Source: Coriobacteriia bacterium (GTDB lineage: Bacteria > Actinomycetota > Coriobacteriia > Anaerosomatales > PHET01). Taken from it: 50,780 bases of DNA. Position numbers and translations under genes: made by a program. Below the pieces are notes generated by a model. That model saw nothing but the letters and a program-made list of their open reading frames with translations, was not told the DNA's origin and did not search any database. The stretch covers positions 68,027 through 118,806 of the forward strand of contig JAXMKZ010000022.1 of assembly GCA_034370385.1 (NCBI GenBank), given 5' to 3'. Of this stretch, positions 1-50,780 are shown one piece after another (positions within the stretch are counted from its first letter, which is position 1; each line of letters opens with the position of its first letter).

Positions 1-479
1 ATGGCGTCGAGCAAGTCCCCCGTACCATTGCCATGAGTGGCGCTGACGGGCCACGGCGTCTCCAGACCCAACGACCAGAAGTCGTAGGTCTCGGTCATGG
101 AGCCCGGGTTGTCGACCTTGTTCACCACGAGAAAGACCGGCTTGCGCGTGCGCTTGAGGATGCGCGCGACCTCTTGATCATCGGGTGCCACACCCGTGCG
201 CCCATCAACCAGGAAGACGATGGCATCCGCCTCATCAGCGGCCATGAAGGCCTGGTCGCGAATCGAGGTCTGGAACGCATCGGCGTCTCCGGACTCGATA
301 CCACCGGTATCTATGAGCAGGAAGTACACGCCGTTCCAGTCGGCGCGGTGATAGCTGCGATCGCGGGTGACGCCCCGTGCCTCGTGGACGATTGCGTCCT
401 GAGCCTGGGCGATACGGTTCACGAACGTCGACTTGCCCACGTTGGGGCGACCGACGACGGCTACGATGGGCAGGGCCAT
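1..479 (-). CDS. der: GTPase Der (EngA), N-terminal part, cut by window edge
   Basis: Ribosome-assembly GTPase with two tandem G domains acting in maturation of the 50S subunit. The 159 visible codons cover most of the first G domain: the P-loop GRPNVGKS at residues 10-17, a G3 motif in LLIDTGGIE, and the G4 motif NKVD. The second G domain and KH-like tail lie outside the window. ATG at 479 was chosen because it sits just before the conserved IVAVVGRPNVGKS start and only 5 bases after the stop of the upstream DUF512 gene, so the two are probably co-transcribed. Identification is firm; only the C-terminal part is missing, through the window edge and not through mutation. Confidence 0.95.
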   Translation of the reverse strand, partial: MALPIVAVVGRPNVGKSTFVNRIAQAQDAIVHEARGVTRDRSYHRADWNGVYFLLIDTGGIESGDADAFQTSIRDQAFMAADEADAIVFLVDGRTGVAPDDQEVARILKRTRKPVFLVVNKVDNPGSMTETYDFWSLGLETPWPVSATHGNGTGDLLDA

Positions 480-484
480 GGCCC

Positions 485-1882
485 TCACTCCTCAGTTTCG
501 GGGAACGGTCTGGAAGCGACTGAGAGCAGTCCGTCAAGCAGACCTCGAACGTCGGAGGATACCACACGGACATCCGCTCCGGCGTGCGCACCGAGCCCCT
601 CAGCGGGGATGTCGTCAAGCGTGACCCGGTCCGCGTTGAGGACGATATCCGGCACCAGATAGACCGTGGGCCGGCTCAAACCGGACACATCGCCCGAGAT
701 GGCCGCGATCAGATCCTCGCCGGTGAGCAGGCCGGTGACCGAGACGTTGCCCCCGAAGAACCGGTTGGGCACGACAAGTAGTCGAACCCTGCCCACGGCC
801 CCGCAGGCATCAAGGGCGCCGGCCAGCGTGGTGGCTGACATCACGCTGGTGACGAGAGTGACTCGCTCGGCGTCTGCGGGAAGACCGGCCACGGCCGCTT
901 CGATCTCGGCACGCAGCTCCAAAGCCTCGGAAGCAAAGCTTCGAACCACGCCGATACCATTCTCGTACTGGGGGTAGTCGTCGTACCACTCCAGCGAGGG
1001 GAACGGTGCGCCCGCGTTCAAGTAGAACTCGTCGGCCAGATGCACCCAGGTCACCCCGTCGCGCTCGCGCATGGCGAACTGCCATCGCTGAACCTGCTGG
1101 ATCACCGTGGCTGCAGCCAGAGGCTCGTTGTACGAGTGCGTGAACACCGACTGGTGACGCGTGAACCCAAGAGGGACCACTCCGACGCTCGAGACGCCTT
1201 CACGCTCAGCAAGCCACGTGAGTGTCGTGTCCAGTTCCGCTCCGTCGTTGACGCCGGGGACCAACACGATCTGTACATGGAGGTCGATCCCCGCTTCGAC
1301 GAGCTGGTCGAATCGCTCCAGCGCGCGGTCGGAGGCGGCGCATACCAGCTTCGAGCGCACCTCAGGTGTCACGGCATGAAGGGACACGTACAGCGGTGAC
1401 AGGGACTGCTCGGCCACGCGTTCGACGTCTGCATCGGAAAGATTCGTGAGCGAGATGAAGTTGCCTTGCAGGAATGACAACCTGAAGTCGTCGTCCCGCA
1501 CGTACAGCGACGGACGCAACCCCGACGGTAGCTGGGTCATGAAGCAGAATGTGCACCGGTTTGCGCACGTGCGCACTCCGTCAAACAGGATGTCAGAGAA
1601 CTCGACTCCCCAGGCTTCGGCCCCGCTCCGGGTCATCACCACCTCACGGTGCTCGTCGCCGGGCAGCGTGGTCAACCGGACGGTGACCGAGGCTGAGTCC
1701 GCGATCCAGCGCCAGTCCAGCACATCCCGAACCGCCATCCCGTCTGCATGGGTGATGCGCTGTCCGGGGCTGATGCCGGCGCGGTCGGCAGGCGAGCCTT
1801 GCTCGACACACGACACGATCCCCCCGAAAGCGCCGTGCTCCCGGGTAGGGCCGTAGTCCGCACGCGTGGCGCCAGCCATCAC
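485..1882 (-). CDS. DUF512 family protein: PDZ domain plus radical-SAM-like Fe-S domain
   Basis: Conserved protein of about 465 residues with the DUF512 architecture: a PDZ-like domain at about residues 18-80 (GSPADRAGISPGQ), a radical-SAM-like segment with the cluster motif CANRCTFC (C106, C110, C113), and a C-terminal DUF512 region. The family is typically encoded beside der, as here, and is thought to work in an Fe-S-dependent process; its substrate is not established. The start is GTG at 1882, overlapping the ispH stop as GTGA; the ATG at 1879 is equally possible. Tight coupling to ispH and der suggests a housekeeping role. Family assignment is confident, function is not. Confidence 0.9.
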   Translation of the reverse strand: MMAGATRADYGPTREHGAFGGIVSCVEQGSPADRAGISPGQRITHADGMAVRDVLDWRWIADSASVTVRLTTLPGDEHREVVMTRSGAEAWGVEFSDILFDGVRTCANRCTFCFMTQLPSGLRPSLYVRDDDFRLSFLQGNFISLTNLSDADVERVAEQSLSPLYVSLHAVTPEVRSKLVCAASDRALERFDQLVEAGIDLHVQIVLVPGVNDGAELDTTLTWLAEREGVSSVGVVPLGFTRHQSVFTHSYNEPLAAATVIQQVQRWQFAMRERDGVTWVHLADEFYLNAGAPFPSLEWYDDYPQYENGIGVVRSFASEALELRAEIEAAVAGLPADAERVTLVTSVMSATTLAGALDACGAVGRVRLLVVPNRFFGGNVSVTGLLTGEDLIAAISGDVSGLSRPTVYLVPDIVLNADRVTLDDIPAEGLGAHAGADVRVVSSDVRGLLDGLLSVASRPFPETEE

Positions 1883-2712
1883 TCCATCGCCTCGATGGCG
1901 CGGATGACACCACGCATCTGTTCATCAGGTGTCGATGCGCCGGCAGTGACCCCCACGCTGTCCGCGCCCTTGAACCACGCCGTGTCGAGATCGTCATCGG
2001 TCTCCACGTGGTGGGTTCGGGGGTTGACGCAACGGCATATCTCAACGAGCCGCGTGGTGTTTCCGGAGTTGTGCCCGCCAACGACGACGACGACGTCCAC
2101 CGCAGCAGCAAGCTCAGCGGCAGAAGCCTGCCTCTTGGCGGTGGCCGCACAGATCGTGTTGTGGACCAAGAGCTCGCGCACATGCGGCAACAGCGCGTCA
2201 ACGACTTCAGCGAGCCGCGCCTCGGACTGTGTTGTCTGCACGACGACTCCCACTCGCCTCGACGGCAGTCGCGAGGGCAACTCCTCCGCCGACTCCACGA
2301 CCAGCGCGCTCCCCCCGGCGTGCGCCATGATGCCCTCGACCTCAGGGTGGTCCGCTTCGCCGACTATCACCACCAGGTATCCGCTGCGCATCAGGGATTC
2401 AGCGGCTTCATGGGCCTTCGTGACGTGCGGGCACGTTGCATCGACCACCGACAGTCCCTTGGCCTGCGCCTCCGAGATGATGGCCGGATCGACCCCATGA
2501 CTTCTGACGACGAGTGTGCCTTCGCTCACCGCTTCGAGTGACGCTGCGGTCGCCACGCCCTTCGACTTGAGCGCTTCGACCGCTTGCGGGTTGTGGATCA
2601 GGGGACCGAGGGTGCACACAGGGCCACCTTTGGCGCCCGCTTCTTCGGCCAGCTTGAGTGCACGCTCAACCCCGTAGCACACACCGGCGTGACGAGCGAC
2701 TTCGACCCTCAT
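1879..2712 (-). CDS. ispH: 4-hydroxy-3-methylbut-2-enyl diphosphate reductase
   Basis: Last enzyme of the MEP isoprenoid pathway, reducing HMBPP to IPP and DMAPP with a [4Fe-4S] cluster. All three cluster cysteines are in family positions: C12 (HAGVCYGV), C94 (DATCPHV) and C188 (NTICAAT). The catalytic glutamate is E126 in DHPEVEG, and the C-terminal TAGASTPDEQ loop is present. At 277 residues it is on the short side but complete. Its ATG at 2712 overlaps the plsC stop (ATGA), and its own stop overlaps the DUF512 start. The cmk-plsC-ispH order recurs in many Gram-positive genomes, so context supports the call. Confidence 0.96.
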   Translation of the reverse strand: MRVEVARHAGVCYGVERALKLAEEAGAKGGPVCTLGPLIHNPQAVEALKSKGVATAASLEAVSEGTLVVRSHGVDPAIISEAQAKGLSVVDATCPHVTKAHEAAESLMRSGYLVVIVGEADHPEVEGIMAHAGGSALVVESAEELPSRLPSRRVGVVVQTTQSEARLAEVVDALLPHVRELLVHNTICAATAKRQASAAELAAAVDVVVVVGGHNSGNTTRLVEICRCVNPRTHHVETDDDLDTAWFKGADSVGVTAGASTPDEQMRGVIRAIEAME

Positions 2713-3395
2713 GAGATCCTGACCCTCCGCGCTTCATCCCGCGCTGCCGCTATGCGTTCCATGATGGCCTGAGTCATGGCTTCCGTGCGCTCCTTGCGCC
2801 CGCCGACGAACTGGGCGGGGTCGATAGGCTCGCCCATAACGATCGCGACACGCGGAAAGCGTGGCAGCTTGGCGCCTGCAGGCAAGGCCTCCTCGGTGCC
2901 GGCGATACCCACCGGAACAACCGGGCAAGAGTTGCGAATGGCAAGAAAGGCAACGCCGCCATGGGCTGCTCCGAGCTCATCGGAGCTCAGGTCTCTCTTC
3001 CTTGTACCCTCAGGGAACATCCCCAGAAGGTCACCGGCGGCGAGTAACGCGCTCGCGGTCTGGATCATCTCTCTGTCCGCAGAGTCGCGTTTGACCGGGA
3101 TGACCCAGAACCGATCAAGGAGGAATCCGAGCCAGCCCGTGTCCCAGAGTTCGACCTTTCCCACGAAGTGAGCGGGCCGGGGTATGGCGGACCAGATGAT
3201 CGCGGGATCGAGGTAGCTCACGTGGTTACCCGCAAGGATCGCGCCGCTTTGAGGCACGTTGTTCCGACCGTGCAGCCGTACACGAAAAGCGAGCAGCAGC
3301 AAGCGTCCAAGTGTCCCGCGCACAAGACGCCCGAGCACCCAACGCGGGGAGTCATCGCCGGCCAACGGCTTGCCGCGGAACTCCTCCGAACTCAT
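2709..3395 (-). CDS. plsC: 1-acyl-sn-glycerol-3-phosphate acyltransferase (PlsC family)
   Basis: Membrane-associated acyltransferase of phospholipid synthesis that acylates lysophosphatidate to phosphatidate. The hallmark HX4D motif is H58-D63 in GNHVSYLD, and the substrate-binding FPEGTR motif is at about residues 127-132. One hydrophobic segment near residues 28-40 should anchor it to the membrane. At 228 residues it is a normal length. It overlaps cmk upstream and ispH downstream by 4 bases, so translation is probably coupled. Acyl-donor preference (acyl-ACP or acyl-CoA) cannot be read from sequence. Confidence 0.92.
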   Translation of the reverse strand: MSSEEFRGKPLAGDDSPRWVLGRLVRGTLGRLLLLAFRVRLHGRNNVPQSGAILAGNHVSYLDPAIIWSAIPRPAHFVGKVELWDTGWLGFLLDRFWVIPVKRDSADREMIQTASALLAAGDLLGMFPEGTRKRDLSSDELGAAHGGVAFLAIRNSCPVVPVGIAGTEEALPAGAKLPRFPRVAIVMGEPIDPAQFVGGRKERTEAMTQAIMERIAAARDEARRVRIS

Positions 3396-4063
3396 GGACT
3401 CGGCTCCTCGAAGTAGGCCACGATCCTGTCTGCGACTGCCTTAGGCCCCAGACCGGTCGTGTCCAGAACGTGCGCGTCGTCTGCCGGCACAAGAGGAGCG
3501 ATCTGCCGCCCTGAATCAGCCTCATCCCGACGCAGCATCGACTCACGCACGCCGACGGGATCTACCAGTAGACCGCTTGCCGCCTGCTGCGCCGCCCTCC
3601 TCCGTGAGCGCTCTTCAGGGGTAGCCGTCAGGAATACCTTGATCTCGGCGTCAGGAAACACCACGGTGCCGATGTCCCGCCCCTCGATCACGATGTCATC
3701 TGCGGCTGCGATGCGGCGTTGCTGACCGAGCATCGCGGCCCGCACGCGCGGCATACTTGCCACCGCACTGACCGCGTCATCGACATGCGGAACACGAATC
3801 GCCGCGGTGACGTCCTCGCCTTCGATGAAGACACGAGACGGAAGGTGCTCGCCGGGCTCGTGACCGAAGGACACCTCGCACTGCTCGGCGATCTGGCCGA
3901 CTCGCTCAGTGTCGTGGACGGACACGCCGCTCGCGAGGACGCGGAACGCCACGGCTCGATACATCGCCCCCGTATCAAGGTAGTGGAACCCCAGACGCTG
4001 CGCGACGAGCTTTGCAACGGTGGACTTCCCCGATCCCGCGGGTCCATCGATGGCGATGATCAT
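3392..4063 (-). CDS. cmk: Cytidylate kinase
   Basis: Phosphorylates CMP and dCMP with ATP in pyrimidine nucleotide supply. The N-terminal P-loop GPAGSGKST spans residues 7-15, followed by the family signature DTGAMYRA that lines the nucleotide site. EGRDIGTVVFPDA in the middle and a lid-type RRRAAQ segment are also typical. The length of 223 residues is normal for the stand-alone enzyme; there is no fusion to ribosomal S1 repeats or to IspH as in some clostridia. It follows aroA after a 52-base gap and overlaps plsC by 4 bases. Confidence 0.96.
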   Translation of the reverse strand: MIIAIDGPAGSGKSTVAKLVAQRLGFHYLDTGAMYRAVAFRVLASGVSVHDTERVGQIAEQCEVSFGHEPGEHLPSRVFIEGEDVTAAIRVPHVDDAVSAVASMPRVRAAMLGQQRRIAAADDIVIEGRDIGTVVFPDAEIKVFLTATPEERSRRRAAQQAASGLLVDPVGVRESMLRRDEADSGRQIAPLVPADDAHVLDTTGLGPKAVADRIVAYFEEPSP

Positions 4064-4115
4064 AACGTCGTCTTCCTGGTCGGAGTCTGTACTTCTTGGA
4101 GGCGCGGGAATTGTA

Positions 4116-5432
4116 CTACGGTGTGCCCCTATTCATGAGCTTTCGCAGGTCACGCAGGAACCCGGGGTAGCTGACGGCCATGGCGTCCATGTTGGACACC
4201 TCGGTCTCGCCCTGCGCTATCTGAGCGGCCACAGCCCATGTCATCGCAAGCCGGTGGTCCCCCAGCGAATGAAGCGTGGCGCCCGAAAGCTCCCGAGTCC
4301 CGTCCACTTCCAGCCAGTCAGCGCCCGCCCTGACCACGACTCCGAGGGCCTCAAGGCCGTCGGCGATGGCCGAGAGCCTGTCGCTCTCCTTGACACGCAA
4401 CTCGCCCACGCCCTCGAAACGCGTGGTTCCCGATGCACATGCGGCGGCAAGGGCGAGGATGGGAATCTCGTCGATCAGTGAAGGAACCTCGGCGGCGGTG
4501 ACTGTGGTGCCGCTCATGACCGGAGAGTACGCGGCGCAGATGGAGCCGACGGGCTCGAGCCCCGCTGATTCGCTCTCATCGAACGACACATCAGCGCCCA
4601 TGCGCTCGATCACCCTCAAGAACCCGATGCGCGTGGGGTTGAGAGACACGTGGGATAGCGTGATCTCGCTGCCGGGAATAAGCAGGGCGGCCACGACGAG
4701 GAATGCCGCTGAGCTCGGATCGCCCGGCACCGCGAGTTCGGTTCCGTACAGATGGGTCGGCCCGTACACGGTAACGCCGTGTACGGGGTCGAGATCGGGA
4801 AGCACACCGAATGCAGGCAGTAGGCGCTCGGTGTGGTCGCGGCTGGGATACGGTTCACTCACACTCGTGGGACCGCTCGCGCGCAGGCCGGCAAGCAGAA
4901 CTGCGGTCTTGACCTGAGCGGACGCAACGGGACTCGCGTAGTGCGCGGGAATCAGATCGGAGCTACCCCGAACGGTCACGGGAAGGGTCCCGTGCGGTGT
5001 CGTCTTGAAGAGGGCACCCATCGCTTCGAGGGGATCGACGACGCGGGCCATGGGACGCTTCGAAAGCGATGCATCGCCGATGAGCGTGGCGTCGATGGGC
5101 CACCCTGCCAACACGCCCATCAGCAGCCGGGCGGTGGTACCCGAGTTGCCGCAATCGAGCGGGCCGGCCGGCTCGTGGGGTCCGCGTTCGCCCCATCCGA
5201 GCACCGACAGGGAACCGAAATCCTCCCCGGACTCATCGTCTGCCTCGATGTGCGCCCCCAGCGCGCGACACACACGAATGGTCGATCGAACATCCTCGGA
5301 TGCCAGAACGCCGACCAGATGCGATCGCCCTTCCGCCATCGATGCGAAGAGCACCGCGCGGTGTGAAAGGGACTTGTCCCCGGGAACCTGCACCGTGCCC
5401 CTAAGGGGTGGAGGGAAGCTCACCGTGCTCAC
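4116..5432 (-). CDS. aroA: 3-phosphoshikimate 1-carboxyvinyltransferase (EPSP synthase)
   Basis: Sixth step of the shikimate pathway: transfers the enolpyruvyl group of PEP to shikimate-3-phosphate. The N-terminal GDKSLSHRA motif contains the PEP-binding lysine K20. The PEP loop reads GNSGTTARL near residues 94-102, and LGDHRLAM occurs near the C terminus; the GNSGTT version is typical of Gram-positive enzymes. The length of 438 residues is normal. It starts with GTG at 5432, overlapping the tyrA stop as GTGA. Together with tyrA and hisC it forms an aromatic/histidine biosynthesis block. Confidence 0.96.
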   Translation of the reverse strand: MSTVSFPPPLRGTVQVPGDKSLSHRAVLFASMAEGRSHLVGVLASEDVRSTIRVCRALGAHIEADDESGEDFGSLSVLGWGERGPHEPAGPLDCGNSGTTARLLMGVLAGWPIDATLIGDASLSKRPMARVVDPLEAMGALFKTTPHGTLPVTVRGSSDLIPAHYASPVASAQVKTAVLLAGLRASGPTSVSEPYPSRDHTERLLPAFGVLPDLDPVHGVTVYGPTHLYGTELAVPGDPSSAAFLVVAALLIPGSEITLSHVSLNPTRIGFLRVIERMGADVSFDESESAGLEPVGSICAAYSPVMSGTTVTAAEVPSLIDEIPILALAAACASGTTRFEGVGELRVKESDRLSAIADGLEALGVVVRAGADWLEVDGTRELSGATLHSLGDHRLAMTWAVAAQIAQGETEVSNMDAMAVSYPGFLRDLRKLMNRGTP

Positions 5433-6586
5433 GTGTCACTCCCCGCCTCTACGATCTCCAGCGGTGAGAAACTCGCTTCGTACCCGAGGTCTGAAAGCTC
5501 CTGGGCGAGTTGCGTGACGTTACCTTCGTCAGTAAGGACCAGCACCAGAAGGGCGCGGTCCTCGGTCTCGTGATCGATGTCGATGCCCTCGATGTTGCAT
5601 CCTGCGCGCGAGACGGCGCTCGTGACCTCGGCCACGACCCCCGGACGGTCGACCATCGGGACGACCAGCTCGGTGAGCCGGGCGGTTGCAGGCACCCACT
5701 GCTGCGGCAGCGAACGGCGCACATCGGCAGCTGAAGTCAGCCAGCTGCGAATGGACTCCGCATCGCCTCCACGCACCATCGCCTCGAACTCACCAAGCGA
5801 CATCCTGAGCTCACGCAGGCCTGAAGCGAGCGCATCTGCGTTGTCGAGGCAGATGCCCGTCCACAGCTCAGGTGAACCCGCCGCGATACGTGTGGTGTCC
5901 TTGAACCCGCCGGCCGCCAACCGCAAGATCTCTCCGCCCTGCCCCGCGTGGGCGCCTGCGACGTCGCACAGTGCCGCCGCTGCGACGTGAGGAACATGAC
6001 TGACGACGGCCACCGCCTCATCATGACGTTTGGCGTCCACCGAAACGACCCGGGCACCAAACGCGCTCACCAGCGCGTGCACCCGACGATACGCGTCAGG
6101 ATCGGTGTCGGGCGCGGGAGTGAGCAACCAGTAGGCACCGTCAAAGAGGTCTCCCCGAGCTGCTTCAACACCGCTTCTCTCCGATCCGGCCATGGGATGA
6201 CCGCCGACGAAGTGCGTGGGATCACTCAGGTGCTTGCGCGCGGACGCCACGACCCCCGTCTTGGTCGAGGCGACGTCGGTGACTATTCCCGTGAAGCCCG
6301 CAGCCCCGATCGTCGCAAGCCACTCCTCGGCATGACGGGCGGGGGTGGCGACAACGATCAGGTCGCTTCCGTCTGACTCGATCCAGCCGCTTGCCTCGCC
6401 CGATCCGGCCAGGGCGCATTCGTCGATGATCCCGAGCTCCAGGGCTCGGGCAACGCTGACGGGATCGGTGTCGACACCGCGTACGATGGGAGGGTCAGCG
6501 AGCTGCTTGCACGCAGCCGCGAAGGAGCCCCCGATAAGCCCGACTCCGATCACGCAGACGCTGTCGAACACGCGGCCCGAGCTCAT
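5429..6586 (-). CDS. tyrA: Prephenate dehydrogenase with C-terminal ACT domain
   Basis: NAD(P)-dependent oxidative decarboxylation of prephenate in tyrosine synthesis. The Rossmann motif VIGVGLIGGSF lies at about residues 12-22, the substrate motif HPMAGSE follows near residue 150, and a C-terminal ACT domain (VPMVDRPGVVAEV) suggests feedback control by an aromatic amino acid. A frame upstream reaches a start at 6613, but I prefer the ATG at 6586. It gives the ATGA overlap with the hisC stop seen at other junctions here and places the Rossmann fold at the usual distance from the N terminus. The protein is then 385 residues. Confidence 0.93.
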   Translation of the reverse strand: MSSGRVFDSVCVIGVGLIGGSFAAACKQLADPPIVRGVDTDPVSVARALELGIIDECALAGSGEASGWIESDGSDLIVVATPARHAEEWLATIGAAGFTGIVTDVASTKTGVVASARKHLSDPTHFVGGHPMAGSERSGVEAARGDLFDGAYWLLTPAPDTDPDAYRRVHALVSAFGARVVSVDAKRHDEAVAVVSHVPHVAAAALCDVAGAHAGQGGEILRLAAGGFKDTTRIAAGSPELWTGICLDNADALASGLRELRMSLGEFEAMVRGGDAESIRSWLTSAADVRRSLPQQWVPATARLTELVVPMVDRPGVVAEVTSAVSRAGCNIEGIDIDHETEDRALLVLVLTDEGNVTQLAQELSDLGYEASFSPLEIVEAGSDT

Positions 6587-7689
6587 CTCTCCCCGTTCAC
6601 GAGCGTCGGCCATACCGCTTCGAATGCGGCGATCGTGGCGTCGGTGTCATCCGGGGTGCCGATACCGACGCGCAGAGCCGGGGCGGTGCCGAAATCCCGG
6701 ACGATCACCCCCTGCGACAACAGCCCGTCGAAGACCTCGCGCGGTGCGTCGGTGCTGATGTAGACGAAGTTGGCCTGTGAGGAGAACCACGTGATTCCCA
6801 GGCGATCGAACGCTTCGCACAACCGCGAACGTTCGGCCGCATTCTCGGCACGACGAGAGGCCACTTCGGCTTGGTCCTCCAGCGAGTAATAGGCCGCGAC
6901 TTGCGCCACGGTATTGACGTTGAACGGCTCACGAACCTTGTTCACGGCGGCTACCATCGCCTCTGGCATGACGCCGTACCCGACCCTCAGGCCCGCCAGC
7001 GAGTAGATCTTCGAGAAGGTGCGCAAGACCACAAGCGGGCGCTCGCCGTCAAACCGGGAAAGCGAGTCCGGGTAATCGTCGTCGGTGACGTACTCGTAGT
7101 AGGCCTCATCCACCACCACAAGGACATGCGGCGGAACCGCATCGAGGAAGCGATGAAACTCCCCGGAGCCGACCATCGTTCCCGTCGGGTTGTTGGGATT
7201 GCACACGAAGACGAGTCTGGTCTGAGGGGTGATGGCAGCAAGCATCGCGTCCAGGTCATGCGTCTGGTCTGCGGTCAGAGGCACCCGGATGGCTGTTGCT
7301 CCCATGAGCTGAGCGACCATGGGGTAGACAACGAAACTCGGCCACGCGAACACCACCTCGTCACCGGGACGAAGGGTGCTCTGAGCCAGAATGCGCAGCA
7401 GCTCATTGCTCCCATTGCCCACAACAACGTGGCGCTCTTCGACATCCAGGTGCGCTGCCAGCGCACGCTTGAGCGCCCTACACGAACCATCGGGGTAGAT
7501 GTTGGCACGCGATACGACCTCTTGCATGGCCCGAACCGCCAGAGGGACGGGACCACGGGGGTTCTCGTTGCTCGAGAGCTTGTGGACCGTGCCGCCGCCG
7601 ATCTTCTCGCGCACCTCGCTCGCGCGCAGCCCCGGCGCGTAGGGCACCAGGGGGGCCAGCTCATCGCGGATCAGACTCTCCCAGTCCAT
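6583..7689 (-). CDS. hisC: Histidinol-phosphate aminotransferase
   Basis: PLP-dependent fold-type I aminotransferase converting imidazole-acetol phosphate to histidinol phosphate; related enzymes also aminate aromatic keto acids, which fits its place before tyrA and aroA. The motif NPNNPTGT is at 164-171, the cofactor aspartate is in VDEAYYEY (D194), and the Schiff-base lysine is K227 in RTFSKIYSLAGLRVGYG. The length of 368 residues is normal. The ATG has a good ribosome site (GGGGAG, 7 bases upstream). This is the first gene after a 120-base gap and could head its own transcript. Confidence 0.94.
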   Translation of the reverse strand: MDWESLIRDELAPLVPYAPGLRASEVREKIGGGTVHKLSSNENPRGPVPLAVRAMQEVVSRANIYPDGSCRALKRALAAHLDVEERHVVVGNGSNELLRILAQSTLRPGDEVVFAWPSFVVYPMVAQLMGATAIRVPLTADQTHDLDAMLAAITPQTRLVFVCNPNNPTGTMVGSGEFHRFLDAVPPHVLVVVDEAYYEYVTDDDYPDSLSRFDGERPLVVLRTFSKIYSLAGLRVGYGVMPEAMVAAVNKVREPFNVNTVAQVAAYYSLEDQAEVASRRAENAAERSRLCEAFDRLGITWFSSQANFVYISTDAPREVFDGLLSQGVIVRDFGTAPALRVGIGTPDDTDATIAAFEAVWPTLVNGER

Positions 7690-7748
7690 AACCTACTCCC
7701 CTCACCTTAGGAGCCGACCGCAGTCATCGGCGAAAGGCTACCACTCAA

Positions 7749-7770
7749 CGTATGCCGATTGTCGCATACG
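7749..7770. promoter_or_regulatory. 7-bp inverted repeat upstream of hisC
   Basis: The hisC-cobC gap contains a perfect inverted repeat, CGTATGC and GCATACG, separated by 8 bases and about 60 bases upstream of the hisC start. There is no T-run on either side, so it does not look like a terminator for the cob genes. It could be an operator or an RNA hairpin in a hisC leader. No convincing -35/-10 pair was found next to it, so the assignment is tentative. Confidence 0.3.
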
Positions 7771-7809
7771 CGGGATTGGCGACGCGACGCTCGCAGACCC
7801 CGTACGCGC

Positions 7810-8394
7810 TTATCCCTCGACGTATCTCTCCAGCGTGCCATGGCCGTCCACGACGCGAACGGTGGCGAGTTGGGCGTTGTGGATGTGGAACGCCCAGATA
7901 TCAGTACTTGCTAATCCGAGCAGCGCTACGAGCGCCGCACGAAAGACGCCGCCGTGCGTGACGACCGCGTGACGACCTCCTTGAGCGATCAGCTCACGGC
8001 AGAACTCGGACGAGCGTCGCTCGATGTCGGCTCGTGACTCGCCTCCTGGTGCCACGGGGCGCTCTCTATCCCGGTAGTTGAAGGCCATTCCGGCGGCTGC
8101 GACCTCTTCAAACGTCATGCCCTCCGCCTGACCGAAATCCAACTCCATCAGCCGGGAGTCGACATGAACCTCGTGCCCGCAGGCACGGCCGGCCGCATTC
8201 GCAAGCACCAGTGCACGCTCAAGGGGGCTCGACCACACGACGTCTGGCTTGAAGTGCACGACTTTACGGGGTACCCGGCGCAGCTGCGCACGCCCGGTTC
8301 TGGTGAAGGGCGCGCTCCCTCGTCCGACCAAGCGTCCCTCGACGTTCGCAGTCGTCTCGGGATGCCGCACGAGCAGTATCTCGCACGTCATCAC
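7810..8394 (-). CDS. cobC: Histidine phosphatase family protein, likely alpha-ribazole phosphatase
   Basis: Branch-2-free histidine phosphatase of 194 residues. The catalytic RHG signature appears as RHPET (R10, H11, E13), followed by the phosphate pocket residues and a second histidine in VVTHGGVFRA. Family members include alpha-ribazole-5-phosphate phosphatase and cofactor-type phosphoglycerate mutases. The position directly after cobS, with an ATGA overlap, argues for the cobalamin role: removal of the phosphate from alpha-ribazole phosphate or adenosylcobalamin phosphate. The glycine-to-proline change in the RHG motif is tolerated in many family members. Substrate is inferred from context. 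Confidence 0.82.
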   Translation of the reverse strand: MMTCEILLVRHPETTANVEGRLVGRGSAPFTRTGRAQLRRVPRKVVHFKPDVVWSSPLERALVLANAAGRACGHEVHVDSRLMELDFGQAEGMTFEEVAAAGMAFNYRDRERPVAPGGESRADIERRSSEFCRELIAQGGRHAVVTHGGVFRAALVALLGLASTDIWAFHIHNAQLATVRVVDGHGTLERYVEG

Positions 8395-9176
8395 CCGAAG
8401 ACCCCGTTAACCAACGCACCGGCCACAAGGATGAGCGTCCCCACAACGATGATGCTCGCGCCCATGACGTCACCGGTGACACCACCCACGCGTTTCGCGA
8501 TGTAGTGCGGAACCACCAACGCCGAAGCCATGCCGGCACCCATCAGTATCAGACCGATGACCCCCTGAATCGCATACGCGCCCCCAGCGGTCAACACGCA
8601 CACGGCGAGCGCGATCGCGACCTCCGATAAGCGGGGGCGGCCCATGACGGAGCGCCCGAGCCCGCCGTCCCGCGCAGGTTCCCCGATCCACGCCGCGATG
8701 GTTGCCGCGAGACGACCGACGACCGGGGCGATCAACAGCGCAGCTGAAGACGTCGCCAACAGGCTCGATGCGGCCGTGACCTGGACGATCACCACCAGCG
8801 CGACACCGGTGGCACCGAAGGCCCCGGTACGCGAATCAGCCATGATGGCGAGACGACGCTCAGCAGAGTCGCCACCCCACCACGCGTCGGCCACGTCAGC
8901 CAAGCCGTCGTAGTGAAGCAACCGGGTGACGAGCGCGCCGGCAAGTACCATGAGCGCCCCCATAAGCCCGCCGACGCTCTGCGCGACGGAGACGGGCACC
9001 GCCGCAGCGAACGAGTAGGCGACCCAGCCGAACACCAGTCCGACAGCGGCGAACCAAGCGGCCACGCCCGTACGCTCCCTCTCGGGCCACAGAACGCCTG
9101 AGGGCACCACCGTGAGCAATGCTAGGGCGAGCCGGGCATCTCGCAGAACGGGGCGCTTACCGGTGTCGTCAGTCAC
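8391..9176 (-). CDS. cobS: Adenosylcobinamide-GDP ribazoletransferase
   Basis: Integral membrane cobalamin synthase that joins adenosylcobinamide-GDP and alpha-ribazole (phosphate). The 261-residue sequence is strongly hydrophobic with several membrane segments. It carries the family signature HYDGLADVADAWWGG near residues 87-101, rich in the acidic residues thought to bind metal. It starts with GTG at 9176, overlapping the cobT stop as GTGA, and its stop overlaps the cobC start. The cobU-cobT-cobS-cobC order gives a complete nucleotide-loop assembly set. No corrin-ring genes are visible here. Confidence 0.94.
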   Translation of the reverse strand: MTDDTGKRPVLRDARLALALLTVVPSGVLWPERERTGVAAWFAAVGLVFGWVAYSFAAAVPVSVAQSVGGLMGALMVLAGALVTRLLHYDGLADVADAWWGGDSAERRLAIMADSRTGAFGATGVALVVIVQVTAASSLLATSSAALLIAPVVGRLAATIAAWIGEPARDGGLGRSVMGRPRLSEVAIALAVCVLTAGGAYAIQGVIGLILMGAGMASALVVPHYIAKRVGGVTGDVMGASIIVVGTLILVAGALVNGVFG

Positions 9177-10255
9177 TGTGCTTGCTCACTGACGCCTGCT
9201 TCGGCAAACGTGGCCATCCCTGACATCACCCTGCAGGCGGCATCAACGAGTGCGAACGCCAGGGCCGCCCCCGTGCCCTCTCCAAGGCGCATGTCGAGCT
9301 CGATCACGGGCCGCAGGCCGAGTGCCTCCATCTGGACCGCATGCCCGGGTTCGGCCGACAGGTGGCTGGGCAGGAGATAGTCGCGCACGGCAGGACACAG
9401 GGCGACCGCCGCCATCGCTGCCGCACCCGATATGAAGCCGTCCACCACGACGACGACCCTCTCCTGCGCACACCCGATCATGACACCCGCAAGTGCGGCG
9501 ATCTCGTACCCTCCGAGCGCCGAGAGCACTCCAAGGGAATCGAGCTCAGTCGCGCGGTTCACGAGCACGGCTTGCGATACGACCTGGGTCTTGTGCGCGA
9601 CACCGGAGTCGTCCAGTCCGGTGCCACGTCCGACCACCGTCTCGGCGGCCGCTCCGGCAAACACGGCCGTGAGGGCCGAGGCCGACGTGGTGTTGCCTAT
9701 GCCCATCTCACCGGTTCCGATGAGCGAGTACCCCCGTTGGGCGAGTTCGCGCGCCGCTGACACCCCCTCGAGCACCGCCTGAGCGCACTCCTCGCGACTC
9801 ATGGCGGGGCCTAGGGCCATGTTCGCCGTGCCGGGAGCCACCTTCCTCACGATGACGCCCTCGATGTGCGAGACATCGCATGCCACCCCGACGTCGTACA
9901 CGACGACGTCGGCTCCGACCGAGGCCGCGATCTGGTTGATGGCTGCTCCACCGTTTGCGAAGTTCGCGACCATCTGCCACGTCACGTCCTGCGGATACGG
10001 CGAGACCCCCTCGGCCACCACCCCGTGGTCCCCCGCCGCAACAACGATCACCTTGCGCCCGCAGGAGGGGCGGTCGGTGCCTTGGACTCGGGCCACGCGC
10101 GCGGCGATGTCTTCCAGACGGCCGAGCGAACGGGGAGGCTTCGTGAGCGAGTCCAGACGCTTCCAAGCCGCTATCTCTGCGTCCGGGTCGGTGCCCACGA
10201 TGGACCCGGTCACGGTTGACAGCTGCAACTCATACGACGAGATGTCGTCGGTCAC
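9173..10255 (-). CDS. cobT: Nicotinate-nucleotide--dimethylbenzimidazole phosphoribosyltransferase
   Basis: Makes alpha-ribazole phosphate from nicotinate mononucleotide and a lower-ligand base. The family's catalytic glutamate lies in the C-terminal RLGEGTGAA motif, and the glycine-rich GEMGIGNTTSASAL segment typical of CobT is present mid-protein. The frame extends to a TTG at 10276, but the GTG at 10255 has an AGGAG ribosome site 7 bases upstream and yields a normal 360-residue protein, so it is preferred. It lies between cobU and cobS, overlapping cobS by 4 bases. Confidence 0.94.
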   Translation of the reverse strand: MTDDISSYELQLSTVTGSIVGTDPDAEIAAWKRLDSLTKPPRSLGRLEDIAARVARVQGTDRPSCGRKVIVVAAGDHGVVAEGVSPYPQDVTWQMVANFANGGAAINQIAASVGADVVVYDVGVACDVSHIEGVIVRKVAPGTANMALGPAMSREECAQAVLEGVSAARELAQRGYSLIGTGEMGIGNTTSASALTAVFAGAAAETVVGRGTGLDDSGVAHKTQVVSQAVLVNRATELDSLGVLSALGGYEIAALAGVMIGCAQERVVVVVDGFISGAAAMAAVALCPAVRDYLLPSHLSAEPGHAVQMEALGLRPVIELDMRLGEGTGAALAFALVDAACRVMSGMATFAEAGVSEQAQ

Positions 10256-10280
10256 GTGTGTGCTCCTCGCGTCCAAGGGT

Positions 10281-10892
10281 TCAGTCCTCCGGCCAGATGA
10301 TGCGCCCGGGAAGGCCGCGGATATCGACGGCGCGACCCGCCACGCACAGGTACCCGGCGTCGGAGTTGGCGACGAGGCGCGAGTTGGAGCGTCCCATCAG
10401 ATCGCGAAACAGCCGCGCCGAGGCCCACTCGGGAACGACGCCCTCGCCCACTTCGTTGGTGACGACTATGGTGGCGCCCTTTGCGGCGCACAGTGCGTCG
10501 ACCACGCGGGCCACGGCGCTCTCGACCCGGTCGACGTACTCGGGCTTCAGAAGCGTGTTCTCATCGGCCCCGGGCGCGTCCCCCCTGAGCGCTTCCCACG
10601 CTGAGGACATGATGCCCGACACGCATGAGCCCAGACAGTCCACGAGAACGGCCTGCTCGCCGGAGAGCTGCGCCAACCATGAGTCGTCTCCCGCGTCCAC
10701 CTCGACGACCTCGAACCCCTCGGGCCGGTCCGCACGATGTCGCTCAATACGCGAGACCATCTCCGCATCCGCTTCGACCCCGAAAACGATGACGGTAACC
10801 GCGTGACCACGGGCCTGCAAGTCACTTGCGAGCCTCTGCGCCATGCGGGACTTGCCGCTTCGAGCGCCACCCGTCAAGACCACCAGACCCAT
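10281..10892 (-). CDS. cobU: Adenosylcobinamide kinase / adenosylcobinamide-phosphate guanylyltransferase
   Basis: Bifunctional enzyme that activates adenosylcobinamide to its GDP derivative. The P-loop GGARSGKS is at residues 8-15 at the very N terminus, as usual for CobU. The guanylylated histidine of the family should be H52 in SRIERHRADRP. The length of 203 residues is slightly above the usual 180. Its ATG directly follows the stop of the RluB-type gene (TAGATG), so it is translated within the same message. Confidence 0.94.
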   Translation of the reverse strand: MGLVVLTGGARSGKSRMAQRLASDLQARGHAVTVIVFGVEADAEMVSRIERHRADRPEGFEVVEVDAGDDSWLAQLSGEQAVLVDCLGSCVSGIMSSAWEALRGDAPGADENTLLKPEYVDRVESAVARVVDALCAAKGATIVVTNEVGEGVVPEWASARLFRDLMGRSNSRLVANSDAGYLCVAGRAVDIRGLPGRIIWPED

Positions 10893-11663
10893 CTACGATT
10901 CACCGTCCTCATTGGCTACCGCGTCTCTGAGGGCAGTGACTTCCTCAGCGCTCAACCGGCGCCACCGCCCGGGCTCGAGGCCCCCAAGCGACACCGGACC
11001 GAAGGTCACTCTCTCCAGTTCAATCACGGGATGACCCACTGCGCTGAACATACGTCGGACCTGGCGCTTGCGTCCCTCGGTGATGACGATCTCCATCAGT
11101 GATCGCGGACCGATGTTCTCAAGAACCTCCACCACTGCCGGAGCAGTCATGCCGTCGTCCAGCTCCACCCCCACCGACAGGGCGGCCAGGTCCTGCTCGT
11201 CGGGATGCCCATCGACCAGCGCGCGATAGCACTTGGGCACCTTGCGGCGTGGATGCAAGAGCCGGTGCGAGAGTTCACCATCGGTGGTGAACAGCAGCAA
11301 TCCCGTGGTGTCGAAGTCCAGACGTCCAACCGGGAACAGGCCCGGGTGCTCCTCCACCGGCACGTACTGAGCAACCGTCACCCGGCCCTCAGGGTCCCGC
11401 ATCGTGGTCATGACGCTTCGTGGCTTGTGAAGAGCGAGATAGGTGCATTCAGCGGCGATTCCGACGGTGACCCCGTCAACTTCCACCACGTCGACTGCGG
11501 GGTCGACCTTAGCGCCCATCTCGGTGACAACGACTCCGTTGACCCGTACGCGGCGCGCGCTCATGAGGCTCTCGCTGCCCCTGCGAGAGGCCACCCCGCT
11601 CCGTGCGAGGAAACGCTGGAGGCGCATGGGGAGGAGGAGCCCGTCGTCGCGTGCCTCAGTCAC
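10893..11663 (-). CDS. rluB: Pseudouridine synthase, RsuA/RluB family
   Basis: Modifies a uridine in rRNA; the RluB-like members act on 23S rRNA. An N-terminal S4 RNA-binding domain (MRLQRFLARSGVASRR) is followed by the catalytic domain with the motif GRLDFDTTGLLLFT, whose second aspartate (in FDT) is the expected nucleophile. Start choice is uncertain: the frame opens at 11696, a GTG at 11663 lies 5 bases after the scpB stop and is used here, and an ATG at 11627 would begin exactly at the S4 domain. scpA-scpB-rluB is a widely conserved order, which supports the call. Confidence 0.9.
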   Translation of the reverse strand: MTEARDDGLLLPMRLQRFLARSGVASRRGSESLMSARRVRVNGVVVTEMGAKVDPAVDVVEVDGVTVGIAAECTYLALHKPRSVMTTMRDPEGRVTVAQYVPVEEHPGLFPVGRLDFDTTGLLLFTTDGELSHRLLHPRRKVPKCYRALVDGHPDEQDLAALSVGVELDDGMTAPAVVEVLENIGPRSLMEIVITEGRKRQVRRMFSAVGHPVIELERVTFGPVSLGGLEPGRWRRLSAEEVTALRDAVANEDGES

Positions 11664-11667
11664 GGCT

Positions 11668-12297
11668 CTAGTCCACCACTGCGATCTCGTCCTCATCCAC
11701 GTCGCCGTCGACCTCGATGCTCAAGGGTCCCTGCGTGGCCGACAGTCGATCGCGAATCGCGCGCTCGGTATCACCGTCGGGCGCGAACTCGTCGATCGGC
11801 GGCAGCTCAGAGATGTCCTTGAGCCCGAACTTCTCGAGGAACGTGCGCGTTGTCGAGTACAGGATGGCGTTGCCCTGATTCTTGTCTCGGCCGGCCTCGC
11901 GGACAAGCCCCTTCTCCATGAGTGAGGCGATGACGCCCTCTGAGTTCACGCCGCGAACGGCATTGACTCCTGCACGGGTCACCGGCTGGTGGTAGGCCAC
12001 GACGGCCAGAGCCTCAAGAGCTGCCTGTGACAGCCGCCGCGTGTCCCACGACAACACGTAGGCCTCGATGATGTCGTGGTGCGCGGGATGGGTGTAGAGC
12101 CTCCATCCTCCCGCGACCTCTCTGAGCTGGAAACCGCGCTCCGCCTCCCGGTAGTCCTGTGCAAGCCCCGCAAGCGCCGACTCGACATCGCCCGGTGAAG
12201 CATCAAGAACCTTAGCCAGGCGAGCAGCGCTCACCGGCTCATCGCTCACGAAAAGCAGCGCCTCGACGGCACCTCTCATACTTGATTCCGCCGTCAT
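11668..12297 (-). CDS. scpB: Segregation and condensation protein B
   Basis: Kleisin-associated subunit of the SMC-ScpA-ScpB condensin that compacts and segregates the chromosome. The 209 residues contain the two winged-helix domains of the family. Typical stretches are VEALLFVSDEPVSAARLAKVL at the N terminus and SQAALEALAVVAYHQPVTRAG before the second winged helix, with RGVNSEG next to it. The C-terminal tail is acidic. It starts at ATG 12297, overlapping the scpA stop by one base (TGATG). Confidence 0.95.
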   Translation of the reverse strand: MTAESSMRGAVEALLFVSDEPVSAARLAKVLDASPGDVESALAGLAQDYREAERGFQLREVAGGWRLYTHPAHHDIIEAYVLSWDTRRLSQAALEALAVVAYHQPVTRAGVNAVRGVNSEGVIASLMEKGLVREAGRDKNQGNAILYSTTRTFLEKFGLKDISELPPIDEFAPDGDTERAIRDRLSATQGPLSIEVDGDVDEDEIAVVD

Positions 12298-13073
12298 CAG
12301 TCGTCCTCTCCACGCCAGCCGCGTGTTGCGGCTTCCTCTGGGCTCAACTGGGTGATGATGATGTCGCCGAACTGCGACTGTTGAGTGACTTCCACGACCC
12401 CACGCTTGTAGAGCTCGAGTACGGCAAGGAGCGTCACAACGACGATCTCAGGGTCGGAGTCGACGCCGATCAGTTCGCTGAAGGATGCCGTCCCGGATCG
12501 CGCGATGAGCCGCCTGACGCTCTCCGCATGCAGTTCGAGCGAGATGGGCATGCTCGCGACATGCTCGGCCTCGAGCAAGATCACCTCACGCCGGTGCTCG
12601 AGCTCCGCGCAGATGAGCGCAAGGGCGTGAAGGGTCAGGCCCTCGAGGTAATCGGGCATGAGCCCGAGAAAGTCGACTTCAAGCCCCGCCTGACGCGGGT
12701 GTTGCCGGCCCTCGTTCTCCATACGCTGGGATAGCTCGGACGCGGCGTTCTTGAACTGCTTATAGGCAAGCAGTCTGCCGATGAGGATGTCACGCGCCTC
12801 GCCGGGGCTGAGATCATCGAGTTCGTCACCGATGAACGCATCGGCCTTGGGAAGCAGGGATGCGGCCTTGATCTCCAGGAGCGTCGCGGCCAGGAGCAGG
12901 AACTCACTGGCCACATCGAGGTCGAGATCGTGCATCCGTTCGATGTGATCCAAGTACTGGTCAGCCACGTTCGTGACGTTGATGGCACCGACATCGAGCT
13001 TCTGCCGGCTGACAAGGTGCAGCAGAAGATCGAACGGACCCTCGAAGACATCTGTCTTGACCGTGTAACCCAC
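12297..13073 (-). CDS. scpA: Segregation and condensation protein A
   Basis: Kleisin that bridges the SMC heads in bacterial condensin. The N-terminal SMC-binding segment VFEGPFDLLLHLVSRQKLDV-like stretch is at about residues 8-27, with the conserved pattern EFLLLAATLLEIKAA following at about 61-75. A C-terminal winged-helix region (VVVTLLAVLELYKRGVV) closes the 258-residue protein. It uses GTG at 13073 and follows trpS by 12 bases, so it is probably on the trpS transcript. Confidence 0.94.
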   Translation of the reverse strand: MGYTVKTDVFEGPFDLLLHLVSRQKLDVGAINVTNVADQYLDHIERMHDLDLDVASEFLLLAATLLEIKAASLLPKADAFIGDELDDLSPGEARDILIGRLLAYKQFKNAASELSQRMENEGRQHPRQAGLEVDFLGLMPDYLEGLTLHALALICAELEHRREVILLEAEHVASMPISLELHAESVRRLIARSGTASFSELIGVDSDPEIVVVTLLAVLELYKRGVVEVTQQSQFGDIIITQLSPEEAATRGWRGEDD

Positions 13074-13085
13074 GCGCGTGGCCGC

Positions 13086-14165
13086 CTACTCGCCTGCGTC
13101 GAGGAATGACGGCCGGGACTCCTCGACAGCAGTGTCATGAGTCGCCGGACCGATACCGGCAGAGCGCTCCGTGCGAGGATCGAGGCCGATGAGCTCACGG
13201 CACGTGGCCACGACACCACTGGTCACCGGCTTGGCCTTTCCGGCGCCTGCGGACAGGACCTCGGCCGCATAACCGGGGCGCGCCGCAAGCTCGGCACGCT
13301 TCGCGCGAAACGGCGCGAGGTAGGCGACGAGGTCATCGGCCAGCTTGCGCTTGTGGGCGACGCAGCCGCAGTCTGCCACGCGGCAGCATCGGTCCCATTC
13401 GGCGATCTCTTCGGCAGGTGCGATGAGCTTGTGCACCTGGTGGAGGGGGCAGATGTCCGGGTCACCAGGGTCGGTCTTGAGCTTGCGTGCAGGGTCGGTC
13501 ATGAAACTCATGACCTTGGTCCGCATCTCATCTTCGGAATCCGAGATGAAGATGGAGTTGCCGTACGACTTGGACATCTTGCGCCCATCGGTCCCGGGAA
13601 CACGCGCTCCGGCGGTAGCGATGATGGCTTGCGGCTCGACCAGAAACTCACCGTAGGTGTTGTTGAAGCGCCGCACGATCTCACGTGTCAACTCGAGGTG
13701 CGGCAACTGATCCTCGCCCACGGGAACAGCATCGGCCAGAACGATAGCGATATCAGCCGCCTGGAGCGCCGGGTACAGGAAGAACCCGACGTTACCGAGA
13801 TCCTTCGTGGTCACCTGCGCGCGCTGCTCCTTGTAGCTGGGCGTACGTTCCAGCCACGGCATGGGCAACACCATCGAGAAGTAGAGCATCAGCTCTGCAA
13901 CCTCGGGTACGTCACTTTGGCGATAGATCGTGCAGACCTCAGGGTCCAGGCCGGCTGCGCACCAGTCGAGAACCATCTCCTCGGTGTACTGCGTGACACC
14001 CGAAGGGTCCGCCCAGTCGCTCGTGAGGGCGTGAAAGTCGGCGATGAAGTAGTACGCATCGTATTCGTGCTGCATGCGCAGCATGTTCTGAAGATTACCG
14101 AACCAGTGGCCCAGGTGGAGCTTTCCGGTGGGCCGGTAACCGGTGAGAGTTCGCTTCTTGGTCAC
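13086..14165 (-). CDS. trpS: Tryptophan--tRNA ligase with an Fe-S-type cysteine motif
   Basis: Class I aminoacyl-tRNA synthetase charging tRNA-Trp. The HIGH-type motif reads HLGH (17-20) and the KMSKS motif is exact at 196-200. The 359-residue protein resembles the clostridial/Thermotoga subgroup. In place of the known C-x22-C-x6-C-x2-C cluster motif it has C239-x21-C261-x6-C268-x2-H271, with extra cysteines C260 and C266. It may therefore hold a [4Fe-4S] cluster with altered ligands. Start is GTG at 14165, 9 bases after a GAGGGG site. It precedes scpA on the same strand. Confidence 0.94.
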   Translation of the reverse strand: MTKKRTLTGYRPTGKLHLGHWFGNLQNMLRMQHEYDAYYFIADFHALTSDWADPSGVTQYTEEMVLDWCAAGLDPEVCTIYRQSDVPEVAELMLYFSMVLPMPWLERTPSYKEQRAQVTTKDLGNVGFFLYPALQAADIAIVLADAVPVGEDQLPHLELTREIVRRFNNTYGEFLVEPQAIIATAGARVPGTDGRKMSKSYGNSIFISDSEDEMRTKVMSFMTDPARKLKTDPGDPDICPLHQVHKLIAPAEEIAEWDRCCRVADCGCVAHKRKLADDLVAYLAPFRAKRAELAARPGYAAEVLSAGAGKAKPVTSGVVATCRELIGLDPRTERSAGIGPATHDTAVEESRPSFLDAGE

Positions 14166-14208
14166 GCGTGAAATCCCCTCGATTATGCGTTCGCGGCGAG
14201 TGCGGATG

Positions 14209-14240
14209 ATTGTAGCGCAGCAGCGATAGGGCGTTGTCGC
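14209..14240 (-). promoter_or_regulatory. Possible promoter of trpS-scpA-scpB transcript
   Basis: The 133-base gap upstream of trpS has a good minus-strand -10 hexamer, TACAAT, at 14209-14214, which would start RNA near 14202 with a leader of roughly 36 bases. The -35 region is weak: the nearest candidate, CGACAA, gives an unfavourable 19-base spacing. No T-box or other tRNA-sensing leader structure was recognised. The gap is the only break of more than 100 bases between the protease gene and trpS. Confidence 0.35.
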
Positions 14241-14298
14241 GATACGCCGCCAAACGCAGTCGGCCGGCTCCCCGACGACCGTGCGTACACCAAGCCCG

Positions 14299-14958
14299 CT
14301 ACCCCGGCAGCAACAGGGCCATGAGTGGCTCGACCGTCCAGCTGAAGTAGACGCCGAGCGGGTTGAAGTTCGTCAGTGCGGGGATTCCCCACAACAGCAC
14401 CATCAGCACACCGAATGAGTACTTCTGCATCTCGTACCACTTCATCAAGGCCCGGTCGTTCAGAAACAGCGGAACGACGCTTGACCCGTCCAGCGGCGGT
14501 ATGGGAATCAGGTTGAAGAACATCAGCCACAGATTCGTCTGGGTGAGCAGTACGCCGATCAGGTAGAGCCATTGGGCGATTCCCTCACCGAGGATCGCTC
14601 CCGCGAAGAGGGCCATCCACGCGAGGGCGGCGCCGACAAGGGCCAAGCCCAGGTTGGCCGCTGGTCCGGCGACCCCCGTGATGAGGTCACCTTGGCGAAT
14701 ATCGCGGAAGTAGCGCGGGTTCACCGGCACGGGCTTGGCGTAGCCGAAGATAGGGCCCCCGCCCAGAGACAACAGCAAGGGCAGAAGCACCGTGCCGAAG
14801 GGATCGATGTGCCGTATCGGATTGAGGGACAGCCGGCCCGCGTTCTTGGCGGTGGGATCCCCCAGTCGAAACGCGGCGTAGCCGTGCATGTACTCGTGCA
14901 CGGTGATCGATATCAGTAACAGCCCAAGCTGGATGATCGTCTGGGTACCGACGTTCAA
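14299..14958 (-). CDS. Site-2-type membrane metalloprotease (M50 family)
   Basis: Zinc-dependent intramembrane protease of the short M50/YwhC-like class. The HExxH zinc motif is HEYMH at residues 21-25 in the first membrane segment, and the third ligand motif is in NLIPIPPLDGSS. At least five hydrophobic segments are visible in 219 residues, and there is no PDZ domain. The start is TTG at 14958, overlapping the stop of the CCA-transferase gene (TTGA). Family members cleave membrane-embedded regulators, but the substrate here is unknown. Confidence 0.9.
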   Translation of the reverse strand: MNVGTQTIIQLGLLLISITVHEYMHGYAAFRLGDPTAKNAGRLSLNPIRHIDPFGTVLLPLLLSLGGGPIFGYAKPVPVNPRYFRDIRQGDLITGVAGPAANLGLALVGAALAWMALFAGAILGEGIAQWLYLIGVLLTQTNLWLMFFNLIPIPPLDGSSVVPLFLNDRALMKWYEMQKYSFGVLMVLLWGIPALTNFNPLGVYFSWTVEPLMALLLPG

Positions 14959-17585
14959 GCGGGGTCCTTCCGAGAAGAAATGAGCCCCGCACGCACGGAC
15001 CGCCTACGCAGATTGGCCAGCTCAGCCTCTCGCCCAACGGCGCGCCCGTCGACGAGGTCGTCACGAGTACGCGCCAGTATAGCCGAGAAGGCTTCGGATG
15101 GTTCGGCCCCCAAGGCGATCAGGTCCGCACCGCTCACCGACGGTCTGATCGCTGCAAGGGTACGCACGTAGCGCTCGATCCGCGACCGGCTCACGTCACT
15201 GCCGCGCGCCCATAGGATCGCGATGGTCTCCGGAGCCAGATCCTGAAGCATCCGCACCAGCCTCGAATCACGCATGCCGCGTCCGTCGGCGAGTGCCTTC
15301 TCCGTCCCCCCGCAAGCCGACAACTCGAGTGAGGCCCTCGCGCCGTCGCGCCCGATGCGGTAGTGGCGAATCCAACGCTCTATACCGTCTCGCCGACCCG
15401 CTCCGGCAAGCCCAGCCAGAAGCAGTCCGGTCCGATCGAGCCGCGTCGCCCCCTCGAAGAGACCGTCTGCCGCCACAAGCGCCTCGGTCACCGAGTAGAG
15501 CGCCGCTGACCCCGACCCGCCGACGGGCAGAATCTCCGCAAGCGCCCCCAGCTCGTCAAGTCTGCGCAGGACCGAGACCGGGTCGGCCTCGGATAGAACG
15601 TCGAGCAGCTCTTCACGGACACGGGCGCCCGACACCTCAGAGAGCAGATCCAGCTCAACGGCACGCACCGCATGCTGCTCGGTGTCTGCATCCATGTCGA
15701 ACCCATACCGTACCTCGAAGCGTGCGGCTCGAAGCACCCTGGTCGGGTCTTCGACGAAGGACAGTCCGTGCAGCACACGTACCACGCCGGCGTCCAAGTC
15801 GCCCAGGCCGCCGAACGGGTCAGCAACCTGGCCGAAGCAGCCCGGATCGAGGCATGCAGCCATCGCGTTGATGGCGAAGTCACGCCGGAACAGGTCCTGG
15901 CGCAGCGTCGACCTCTCCACGGTGGGGAGAGCGCCGGGTCGGCTGTAGTACTCAGAGCGACTGCTCGCGATGTCGACGTGAAGTTCCTTGCTGACCACCA
16001 GCACGGCCGTACCAAATCGCAAATGGCTGCGCGCCTGTATCCCCAAGGCCTTGGCTGCGGCGTCACCGAACGCCACGCCATCGCCTTCCACCACGATATC
16101 GATGTCGAGATTCTCACGTCCGATGAGCATGTCGCGCACGAATCCGCCGACGACGTGAGCCCGAACCCTTTGGTCGGCTGCGACCTGGCCGAGCACCTCG
16201 AGCACACCCCGCGCCTTCGGGGGAAGCAGGGCCTCGACGCCCGCCTTGAACCGGCGTGCGGCACCCGGGCTTCCGGCAAAGGGACCACCCTCCAGATACG
16301 AGGAGCCGTGCTGTGCACGTAAGACGTCCTTGCGCGTCACGATGCCGACCATCACCCCGTCCTCGACGACCGGGACGCGCCCGATGCCCCTGCTCGCCAA
16401 CAACCGCTCGAGTTCAGGCAGGTCGGCTTCAGGTCCGACTGTGACGACGCTGCGCCCCATGAAGCCCTTCACCGGTGCGTGATCGAGCTCGTGACGGAGA
16501 GCCTTGTCGACGTCCTTGCGCGTCACAAGACCCATGAGTATCTGGCCATCGACCACGGGCAACCCGCCGTGCCCCCAACGGGCCATGACGTCACCCGCCG
16601 CCCGCATCGACACCTCGGGCCCGATCGAGCGAACCGGAGAACTCATCACATCGCTCGCCGTGACCGGTGGGCGCACCTCGGCCTCAAGGGCACCACGGAC
16701 TCGGGCGAGAGCTTCAGGGATGCTGAGCTCACGGAAGCCGGCTGACGCCGCTTGTGCGTGACCACCTCCCCCGAGGTGTGCCATCACCGCGCCCATATCG
16801 ACCTCGGCCAGCCGCGAGCGCGCTACGACCTGGAGCCGTTCGGGCATGCTGACGATCCCGATGGCGGCTCGATACCCCAGATCCTCAACGACGTAGTGGG
16901 TCAAAACGCTGGCCGAGTCGACATACTCGTCGGCGGAAGCGACGCCGACAGCGATGCGTTGCCCGTTGATTGGCCAGACTTCGAGAGACTCCTCGAACTG
17001 CTCGAGGAGGTCTCTTTGGGCGGGATCGAGGGCCCGTGAAAGAAACTGGTTGAGTACCTCGATGTCGGCCCCGCGCGCCAGCAACCAGGCTGCTGCATCC
17101 GCATCGAAAGCGGTGGTTCCCGGGTAGGTCAGCGACCCGGTGTCCTCATGGATACCGAGCAGATACAGCGACGCTTCCAACGGAGGAGGATCAAGGCCAC
17201 GCCGCCTGAGTTCGTGGACGAGAATGCTCGTAGTGGACCCGGTGTCGATGCTCCGGTCGTCCGCCCCGACCAGATCTCCTTCCTGAGGCCGATGGTGATC
17301 GTAGATCACGACCTCCACGTCCGCGCGCGTCACGACTTCGGACAACTCTCCGATTCGGCGCGGATCCCGGGTGTCAACCATCACGACTGAGTCGATCTTG
17401 GCAAGCTCGAGACCCTTGAGATCGGTGAAGGGCAGGAACTCCTCGTGCAGGTTGTGAAAGGCGCGGACGTTCGCGTTCTGAGAACCGAGGTACACCCCGA
17501 GTGAGCCGTCGAAGAGCCGGGCAGCTGCAACGGTGGACGCGTACGCATCGAAGTCAGGATTCGCATGTCCTACGACGATGCGCAC
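14955..17585 (-). CDS. CCA tRNA nucleotidyltransferase fused to DHH phosphoesterase and two CBS domains
   Basis: An 876-residue multidomain protein. Residues 1 to about 300 are a DHH/DHHA1 phosphoesterase related to nanoRNases, with HANPDFDAYA at 7-16, VDTRDP near 70 and YDHHRP with DHH at 96-98. Two CBS domains follow (about 310-430). The C-terminal half is a poly(A)polymerase/CCA nucleotidyltransferase, with VGGFVRDMLIG, the paired catalytic aspartates in LDIDIVVEGDG, and RRDFAINAMA. This architecture is known in Aquifex, Geobacter and other lineages, where it adds A or CCA to tRNA 3' ends; the tRNA-Val in this window already encodes its CCA. Start is GTG at 17585. Confidence 0.93.
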   Translation of the reverse strand: MRIVVGHANPDFDAYASTVAAARLFDGSLGVYLGSQNANVRAFHNLHEEFLPFTDLKGLELAKIDSVVMVDTRDPRRIGELSEVVTRADVEVVIYDHHRPQEGDLVGADDRSIDTGSTTSILVHELRRRGLDPPPLEASLYLLGIHEDTGSLTYPGTTAFDADAAAWLLARGADIEVLNQFLSRALDPAQRDLLEQFEESLEVWPINGQRIAVGVASADEYVDSASVLTHYVVEDLGYRAAIGIVSMPERLQVVARSRLAEVDMGAVMAHLGGGGHAQAASAGFRELSIPEALARVRGALEAEVRPPVTASDVMSSPVRSIGPEVSMRAAGDVMARWGHGGLPVVDGQILMGLVTRKDVDKALRHELDHAPVKGFMGRSVVTVGPEADLPELERLLASRGIGRVPVVEDGVMVGIVTRKDVLRAQHGSSYLEGGPFAGSPGAARRFKAGVEALLPPKARGVLEVLGQVAADQRVRAHVVGGFVRDMLIGRENLDIDIVVEGDGVAFGDAAAKALGIQARSHLRFGTAVLVVSKELHVDIASSRSEYYSRPGALPTVERSTLRQDLFRRDFAINAMAACLDPGCFGQVADPFGGLGDLDAGVVRVLHGLSFVEDPTRVLRAARFEVRYGFDMDADTEQHAVRAVELDLLSEVSGARVREELLDVLSEADPVSVLRRLDELGALAEILPVGGSGSAALYSVTEALVAADGLFEGATRLDRTGLLLAGLAGAGRRDGIERWIRHYRIGRDGARASLELSACGGTEKALADGRGMRDSRLVRMLQDLAPETIAILWARGSDVSRSRIERYVRTLAAIRPSVSGADLIALGAEPSEAFSAILARTRDDLVDGRAVGREAELANLRRRSVRAGLISSRKDPA

Positions 17586-17602
17586 GGTGGGCGACCTCTC
17601 CT

Positions 17603-18913
17603 CTATAGCTCGTGGAAGAGCGTCGGTGGCAGCGGCGGCTCTGCGGCCACCGCCACAGACGACATGAAGCGCTCCTGCGCGGCATCGAGTCGCTCCGTGG
17701 ACGCAGCGTAGAGCGTCGCCAAGGGGTCGCCCACTGCCACCGCGTCCCCCGTCCGGACTTTCAAGACGAGTCCGGCGCCCGGATCGATGAGGTCTTCGAG
17801 GGTCTCCCTACCCGCGCCGGTCAGCATCGCCGCCCTACCCACCCCTGACGCATCGAATCCTGCGACATAGCCGGAGCGATCCGATCGTACGACACGCTCG
17901 AGCGCTGTTCCGGGCAGCGACGCAGGGTCATCAACCACGGCCGGATCGCCGCCCTGCGCTACGACCCACTCCCGCATCTTGGCCAAGGCAGCCCCGGAAG
18001 TGATCGCTTCGGCGACCCGCACCCGGGCAGCATCTCGATCCGCAGCAGCGCCACCCATGACGAGTAGTCGTGCCGCCGAAGCACAGGACACCTCGCGAAG
18101 CGCAGCCGACGTCGACGATCCCTGCAACACCCGGATCGCTTCGGCGACCTCGAGCGCATTGCCCACACTCATGCCAAGAGGCTCATTCATGTCGGTGAGC
18201 TCACACACGACCTCGCGTCCCAGTTCCCGGCCCACGCGCACGAGCTCAGATGCGAGCTCACGGGCGTCGTCGAGGGTGCGCATGAACGCGCCGGAACCGA
18301 CCTTCACATCGAGCAGGATGGCATCGGCTCCCCCGGCGATCTTCTTCGAGATGATGGATCCGACAATCAAGGGAATGCTCGGCACCGTCGCCGTCACGTC
18401 ACGCAGCGCATACATCTTCTTGTCCGCAGGATCGATGTCCGGAGTCTGCGCGATGACCGCGATGCCGATGCGTCGAACCTGCTCGACGAAGTCCTCCGCG
18501 GACAGCTCCACTCGAAAGCCCGGGATCGACTCCAGCTTGTCGAGGGTCCCGCCGGTGTGCCCGAGCCCTCGCCCGCTCATCTTGGCCACAGGAACCCCGC
18601 ACGCCGCCACGATGGGCGCGATCACCAGCGTGGCAGTGTCGGCCACCCCGCCCGTGGAGTGCTTGTCCACCTTGACGCCAGGAATCGACGACAGGTCGAC
18701 GACTCTGCCTGACCGCACCATGGCATCCGTGAGCCAGACGGTCTCATCGGCGTTCAAGCCCTTGAGGTAGGCGGCCATCATCCATGCGGCCATCTGGTAG
18801 TCAGGCATCTCGCCCGTCGAGAAGCCGGCGACGACCCGATCGATGTCGCGCCGCGCGTGTGCGCCTCCGTCACGCTTGACCTCGATGAGCTCTTCGAAGG
18901 TCGGAGCGCTCAC
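17603..18913 (-). CDS. Pyrimidine-nucleoside (thymidine) phosphorylase
   Basis: Phosphorolysis of thymidine, deoxyuridine or uridine to base plus (deoxy)ribose-1-phosphate. The family signature SGRGLGHTGGTLDKLES is present, preceded by KVDKHSTGGV, which forms the phosphate site. The frame opens at 18955, but the GTG at 18913 overlaps the deoB stop as GTGA and begins at MSAPTFEELIEVKRDGG, the normal N terminus, so it is preferred (436 residues). With deoB it converts deoxynucleosides into deoxyribose-5-phosphate. Whether it is strictly DeoA or the broader Pdp type cannot be told here. Confidence 0.93.
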   Translation of the reverse strand: MSAPTFEELIEVKRDGGAHARRDIDRVVAGFSTGEMPDYQMAAWMMAAYLKGLNADETVWLTDAMVRSGRVVDLSSIPGVKVDKHSTGGVADTATLVIAPIVAACGVPVAKMSGRGLGHTGGTLDKLESIPGFRVELSAEDFVEQVRRIGIAVIAQTPDIDPADKKMYALRDVTATVPSIPLIVGSIISKKIAGGADAILLDVKVGSGAFMRTLDDARELASELVRVGRELGREVVCELTDMNEPLGMSVGNALEVAEAIRVLQGSSTSAALREVSCASAARLLVMGGAAADRDAARVRVAEAITSGAALAKMREWVVAQGGDPAVVDDPASLPGTALERVVRSDRSGYVAGFDASGVGRAAMLTGAGRETLEDLIDPGAGLVLKVRTGDAVAVGDPLATLYAASTERLDAAQERFMSSVAVAAEPPLPPTLFHEL

Positions 18914-20106
18914 TGCCCGCGCACCTCGGCAAGAAAACTCGCTCCCCTGCCACACGACCCCGCGAGCCCGTAGAAGTCCAAGACGGTCTCACCGATGTCG
19001 GCGAAGGTCGAACGAGTGCCCAGATCGACCCCGCCTTCGACGCCCTTCACGCATGCGATCAACGGCGTGTACTCGCGCGAATGATCCGTGGAGTCGCTCG
19101 TCGGATCGCACCCGTGATCCGCGGTGAGGATGAACAGGTCTCCGGGGCGCATGGCTTCCACGAGTTCGGGAATGCGGGCATCGACCGCCTCGAGTCCGCG
19201 TGCGTACCCCTCGGCGTCGTTGCGATGCCCCCAGATCATGTCGAAATCCACGAGGTTCGCGAAGACGAATCCGTTGTCCGTATCGTCGTTGACGCGGGCG
19301 AGCAGATTGTCGAACCCGTGCATGTTGTTCTCGGAGTGGGGTGACTCGCAGATGCCGCGCCATGCGAAGATCTCGCCGATCTTGCCGATGCCGTAGCTCA
19401 GGATGCCGGCCTCGGAGAGCCGATCAAGAACGGTGGGCTCAGGTGGCTCAAGTGCGAAGTCGCGCCGACGATGGGTGCGCTGGAATACGCCGGCCGCATC
19501 AGGGCCGATGAAGGGCCGCGCGATGATGCGCCCCACCGCATGCTCGCCCACGCAGACGCGGTTGCGGGCGATCGAGCACAGCTCGTACAGGCGCTCGATC
19601 GGAATCACATCCTCGTGGGCTGCGATCTGGAAGACGCTGTCAGCGCTCGTATAGATGATGGGGTTTCCCGAGGACAGATGCTCAGCGCCCAGCTCCTGGA
19701 TGATGACCGTGCCACTTGCGGGGTGGTTCCCGAGCCAACCGAGCCCCGTCTCCCGCGTCCAGGCCTCCATCACGTCGTGGGGGAAGCCATCCTCGTAGGT
19801 GGGGAACGCCCGCTTGAGCTGCATTCCCATCATCTCCCAGTGCCCGGTCGTGGTGTCCTTGCCCGCAGAAGCCTCAGCATTGCGACCCCACGAAGCGCGC
19901 GGTTTCGCCACGCGCGCGACACCCTCGATATCGGTGATGTTGCCCAGGCCCATCGCGCCCAGGTTCGGCATCGAAAGGCCACCGGCGGCACGGGAGGTGT
20001 TTCCGATGGTGTTGGCGCCGGCATCACCGTACTCTGCGGCATCGGGCAGCTCCCCGACACCGACGCTGTCCAGAACCAAGACGATAGCTCGGGGCTGTCG
20101 TCCCAT
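18910..20106 (-). CDS. deoB: Phosphopentomutase
   Basis: Interconverts (deoxy)ribose-1-phosphate and (deoxy)ribose-5-phosphate. It belongs to the alkaline-phosphatase-like metalloenzymes: the N-terminal metal aspartate is in VLVLDSVGVGELPDA, the phosphorylated threonine region is GKDTTTGHWEMMG, and the C-terminal metal ligands are in LTADHGCDPT. The length of 398 residues is normal. It lies 2 bases after the pilB-like gene and overlaps the phosphorylase gene, forming a nucleoside salvage pair. Confidence 0.95.
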   Translation of the reverse strand: MGRQPRAIVLVLDSVGVGELPDAAEYGDAGANTIGNTSRAAGGLSMPNLGAMGLGNITDIEGVARVAKPRASWGRNAEASAGKDTTTGHWEMMGMQLKRAFPTYEDGFPHDVMEAWTRETGLGWLGNHPASGTVIIQELGAEHLSSGNPIIYTSADSVFQIAAHEDVIPIERLYELCSIARNRVCVGEHAVGRIIARPFIGPDAAGVFQRTHRRRDFALEPPEPTVLDRLSEAGILSYGIGKIGEIFAWRGICESPHSENNMHGFDNLLARVNDDTDNGFVFANLVDFDMIWGHRNDAEGYARGLEAVDARIPELVEAMRPGDLFILTADHGCDPTSDSTDHSREYTPLIACVKGVEGGVDLGTRSTFADIGETVLDFYGLAGSCGRGASFLAEVRGQ

Positions 20107-20108
20107 GA

Positions 20109-21779
20109 TCAGACCACCACCCTCTCGACCTCATCGAGCGTGGTCAGGCCCAAAGCGACTTTGCGCAGCGCGTCCTGCCTCAGAGTGCGCATGCCGCGGG
20201 CGATGGCGGCCTCTCGAAGCTCCGCAGACGCTGCGTGGCGCAGGAACATGGCGTGCATGTCCGGCGTGAACTCCATCACTTCGAACACGCCCAACCGGCC
20301 GCGGTATCCGGTCATGCCGCACCGTTCACACCCAACCGCCTCGTAGAGAACCAGGCTCTCTAGTTCGGCCTCGGGAAAGCCGATCGCCCTGAGGAGCTCG
20401 TTCTCCTTGTGCGCCTCTCGCTTACAGTGAGGACACAGCTGGCGCACGAGCCGTTGAGAAACCGCGCCCAGCAGGCCCGATGCCGTGATGTAGGGCGGCA
20501 CTCCCATGTCGGTGAGCCTGGTGAGCGCAGAAGGCGCGTCGTTCGTGTGGATGGATGTGAGAACCAAATGGCCGGTCAGCGCGGCCCTCACGGCGATCTC
20601 AGCCGTTTCCGGATCGCGCACCTCTCCCACCATCACGATGTCCGGGTCAGCCCGCAGAATCGTCCTGAGTCCAGCGGCAAAGGTGAGGTTGACCTTCTGA
20701 TTGACGGCTATCTGAGTGATGCCGTCCATCGTGTACTCAATGGGGTCCTCTACCGTGATGATCTTGCGCGCTGATGTGCTGATGGAGCTCAGAAGCGCGT
20801 AGAGGGTCGTGGACTTGCCGGAACCTGTGGGCCCGGCAACGAAGAGCGCCCCGTACGGCTTGCTGAGCATTGAGCGCACCAGCTTGAGGTCCTCGGAGTT
20901 CATCCCGATGTCCTCGATCGGATGAAACGCGACTTCACCGTCGAGGATGCGCAGCGTGATCGCTTCACCTCGCGGAGTAGGCAACGTTGCAACACGCACA
21001 TCGAGGGAGCGCTCTGCGACGCGCACGCTCAACCTGCCGTCCTGAGGTCGACGCCGCTCCGTGATGTCGAGGTCGGCCATGACCTTCACCCGCGACAGAA
21101 GCTCGGCCTGAGAGCTCTTCGGCAGTCCCGCCGCCTCTCTGAGCACGCCGTCTACGCGGTAGCGGACGCGGATTCCTTGCTCGTCAGGCTCGAAATGGAT
21201 GTCGCTCGCGCGCTCGAGCACCGCCTCCCGGATGATCTGGTTGACCACACGGACGACCGCTACTCCTGAGTCGTCATCACCGCTGGCCACCACGTCGACC
21301 GAGTCATTGCCCCGCTCAACGAGTTCAAGCTCCTGCAAGACGTCCGCCCCGGCCACGTACTTCTCGATAGCCAGACGAATCTGGGTGGCCGCGGCGACCA
21401 CCGCCAGCACGTGATATCCGGTCATGAGCTGCGCGTCGTCGACGGCCTCTATATCGAGAGGGTCGGCCATCGCGACGGTCAGCGTCTCGCCCTCCAGCGC
21501 GATGGGGATCATCGCGTGACGACGACACACCCGCAACGGCAGGGCGAGAGCGGCCTGCCGATCGATGGAGACCGTTGCGAGATTGACGTGAGCCAGCCCC
21601 TTCTGATCGGCCAGCGCCTGAGCGATCTGCTCTTCCGACAAGATGCCCTCGTGCACCAGCAGCTCGCCGATCTTGCCGCTGTACTCCTCCTGCGCAAGGA
21701 GAGCGGAGCCGAGCTGTTCGGTGGAGAGCAACCCAGCCGTCACGAGAATCTCGCCGAGCCGCTCGCGTGAGTACGTCAT
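20109..21779 (-). CDS. Type IV pilus assembly / type II secretion ATPase (PilB/GspE family)
   Basis: Cytoplasmic hexameric ATPase that powers pilus extension or type II secretion. The N terminus contains two consecutive MshEN-type repeats (LGEILVTAGLLSTEQL and IGELLVHEGILSEEQI), which in relatives bind c-di-GMP. Walker A is GPTGSGKSTTLYALL, Walker B is DPDIVMVGEVRDPETAEIA, and the zinc tetracysteine is present as CPHC and CERCGMTGYRGR. The length of 556 residues is normal for PilB. The ATG at 21779 has an AGGAG site. No pilT, pilC or pilin gene is nearby, so pilus versus secretion cannot be decided. Confidence 0.9.
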   Translation of the reverse strand: MTYSRERLGEILVTAGLLSTEQLGSALLAQEEYSGKIGELLVHEGILSEEQIAQALADQKGLAHVNLATVSIDRQAALALPLRVCRRHAMIPIALEGETLTVAMADPLDIEAVDDAQLMTGYHVLAVVAAATQIRLAIEKYVAGADVLQELELVERGNDSVDVVASGDDDSGVAVVRVVNQIIREAVLERASDIHFEPDEQGIRVRYRVDGVLREAAGLPKSSQAELLSRVKVMADLDITERRRPQDGRLSVRVAERSLDVRVATLPTPRGEAITLRILDGEVAFHPIEDIGMNSEDLKLVRSMLSKPYGALFVAGPTGSGKSTTLYALLSSISTSARKIITVEDPIEYTMDGITQIAVNQKVNLTFAAGLRTILRADPDIVMVGEVRDPETAEIAVRAALTGHLVLTSIHTNDAPSALTRLTDMGVPPYITASGLLGAVSQRLVRQLCPHCKREAHKENELLRAIGFPEAELESLVLYEAVGCERCGMTGYRGRLGVFEVMEFTPDMHAMFLRHAASAELREAAIARGMRTLRQDALRKVALGLTTLDEVERVVV

Positions 21780-21821
21780 TCGATTGCTCCTAGGTCAGGT
21801 TCACCAGGCGACGAGCTGATC

Positions 21822-22106
21822 TCATCCTCGCGAGCGAGCCACGCTGAGAAGCCACTCCACCAGCAGCAGGACGCCGATGGTGATGGCCGCAGTGATATCG
21901 AAGACGCCGCCGTAAGGGGTCTTGATAGGCTCTATGCCCAACGGGAGCACGAACCTGTCGGTGATCGTCAGGATGAGCTCACCCCATTGAGTCGCGGCAA
22001 GCGTGCCGAAGAACGAGATGACCATGCGTGCGGTGAGAGCGATCGCCACGACGATCAGCAGATCCATGACGATCGTGAGGATGGTACGAAGGGGCTTCGA
22101 GCTCAC
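21822..22106 (-). CDS. YggT-like small membrane protein
   Basis: A 94-residue protein with two long hydrophobic segments, near residues 8-35 (IVMDLLIVVAIALTARMVISF) and 65-88, separated by a loop ending RFVLPLGIEPIKTPYGG. This matches the YggT pattern of two membrane helices each preceded by a proline-containing re-entrant stretch, but the similarity is modest. The start is GTG at 22106 because AAAGGA lies 6 bases upstream; the open frame reaches 22145 without a better site. It lies between the FlgM-like gene and the PilB-like gene on the same strand. Confidence 0.6.
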   Translation of the reverse strand: MSSKPLRTILTIVMDLLIVVAIALTARMVISFFGTLAATQWGELILTITDRFVLPLGIEPIKTPYGGVFDITAAITIGVLLLVEWLLSVARSRG

Positions 22107-22229
22107 GGGGGGTCCTTTCGCGGCGTCAGAACGGTGCGGTACCACCGAATCTGATTATCCGCGCAAACGCCCCCAAAGCGCCAGCGCTGGGCGTGACCGC
22201 CCGCCGCCGCAGCGCCACCCCGCCCGCCG

Positions 22230-22484
22230 CTACCGCAAGCTGTCGGAGACGATGCGGGAGATCATCTTGCGGGCGACTTCTCCGCAGTCGAGAGTCCCAC
22301 CGCTCAGAAGACGCTGCCTCGCCTCGGCTACACGGTCCGCCCTGATCTCGGGCTGACGATCGACCACGTCGTGCACCTGGGCGATGAACTCCGCAGACAC
22401 GGGGATGTGGCTGCTGGTGGCGACGCAAGGACCACCGGCACAAAACTGGGCGGCAAGCTTGGCTTGTTCATCTGAGATAATCAT
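22230..22484 (-). CDS. flgM: FlgM-like anti-sigma-28 factor
   Basis: Small protein (84 residues from ATG 22484) whose C-terminal half has the FlgM pattern. DRQPEIRADRVAEARQRLL is followed by a GGTLDCGEVARKMISRIV segment, equivalent to the IR..RV..IK..I..G.Y.v....vA.k.l core that binds sigma-28. Family members hold the flagellar sigma factor inactive until the hook is complete. An in-frame ATG at 22532 also exists, but a sigma-28-type promoter ends right before 22484 and neither ATG has a Shine-Dalgarno site, so the shorter leaderless form is preferred. No other flagellar gene is in the window. N-terminal CxxxxC cysteines are unusual. Confidence 0.72.
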   Translation of the reverse strand: MIISDEQAKLAAQFCAGGPCVATSSHIPVSAEFIAQVHDVVDRQPEIRADRVAEARQRLLSGGTLDCGEVARKMISRIVSDSLR

Positions 22485-22491
22485 GTGCACT

Positions 22492-22518
22492 GTATCGGCC
22501 GCGTGAAGCGAGGCCTTA
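22492..22518 (-). promoter_or_regulatory. Sigma-28 (FliA/SigD/WhiG)-type promoter of the flgM-like gene
   Basis: On the minus strand TAAG at 22518-22515 is separated by exactly 15 bases from GCCGATAC at 22499-22492. The known sigma-28 consensus is TAAA-N15-GCCGATAA, so the -10 matches 7 of 8 and the -35 3 of 4. The expected transcription start, about 7 bases downstream, falls on or next to the A of the ATG at 22484, predicting a leaderless mRNA. A sigma-28 promoter in front of its own anti-sigma factor is the classic flgM feedback arrangement. Confidence 0.65.
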
Positions 22519-22586
22519 ACATCCAGGATCATGGAGGTCGTGTGTTTCTGTGACGCCGCGCACGCCGGGTGGTCGTCACCTACCCC

Positions 22587-22624
22587 AAAAAAGGGGGAGC
22601 CCCAAGGCCGGCACCTTGAGGCTC
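22587..22624 (-). terminator. Probable terminator of the nuo operon
   Basis: About 100 bases downstream of the nuoN stop, the minus strand can fold GAGCC-t-CAAGG against CCTTG-g-GGCTC (positions 22624-22597; two 5-bp helices around a 1x1 mismatch, 6-base loop), then CCCC and a run of six T (22592-22587). This fits an intrinsic terminator for the leftward operon, although four C separate stem and T-run. Confidence 0.5.
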
Positions 22625-22635
22625 AGGGGTAAGGG

Positions 22636-22653
22636 GTTGCATTCGCATGCAAC
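22636..22653. repeat. Perfect 7-bp hairpin between nuoN and the putative terminator
   Basis: GTTGCAT and ATGCAAC flank a 4-base loop (TCGC) 70 bases beyond nuoN. It lies just before the larger hairpin at 22597-22624 on the minus strand and may protect the operon 3' end or assist termination. No other feature was recognised in the 22533-22722 gap. Confidence 0.4.
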
Positions 22654-22722
22654 TTGTTGACGATTCTATCACCCCAGAACAAGACTCCTCAAGAGTCCCT
22701 TTACGTGCATTCAGGAAGCCGC

Positions 22723-24210
22723 CTAAAGGGCGAAGAGTCGCAGGGGCGCTTCCAGTCCAAGGAGGAAGGGCACCCAGCCGATCACGAGCAACGCCCCAGC
22801 CAGCACGCAGGTCACCACGATCGGCACCGTGAGGCCGCCGGAATCAGCCGCATCGGACGACTCCCCCTCACCCGAGTACAGGGCTCTGACGACGGCCCCG
22901 TAATAGGCGACGGAGACGACCGACGAGGCAATACCCACGACAACGAGGCCCGCGTAGCACCAGGAGGCTACGTCCAGCCCGCGTGCGCCAAGGGCCGAAG
23001 AAGCCGACACGGCGGCGCCAAACACCTGGAACTTGCCCCAGAACCCCGCCAGGGGCGGGATGCCGACAAGAGAGACCATGGCAAGCGCGATGCTGGCCCC
23101 AAGCAGCGGATGGGCTCGGGCGACCCCTTTGAGACCGGCGATCGAGCCATCCCACTCCGGACGCACCGACGTCACGGCGAACGCCCCGACGAACGCTGCG
23201 ACCGACCCCAGGGCGTACAGGCTCAGCTGCATGATGGCCGCGCCCGGATTGAGCGAAACCACGGCAACCAACGCGTAACCGGCCTGGGCGATCGCGGCGT
23301 ACCCGAGCATCCGCGTGTACGATCCCTGACCCAGGGCCCCGAGCGATCCCCACACCATCGATAGGGCTGCGATCACACCCAGTATCGGCAGCAGATCGCC
23401 CATCGCCGAACCAGACTCGAATACAGCCTCAGAAGCGGGGACCGCGCTGAAGAAGAAGATGGCCAACGCGCTTCCGGCCGCGAGTTTCGCAGGTCCCGCG
23501 AGGACACCTGCCGCCGGGGCCGGGGCGCACTGATAGGCGTCAGGGGCCCACGTGTGAAACGGAGCAAGACCGACCTTGAAGGCGAGACCGACAAAGACCA
23601 GAGCGAAGCCGGCGACAATCGGAATCGTGACCCCGGCGATCAGAACCGTCTTGCTCAACGAGGAGTACGCGGCATCACCGCGTGTCACGGCGCTCAGCAC
23701 ACCGATACCCATGACGAGAACAGCCGTCGCAACGGCCCCTTGGACGAAGTACTTCAGGGCTGACTCGGACGAAGCCCTACTGCGCGATGCCCCGACAAGA
23801 GCGTAGGCGCATACGGAAACCGTCTCGAGGGCAAGAAACGTCAGGACGAGGTCTGTGGACGACGCGGCAAGGACGCCGGCGGTGGCAGCCAGAGCCGCGA
23901 GCACGGTGACTCTCCCTCGCCACGCCACCTTGGAACCGAGAAGTGAGGCGACCGCTGCGCCGGTCAGCGCAAGGATCAGCCCCGAGACCGTCGACTGCGC
24001 GCCACCCACCGAGAACGTCTCGTAGACTGGGGTGGGTGCCGTCGTCGCACCACCGACCACTCCGGCGAGCCCCGCGGCGCCAAGCAGTGCTGCTGCTATG
24101 GCGCTCGAAGCGTGTGATTCTCGGGAGCCGAAGGCATCCGCCATCAGAGCCAGCACGCAACCCGTCAGAGCGGGCGCGACCATGAGCCAGAACAACGCAG
24201 TGGCCTCCAT
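22723..24210 (-). CDS. nuoN: NADH-quinone oxidoreductase subunit N
   Basis: Antiporter-like proton-pumping subunit of respiratory complex I, 495 residues, hydrophobic throughout. The core motifs of the Mrp-type family are recognisable: a transmembrane glutamate in FLALETVSVCAYALVG, a lysine helix GLAFKVGLAPFHTWAPDAY, and the discontinuous helix after it. It is the last gene of the operon, its ATG overlapping the region just after the nuoM stop, with a terminator-like hairpin downstream. Nothing suggests loss of function. Confidence 0.95.
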   Translation of the reverse strand: MEATALFWLMVAPALTGCVLALMADAFGSRESHASSAIAAALLGAAGLAGVVGGATTAPTPVYETFSVGGAQSTVSGLILALTGAAVASLLGSKVAWRGRVTVLAALAATAGVLAASSTDLVLTFLALETVSVCAYALVGASRSRASSESALKYFVQGAVATAVLVMGIGVLSAVTRGDAAYSSLSKTVLIAGVTIPIVAGFALVFVGLAFKVGLAPFHTWAPDAYQCAPAPAAGVLAGPAKLAAGSALAIFFFSAVPASEAVFESGSAMGDLLPILGVIAALSMVWGSLGALGQGSYTRMLGYAAIAQAGYALVAVVSLNPGAAIMQLSLYALGSVAAFVGAFAVTSVRPEWDGSIAGLKGVARAHPLLGASIALAMVSLVGIPPLAGFWGKFQVFGAAVSASSALGARGLDVASWCYAGLVVVGIASSVVSVAYYGAVVRALYSGEGESSDAADSGGLTVPIVVTCVLAGALLVIGWVPFLLGLEAPLRLFAL

Positions 24211-24211
24211 G

Positions 24212-25651
24212 TCACACTCCCCCGCTTGTGAGCCACGAAGACCCGCTCAAGACGGCATCCACGACACCGGTGATGAGGTGGGGGGCCAGGCCGATCAGCA
24301 CGATGGCTACGGCGAGGGCAGCCACCGTCAGGGTCTCGCGCGTACCGAGATCCCGCAGAGCGGTGAACTCTCCCGGTGGTCCTTGTACCGCCGACCTGAC
24401 AGCACGCAGATTGTACGCAGCAGCGAGGATGACTCCCCCACCCGCGAGTAACATCCACGCACCGTAGCTGCGGAACGCCTCCAGAAACGTCATGAACTCG
24501 CCCGGGAAGCCAGAGAGCCCGGGCAACCCGGCAGAGGCAAGCGCTGCGAAGACGAACGCCGTCCCCCAGCGAGGCATGATCGAGCCCAGCCCTCCGAAGG
24601 CAGACAGCTCCCGAGTGTGAACGCGCTCGTACAACACGCCCACAAGCAGGAACAGCATGCCCGCCACGAATCCGTGGCTGACCATCACAACAACGGCCGC
24701 GGCCCACGAAGCCGGGGTCGCCACGGCGATGGCCAGGGTAGCAAAGCCCATGTGGGCAACCGAAGAGTAGGCGATCAGGCGCTTCAGGTCGGTCTGTACG
24801 AGCGCCGTGGCGGCTCCCCAGACGATACCCACGAGCCCCAAGGCCGCCAAGACATCCGCTGCCGAAGCGAAGCCCTGCGGTGCGAACGGCACGGCAACAC
24901 GCATCAGGCCGTATCCGCCCATCTTGAGCAGGACGCCCGCAAGGATGATCGACCCCGCGGTGGGCGCCTCGGTGTGCGCATCGGGCAGCCACGTGTGCAA
25001 CGGGACCACGGGCACCTTGACGAGAAGCCCGAAGGCGATGACCCAGAAGAACCATGCGGGCATCCCCGGAACGCCGCCAGCCTCGGAGATGGTGTGGATG
25101 GAGGTGCTTCCGACCCGGACAAGCGCCATCAGAATCGCAGCCAGCAGCACCGCGCCTCCGGCAAACGTGTAGACGAGAAACTTCATCGAAGCACGGCGCG
25201 CATCCGCAGAACCCCAGCCCCCGATGAGCAGGAACATCGGCACGAGAACCGACTCCCAGGCGATGTAGAACAACAGAAGGCTGTCGGCCATGAACACCGC
25301 GCCGAGGGCGGCTTGAAGCAGAAGTAGCAACGCGAAATGGCCGCCTGGACGCCTGCTCTCGCCCCATGACGCCGAAGCAGCCGCAAGGCCGATCAATGCC
25401 GTCAGCGCCACGAACGGCAGAGCGAGCCCGTCGAGGCGCAGAGACCACACGATCTGACCCGCTCCCGCTGGAAGCCCGGTGAGCACCTCACCCGCGACCA
25501 CGGATGGAGCAACCACGGCGATCATCGCGGCCTGAAGGGCAGCCCCGCCCAACGCGAGCCAACGCGGACATCCCGGACATCTGCGCCCGGCCACGGCAGA
25601 CACCACAGCCAGCACCAGCGGCACGAGAACGATCAGATCCAGTACGACCAT
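24212..25651 (-). CDS. nuoM: NADH-quinone oxidoreductase subunit M
   Basis: Second antiporter-like pumping subunit of complex I. The transmembrane glutamate is in FYIAWESVLVPMFLLIG, the lysine motif in LLVKVPVVPLHTWLPDAH, and the discontinuous helix begins TEAPTAGSIILAGVLLKMGG. The frame extends to 25687, but the ATG at 25651 lies 9 bases after a strong GGGGAGGT site and beyond the nuoL stop, giving 479 residues, which is normal. It follows nuoL by 7 bases. A long minus-strand frame over the same DNA is only its shadow. Confidence 0.96.
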   Translation of the reverse strand: MVVLDLIVLVPLVLAVVSAVAGRRCPGCPRWLALGGAALQAAMIAVVAPSVVAGEVLTGLPAGAGQIVWSLRLDGLALPFVALTALIGLAAASASWGESRRPGGHFALLLLLQAALGAVFMADSLLLFYIAWESVLVPMFLLIGGWGSADARRASMKFLVYTFAGGAVLLAAILMALVRVGSTSIHTISEAGGVPGMPAWFFWVIAFGLLVKVPVVPLHTWLPDAHTEAPTAGSIILAGVLLKMGGYGLMRVAVPFAPQGFASAADVLAALGLVGIVWGAATALVQTDLKRLIAYSSVAHMGFATLAIAVATPASWAAAVVVMVSHGFVAGMLFLLVGVLYERVHTRELSAFGGLGSIMPRWGTAFVFAALASAGLPGLSGFPGEFMTFLEAFRSYGAWMLLAGGGVILAAAYNLRAVRSAVQGPPGEFTALRDLGTRETLTVAALAVAIVLIGLAPHLITGVVDAVLSGSSWLTSGGV

Positions 25652-25658
25652 CGCGCCG

Positions 25659-27503
25659 CTACCTCCCCAGCCAGATCGTAGCTGCAAGAATGATCGCCAC
25701 CGAAGCGGCTATCACCGACGCATACGCCTGAGCGTCGCCGGACTGCAGTCGGCGCACGCCGGATGAGATCGAGGTAACCGCACGCGCGAGTCCCTCGACC
25801 CAGCCGTCAGCGATCAGCCGATCACCCCACGCCCACAGCCCGCGCGAGAGACCGACCGTGGGGCGCACGATGGCGCGATCCACCAGCGCGTCCCAGTAGT
25901 AGGCCGACGCGATCGTGTCGCCAGCACCTCCCCAGCGTGCACGCGTGACCCCATCGCGGGCAGGTCCTGCAGACGACATCCACCCCGCGATCCCCCCGAT
26001 GGCCGCGAGCAGAAGTGCTGCCGCAGACACACCGATGGCCAGCGGCGCATGCTGGGCGCCCAGCGAGGACGAGACGATGCCCATCCCGCTGCCCGCAACC
26101 GCCGCAGGCAGCACCAGCGCGACGAGCGGCACCAGCATGATCGGAGGGGATTCGTGTGCGTGCGCCCCGGGCACCGCAGACCCGAAGAAGGCCAACCGCG
26201 TAGCTCGCGCGGCGTAAAACGCGGTCAGCAGGCTCGCTGCGAACAGCACACCACCCGCGAGCGGACTCGCGTGCCACACGGCTTCGAGAATGGCGTCCTT
26301 GCTGAAGAACCCGGACAACGGGACCACGCCCGCCAGCGCCAGAACCCCGATGCTCCATGCGGCGAAGGTGATCGGCATGGCACGACGCAGCCCGCCCATC
26401 TCGTGCAGGTCCTGCGTGCCTGCGCCGTGGATGACGCTGCCCGAGACAAGGAACAGCAGCCCCTTGAACGCCGCGTGCGTCATCAGGTGGAAGAATGCTG
26501 CTTCAGGTGCTCCGACGCCGAGCGCCGCGAACATGAATCCCAGCTGCGAGACGGTCGAGTAGGCCAGGACCTTCTTGATGTCTCGCTGGACGGTCGCCAC
26601 CAGTGCCGCACCCAGAGCCGAGACCAATCCCACCGCAAGCAGAAGGGACGTAGCCTGAGCCGAAGCCTCGAAGAGCGGCCACACCCTGACCACCAGGAAG
26701 ACACCGGCAGCAACCATCGTTGCAGCGTGGATCAAGGCCGAGATCGGCGTCGGCCCCTCCATGGCGTCCGGCAACCATGCGTGCAACGGGAACTGCGCGG
26801 ACTTTCCCATCGCGCCGATGGCAAGACCGACCGCAGCCAGGTTGATGGTGGCGGCCGGCAGAGCGCCCAACTGCGACATGACGCCCGAGTAGGAGTCGGT
26901 GCCGGTGGCCACCCAGAGCACCGCTATGGCCACGAGCAAGCCCACATCACCCACGCGCGTCGTGAGAAAGGCCTTGGTCGCAGCGGCAGCCGCCGCGGGC
27001 TTCTGATACCAGAATCCGATGAGGAGGTACGAACAGGCGCCGACAAGCTCCCAGCCCACGAACAGCGCGGTGAAGGAGTCTGCAATGACAAGAAGGTTCA
27101 TCGCACCGGTGAACAGGGAGATGAGCGCGAAGTACCTCCCCCACCCTGAATCGCCGCTGAGGTATCCGATGGAGAAGACCACGACGCACGTGGCAACCAC
27201 GCCAACCACCAGCAGCATCCACCCCGTGAGCGCATCTACCGCCCAGGCCAGCTGAAGAGACGCGGTACTCGTGGCGAACCACGTCACCGACCCCTCGGCC
27301 AATCGGGTACCCGCCTCCGCGTGCCCGCCGGCCGGCAGAGATACGAGTGCTGCGAGCGCGACCGCGACGGTGGCAAGCGGGCCCGTGGCCGCCAGCGCCG
27401 GCGCTACAAGCCCCTGGCCGCGCACGACCAGCGCCCCCAGCAGGGCGATCAGAATCGGCCCGACGACCACGATCCAGGCGTTCGACACCAGTGCGCTCAT
27501 CAT
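25659..27503 (-). CDS. nuoL: NADH-quinone oxidoreductase subunit L
   Basis: Largest antiporter-like subunit of complex I, 614 residues, with the family motifs FVGWELVGACSYLLIGFWY and HAWLPDAMEGPTPISALIH. The C-terminal part includes the long amphipathic lateral-helix region and a final membrane anchor, as in normal NuoL, so the distal proton channel should be intact. The ATG at 27503 overlaps the nuoK stop (ATGA). Confidence 0.96.
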   Translation of the reverse strand: MMSALVSNAWIVVVGPILIALLGALVVRGQGLVAPALAATGPLATVAVALAALVSLPAGGHAEAGTRLAEGSVTWFATSTASLQLAWAVDALTGWMLLVVGVVATCVVVFSIGYLSGDSGWGRYFALISLFTGAMNLLVIADSFTALFVGWELVGACSYLLIGFWYQKPAAAAAATKAFLTTRVGDVGLLVAIAVLWVATGTDSYSGVMSQLGALPAATINLAAVGLAIGAMGKSAQFPLHAWLPDAMEGPTPISALIHAATMVAAGVFLVVRVWPLFEASAQATSLLLAVGLVSALGAALVATVQRDIKKVLAYSTVSQLGFMFAALGVGAPEAAFFHLMTHAAFKGLLFLVSGSVIHGAGTQDLHEMGGLRRAMPITFAAWSIGVLALAGVVPLSGFFSKDAILEAVWHASPLAGGVLFAASLLTAFYAARATRLAFFGSAVPGAHAHESPPIMLVPLVALVLPAAVAGSGMGIVSSSLGAQHAPLAIGVSAAALLLAAIGGIAGWMSSAGPARDGVTRARWGGAGDTIASAYYWDALVDRAIVRPTVGLSRGLWAWGDRLIADGWVEGLARAVTSISSGVRRLQSGDAQAYASVIAASVAIILAATIWLGR

Positions 27504-27793
27504 CCGCGCACCTCGTCGATCTCGTCGAGCCTGGTGGTTCCTAGTACGCGCGCCGCAACCACGACCAATGCAAGCCCGACGGCCGCCTCAGCAGCAGCCA
27601 GAACAAGGACCAGCACTCCGATCGCTTCGATGGCGGCGCCCCCGCCCAGGTTCGAGCCCAGCGCCAGCAGGAGCAGTAGCGCAGCGCCCATCATCACCTC
27701 GACGCATGCGAGCACCGCAATGAGGTCTCGTCGCACGAGCGTGCCGTACAGACCGATGCCGAAGAGCGCGCAGGCGAGTATCACCGAGCTCAT
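27500..27793 (-). CDS. nuoK: NADH-quinone oxidoreductase subunit K
   Basis: Small membrane subunit of complex I with three transmembrane helices in 97 residues. The buried glutamates important for proton transfer appear in VLACVEVMMGAALLLL (helix 2) and AAAEAAVGLALVVV (helix 3), matching the family pattern. It overlaps nuoJ upstream and nuoL downstream by 4 bases each, so stoichiometric coupled translation is likely. Confidence 0.95.
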   Translation of the reverse strand: MSSVILACALFGIGLYGTLVRRDLIAVLACVEVMMGAALLLLLALGSNLGGGAAIEAIGVLVLVLAAAEAAVGLALVVVAARVLGTTRLDEIDEVRG

Positions 27794-28278
27794 TCGTCAT
27801 CACCGCCGGTGAGGGTGACAACCGCGACCAAGGCGGCCAGCAGGAGGAGCCCCGCGACTTCGAACTGCGGAAGCATCCGACCCAGCAGCTCCGCACCGAG
27901 GGCATCCACACCGCTCGGTGCGGCCGCGGGCCCGTCGATGACGAGTGGACGGAGAACCGCCGCGAGCAGCACCGAGATCCCGATGGCGGCCACGGCGGCG
28001 ATCGGGTCGTGTCGCGACTGGAGACTGGGCGAACCGGGCTGGTCCCGGTGGATGAGCATGATGGCGAACACGATGAGGACGAGAACGCCGCCGACGTAGA
28101 GGAAGATCTGCGCCAGCGCGAGGAAGCCGAAGCCGAAGGCCGCGAAGTATCCGGCCAAAGCCAGCAGAAACGCTCCGAGCCCAAGCCCGAGACGCATCAC
28201 ATCACGCGTCAGCAGAACGCTGAGCGCGCCGCCAACCGCCAGAAGGGCGAGAAGCCAGAAGAGCACCGTGGCTCCCAT
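27790..28278 (-). CDS. nuoJ: NADH-quinone oxidoreductase subunit J
   Basis: Membrane subunit J of complex I, 162 residues with five predicted helices. The conserved third helix with its pi-bulge region reads FFLYVGGVLVLIVFAIML-like (residues about 58-76, AQIFLYVGGVLVLIVFAIML). It starts at ATG 28278, overlapping the stop of the NuoI chimera by one base (TGATG), which ties expression of the chimera to the membrane arm. Confidence 0.95.
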   Translation of the reverse strand: MGATVLFWLLALLAVGGALSVLLTRDVMRLGLGLGAFLLALAGYFAAFGFGFLALAQIFLYVGGVLVLIVFAIMLIHRDQPGSPSLQSRHDPIAAVAAIGISVLLAAVLRPLVIDGPAAAPSGVDALGAELLGRMLPQFEVAGLLLLAALVAVVTLTGGDDE

Positions 28279-30335
28279 CAGGCCTCACCCGCTCTAGGGG
28301 CGTCCCGACCAGTGGCACGATACCCGTCACCGGAGCGCACCATCTCTTCCTTGTCGAACACCGTGTACTCGCGCTGGTAGAAGCTGAGCTCGTACTGACC
28401 GGTGTGGTGCAGCGCATCGGTCGGGCACTGCTCGGCACACAAGCCGCAGAAGCAGCACTTCGACAGGTCCAGGTCGAAGCGCGTCACGGAACGCTCTCCG
28501 GGGTCGTCGATGCGTTCGACCGCTATCGCGTAGTCCGGGCACGTCCGGGCGCAGAACGTGCATCCGACACAGACCTCAGAGGCACATCTCAAGCACCGCG
28601 CCGCCTCAGCGAGCCCCTCGAGATGGGTGAAGCCGAGTTCTACTTGACGGAAGTCCCGGGCACGATCGGTGCCCTTGGCCATCGGCATTTCGGTGCGCCT
28701 CCTGGCCACCTCGACACCGTCCAGCGTGGCCGACTGATAACGCGGGTAGACGGGCACCGGCCGATACACGCGGTCCGCACCGAGGTCTACCCCGTCGAGG
28801 TGGCGAAGAATCGATGTGGCCGCCTCATGCCCGCTCGCTATGGATGCGATGGCCGAACCCGGCCCGGTCACGACTTCACCGCAGGCGAAGATGCCGCGGA
28901 CCTGCGTCGTCATCAGGGTGCCGTCAACCGGCAGCAGCCCGCGCTCGGTGAGCACCAGATCGCTCCCGGCCACCAAGCCCGATAGATCGGGGGCCTGGCC
29001 CACGGCAAAGACCACGACGTCGGCCGAAAGGTCGGTGAACTCCTCGGCAAACACCGGCGCGAAGCGTCCCTGGGCGTCGAACACCGACAGGCAGCTCTGC
29101 AGACGCATGCCGGTGGTCTGTCCGTCGGCAACGAGCACCTTGTTGGGCCCGTAAGAGCACATCGCCACAACGCCTTCATCGAGCGCTTCTTCGATCTCCC
29201 AGGGATGGGCAGGAAGCTCGTCCATCGACTCGAGCGACGAGAGGGTCACCTCGGCAGCACCACATCGCAGCGCGACACGGGCGCAATCGACCGCGACATT
29301 GCCTCCGCCGATGACAAGCACTCGCTTGCCCTTGGCGCCGCAGTCGCCCTTCCCGTTGCCCGCCTTGAGAAAGTCGAGCGCGCCCCAGACACCCTCCGCG
29401 TCGGCCCCCGGTATGGGCAGAAGCCGACTCACCTGAAGCCCCGCGGCGATCAGCACCGCCTCGTATTCGCCCACCAGGTGGTCGATGGGCACGTCCACGC
29501 CGATCTGCACACCGGTCACAAGCCGCATTCCCATGGATTGAAGATCGGCGATCTCCTGCGCCAGAACGTCACGAGGCAGGCGGTACGCCGGCACGCCGGA
29601 CAGGAGTGCACCACCCGGGGAGTGCTCCTTCTCGTAGACGTGGACCTCGAAGCCAGCCTGCATGAGGTCAAGGGCCGCAGCCAGCCCACTCGGGCCTGAA
29701 CCGACGATCGCCACACGTTCGTCTCGCGTGATCGGAAGTGGCTTGACCCGTTCCTCGCGGTGATCGGCGTAACGCTCGTAGGCGACCCGGTGAAGGGGCC
29801 GGATGGCAACCGGGTCGTCGTAGTAGTTGCGCTTGCATGCCGACTCGCAGGGGTGATGGCAGATACGCCCCAGAACCCCGGGCATCACATTGCGCGAACG
29901 CACCAGCTCATAGGCTTCGGCCACGAGGTCATCGGCCAAGAGAAAGGCCTGGCCTCTGGCGTCAACATTGGCCGGACAGTTGCCCACGCACGGAGGCAGG
30001 CGATCGGCCCGGTACAGCGAGTCAACGACGTCGTTGTAGGATCCCGCCGGGCCCTCGATGAGTGCGACGCTGTCGCGGCCGAGGATTCCGGTGAGTTTCA
30101 GTGCACCGCGCCACCGCGGCGAGATCGTCACCTTCTCTGCCGGATAGCGCAACGTGCCCGGCTTGACCAGGGTTCGCCGCGCGGTGATGCCCAGACCGGT
30201 GAAGGCGCTCGCCCACTTCTCGAAGAAACCCCTGATCCCCGGGGCGTACTCATCGGTCACGTTCACGGCGATGCGCACGCTCGTGGGTGTGCGATCCGGC
30301 ACGGAGCCGTGCGGCCGTTTCGTCTCTAGAGCCAT
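28278..30335 (-). CDS. NuoI chimera: GltD-like FAD/NAD(P) oxidoreductase inserted into the complex I ferredoxin subunit
   Basis: A 685-residue protein occupying the nuoI position. Residues about 40-82 match the NuoI N-terminal arm (LRYPAEKVTISPRWRGALKL). Residues about 100-575 are a GltD-like oxidoreductase. It has Fe-S cysteines C116, C120, C159, C163 and C167, an FAD fold VAIVGSGPSGLAAALDLMQ (208-226), an NAD(P) fold VLVIGGGNVAVDCARVAL (339-356), and the second FAD motif GIFACGEVVTGPGSA. Residues about 580-668 return to NuoI: C589/C592/C595/C599, C627/C630/C633/C637, and the tail YTVFDKEEMVRSG. Where NADPH-type GltD has arginines after the second Rossmann strand, this reads SLESMDELPA, favouring NADH. 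Start is ATG 30335, overlapping nuoH by 10 bases; the upstream frame to 30602 lies inside nuoH. No nuoE, F or G is present. Confidence 0.9.
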   Translation of the reverse strand: MALETKRPHGSVPDRTPTSVRIAVNVTDEYAPGIRGFFEKWASAFTGLGITARRTLVKPGTLRYPAEKVTISPRWRGALKLTGILGRDSVALIEGPAGSYNDVVDSLYRADRLPPCVGNCPANVDARGQAFLLADDLVAEAYELVRSRNVMPGVLGRICHHPCESACKRNYYDDPVAIRPLHRVAYERYADHREERVKPLPITRDERVAIVGSGPSGLAAALDLMQAGFEVHVYEKEHSPGGALLSGVPAYRLPRDVLAQEIADLQSMGMRLVTGVQIGVDVPIDHLVGEYEAVLIAAGLQVSRLLPIPGADAEGVWGALDFLKAGNGKGDCGAKGKRVLVIGGGNVAVDCARVALRCGAAEVTLSSLESMDELPAHPWEIEEALDEGVVAMCSYGPNKVLVADGQTTGMRLQSCLSVFDAQGRFAPVFAEEFTDLSADVVVFAVGQAPDLSGLVAGSDLVLTERGLLPVDGTLMTTQVRGIFACGEVVTGPGSAIASIASGHEAATSILRHLDGVDLGADRVYRPVPVYPRYQSATLDGVEVARRRTEMPMAKGTDRARDFRQVELGFTHLEGLAEAARCLRCASEVCVGCTFCARTCPDYAIAVERIDDPGERSVTRFDLDLSKCCFCGLCAEQCPTDALHHTGQYELSFYQREYTVFDKEEMVRSGDGYRATGRDAPRAGEA

Positions 30336-31288
30336 GGGAGTACCACCCCCACGAGAAGAAGCTGCACGAGCGCCAGGGGCGTGAGTACCTTCCAGGCGAA
30401 GCCCATCAGCTGGTCGGGCCGCATGCGCGGAAACGTCCACTTGGCCCAGATCATGGCCACGGCGATGAGCACTGCGAGCACGACGAAGATCACGCCACCG
30501 ACCGGGCCGGGAACCCCCAGCCCTCCACCGAAGAACACGGCGGCGCCGAAAAGTGATGCGGCGACGACTCCGCCGTACTCGGCCATCATGAAGATCGCCC
30601 ATCGGATGCCCGAGTAGTCGGCGAAGTAGCCCGCCACCAGCTCAGACTCGGCCTCCGGCAGGTCGAAAGGCCCCCGGTTGAGCTCGGCGAGCGACGCTAT
30701 GAAGTAGACGAGGAAACCCACGGCGACGAGCGGGATCCACCACCAACGCCACTCGGCTCGCATGACGCCGGTGTCGAGCGAACCCGCCAACAAACACAGG
30801 GCCAGCACCGACAGCGTGCGGGGCAGCTCGTAGGAGACCATCTGGGCCGCAGCACGCACGCCTCCGATGGACGCCAGAGTGTTGCGGCTGGACCAGCCGG
30901 CCAAGAGGATCCCCAAAACGCTGATGCCGGGGACGGCGAGGAAGAAGACGGCTCCCGCCTCGATACCGAAGGGTGACCAACCTGCCGCATACGGCACGAC
31001 CGCAAGCGCCGCAGCGCAGGGAACGAACACCAGAAACGGCATGGTGCGAAAGACCGGCACGTCGGCCGAGTTCGGTGTCACATCCTCCTTGAGCACGAGC
31101 TTCACCGTGTCGGCCAGCGTCTGCAGCAGACCGAACGGCCCGGCCTCTTGAGGACCGAGGCGCATCTGGATCTTCGCCGCGATCTTGCGCTCGCCCCACA
31201 CCCCGACCAGAGCACCCAGCGCAATGACAACTGAGGCCGCCAGGCCGTACAGGGCTCCCCAGCCGAACGACGAAGCTGCGGTGCTCAC
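30326..31288 (-). CDS. nuoH: NADH-quinone oxidoreductase subunit H
   Basis: Membrane subunit that forms the quinone channel with NuoB and NuoD, 320 residues and strongly hydrophobic. Family signatures include GERKIAAKIQMRLGPQEAGP near the N terminus, SLAELNRGPFDLPEAESELV (glutamate-rich quinone-tunnel loop) and FFMAEY-like IFMMAEYGGV. It starts with GTG at 31288, overlapping the nuoD stop. All elements needed for a functional quinone site appear intact. Confidence 0.96.
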   Translation of the reverse strand: MSTAASSFGWGALYGLAASVVIALGALVGVWGERKIAAKIQMRLGPQEAGPFGLLQTLADTVKLVLKEDVTPNSADVPVFRTMPFLVFVPCAAALAVVPYAAGWSPFGIEAGAVFFLAVPGISVLGILLAGWSSRNTLASIGGVRAAAQMVSYELPRTLSVLALCLLAGSLDTGVMRAEWRWWWIPLVAVGFLVYFIASLAELNRGPFDLPEAESELVAGYFADYSGIRWAIFMMAEYGGVVAASLFGAAVFFGGGLGVPGPVGGVIFVVLAVLIAVAMIWAKWTFPRMRPDQLMGFAWKVLTPLALVQLLLVGVVLPWL

Positions 31289-32430
31289 CGATCCACCTCC
31301 CCGAACACGGGGTCCAAGGATCCGAGCACGACGATGAGATCGGACAGCGTGTGCCCTTCGGCGAGCATGGGCAGCAGTGCGAGGTTGCAGAACGCCGGAC
31401 TGCGGACGTGCATGCGGTACGGCTTCGGTGTCCCGTCACTCACGAGATAGATGCCGAGTGAACCCCGTGCCGACTCGATGTGATCGTAGGCCTCGCCCGG
31501 CTTGGGCGCGATCAGCCGGCGAAGTCCTTCAGTGCGAACCGGACCGCCCGAGATCTGGGCGACCGCCTGATCGATGATGCGGCAACTCTCCAGACACTCG
31601 AACAGGCGGCAACGGCCCCGGTCATACGCGTCGCCTCGCTCGCCGACGACGACATCGAAGTCCATGCGAGGGTAGACGGAGTAGGGATCGTGCTTGCGCA
31701 GGTCCCAGTTGACGCCGCTGGCACGCGCAGTGGGCCCGGAAGCGCCCCATGCGACGGCATCCTCCGGGGTCAGCACCCCGACCCCTTTCAGCCGCCCACG
31801 GGCGATCGCGTTGCCGAAGTAGAGCTGGTCCAACTCGTCGAAACCGTAGCGGAACGCCTGGGTGAACGCGGTGACGCGGTCGAACCAGCCCTCGGGGGCG
31901 TCGTAGGAGACGCCCCCGGGCCGAACATAGTTGTAGGTCAGCCGAGCGCCGCACAGCTCCTCGAATAGCTCGACGATGCGCTCCCTGTGATCGAACGCGT
32001 AGATGAAGAAGGTGGACGCCCCGGTATCGGCCGCCGAAGCACCGATGCCCATCATGTGGCTCGCGATGCGCTGAAGCTCGCACACGATGACTCGCAGGTA
32101 CTCGGCGCGCTCCGGCACGCGGATCCCCGCAAGGCGCTCGACAGCGCGGCAGTACGACCAGTTCGCATACATCGAGCCGACGTAGTCCAGCCGATCCGTC
32201 AGCGGCACCACCTGTAGGTACGTGCGGCTCTCGGCCATCTTCTCGATGCCCCGATGCAGGTAGCCGATGACCGGCTCCGCCCGAACGACGATATCCCCGT
32301 CGAGGTGCACGATCACGCGGCCGACACCGTGAGTCGACGGGTGCGAGGGACCGATGTTGACCACCAGCTCCTCAACAGGCGTGCCGTCGGGGGTGGACGC
32401 AGGGCGACTGGATTCGATGGTCATGGGCAT
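31285..32430 (-). CDS. nuoD: NADH-quinone oxidoreductase subunit D
   Basis: 49-kDa-type subunit of the peripheral arm, related to [NiFe] hydrogenase large subunits, lining the quinone site. NIGPSHPSTHGVGR (residues 26-39) carries the conserved histidine loop, and YLHRGIEKMAE and the C-terminal LGSLDPVFGEVDR are typical. The length of 381 residues is normal; it is not fused to NuoC. The ATG at 32430 lies 22 bases after nuoC; a second ATG two codons in is possible. Hydrogenase-type nickel cysteines are absent, as expected. Confidence 0.96.
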   Translation of the reverse strand: MPMTIESSRPASTPDGTPVEELVVNIGPSHPSTHGVGRVIVHLDGDIVVRAEPVIGYLHRGIEKMAESRTYLQVVPLTDRLDYVGSMYANWSYCRAVERLAGIRVPERAEYLRVIVCELQRIASHMMGIGASAADTGASTFFIYAFDHRERIVELFEELCGARLTYNYVRPGGVSYDAPEGWFDRVTAFTQAFRYGFDELDQLYFGNAIARGRLKGVGVLTPEDAVAWGASGPTARASGVNWDLRKHDPYSVYPRMDFDVVVGERGDAYDRGRCRLFECLESCRIIDQAVAQISGGPVRTEGLRRLIAPKPGEAYDHIESARGSLGIYLVSDGTPKPYRMHVRSPAFCNLALLPMLAEGHTLSDLIVVLGSLDPVFGEVDR

Positions 32431-32452
32431 CGTGCTACGTTCACCCCCTCTC

Positions 32453-32923
32453 TCAGATGTAGTCGGGTCGACGAATCATGCGCGGGTCGTCGTAATCCTT
32501 GCGAAGGGGATGACCGACGAAATCCTCGGGAAGGAGGATGCGCCGCAGGTCCGGGTGACCTTGGAACTCCACCCCGAACAGGTCAAAGACCTCTCGCTCC
32601 TGCCACAGGGCCGCAGGCCACACGTCCACAACGGTGTCCACCCATGGATCGTGTCGGGGCACCTGGGTCTTCACGAAGATGGCCGCTGACAGCGAGCGGG
32701 AGTGCAGTCGGTAGACGAGAACGAAGACCTCGCCGCGGTCGACGGCGGTGACCATACCCAGCCGATCGAAGCCCGCGTCGAAGAGGTCACGGCAGGTGGC
32801 CAGCAGCTCGCCTCGCTCAACCCCCACGACTGCGTCTCCGAACTCGAGTGAGAACAAGGGGAAAAGCACGGGGTTGTGCGCTGCGATGCGCTCCAGAAGC
32901 GCCGTCATCTCGTCGTGAGTCAC
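32453..32923 (-). CDS. nuoC: NADH-quinone oxidoreductase subunit C
   Basis: 30-kDa-type subunit of the complex I peripheral arm. The signature VEFQGHPDLRRILLPEDF followed by GHPLRKDY lies at the C-terminal end, as in the family. The length of 156 residues is typical for the unfused form. GTG at 32923 overlaps the nuoB stop (GTGA). No cofactor is bound; its role is structural, next to NuoD. Confidence 0.95.
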   Translation of the reverse strand: MTHDEMTALLERIAAHNPVLFPLFSLEFGDAVVGVERGELLATCRDLFDAGFDRLGMVTAVDRGEVFVLVYRLHSRSLSAAIFVKTQVPRHDPWVDTVVDVWPAALWQEREVFDLFGVEFQGHPDLRRILLPEDFVGHPLRKDYDDPRMIRRPDYI

Positions 32924-33474
32924 CGGTGCTCACCGTCACCAGGTCGAGGCAGCAACATGCGCCTCTCGTGCCGGCGCCCAGGCGAAATCGACTCCTCGCG
33001 CACGAGTTCTCTGAGCTGGACGATGCCATCCTGCAGAGACTCCGGCCGCGGCGGACACCCTGCGATGTAGACGTCAACCGGTAGAAACTCGTCGGCGCCG
33101 CGCACCACCGAGTACGTGTCGTAGTAGAAGATTCCCCCTGAGATGGTGCAGTTGCCCATGGCGACGACCCACTTCGGGTCAGGCATCTGCTCGTAGAGAC
33201 GCTTGACCACGGGCTTCATCTTCTCGGTGATGGTACCGGCCAAGATCATGACGTCGGTATGGCGAGGATCGGGCCGGGGAAACGTCCCCAGGCGATCGAA
33301 GTCGAACTTCGAGAAGGAAGCGGCGATGAGCTCCATAGCACAGCATGCCGTGCCCATCGGAAACGCCCACAGCGACTGCCCCCGCGACCAATTCACGAGG
33401 GCGTCGACGCTCGTGAGCACCACCCCACCCGGACCGGTGTCCATGGCGGATCCGACCTTGTCTACGAGCGCCAT
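32920..33474 (-). CDS. nuoB: NADH-quinone oxidoreductase subunit B
   Basis: Carries cluster N2, the last Fe-S centre before quinone. All four ligands are present: adjacent C44 and C45 in MGTACCAMELI, C109 in AMGNCTISGG and C140 in YIAGCPPRPESL. The protein is 184 residues with a basic C-terminal tail. Its ATG at 33474 overlaps the end of nuoA by 13 bases. An intact N2 site means the complex can still pass electrons to quinone even though the usual NADH module is missing. Confidence 0.97.
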   Translation of the reverse strand: MALVDKVGSAMDTGPGGVVLTSVDALVNWSRGQSLWAFPMGTACCAMELIAASFSKFDFDRLGTFPRPDPRHTDVMILAGTITEKMKPVVKRLYEQMPDPKWVVAMGNCTISGGIFYYDTYSVVRGADEFLPVDVYIAGCPPRPESLQDGIVQLRELVREESISPGRRHERRMLLPRPGDGEHR

Positions 33475-33821
33475 TCAAGCGCCCCCTTGCGCCATGCGTA
33501 GACAAGCCCGAGAGCAAGAAAAGCGACGAAGACGGCAACCTCGAGAACGGCTATCAGACTGCCGCGCAGCTGAGTGGCGATGGCGAAGAGGAGCACCGCT
33601 TCTGCGTCGAACAGGACGAAGAGCATGGCGACTGTGGAGAAGCGCACGCGTTGTGCGGACCAGGGCGCCCCGGCTTGATCCATCCCGCACTCGTAGGGTT
33701 CGCCCTTTTCCCGCGTAGGGCGCCGCGGTGAGAGCAGAGCGTTAGCAAGGAACACGACGCCGATGAAGGCCGTCGCAGCCAGAGAGAAGCCGATCACAAA
33801 CCAGACAGTGCCGCCGGGCAA
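33462..33821 (-). CDS. nuoA: NADH-quinone oxidoreductase subunit A
   Basis: First gene of the operon; three-helix membrane subunit of 119 residues. The conserved loop KGEPYECGMDQAG contains the cysteine of the quinone-proximal loop, followed by RFSTVAMLFVLFDAEAVLLF with the buried acidic residues of helix 2. Start is TTG at 33821 behind an AAAGGGG-rich leader; no ATG exists in frame nearby. A leader of about 30 bases is predicted from the promoter at 33860-33888. Confidence 0.94.
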   Translation of the reverse strand: MPGGTVWFVIGFSLAATAFIGVVFLANALLSPRRPTREKGEPYECGMDQAGAPWSAQRVRFSTVAMLFVLFDAEAVLLFAIATQLRGSLIAVLEVAVFVAFLALGLVYAWRKGALEWRS

Positions 33822-33859
33822 CCCCCCGCCCCTTTCACGCAGAACGCCAAGTGATTGAC

Positions 33860-33888
33860 AGTGTATCGTCAGCCCCTGCGCATGTAAA
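33860..33888 (-). promoter_or_regulatory. Sigma-70-type promoter of the nuo operon
   Basis: Minus-strand TTTACA (33888-33883; 5 of 6 to TTGACA), a 17-base spacer and TACACT (33865-33860; 4 of 6 to TATAAT). Transcription would begin near 33853, about 32 bases before the nuoA TTG. This is the only well-formed promoter seen in the 164-base gap between nuoA and the ABC-F gene. Confidence 0.55.
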
Positions 33889-33898
33889 CATTGTTACA
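33883..33898. promoter_or_regulatory. Rex-like inverted repeat over the nuo -35 element
   Basis: TGTAAACATTGTTACA is a TGTAA-N6-TTACA inverted repeat that includes the -35 hexamer of the nuo promoter. It agrees with the streptomycete Rex site TGTGAAC-NNN-TTCACA at 10 of its defined positions and has the same 16-base length. Rex senses the NADH/NAD+ ratio and commonly controls respiratory genes, so a repressor site here would make sense. The identity of the regulator is inference. Confidence 0.4.
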
Positions 33899-33985
33899 AA
33901 GTCCGGTTCGCGCGAGGTAATGCGCAGGTCAGAACGGGTTTCAGAAACGCGGTCCGCACCCAGCAGGCTCGCGTACCGGCAGCGA

Positions 33986-36037
33986 CTACGTGCAGTCAGC
34001 TTCGAGGAGCGCAATCTGCTCCGACAGGTCGAGCCATTCGCCTTCCAGTACGGGAATCGAGCCCTTCAGAGCCGTGTACTCGGCCATCGCGGCGTCGAAG
34101 CGCACGCGGTCGGAGTACAGCGATGAGTCAGCCATCGCTTCGACCAGCTCGTCATAGCGCGTCTGCTCACGCAGAAGCTGGGACTCAACCGCCGCAAGGC
34201 GCTCTTTGCGCAGCTTGGTGGCGCGGTACGCTCGATTGCGGGCGTCCGCCTCAAGCCGCTTCTGATCGCGGGTCTTTGGTCCGATCACGGACTCGCCTGA
34301 GCTCGCGGGCTCCGCAGCAGGCCCATGAACCCGGCGGGGCGTTCGTCCCTCGCGCGCCTCGGAGACCTCAGGGGCCGGAGTGCGAGTAGCCGTGGGCTCC
34401 GGGGCACAGCCCGGGGCCACCACCGCGTCGCGCTGCTCACGCTTCCACAGGTAGTAGTCGTAGTCGCCATCGAACACCGTGACGCGACCGTCGATGACCT
34501 CGATCACCTTGTTCGCTATCGCGCGGATCAGGTGCCTGTCATGCGTGATCAGCGCAATCGTGCCCTCGTAGCGCTCAAGCGCTTGCTCAAGAACGTCGCT
34601 TGATGCGATGTCGAGATGGTTCGTCGGCTCGTCCAGGCACAGAAACGGTGCCGGCTGTACCAGCATCTTGGCCAGGGCGATCCGGCCCTTCTCTCCGCCT
34701 GAGAGCACGCTCACCTTCTTGTCCACATCGTCGCCATGAAACAGGAAGGCTCCCAGCAGGCCCCTGACCTGGCTCTGCGTCCAGCCAGGCGCGGCTGCAT
34801 CGAGCTCCTGATAGACCGTGCTTGAGAGGCTCAACGCCTGGAGCTGATGCTGAGCGAAGTACGCCGTCTCCACGCGCACGCCCAGTTCCCGCTCTCCGGC
34901 GTCCAAGGGCAAAACGCCCGCGAGCATCTTGAGCAGCGTGGACTTGCCCGCGCCGTTGGGACCCACCAGCGCCACCTTGTCGCCGCGATACAGCTTCAGG
35001 TCCAAGCCGTCGTAGACCACAAGGTCGCCGTATGCCTTGCGCGCCTCACTGAGCGAGGCGACCATCTCCCCGGTACGCGGAGGCTGCGGGAACGCGAAGC
35101 GAACCTTCTTGCGCTCTTCAGGTACCTCGACCATCTCGGCTCGTATGCGCTCGATGCGCCGCATCCGGTCCTGGGCCTGCTTAGCCTTGGTGTTCTTGTA
35201 GCGGAATCGATCCACGAACACCTGCATGTGGGCGATTTCTTTCTCTTGGGCCTCGCGCTGCGCACGCAGTTGCTCAAGCCGCAACTCGCGGCTCTTCTCA
35301 TAGGCCGAGTAGTCGCCCACGTACAGGGTGAGCTGGCGATTCTCGATCTCGGCAACCCGGTCGACGATGCCGTCCATGAACGCCCGGTCGTGACTCACGA
35401 TGACGATCGCGCCCTCGTAGCCACGCAGGAACGACTCAAGCCACGTGACGCTCTCAAGGTCAAGGTGGTTGGTGGGCTCGTCAAGCAGCAAGACGTCGGG
35501 CTTGGTGAGAAGAAGCTTGGCCAGCGCCAGGCGCATCAGCCATCCACCGGAGAACTCGCTCGCGTCCCGGGCCAGGTCAGCCTCGCGAAAGCCGAGACCC
35601 CCGAGCACGGCGCGCGCTTCTGACTCGACGGTGTAGCCTCCCAGTGATTCGAAGCGCTCCTGGTGCCGCCCGTACTCGGCAAGCAGACGCTCGTGGTCAG
35701 ACTCGTCGGCCTCGGCGATCTGCTCCTCGAGCAGTCGCAACCGATGCTCAAGCGAGGTGACGTGTTCGGCAGCGGTGAGCGCCTCAGCGAGCACGCTTCG
35801 CCCGGCCATCTCGATCGCCTCTTGCTCGAGGTAGCCGACTACGGCGTCCTTGGAGAAGTTGACGCTGCCTTCGTCGGCATCGGTGCGGCGCGCGATGATG
35901 TCGAGCAGGGTGGTCTTGCCCGCACCGTTGGCACCGACAAGGGCGACGCGGTCTCTGGCCCCCACGCGCAAACAGACATCGCGGAACAGAACCCGCTCGC
36001 CGAAGGTCTTGGTGAGGTTGTCACAGGTGAGAATCAC
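33986..36037 (-). CDS. ABC-F family ATPase
   Basis: Soluble protein of 683 residues with two ABC ATPase domains and no membrane part; ABC-F proteins act on ribosomes, in translation or antibiotic protection. Walker A motifs are GANGAGKTT (domain 1) and GPNGAGKST (domain 2); the signature loops read [14 protein letters not shown] and [14 protein letters not shown], and both Walker B motifs end in [10 protein letters not shown] charged inter-domain linker and a C-terminal coiled coil (about 600-680) resemble the Uup/YdiF types. Start is GTG at 36037. The surroundings do not suggest a resistance role. Confidence 0.92.
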
Positions 36038-36040
36038 AGC

Positions 36041-36058
36041 CGGTGGATTCTACCACCG
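36041..36058. repeat. 6-bp hairpin directly upstream of the ABC-F start
   Basis: CGGTGG and CCACCG flank six bases, ending 3 bases before the GTG of the ABC-F gene. The loop on the minus strand reads TAGAAT, a possible -10 element that would give a leaderless message, but no -35 was found at the right spacing. It could equally be a weak terminator for the response-regulator gene or a translational hairpin. Confidence 0.3.
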
Positions 36059-36106
36059 TGCGCGCCAAGGCCCGAGTTCACCGTCGAGCCGGAGTCTGGC
36101 TTCAGC

Positions 36107-36835
36107 TCAGATCGGCTGCGTGAGATGCAGGTAGAGCGCTTGGCCCTCATCGTCGGAGAGTGCCATCGGAAAGACCGACACCCGGTAGAGAGCACCTGCC
36201 TCGGCCACTACCTCCTCGGCGGGGCCTCCGGAGCTAACGGCAGAGTCCAACGGGCAGTTGGCGGGCGCAGTCTGCGCTTCATGCATCGCGCGGGCGCAGT
36301 TGACACCCGCATCGTCAATACCCCCTCCGGCGCTACGCCAGAAGACCCCGTTGCCCAGAATGACGTTGTGGTGGCGATCGAGAACCATCGCGGCGTAGGG
36401 CAGCGAATCGAGCAGGCTCTGAGCATCGATACGCAGAGACATCGCGGGCGCCTTGGCTGCCTGCAGCACGCGATCGAGGGTTTCCCGGATCACAAGCGGC
36501 TCGAACGGCTTGGTGAGGAACTCGTCTGCGCCGGCCGCGCGTGCCTCTTCTTCGATGAAGGGGTCGCGCTCAGTGGTGACCATGAGGATGGGAAGACGCT
36601 CACAGCCAGAGCGCCGACGTACACGGCGGATGAACTCGATCCCATCCATTCCCGGCATGTAGTAGTCGGTGATGATGACGTCGTAGTCTTTGTCGATCAG
36701 ACACTCGAGGGCCTCAGCCGCGTCGCACGCCTGATCGACTTCGTAGTTGCCCAGACTCGTGAGGGTCACGGCCGCAAGTCGGCGCAGAACCTCTGAATCG
36801 TCAACAACGAGAATGCTGAAATGATTGTTCTCCAT
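36107..36835 (-). CDS. Response regulator with C-terminal PAS-like domain
   Basis: A 242-residue two-component protein. The receiver domain (1 to about 122) has the acidic pair D12/D13 in ILVVDDSEV, the phospho-acceptor D57 in VIITDYYMPGMDG, and K109 in FLTKPFEP. From about residue 135 a PAS-like domain follows (LLDSLPYAAMVLDRHHNVILG), including a CARAMHEAQTAPANCPLD stretch seen in some sensory PAS domains. There is no DNA-binding or enzymatic output domain, so output is probably by protein contact. No histidine kinase gene is adjacent. It may be co-transcribed with the ABC-F gene 69 bases downstream. Confidence 0.85.
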   Translation of the reverse strand: MENNHFSILVVDDSEVLRRLAAVTLTSLGNYEVDQACDAAEALECLIDKDYDVIITDYYMPGMDGIEFIRRVRRRSGCERLPILMVTTERDPFIEEEARAAGADEFLTKPFEPLVIRETLDRVLQAAKAPAMSLRIDAQSLLDSLPYAAMVLDRHHNVILGNGVFWRSAGGGIDDAGVNCARAMHEAQTAPANCPLDSAVSSGGPAEEVVAEAGALYRVSVFPMALSDDEGQALYLHLTQPI

Positions 36836-37051
36836 GGAGCGTGGTGCGCCTCTCCCGTAGTGGGCCGCCCCCGCGGCTCGCGCTGAATGATACCTGCCGA
36901 CTCGCGAATGCGGAAGCCCCGAGGGAAGCGACCGAATGAACGCGACGGTGGCGCCGTGCTGCTTGTCGGCGGGGATATACTTAGACGCAGTAGAGCGGCG
37001 AAGCGACGTGTGCGTCGGTACATTCCTCTTTTCGACCCAACGCCACGGGGA

Positions 37052-37086
37052 GCGACGATGTCTTGGGCTCGTCGTACAATGACGAC
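37052..37086 (+). promoter_or_regulatory. Promoter and probable operator of the ParE-type TA pair
   Basis: GCGACG (37052-37057; 3 of 6), 17 bases, then TACAAT (37075-37080; 5 of 6). The -10 lies inside the inverted repeat GTCGT-N6-ACGAC (37071-37086), the usual layout for autorepression by a toxin-antitoxin complex. Transcription would start about 30 bases before the antitoxin ATG. The rest of the 36836-37116 gap shows only weak promoter-like hexamers (TATACT at 36976-36981 on plus, TATCAT at 36892-36887 on minus). Confidence 0.42.
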
Positions 37087-37116
37087 AGGCCCTTCGCGAA
37101 GAACGTGAGGTTCACC

Positions 37117-37341
37117 ATGACCGTTGAGGAACTCAAACTGGTGGCGCGCCAACTCAGCCCAGCGGAGCGAGCGGAACTCGCGACCGATCTCCTTCTCAGC
37201 TTGGACGCCCTCAGCGAATCTGAGATCGAGCATCTGTGGCTTGAGGAGGCATCGCGGCGGGATGCAGAAATCGACGCCGGCACTGCTCGACTCATTCCTG
37301 GTGACCAGGTCATCGCTGACGCCCGGGCCCGCCTGCGGTGA
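37117..37341 (+). CDS. Addiction-module antitoxin (PF09720-like)
   Basis: A 74-residue acidic protein of the putative addiction-module component family (Unstab_antitox): MTVEELKLVARQLSPAERAE followed by LATDLLLSLD, then a charged helix ending in VIADARARLR. These proteins neutralise ParE/RelE-type toxins. The frame opens at 37063, but ATG 37117 has a GAGG site 6 bases upstream and gives the typical N terminus. It overlaps the toxin start by 4 bases. Confidence 0.85.
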   Translation: MTVEELKLVARQLSPAERAELATDLLLSLDALSESEIEHLWLEEASRRDAEIDAGTARLIPGDQVIADARARLR

Positions 37342-37634
37342 TCGCGCCCTACTCGTTTCATGAGGTCGCCACCGACGAGTTCAACGAGGCGGCCGCGTAC
37401 TACGACACCGAGCACCGGGGTCTCGGCTCGCTGTTCATCGATGCCGTGGTGAGCGCGATCGCGCACATTCGCGAGTACCCGGAGTCGTGCGCGGTGCTGC
37501 GCGACCGGAATCGTAGAATGCTCGTCCACGGATTTCCTTACTCACTTGTCTACTCCTTCGTCGGCGGTCACGTCCGCATACTGGCCGTTGCGCATGGCAG
37601 CAGAAGGCCGTACTACTGGAGCGGGCGACACTAG
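37338..37634 (+). CDS. ParE/RelE-superfamily toxin
   Basis: A 98-residue toxin of the plasmid-stabilisation (ParE/RelE) fold: FHEVATDEFNEAAAYYDTEH at the N terminus, RILAVAHGSRRPYYW at the C terminus, with the usual core MLVHGFPYSLVYSF. Start is GTG 37338, overlapping the antitoxin stop region (GTGA). Family members inhibit gyrase or cleave mRNA on the ribosome; which applies cannot be told. The pair looks intact. Confidence 0.88.
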   Translation: MIAPYSFHEVATDEFNEAAAYYDTEHRGLGSLFIDAVVSAIAHIREYPESCAVLRDRNRRMLVHGFPYSLVYSFVGGHVRILAVAHGSRRPYYWSGRH

Positions 37635-37677
37635 TCCGCGTGGGTCGAACAAGCGTTTCGCTAGCAGAACGCCAGGA

Positions 37678-37770
37678 GTCTGGGACAGCATCGTGGCATC
37701 GGCTGACCGCGAGCCGGTCAGTGAAGCGCAGCGAGCGGAGCTCAATCGGCGTCGCGCTGCGCATGACGCC
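37678..37770 (+). pseudogene. Relic of an addiction-module antitoxin
   Basis: Just downstream of the ParE-type toxin, a plus-strand frame encodes VWDSIVASADREPVSEAQ and then RAELNRRRAAHDA. This is the middle of another PF09720-type antitoxin, whose members have LWDS...P.S.AQR.ELDRRL..HEA. No start codon or N-terminal part precedes it, and the similarity stops where the RHH antitoxin gene on the opposite strand ends (37770). It is best read as the remains of a second TA module, broken when the neighbouring PIN/RHH pair arrived. Confidence 0.55.
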
Positions 37771-38006
37771 TACAGCTCGTCTCCCTCGCCCGGCTCGACG
37801 TCTGGCACCTTGGCCAGAACGGCGTCGTACGACGCCCGATCACCAAGCGCTCCCCTCTCGCGGAGATAATCAACCGTCATGAGCGCGGCCATCTTCTCCG
37901 CCAGGGCGGTGGTGATGAGCTGATTGATAGACACATCCTCCTCCTTGGCGAGCTCGCGCACCTTCTTGTGCAGCGACTCCGGCAGACGCAGGCTAATCGT
38001 GCTCAT
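37770..38006 (-). CDS. Ribbon-helix-helix antitoxin
   Basis: A 78-residue protein with an N-terminal RHH DNA-binding fold (STISLRLPESLHKKVRELAK then SINQLITTALAEKMAAL) and an acidic C-terminal tail (VPDVEPGEGDEL) that would bind the toxin. Its ATG at 38006 overlaps the stop of the PIN toxin gene. The toxin-first order is less common but recurs in PIN-family pairs. It probably represses the promoter at 38435-38463. Confidence 0.85.
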   Translation of the reverse strand: MSTISLRLPESLHKKVRELAKEEDVSINQLITTALAEKMAALMTVDYLRERGALGDRASYDAVLAKVPDVEPGEGDEL

Positions 38007-38428
38007 GATGTCACTCCGATCCTTCGTAGGAACTCACCGGGCCGAACCGCTTCAACGCCCCAAGCGACCGATCGCGAGAAGTCGCGGATGCTGTGGGTGA
38101 CGATCATGCCGCACCCGGCGGCGACCGCGAGCTCCAGAACATGGTCGTCTTTCGGATCTTTCAATACCGGGCGCCACAGGAAGTGAATCTCCTGCAGGTG
38201 GGCCACGCTGCACCAGTACTCCACCAGCACGTCCACATCCTTTGTGGCGAGACCGACTCCGGTACTCTCCCGCCTGAGTACATCCTCGTACTCAAGGGCG
38301 AGCGGAACGGAGAGGGCGATCTCGAAGTTTCCGGTATCGACGAGTTGAAGCACGCGGAAAGACGCGCCTTGCGAGCTCCGGAGCCCGGCAACCGCGACGC
38401 TGGTGTCGATGACGATGCGCTCAACCAT
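38003..38428 (-). CDS. PIN-domain toxin (COG1569-like)
   Basis: A 141-residue PIN nuclease of the toxin type. Acidic active-site residues are visible: D8 in ERIVIDTSV, E in LALEYEDVL, and the DPKDDHVLELA cluster. The family cleaves RNA. The frame opens at 38485, but ATG 38428 gives the normal PIN N terminus and falls at the predicted transcription start, so a leaderless mRNA is likely. The usual second aspartate motif (VTGD) is VTHSIRDF here, which is a mild deviation. It is encoded upstream of its antitoxin. Confidence 0.87.
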   Translation of the reverse strand: MVERIVIDTSVAVAGLRSSQGASFRVLQLVDTGNFEIALSVPLALEYEDVLRRESTGVGLATKDVDVLVEYWCSVAHLQEIHFLWRPVLKDPKDDHVLELAVAAGCGMIVTHSIRDFSRSVAWGVEAVRPGEFLRRIGVTS

Positions 38429-38431
38429 AAC

Positions 38432-38463
38432 GGTATCATATGCGATACCACACCTTGGGTCAA
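38432..38463 (-). promoter_or_regulatory. Promoter with overlapping operator for the PIN/RHH pair
   Basis: Minus-strand TTGACC (38463-38458; 5 of 6), 17 bases, TATGAT (38440-38435; 5 of 6). The start would fall at 38428, the A of the toxin ATG. The inverted repeat GGTATC-N6-GATACC (38432-38449) covers the -10, a natural site for the RHH antitoxin. Confidence 0.6.
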
Positions 38464-38499
38464 ACCGCTGTGGCACAGAAGACAAGACCGCGCAGGTAG

Positions 38500-38730
38500 A
38501 GCGCTTGCCATAGACCGCCGTCCTACCAGCTAGAACACCCCATCGAGTTCCTCCGAAGAGGGCCCGAAGGGGCGTTTCAATGTGAGTGGTGGGCCTTGGT
38601 GGACGACTTCGGAGCCGGTTGGCTCATTAGCGCAATGGGGGCGGACGGGCACTCCACCGGTTCAGGTATGATGCGGCTCAGAGGGTCGTTCGGGAGGGAC
38701 GGCTCATTAGTGATGGGGGTGATCGCGTGA
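38500..38730 (+). pseudogene. 5'-truncated coding fragment, paralogous to 39562-39645
   Basis: An open plus-strand frame runs from just after a TAG (38497) to a TGA at 38728-38730 that overlaps the GTG of the DUF2510 gene (GTGA). It has no convincing start codon at its 5' end. Its first part, SYQLEHPIEFLRRGPEGAF then QCEWWALVD, matches 17 of 28 residues of a fragment next to tRNA-Val (SYQWKGPFELLSREPSGAF then KCRWWAILD). The match is free of gaps, and many codon differences are silent, so both copies evolved as protein. It is probably the 3' remainder of a gene; the family is not recognised. Confidence 0.45.
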
Positions 38731-39401
38731 GCAACGCGCCTGCTGGCTGGTATCCCGATCCGGAGAACCCAGGGCAACAGCGGTACTGGAATGGAGCCGC
38801 ATGGACTCAAGACTTCGCACCAACCGCCAGCATTCCATCACAACCTGTTGCACCCGCACAGGCGGCCGCACCTACTCCGGCCGGCCAGCAAGTGGGCAAG
38901 AAGCCTGTCTATCAGCGGACGTGGTTCATCGTTCTCGCCGTTCTGATAGGGCTTGCGATCGTCGGCAACATGTTGGGCGGAAACGACTCCGAGCCGTCTT
39001 CAGTTGCACAGAACGAGCCTGCCGCCTCGACTCCCGCAGAGCCATCTGTCGAGCCGGCTGCTGAGGAACCAGCGGCCGCGGAGCCCGAACCGGAGCCCGA
39101 ACCGAAGTGGGTCAAGGTAACGTCCCTTTCCGGGAAAGGGAACAAGCGATCGAAGACATTCGAAATCGGCAGCGGGGAGGTTGAACTCAAGTACTCCGTG
39201 AAGGGTGGAGAATCGCTGATATGCGGCATCTACGTCGTGCCTGAAGGCCAGAACCTCCAGAAGGAAGGCGGTTTTCCGGAAGTCATGGTGAGTGAAGCCG
39301 GGAAGGACTCCACGATGCTCGTGAAGGATCCTGGGACGTACTACCTAGACGTGACTTCTGCGAACTGCGACTGGACCTTGACGATTCTAGAGAAGCGATA
39401 G
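38727..39401 (+). CDS. DUF2510 domain membrane protein
   Basis: A 224-residue protein with an N-terminal DUF2510 motif (AGWYPDPENPGQQRYW, residues 6-21), typical of actinobacterial envelope proteins. A single membrane helix follows at about 66-85 (TWFIVLAVLIGLAIVGNML), then a Pro/Glu-rich linker (about 90-126), then a predicted beta-rich extracytoplasmic domain with two cysteines (ICGIYVV and SANCDWTLTIL) that could pair. Start is GTG 38727 with GGGGGTG upstream. Its role is unknown. Coupling to the fragment upstream suggests a former two-gene unit. Confidence 0.8.
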   Translation: MSNAPAGWYPDPENPGQQRYWNGAAWTQDFAPTASIPSQPVAPAQAAAPTPAGQQVGKKPVYQRTWFIVLAVLIGLAIVGNMLGGNDSEPSSVAQNEPAASTPAEPSVEPAAEEPAAAEPEPEPEPKWVKVTSLSGKGNKRSKTFEIGSGEVELKYSVKGGESLICGIYVVPEGQNLQKEGGFPEVMVSEAGKDSTMLVKDPGTYYLDVTSANCDWTLTILEKR

Positions 39402-39439
39402 AGACTGCGCGGTTTCGGCTAGGCCTTCGCCAGAGATGC

Positions 39440-39479
39440 AGAAAGGACCCGGCTCCAGCCCGCGGAGTCGGGCCTCTCT
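39440..39479 (+). terminator. Strong stem-loop after the DUF2510 gene
   Basis: CCCGGCTCC (39448-39456) pairs with GGAGTCGGG (39464-39472) with one G-T pair and a 7-base loop. An outer stem AGAAAGG/CCTCTCT with one mismatch extends it. It starts 38 bases after the DUF2510 stop. There is no U-run, so it may be a Rho-independent-like or processing hairpin. Confidence 0.5.
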
Positions 39480-39492
39480 ATCCTTGCGCTTG

Positions 39493-39657
39493 ATGTGTGG
39501 GCAGGGCTTTGTAGTCCAGACGGTACTTTGGAACCTAGGGGTGGAGGACGGCGACATAGCCTCCTACCAGTGGAAAGGCCCCTTCGAGCTCCTGTCTAGG
39601 GAGCCTTCCGGGGCCTTCAAATGCAGATGGTGGGCGATACTGGATTTGAACCAGTGA
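39493..39657 (+). pseudogene. Coding fragment running into tRNA-Val
   Basis: A plus-strand frame containing WNLGVEDGDIASYQWKGPF and SGAFKCRWWAILD ends at a TGA inside the tRNA-Val gene on the other strand. Codons 39562-39645 are homologous to those at 38521-38604 (about 64% of bases, 17 of 28 residues, no gaps). The frame has no credible start because it opens inside the preceding hairpin. It is likely the C-terminal remnant of a gene family with a duplicate upstream of the DUF2510 gene. Confidence 0.4.
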
Positions 39658-39702
39658 CTTCCACCGTGTGAAGGTGGCACTCTCCCGCTGAGTTAATCGC
39701 CC
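39628..39702 (-). tRNA. tRNA-Val (anticodon CAC), CCA encoded
   Basis: A full 75-base cloverleaf on the minus strand: acceptor GGGCGAT/ATCGCCC, D-arm ACTC-AGCGGGA-GAGT, anticodon arm CCACC-TTCACAC-GGTGG, T-arm ACTGG-TTCAAAT-CCAGT, discriminator A, and an encoded CCA. The anticodon is CAC (valine). It lies 33 bases downstream of galE on the same strand and may be read from the same transcript or its own promoter. Its other side carries accessory genes, a typical place for integration. Confidence 0.96.
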
Positions 39703-39735
39703 GTGTTCACCGTGCTCAGACGGCGAGGAAACAGT

Positions 39736-40713
39736 CTAGCGGTACCCGTTCGGGTGGGCAAGGTGCCATCGCCATGCATCGGCGACGATGCCATCGAGCT
39801 CAGCCCGCTCAGGAACCCATCCGAGCACCGACTTGGCCCGGGCCGCGGATGCGACGAGTTTCGCTGGGTCTCCCTCTCGACGCGGGCCGATCATGACCTC
39901 GATCTCACGGCCCGCGGCGCGCATGCACGCCCGCACCACCTCGAGGTTGGAGAAGCCCGAACCGTTGCCTAGGTTGAAAACCCCGCCGTCCTCACCAGCC
40001 CCCAGGCGCTCGATACCCAAGGCGTGTGCAGCGGCCAGATCGCACACATGGATGTAGTCGCGGACGCACGTGCCGTCCTTGGTGGCGTAGTCGCCGCCGA
40101 AGACCTCGACTCGCTCAGCCCCGTCCCTGATCGCGGTCAGTATGCGGGGAATCAGGTGCGTCTCAGGCGCGTGCGCTTCGCCCACAGAGCCGTCGGGCCA
40201 CGCGCCGGCCACGTTGAAGTAGCGAAAGCGCACCGCGCGCAGCCCCCAAGACTCGCAATCCGTCACGCTGCGTTCAAACGCGAGCTTGCTGGCACCGTAG
40301 GCGTTGACCGGCTCGGTACGTGCCGTCTCTGCGATGGGAACGCGGGTGGGCTCGCCGTAGACCGCTGCAGTGGACGAGAACACGAGTGCCTTGACGTCTG
40401 CAGCTCGCATGGCGTCAAGGAGCACCAGCGGCTCGAGGGAGTTCACTCGAAAGTACAGGTCGGGATTCTTCTGTGACTCGGCCACTTCGATCAAACCGGC
40501 CATGTGCACCACGGCGTCGCACCCATCGAGCGCGCGAGCGACGACCTCAGAATCGCCCACCGAGCCTTCGATGAACTGCGCCCGCGCATCGACAGACTCC
40601 CTCCACCCGTGAACGAGGTTGTCGAGGACGATGCACTCGTGTCCGCGGTCAAGGAGGGTACGTGTCGTGATCGAACCGATGTATCCGGCGGCACCGGTCA
40701 GCAGAACGCGCAT
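39736..40713 (-). CDS. galE: UDP-glucose 4-epimerase
   Basis: Short-chain dehydrogenase-type epimerase that interconverts UDP-glucose and UDP-galactose (or the N-acetyl forms). The NAD motif is TGAAGYIGS (6-14), and the catalytic pair is Y139/K143 in YGASK, with the upstream serine in VFSSTAAVYG. The length of 325 residues is normal. The ATG at 40713 has AGGAGG just upstream. It is the last protein gene of the surface-glycan operon after the two WecB-like genes. Confidence 0.94.
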   Translation of the reverse strand: MRVLLTGAAGYIGSITTRTLLDRGHECIVLDNLVHGWRESVDARAQFIEGSVGDSEVVARALDGCDAVVHMAGLIEVAESQKNPDLYFRVNSLEPLVLLDAMRAADVKALVFSSTAAVYGEPTRVPIAETARTEPVNAYGASKLAFERSVTDCESWGLRAVRFRYFNVAGAWPDGSVGEAHAPETHLIPRILTAIRDGAERVEVFGGDYATKDGTCVRDYIHVCDLAAAHALGIERLGAGEDGGVFNLGNGSGFSNLEVVRACMRAAGREIEVMIGPRREGDPAKLVASAARAKSVLGWVPERAELDGIVADAWRWHLAHPNGYR

Positions 40714-40746
40714 GAAGCCTCCTGTGGTCGATGGCGGAAACCGACT

Positions 40747-41838
40747 CTACACGAGCGGGGCCACTCCGCGTTTGATGGCGCGGACGATACGGTCGGACAC
40801 CGCGCGGTCCCAGCGTTTGGGCACCACCCACGTGGGTGGCTCCGCAAGAATGTTCGCAACGCTCTCGATGATCGCATCACTGTCTGCCGAAACCAGGCGA
40901 TTGGCGCCAGCCTCCACGGTAGCGACCTGCTCGGTGCAGTCGCGCACCGTGATGCAGGGTGTGCAGATGGAGCACGCTTCCTCCTGGACTCCGGTGGAGT
41001 CGGTCAGCACTACAGCCGCATCGCGCTCCAGCGCCAGCATCGACCGATAGGGAACCGCGTCTACCACTGACACGGCTCCAGCGGCCTGCAGTCCCGCCTC
41101 TGCCATCGCCGCGCGCAGCCCGTTCGTGTCGGGCACGAGCACGGGCAGCGGCAGAGCCGCGAGCCCTTCGAGTATGGCCGACAGCCGCGCAGGATCCGCG
41201 AGGTTCTCAGGACGATGGAAGCAGCCGAGCGCGTAGCCGTTGGTCACCAAACCGTATGCTCCAGCCACGTCGATTCCCGCGATCGCATCAAGATGTCGGA
41301 TCACCGATTCCGCCAGAATGCTACCGACGAAGTGAACGCGCTCAGGTTCCACGCCCTCGTCTTCCAGGTTCTCCAACGCCCTCTCAGTGGGCGTCAGATG
41401 CAACGACGCGATACGGGATACGAGAACCCGGTTCACCTCCTCCGGGACGCGCAGATCCCCGCAGCGCAACCCCGCATCGAGGTGGATGACCGGCACACCG
41501 GCCTTCACTGCTGAGACGGCGGCCGCAAGGGTTGCAGACACGTCCCCGACCACGAGAGCCGCGTCGGGACGCTCGCGGCCGAAAAGACCCTCGAAGGCGA
41601 CCATGGCCTTGCCGGTCTCCATCGCGTGAGTCCCCGTGCCGATATCGAGAAACCAGCGCGGAGTGATGAGGTCGACGCCGTAGAACGAGAGGCCTTCAGC
41701 CGAGTCATCATCGTGGGGGGCTCCCCGCGAACCCGTGAATGCGACGTCGCACTCAATACCCGCCCGCGCCAGTTCAGGCAGAAGCGGACCGACCTTGACC
41801 ACGTTCGGTCGTGCACCGAGGGCGACTATGATTCGCAA
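40747..41838 (-). CDS. WecB-like UDP-N-acetylglucosamine 2-epimerase, divergent copy
   Basis: A 363-residue homologue of non-hydrolysing UDP-GlcNAc 2-epimerases, also similar to the gene just upstream. The fold motifs are present (LGARPNVVKVGPLLPE, PEEVNR, FHRPEN), but several active-site motifs differ. TGQH is TGSR, HLEAGLRSGD is HLDAGLRCGD (catalytic Glu to Asp), the ...HPRT loop is VPDTNG, and TDSGGVQEE is TDSTGVQEE. The His of HRxEN and the Asp of VVGD remain. It may act on another sugar nucleotide, be a regulatory partner of the canonical copy, or be inactive. Start is TTG at 41838. Confidence 0.85.
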   Translation of the reverse strand: MRIIVALGARPNVVKVGPLLPELARAGIECDVAFTGSRGAPHDDDSAEGLSFYGVDLITPRWFLDIGTGTHAMETGKAMVAFEGLFGRERPDAALVVGDVSATLAAAVSAVKAGVPVIHLDAGLRCGDLRVPEEVNRVLVSRIASLHLTPTERALENLEDEGVEPERVHFVGSILAESVIRHLDAIAGIDVAGAYGLVTNGYALGCFHRPENLADPARLSAILEGLAALPLPVLVPDTNGLRAAMAEAGLQAAGAVSVVDAVPYRSMLALERDAAVVLTDSTGVQEEACSICTPCITVRDCTEQVATVEAGANRLVSADSDAIIESVANILAEPPTWVVPKRWDRAVSDRIVRAIKRGVAPLV

Positions 41839-41899
41839 CGGCAGCTCTCTCGCAGGCAGAGGGGTTGACTCTCTCCCCTACGCTTTCCCGAGTCTGCCG
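41839..41899 (-). promoter_or_regulatory. Leader hairpins before the divergent wecB copy
   Basis: The 65-base spacer between the two wecB genes can close with CGGCAG (41839-41844) against CTGCCG (41894-41899). It encloses a second hairpin, AGGGG/CCCCT, around a 10-base loop. The outer stem ends at the TTG start of the downstream gene and would cover its ribosome site. Significance is uncertain. Confidence 0.28.
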
Positions 41900-41903
41900 C
41901 TAG

Positions 41904-42986
41904 CTAATCGCTGAGCGGAAGGATTCCGCCCTGAAGTGCGTCCACCACCCGCGTGGCCACCGCAGTGTCCCAGCGCTCAGGCGCGGTCCACTCGCGAGTC
42001 CCCGCAAGCGCCGCCGAGACTGCACTGCCGATTGCGCCACGATCCGCGCCGGTCAACCGGTTGGAACCGATCTCAAGGGTCACCTGACGTTCAGTATTCC
42101 TGCGAACCGTGACGCACGGCGTCCCCACCATGCAGGACTCTTCCTGAACTCCCCCTGAATCGGTGACCACGACGGCGGCATCGCGCTGCAGAGCGAGCAT
42201 ATCCAGGTAGCCCACCGGATCGACAACGCGCACAGGCCCGCCGTCCGTAACGCCCGCAGCCTCAAGGAGCGGCCGCGTGCGAGGGTGCGCCGGCAGCAGC
42301 ACCGGCATACCGATGTCTCCAAATGCTGCGATGATCTGGGCAAGACGCAGCGGGTGATCGGTGTTCTCGGGACGATGAACCGTGGAGAGCACGTAGGCTT
42401 CGGGAACGAGGCCCTGCGACCCACACACGTCACGATCGGCAATCTGAGGAAGATGGCGAAGTACGGACTCGGCCATGACGTTGCCGACAAAGTGGATGCG
42501 CGCCGGATCACAGGCCTCTGCGAGCAGACTGTCCGCAGCCGTCGCCACCGGCGTGAGCAGCATCGCCGACAGCTGGTCTGTCACGAGGCGGTTCACCTCT
42601 TCGGGCATAGACATGTCCCCACTGCGCAGTCCGGCCTCGAGGTGAACGACGGGAATCCCGATCTTGACCGCGGCAAGCGCCCCGGCGAGCGTAGAGTTCA
42701 CGTCACCGACCACGAGCAGCGCATCGGGACGCTCCCGGATCAAGAGCTCCTCCAGCGCGATCATCGCCTTGCCGGTCTGCACCGCGTGAGTGCCGGATCC
42801 CACACCGAGAAACCAAGCCGGCTCGGGAAGCGCGAGGTCACGAAAGAACACGTCGGACATCGACGCATCGTAGTGCTGACCGGTGTGGGCGATGGAGGCC
42901 TCGATCCCCGCGGCGGCAAACGCGGGCATGAGCGGCCCGACCTTGATGAAGTTGGGGCGCGCCCCGACTACGACGATCAATCGCAT
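41904..42986 (-). CDS. wecB: UDP-N-acetylglucosamine 2-epimerase (non-hydrolysing)
   Basis: Converts UDP-GlcNAc to UDP-ManNAc for surface polysaccharide. Standard motifs are intact: GARPNFIKVGPLMP, TGQHYD, VVGDVNSTLA, HLEAGLRSGD with the catalytic glutamate, PEEVNRLVTD, TVHRPENT, and TDSGGVQEESCMVGTP. The length of 360 residues is typical. The ATG at 42986 follows a GAGAGGA site. It lies between the initiating transferase gene and the divergent paralogue, with which it was presumably formed by tandem duplication. Confidence 0.94.
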   Translation of the reverse strand: MRLIVVVGARPNFIKVGPLMPAFAAAGIEASIAHTGQHYDASMSDVFFRDLALPEPAWFLGVGSGTHAVQTGKAMIALEELLIRERPDALLVVGDVNSTLAGALAAVKIGIPVVHLEAGLRSGDMSMPEEVNRLVTDQLSAMLLTPVATAADSLLAEACDPARIHFVGNVMAESVLRHLPQIADRDVCGSQGLVPEAYVLSTVHRPENTDHPLRLAQIIAAFGDIGMPVLLPAHPRTRPLLEAAGVTDGGPVRVVDPVGYLDMLALQRDAAVVVTDSGGVQEESCMVGTPCVTVRRNTERQVTLEIGSNRLTGADRGAIGSAVSAALAGTREWTAPERWDTAVATRVVDALQGGILPLSD

Positions 42987-43029
42987 GCGCAGTGGTCCTC
43001 TCGGTCAGACGCCGACGGTGTCGCGGTCG

Positions 43030-44517
43030 TCAGTAGGCCCCGCGGGCGAACAGCACCGCAGGAATCGTGCGGAACAGCAGGGTCAGGTCGAGTCCGACCG
43101 ACCAGTTCTCAATGTAGAACAGGTCAAGACGTACCATCTCGTCGAAGGTCAGGCTGCTGCGCCCGGACACCTGCCACAGCCCCGTCATTCCGGGGACGAC
43201 CTCAAGCCGCCTCCAGTCATTCGGCGAGTACTTCTCCACCTCGTGGGGTAGCGGGGGCCTGGGCCCGACGAGAGACATCTCGCCGCGCACTACGTTGATG
43301 AGCTGAGGGAACTCATCGAGAGAGAACTTGCGCAGCCACTTCCCGGTGGGGGTCACGCGGGGGTCGTCCTTCATCTTGAACAGAGGCCCGCTGGCTTCGT
43401 TGTCAGCCCTGAGATCGGCCAAGCGGCTGTCCGCGTCCCGGTACATGGACCTGAACTTCAGCATGCCGAACGTCTCTCCCGCCCGACCAACGCGCTGCTG
43501 TGCATAGAAGATCGGACCCGGACTGGTGAGCTTGATCGCAAGGCCGATTGCGATCCAGACGGGAACGCCGAGAACCACGATGATCGAGCACATGACGAGG
43601 TCGAATACCCGCTTCACCAGAAGGTTGCCCCGTGACAGGGAGATTCCCTTGACGGTAATGAGCGGGACGCCGGCGATCTCACTTACCAAGACGCGACTGG
43701 TCAGGACCTCAAAGAGTCCCGAGGAGATGTGCACATCGACGTCAGCGTCCCGCAGCTCCGCGATCATGCGAGCCAGGACGTCGTGGTCAAACGCGGATGA
43801 GGCGATGATGACCGTACGGGCGCACGACTCCTCCAGCACCGCGGTGATCTCACGAGCGCTCCCTAGGACCGGGACGTCGTCGGAACAGAAGTCGAGCTCA
43901 AGGCGCTCGGCCTGCGACGATGTCAAACATCCGAGCGGAACCAGCCCTGCCTCAGGACTCGCGTGAAGCACCCTGATGATATCGGCGGATTCGGCGTTGC
44001 TGCCCACGATGAGCGTCGGCTGCAGCCAGCGACCACGTCGATGGCCGGCCGAACGGACCGCGGAGAAGATGACTCTTGCCAGCAGTACGAGCAGGATCGA
44101 GAACACCCAGGCCAGGAGCGTCCATGCTCGGGACAGACCCGGGACTCTCGCCATATAGGTAACAAGAATCAGTGCGACAAGACCGAGAGACAGTGCGCGC
44201 GCGATCCGCCCTGAGTCCGTGATGCCGAAGGTCACGCGATCGAGATCGTACAGACCCGCCAGCGCGATGAATCCGACCCACAGCGGCACGGTGACGACCG
44301 TCAACTGCCAGAACGCTATGTGCAGATCGGTGTAGTCGAATGCCACCCGCGCAGTAGCGGAGCCAAATCTCACCCAAGTGGCGAGCATCAACGCCACGAA
44401 GATGGCTGCGGCGTCTGCCATCGCGAGCGCCAGCGCCAACCGAAAGCGTCGCGAGCGTCGACTGCCACCTGAGCGCACCACGGGCCGGACTACGCGAACC
44501 GGCGCCTCATCGGTCAT
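43030..44517 (-). CDS. Polyprenyl-phosphate sugar-1-phosphate transferase (WbaP/exopolysaccharide initiating type)
   Basis: Initiates surface polysaccharide synthesis by moving a sugar phosphate from a UDP-sugar to undecaprenyl phosphate. The 495-residue protein has an N-terminal block of about four to five membrane helices and a Rossmann-like middle domain (TLIVGSNAESADIIRVL). The C-terminal transferase domain follows an anchoring helix, with KRVFDLVM, FGMLKFRSMYRDAD, SLDEFPQLINVVRGEMSLVG, GPRPPLP and GLWQVSGRSSLTF. It is the first gene of the operon and diverges from the giant secreted protein. The ATG at 44517 has AAAGGAG upstream. Confidence 0.93.
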   Translation of the reverse strand: MTDEAPVRVVRPVVRSGGSRRSRRFRLALALAMADAAAIFVALMLATWVRFGSATARVAFDYTDLHIAFWQLTVVTVPLWVGFIALAGLYDLDRVTFGITDSGRIARALSLGLVALILVTYMARVPGLSRAWTLLAWVFSILLVLLARVIFSAVRSAGHRRGRWLQPTLIVGSNAESADIIRVLHASPEAGLVPLGCLTSSQAERLELDFCSDDVPVLGSAREITAVLEESCARTVIIASSAFDHDVLARMIAELRDADVDVHISSGLFEVLTSRVLVSEIAGVPLITVKGISLSRGNLLVKRVFDLVMCSIIVVLGVPVWIAIGLAIKLTSPGPIFYAQQRVGRAGETFGMLKFRSMYRDADSRLADLRADNEASGPLFKMKDDPRVTPTGKWLRKFSLDEFPQLINVVRGEMSLVGPRPPLPHEVEKYSPNDWRRLEVVPGMTGLWQVSGRSSLTFDEMVRLDLFYIENWSVGLDLTLLFRTIPAVLFARGAY

Positions 44518-44564
44518 GAACGGGGCTCTCCTTTGCTGTGCACAGGCGGTTGACGCGACACCCC

Positions 44565-44586
44565 ACTATAGCGTTTGCGACAAACG
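44565..44586 (-). promoter_or_regulatory. -10 element and 15-bp palindrome upstream of the glycan operon
   Basis: A minus-strand TATAGT (44570-44565; 5 of 6) stands about 45 bases before the transferase start. Immediately upstream lies the palindrome CGTTTG-CGA-CAAACG (44572-44586), occupying the -10 to -35 spacer. No standard -35 was found at 16-18 bases, so the promoter may need an activator or the palindrome may be a repressor site. Confidence 0.38.
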
Positions 44587-44591
44587 GGCGC

Positions 44592-44634
44592 ATGTGAGGA
44601 TGAACGGTCAGTCGTTCCGTGATATTGCTCACAT
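44592..44634. repeat. Nested inverted repeats in the divergent intergenic region
   Basis: ATGTGAG (44592-44598) and CTCACAT (44628-44634) form a 7-bp inverted repeat enclosing GAACG-GTCAGT-CGTTC. They lie between the divergent promoters of the glycan operon and the giant secreted protein; the right arm overlaps the proposed -35 at 44625-44630. They could serve as joint regulatory sites. Confidence 0.35.
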
Positions 44635-44654
44635 TTCTCGTGTGCGCCTATAAG
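44625..44654 (+). promoter_or_regulatory. Possible promoter of the giant secreted protein gene
   Basis: TTGCTC (3 of 6), an 18-base spacer and TATAAG (44649-44654; 5 of 6). Transcription from about 44661 would leave a leader of roughly 100 bases, which includes a CCGGGC-ACGG-GCCCGG hairpin just before the ribosome site. No known riboswitch class was recognised in the leader. Confidence 0.42.
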
Positions 44655-44759
44655 GTTCGCGCCTGAACCGTTCGATATAGAAGAGGGGTGCGCATGCAGC
44701 GCGCCCTGTGCGCTATTGACGGACCACCGGGCACGGGCCCGGCGATCGAGGAGGAACCG

Positions 44760-47700
44760 GTGTTGAGCACACATCTCAAGGGGTCGAATGTGGCACGCTT
44801 CGTCGTGGCGGCGCTCGCCGTGATCGTCGCGTCCCTCCCGCTGACGGCAAGCGCGGAGTACTCGCTTCCGCAGATCACCGACACCTACGCTGTGACCGGT
44901 TCCGTGTACACGAACGACCCCGGTCTGGCCACGATGGTTCCGGAAGGGTTCGCCGTCGACGTCGAGGGCAACGTCTGGACCGTCGAGAACGACTGGACCG
45001 GGCTCGACTACGCTCCTGCACGGCTCGTCCAGTACAGCCCCGAAGGGGTTGTGCTCAACGTGTACTCCGACGGGCTCGGGTTGCGCTACCCCTTGGACGT
45101 GAAGCTCTCGCCGAACGGGCTACTCTACATCGCCGATGCCGGCCTCAACCTGAGCGTCACCGGCGACGAGGCGTGGGACTCGCGCGAAGGCGACGGTCGG
45201 ATTATCATCGTGAACCCCAGCACGGGGGCCAAGGTCGGTCAGTACCCCGTCGACAACCAGCCGGGTCCTACTAATCTCTCCCAGGTCACCGAGTCGATGG
45301 ATCGGTTCAAGTGCCCGATCGACATAGCGTTCACCTCCGACGGCACCTATGTCGTGACCGACTACGCGTACAACCGTGTCGTGAAGTTCAATCAAGCCGA
45401 TGTTCCCGTGATGGCGATCGGCAGCATCACCCCCGGTACCGGCGACACCGACTTCGACCACCCGGCCGGATCCTTCCTCACAACCGCCGGAGCCGTCTGG
45501 GTCGCGGACAGCTACAACTCCCGGGTGAAGCACTTCTCAGTTGAGGGCACGCAGGCATCCCTCGTGGCATCGTACTCCGCCGACTTCACTGGCTCCACAG
45601 ACTCCCTGTACAACCCGCGCGATGTGCATATCGACAGCTTCGGCGTCGTGTACGTGCTCGATTGGAACACCGAGGACCGCTTCGTCCGTTTCACTCAGGA
45701 TGCAGAGTGGCTCGGGGCATTCTCAACGACCGCCCCGGGCTTCGTCTTCTCGTCTCCCATGAAGATTCTCGTCGACCAAGACGGCACTGTCTTGACGACG
45801 AACTACTTAGACCACGATGGCATGTACCTCTTCGATGGCGCGGTACGGAAGTTCGGGCTTAATGCCGGAGAGCCGGATATCACGCCCCCCACCACGGTAA
45901 GCGACTGGGTGGCCAACTGGGAGAGCGGATGGGCGATTCCTCCGATTTCGCTCCACCTGTCTGCCACTGACGCCAGCACCACGGTCTCTGGCACGTACTA
46001 CTCGCTTGACGGCAGCCCCCCGTCGGAGTCCTACGTGGACTCGATCACCGTGGAAGGTGAGGGCGAGAGAATACTCAAGTACTTCTCGGTCGACCGCATA
46101 GGCAACATCGAGGATGTGGTCCAAGAGAGCATCTTCCTCGATGGTACGCCGCCTGAGACCTTCGCCAGCGTCGAAACCACCTACTACGGATTCGCCTCAA
46201 TTTCGCTGATCGCCACCGACACCCTGTCAGGGGTAGCGGTGACCGAGTCACTATTGGACGGCGTGTTCCAAACAGATACGACCCGCGTCACCTACGTACA
46301 AGGCACTCACTACTTGTCCTACCACTCCCGCGATCGCGCAGGCAACGTTGAGCAGGCCCACGAGGTTTCGTTCGTGGTAGCCCCGTATGACGAGGATCCG
46401 CCTCAGACGACGTGGGATCAGCGCCGTGATGACTGGTTCACCGAGGACACGCTCGTGTCATTCACTGCCACGGACACCGTTTCGGGTGTCGAGGCTACCT
46501 ACTACAAGCTCGGTGAGTCTGATTGGGCCACCTACACGGCACCAGTGCTCTTCACAGACGAGGGCATCCACACCCTCCAGTTCTACTCCGTCGACCCGCT
46601 GGGACACAAAGAGGCCACGCAGACCGCGACGTTGAAGCTGGACAAGACAAAGCCCCAGACAACGGCGAACGTACCGGTCGGTGCCATCGGCACCGGCACG
46701 GTGACCCTCGAAGCCTTCGACGGAGGATCAGGTCTCCAGCGGACTGAGTGGCGCTTCGACTACCAGCCGAGCTTCACTGAGGGCACCGTGATCGATCTGC
46801 CGACTTGGGGTAACTACACGATCTTCTATCGCTCAACTGACGTGGCCGGGAACTCCGAAGGCGTTCACACCCTGTACGTCTCTATCGAACGGCCCGACGA
46901 AGAGCCGCCCACGACCGACTCAAACATTCCCGAATCGGGATGGGTGCAGGGTCTGCCGCTGCGCGAGCTGGTGCTTACCGCCTCCGACTACGTGGGTGGA
47001 TCTGGTGTCTCAGAAACCGTTCTCTCGGTGGACGGCGGTCCCTGGATTCCGTACGTCCCGGGCACCCACCAGTTCGCCGAAGGCCAGTACGAGATCTCGT
47101 TCTACTCTATTGACCACCAGGAGAACCAAGAGACGACCCAGACACGCACCCTGCGCGTGGACTCCACGCCACCCACCTCGTGGACAGATGCTGTGGAGTT
47201 CTATGCGGGTCCGGCGACCATCAACCTGTTCGCCCAGGACAACCTATCAAGCGCGCTGCCGCGCTACCGTCTGGACAACGGCAGTGTGATCACCGGCGTA
47301 CAGATCAACTTGACGGACTATCGTACTTACGTCCTGGAGTATTGGGCTGTTGACGGTGCCGGCCATGAGGAGATTCCCCACCACACGATGACCATCGCGG
47401 TGTCCCCCCCGGACCTCACGCCTCCGGTCACCACCATCACCGCCCCCACGGGATGGCAGAAGGGTTTTGCCACGTTCTCGCTCGCTGCGTCGGACGCCAG
47501 TTCTGCCGTCCAGTCGACCCATTTCTCCCTGAACGGAGCATGGCCGCAGACGTACTTCGGCTCGCACTCGGTCACCTCTGAGGGAACAACCACCATCGAT
47601 TACTGGTCCATTGACTCCTACAACAACCGCGAGGCCACCAAGACCGCTGCGGTGTACGTGGACGCTTCGCCCCCGATAACCACCAGTGATGCCGTCTTCA

Positions 47701-50700
47701 CGTATACCGACGTCGCACCCATCACTCTGACCCCCACCGATGCCTACTCCGGTGTCGCCAACACGTACTACAAGGTGAACGGCGGAGCATATACGACGTA
47801 CACGGCTCCGTTCTCAGTCCAGTGGAGCCGCTGGCGTCGCTACCACACCATCGAGTGGTACTCGGTTGACAGCGTTGGCAACATTGAGGCGAAGCAGAGC
47901 TATACGTTCGAGATCAAGCTCAACCCACTGCCCTACCATTCGAGCGACTCACGCATCGTCTACCGCGGCCCGTGGGCAACCGACTACAGCGGCGATGTGC
48001 AATCCGTGGATGCGACGTCGTCGTTCGCATTCCTCTCGTTCCAGGGAACGCAGCTGGAACTCTCGGCGCGCAAGGGGCCCGGAATGGGCATCGTCCGCGC
48101 CAGTCTGCTCGACACCGACGTGCCACCCGCGCTCGTCGACCTCTACAGCAACAACGAGCGCGATGGCACGTACAACCCGCCGGCGTGGACGACCGGCATC
48201 CTCGACTACGGTGACTACACGGTCAAGCTCGAATGGACCGGTGACAAGAATCCCTTGTCGGATGGCACAAAGGTCAACATCGACGAGGTGCGCATCGAGG
48301 GCGCTCTGACCGAAGTCGCCGACACCGCGCCCCCCATCACCGTACACACGGCCCCCACTGGCTGGGTCAGAGGCCCGGTCATCGTCAGTCTTGCTTCCAC
48401 CGATGCGACGACGGGCGTCAAGGGCGTGTATGCGACTTCGAACGGGACCACACCTACGGTGGCGACTCCGTATGCTGGCGCCTACACCGTCACGGCACAG
48501 GGCATCACGACCATCAGGTACTACGCCGACGACAACCGCGGCAACGTCGAGAGCCTCAAGTCGTGCGAGGTCAAGATCGATGACGTCGCCCCTGTTACCT
48601 CTATTCCTCCGGCACGGAGCTACACGACAACCGCAACGTTCGCCCTGCTTCCCACCGACGCGCACTCCGGTGTAGCGGCTTCGCGCTGGCGTGTTGACGG
48701 GGGCAGCTGGACCACCGGTACCGCCGTCTCGATTCCGGGCACGTCTCTGGGGGATCACGTCCTCGAGTGGTATTCGATCGACAACGTCGGCAACACAGAG
48801 ACGACCCAGTCCGCGGTCATCGCCATCCTCAACCGCTATGAGCAGACCGAGCCCGCCATGCTCTATCGCGGCTCATGGGCCACCAATACCACCGGCAGCC
48901 ATTCCGCCGGATCGTGGAGAACGGCCAGCACGACGGGCGCTTGGGCCTACGTCCCCTTCAACGGTACCCGCATCGACGTGATCGGTGCCAAGGGTCCCAA
49001 CTACGGACAGGCACGCGTAAGTATCGATGGCGGCTCGCCGGTGGTCCTTGACTACTATGCGGCCACCCTCGCCCAGAATCAGCGCCTCCATTCGTTCACC
49101 GGCCTCAGCGCCGGTGCGCATGTTCTGTCAATCGAGTGGCTGAGTTCGAGGAACGCATCGTCAACCGGCAACATCATCGGCCTGGACGCTGTTGACATCG
49201 TCGGGACCTTGGCCTCAGATTCCACTCCCCCGACGACTACTGACAACGTCATCGGCGGCTGGCACAACGCAGGCCAGCTCGTGTCCCTGGTCGCTACCGA
49301 CAACACGTTCGTCACGTCCACGCGCTATCGTGTGAACGGTAGCGCGCTCACGACCTACACGGTCCCCTTCACCGTGTCAGGCGAAGGCGAGAACGTGGTG
49401 GAGTACTTCTCGACCGACCTCGCCGGCAACGTCGAGACGACCAAGCCAGTCAGCGTGTTCGTCGACACGACAGCACCCGCCTTGACTGACGATGTGCCCG
49501 CGCAGTGGGTGCAAGGACCCGTCGACGTGACACTGGGTGCCACGGATGCAGGTTCTGATGTCATGGCGATCATGTACTCGCTTGACGGCTCGGCGGCGTC
49601 GACGTACTCCGCTGCAGTCCGAGTCAGCAAGCAAGGTACGACGGAGCTCAGCTACTACGCGCTCGACAACGTGGGCAACGTCTCGGACGTCGCAACGGTC
49701 GCCGTGAAGGTCGACAACGTGGCTCCGGTCACGAGCGATGACGCACCCGAGGGATGGGTGGGAGGTTCGGTATCCGTCGAACTGACAGCTCACGACGTGC
49801 ACTCCGGCGCGGCTGAGATCGTCTACTCCGTTGATGGCTCACCGGAGCAGACCTACACGGCTCCCGTTGAGGTCACCGCCGAGGGAACAACCACTATCGA
49901 GTACTACGCCGTCGATGCCGCAGGCAACATCGAAACGGCTCAGGAAGCCATCGTTCTGCTCGACTCCACTCCGCCGTCATCCACAGACGACGCACCTACC
50001 AGCTGGGTCGCCTCGGACACCACCGTCAACGTGGTTTCGACCGACACCCTCTCCGGCGTAGAGAGAATCGAGTACTCGCTTGACGGTTCCCCGGTGGCTA
50101 CCACGGCCGGACCCATCGCGATTCTGGGTGGCGGCGTCCACACGCTGCAGTACCGGGCAATCGACGTTGTCGGCAACATTGAGTCGACCCGCACGGCCAC
50201 GGTACGCATAGACGCCACTGCACCGGTGACGACGAGCAACGCCTTGATCACGACGTACAGCTCGACCGCGACAGTCTCGCTCACGGCGACCGACACGCAG
50301 TCCGGCGTCGCGCTCACCAAGTGGCGGCTTAACGGCTCAACATGGACGACCGGCACAGTTCTGACGGTCCCGGGCAGCATGCTCGGCACCCACACCATCG
50401 AGTGGTTCAGTACCGACGCGGTCGGCAACGTCGAGTCCATCAAGCTAGCCACGGTACGCATGGGCACCAGATTCGAGCAAGAGACGATGACGAGCTACAC
50501 CGGCACCTGGTCGCAGAACTCCGACGGAGGTGCCTCGGGCGGCAGCTACCGCTTCAGCTCGGTGACAAGCTCGACCCTCGACGTGTCGTTCTGGGGAACG
50601 AGCATCGATCTGGTCGCGATCAAGGGCGGGTCCTACGGCATCGCCAAGGTCACCCTCGATGGCGTTTCCCACGACGTCGACCTCTACAACAACGGCCTGA

Positions 50701-50780
50701 AGTACAGGCAGGTGGCCTGGAGCTCGGGCACCTTGACCGAAGGGCGCCACACCCTGCGCGTCGAAGTCTCGGGGACGAAG
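44760..50780 (+). CDS. Giant secreted protein: NHL beta-propeller, 15 OmpL47/Ig-like repeats, three jelly-roll-like modules; open at window end
   Basis: An uninterrupted frame of 2007 codons. GTG 44760 follows AGGAGG by 5 bases and gives a clear signal peptide (basic STHLKGSNVAR, hydrophobic core, cleavage after LTASA). The in-frame ATG at 44694 would add an acidic stretch before the signal, so it is rejected. Residues about 32-375 are an NHL-type propeller (VWVADSYNSRVKHF, VYVLDWNTEDRF). Then come about 90-residue repeats starting PPTT and containing ATD..SGV..TYY..DG and YYSVD..GN.E, of the OmpL47/Ig-like kind. Jelly-roll-like modules lie at 47931-48308, 48834-49211 and from 50469, with YRG.WAT and ...AKG..YG..RV. 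It is probably a surface adhesin or glycan-binding protein; the anchor is not seen. Confidence 0.88.
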   Translation, partial: MLSTHLKGSNVARFVVAALAVIVASLPLTASAEYSLPQITDTYAVTGSVYTNDPGLATMVPEGFAVDVEGNVWTVENDWTGLDYAPARLVQYSPEGVVLNVYSDGLGLRYPLDVKLSPNGLLYIADAGLNLSVTGDEAWDSREGDGRIIIVNPSTGAKVGQYPVDNQPGPTNLSQVTESMDRFKCPIDIAFTSDGTYVVTDYAYNRVVKFNQADVPVMAIGSITPGTGDTDFDHPAGSFLTTAGAVWVADSYNSRVKHFSVEGTQASLVASYSADFTGSTDSLYNPRDVHIDSFGVVYVLDWNTEDRFVRFTQDAEWLGAFSTTAPGFVFSSPMKILVDQDGTVLTTNYLDHDGMYLFDGAVRKFGLNAGEPDITPPTTVSDWVANWESGWAIPPISLHLSATDASTTVSGTYYSLDGSPPSESYVDSITVEGEGERILKYFSVDRIGNIEDVVQESIFLDGTPPETFASVETTYYGFASISLIATDTLSGVAVTESLLDGVFQTDTTRVTYVQGTHYLSYHSRDRAGNVEQAHEVSFVVAPYDEDPPQTTWDQRRDDWFTEDTLVSFTATDTVSGVEATYYKLGESDWATYTAPVLFTDEGIHTLQFYSVDPLGHKEATQTATLKLDKTKPQTTANVPVGAIGTGTVTLEAFDGGSGLQRTEWRFDYQPSFTEGTVIDLPTWGNYTIFYRSTDVAGNSEGVHTLYVSIERPDEEPPTTDSNIPESGWVQGLPLRELVLTASDYVGGSGVSETVLSVDGGPWIPYVPGTHQFAEGQYEISFYSIDHQENQETTQTRTLRVDSTPPTSWTDAVEFYAGPATINLFAQDNLSSALPRYRLDNGSVITGVQINLTDYRTYVLEYWAVDGAGHEEIPHHTMTIAVSPPDLTPPVTTITAPTGWQKGFATFSLAASDASSAVQSTHFSLNGAWPQTYFGSHSVTSEGTTTIDYWSIDSYNNREATKTAAVYVDASPPITTSDAVFTYTDVAPITLTPTDAYSGVANTYYKVNGGAYTTYTAPFSVQWSRWRRYHTIEWYSVDSVGNIEAKQSYTFEIKLNPLPYHSSDSRIVYRGPWATDYSGDVQSVDATSSFAFLSFQGTQLELSARKGPGMGIVRASLLDTDVPPALVDLYSNNERDGTYNPPAWTTGILDYGDYTVKLEWTGDKNPLSDGTKVNIDEVRIEGALTEVADTAPPITVHTAPTGWVRGPVIVSLASTDATTGVKGVYATSNGTTPTVATPYAGAYTVTAQGITTIRYYADDNRGNVESLKSCEVKIDDVAPVTSIPPARSYTTTATFALLPTDAHSGVAASRWRVDGGSWTTGTAVSIPGTSLGDHVLEWYSIDNVGNTETTQSAVIAILNRYEQTEPAMLYRGSWATNTTGSHSAGSWRTASTTGAWAYVPFNGTRIDVIGAKGPNYGQARVSIDGGSPVVLDYYAATLAQNQRLHSFTGLSAGAHVLSIEWLSSRNASSTGNIIGLDAVDIVGTLASDSTPPTTTDNVIGGWHNAGQLVSLVATDNTFVTSTRYRVNGSALTTYTVPFTVSGEGENVVEYFSTDLAGNVETTKPVSVFVDTTAPALTDDVPAQWVQGPVDVTLGATDAGSDVMAIMYSLDGSAASTYSAAVRVSKQGTTELSYYALDNVGNVSDVATVAVKVDNVAPVTSDDAPEGWVGGSVSVELTAHDVHSGAAEIVYSVDGSPEQTYTAPVEVTAEGTTTIEYYAVDAAGNIETAQEAIVLLDSTPPSSTDDAPTSWVASDTTVNVVSTDTLSGVERIEYSLDGSPVATTAGPIAILGGGVHTLQYRAIDVVGNIESTRTATVRIDATAPVTTSNALITTYSSTATVSLTATDTQSGVALTKWRLNGSTWTTGTVLTVPGSMLGTHTIEWFSTDAVGNVESIKLATVRMGTRFEQETMTSYTGTWSQNSDGGASGGSYRFSSVTSSTLDVSFWGTSIDLVAIKGGSYGIAKVTLDGVSHDVDLYNNGLKYRQVAWSSGTLTEGRHTLRVEVSGTK

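Follow-up and report, generated by a model that had tools for sequence, protein, structure and literature searches.

The window described here is the whole stretch of DNA that was analysed, 50,780 nucleotides from a Coriobacteriia bacterium of the order Anaerosomatales, and it carries on the (-) strand, from 33821 down to 22723, a complex I operon with the gene order nuoA-B-C-D-H-I*-J-K-L-M-N, in which nuoI* denotes a fused NuoI/GltD-like gene. All ten other complex I subunits were recognised with NCBIfam models, namely nuoA (33462..33821), nuoB (32920..33474), nuoC (32453..32923), nuoD (31285..32430), nuoH (30326..31288), nuoJ (27790..28278), nuoK (27500..27793), nuoL (25659..27503), nuoM (24212..25687), and nuoN (22723..24210), each on the (-) strand. 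The subunits of the quinone module scored 217 (NuoB), 488 (NuoD), 118 (NuoC), and 298 (NuoH) bits, and the cysteines expected for cluster N2 are present in NuoB by eye; the antiporter-like subunits L, M, and N are accompanied by J, K, and A. This operon contains no nuoE, nuoF, or nuoG.

The fused gene nuoI* (28278..30335, (-) strand) encodes 685 amino acids, overlaps the stop of nuoH, and abuts the start of nuoJ. Its product begins with the N-terminal arm of NuoI (residues 34-90, T-x-x-YP...RWRG; 30066..30236, (-)), recognised by an arm profile and by the NuoI model TIGR01971, of which positions 1-42 match residues 47-88 when the N-terminal stretch is searched alone (E 6e-5). The GltD-type Fe-S domain follows (Fer4_20, residues 114-189; 29769..29996, (-)) and then the FAD and NAD(P) Rossmann domains (Pyr_redox_2, residues 207-502, from Pfam and the structure model; 28830..29717, (-)). 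The motif C581-x2-C584 (RCLRC; 28584..28595, (-)) marks the border between the module and NuoI, and beyond it lie the 2[4Fe-4S] core and tail of NuoI (residues 585-665; 28341..28583, (-)), which, searched alone, match TIGR01971 positions 40-121 (E 3e-22). The NuoI arm and both CxxCxxCxxxCP motifs are thus present and interrupted by the insert: the two NuoI parts are collinear and near-complete and flank an entire GltD-like module with Fe-S, FAD, and NAD(P)H sites, and PRK12771, a GltD-like NAD(P)-binding protein, matches residues 110-643 with 431 bits. The earlier note had claimed exactly such a split NuoI, and this claim held; its proviso that an N-terminal stretch without NuoI similarity would refute the idea was not met.

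Because the insert splits the NuoI family match, the whole protein scores only 95 bits against TIGR01971, in two stretches, and falls below the curated cut-off of 113 bits. We note that the plain NuoI proteins of the same genome likewise fall below this cut-off (107 and 97 bits). The profile built from the fused arm matched the fused NuoI as well as both plain NuoI proteins of the genome, which were not part of the profile (E 2e-14 and 4e-5). When run against 2761 open reading frames of ≥150 amino acids from all fetched loci, it gave 74 matches, of which the weakest 25 were inspected and were all open reading frames in the NuoI slot. Two other readings of the gene were considered and rejected. 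First, the 2[4Fe-4S] end is not simply part of PRK12771, since it scores 78 bits to NuoI vs 34 to PRK12771. Second, the module is not merely a neighbouring PRK12771-type paralog, as the paralogs of relatives have neither the arm nor the NuoI core.

Conservation was assessed across 51 non-redundant Actinomycetota fusions. Cys-116, Cys-120, Cys-159, Cys-163, Cys-167, Cys-584, and the eight NuoI cysteines, which are the ligands of N6a and N6b, are invariant, Cys-581 is present in 50 of the 51, and position 182 (29790..29792, (-)) is always either His (41) or Lys (10). The Cys-581/Cys-584 pair lies five residues before the first NuoI cysteine and is also invariant in free relatives of the module, which indicates that it belongs to the module and not to NuoI. 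Fifteen cysteines and one His/Lys make sixteen ligands, which we infer to serve exactly four [4Fe-4S] clusters. Comparison with the homologous proteins GltD, NfnB, and StnC suggests that Cys-120, Cys-159, Cys-163, and residue 182, the aligned counterpart of the cluster ligand Lys-170 of StnC (PMC10482914), would hold the FAD-proximal cluster, and Cys-116, Cys-167, Cys-581, and Cys-584 the distal one. The ligand set would then provide a continuous chain FAD - [4Fe-4S] - [4Fe-4S] - N6a - N6b. Further, Arg-252, an FAD-contacting residue aligned with NfnB Arg-201 and StnC Arg-239, is invariant. Like the FAD and NAD glycine motifs and every cysteine of the module, it is conserved across several classes and at identities of 35-80%.

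In an AlphaFold2 model of the whole protein (25 sequences), the pLDDT of the GltD module was mostly >90, with both the FAD and NAD(P) folds at high confidence, and that of the NuoI part was <50; residues 545-685 modelled alone (AlphaFold2, 16 sequences) gave a pLDDT of 42. The closest solved structures to the module are NfnABC (9bov, 9n5u), StnC of the Sporomusa Stn transhydrogenase (8oh5), NfnB, GltD, and dihydropyrimidine dehydrogenase (DPD), all of which pass NAD(P)H electrons from FAD via clusters of this kind (PMC10482914, PMC8097209).

Where the second strand of the NAD(P) fold ends, Leu-Glu is found in 42 of the 51 fusions and Arg-Arg (YRRxxxxMPA) in the remaining 9. The protein of the window is of the former type (Leu-368-Glu-369, end of β2 of the second Rossmann fold; 29229..29234, (-)). 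An acidic residue at this position of a Rossmann fold usually favours NADH and an Arg pair NADPH. It is therefore plausible that NADH is favoured here and NADPH in the YRR lineages, although this rests on a two-residue signature only, without activity data.

The genome is 2.69 Mb in size, with an estimated completeness of 100%. Searches restricted to NuoF families (PF10589 NADH_4Fe-4S and PF01512 Complex1_51K) revealed no NuoF-type protein genome-wide, and no HydB/NuoF-type protein was found genome-wide either; the operon itself encodes neither an NfnA-like protein nor another second flavin partner such as HydBC. Complex I genes also occur in two additional operons, L091 (C44) and L092 (C51), each with its own plain NuoI. 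A plain nuoI thus exists in the genome, yet it belongs to other complete operons and is no spare part for the nuoI* operon. We note that a single cell has three complexes I, with NuoF missing from the whole genome. The gene for MqnA/D of the menaquinone (futalosine) pathway is present.

The full-length fusion was found in 60 of 69 sampled genomes of the order Anaerosomatales and in none of 229 sampled genomes of other orders of the class Coriobacteriia. In a 396-genome sample of the phylum, full-length fusions of 35-50% identity also occurred in about ten families of other Actinomycetota classes. The fusion occupied the nuoI slot in every context fetched, in some of which nuoBCDI* is divergent from nuoAHJKL(M)N, and it was the only NuoI in the surveyed operons. 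The same fusion recurs in dozens of independent assemblies, including G014, a single contig, and chance and assembly error are therefore ruled out. The cognate NuoD is likewise missing from all nine Anaerosomatales genomes that have no fusion, and only plain-type NuoD proteins of ~33-47% identity are left in them; the identity of the cognate NuoD is 73-100% in G000, G014, and G025. We conclude that a genome retains or loses the fused subunit along with its complex.

Three cases of fusion were found in Chloroflexota. In G1123, the insert precedes the first cluster motif, and the open frame runs on from NuoH; L130:9396-12434 (-) is a single open frame of 1013 amino acids comprising NuoH and a GltD-containing NuoI. 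In G1259 and G1027, the insert lies between both cluster motifs, with NuoI positions to ~66 before it and from ~70 after it. One of the two between-motif loci (L121:7914-9833 (-) and L122:8205-10142 (-)) has a YRR and the other a CLE motif. Among ~300 Bacillota genomes, no inspected match reached the NuoI arm region (the weakest matches were left out). The operons with fused NuoI of families f89 and f70 (L105, L106, and L107) contain extra antiporter-like subunits, with four or five NuoL/M/N-type genes, which might point to a larger pumping arm.

Trees of the module placed the sequences of the order together with families f50, f92, f84, f74, and f94 in one clade, f42 in a second, and f89, f70, and f27 in a third group near Chloroflexota sequences. 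A single origin of all inserted modules was rejected (AU p 0.0002), as were a grouping of all three Actinomycetota groups (p 1e-5) and of the order clade with f42 (p 0.017); a grouping of f42 with f89, f70, and f27 was not rejected (p 0.22). Because the tree tests reject joint origins, it is likely that the module was acquired at least twice. For the same-site cases, a swap of the module inside an already split NuoI remains possible and is not excluded; the between-motif insertions differ from them in position. We lean slightly towards a bolder reading, in which a GltD-like module was inserted into NuoI several times independently, at two sites, in Actinomycetota and Chloroflexota, giving rise to FAD-based complexes in which five clusters, N2 included, follow the flavin, and of which some would use NADH specifically and others NADPH. 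In the same trees, close free relatives of the inserted module are GltD-FlpD paralogs encoded in Wood-Ljungdahl operons. PRK12771-type paralogs of relatives lie in such operons with MetF and NuoEF-like genes, and in some relatives a GltD-FlpD paralog shares its Wood-Ljungdahl operon with genes for acetyl-CoA synthase and MetF/MetV and with NuoEF-like genes (L096:457-11521 (+)).

We consider it likely (probability of about 0.75) that the complex I made from this operon is a proton-pumping NAD(P)H:menaquinone enzyme in which a single protein, the NuoI with its GltD-like domain, serves as the input module. The architecture, the operon, its conservation, and its co-inheritance are shown; the cluster assignment, substrate, direction, and pumping are inferred, and activity is untested. 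In this view, NAD(P)H, more likely NADH in this organism, would bind the second Rossmann fold and reduce FAD by hydride transfer. Electrons would leave FAD singly, through the proximal and then the distal [4Fe-4S] cluster to N6a and N6b of the NuoI core, and would pass from N6b to N2 of NuoB and to menaquinone at NuoD/NuoH, driving the antiporter-like subunits. This reading is supported by the collinear arm and core, the full subunit set, the absence of NuoF, the ligand set, the retention and repeated acquisition of the module, and MqnA/D. Against it stand the lack of biochemical data and the pLDDT of the NuoI part, which leaves cluster distances without model support. Further, respiratory quinones went undetected in the two cultivated members of the lineage (PMC9686372), and the two other complex I operons of the cell presumably use another donor. 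Most sampled relatives do carry a menaquinone (futalosine) gene despite that quinone result.

The remaining claims of the earlier note fared as follows. The absence of nuoE, nuoF, and nuoG from the operon held and extends to NuoF families genome-wide, and its refuting condition, a normal nuoEFG and nuoI elsewhere in the genome, was half fulfilled, in that plain nuoI genes exist in their own operons and NuoF does not. The idea that NAD(P)H is oxidised directly on the wire to N2, with one protein replacing the NADH module, is supported by the ligand chain and the cognate NuoD, the function itself being inferred. The preference for NADH over NADPH held only in part, as it is plausible here and not universal. 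The note had suggested a survey of related genomes and a structure prediction: the former indicates that the fusion is wider than one genome and probably evolved more than once, and the latter gave a reliable GltD module and no support for docking either way. The note knew of no description of the inserted arrangement, and in the open-licence literature searched we found no published description of the fusion either.

Among the rivals, the one that survives best, although unlikely, is a reversed or mixed use, in which the NuoI clusters receive electrons from reduced ferredoxin (or quinol plus proton motive force) and NAD(P)H is formed by the GltD module, or in which electrons of ferredoxin and NAD(P)H are confurcated. 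The lineage is anaerobic, with ferredoxin proposed as a possible donor (PMC9686372), ferredoxin is the presumed donor of plain 11-subunit complexes (PMC11238625), and the FAD-contacting Arg-252 is invariant. However, the operon lacks an NfnA-like partner or second flavin, StnC shows no bifurcation despite having the same Arg (PMC10482914), the ligands read as one unbranched wire, and the two separate plain complexes could serve ferredoxin. It is very unlikely that the module is a docking or regulatory leftover, with FAD/NAD binding lost or idle and ferredoxin electrons entering N6a/N6b directly. No activity data exist for the module, and a side branch of StnC with two clusters is an idle remnant (PMC10482914), but the conservation of the glycine motifs, Arg-252, and module cysteines and the acquisition of the module more than once argue against this. 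An artefact of gene calling, frameshift, or assembly joining nuoI to an unrelated gltD-like gene is all but excluded, as we found no evidence for it and the many independent assemblies and the lack of another NuoI in the surveyed operons oppose it.

Returning to the NAD(P)H:menaquinone reading, the nuoI* complex can be compared with several known systems. The Nuo complex of Desulfitobacterium hafniense (PMC11238625) has the same nuoABCDHIJKLMN set without nuoEFG, a full quinone module, and antiporter-like subunits; its NuoI, however, is plain and ferredoxin-like, with an unknown donor or ferredoxin, whereas nuoI* has an NAD(P)H dehydrogenase domain built in. Like the 14-subunit complex I with NuoEFG, the nuoI* complex would perform NAD(P)H:quinone oxidoreduction via N6a, N6b, and N2, but in place of FMN and N3, N1b, N4, and N5 in three subunits it would use FAD and two clusters, all within a single inserted domain whose fold is unrelated. 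In StnC, too, a GltD domain is embedded in another protein, one of the NuoG type, and its Lys-170 corresponds to the His/Lys position of nuoI*; in StnC and NfnABC, however, the GltD domain supplies a soluble bifurcating module of the HydBC type, whereas the nuoI* module resides in NuoI and would feed a membrane complex. DPD and GltD, the small subunit of glutamate synthase, share the GltD module with FAD and two [4Fe-4S] clusters, and in DPD the chain continues through a 2[4Fe-4S] ferredoxin domain, but their final acceptor is an FMN enzyme and not quinone, and they have no complex I partners. The F420H2 dehydrogenase Fpo and cyanobacterial NDH-1 are complex I cores with alternative electron input, which is provided by the separate protein FpoF or by ferredoxin docking and not by a domain of the I subunit. 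Cultivated Anaerosomatales have complex I loci without NuoEFG, for which donors such as ferredoxin were proposed (PMC9686372); the sections of that paper bearing on complex I do not mention a fused NuoI. A review of GltD-like proteins names glutamate synthase, DPD, Nfn, and AegA, with no complex I in its relevant sections (PMC8097209).

The electron source of NADH-less 11-subunit complexes I is an open question, and the gain of the NADH module is a classic evolutionary one. The fused subunit offers a candidate answer inside one subunit, at which evolution seems to have arrived repeatedly, with insertion points and nucleotide signatures that differ. If true, it would revise the published inference that complex I of cultivated Anaerosomatales needs other donors for want of NuoEFG, and studies of mechanism and structure would gain an NAD(P)H:quinone complex I of much reduced size.

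Elsewhere in the window, we note by eye a small two-gene unit with the look of a RelBE-type toxin-antitoxin system (37063-37634 (+)) and two adjacent paralogous UDP-GlcNAc 2-epimerase-like genes (40747-42986 (-)).
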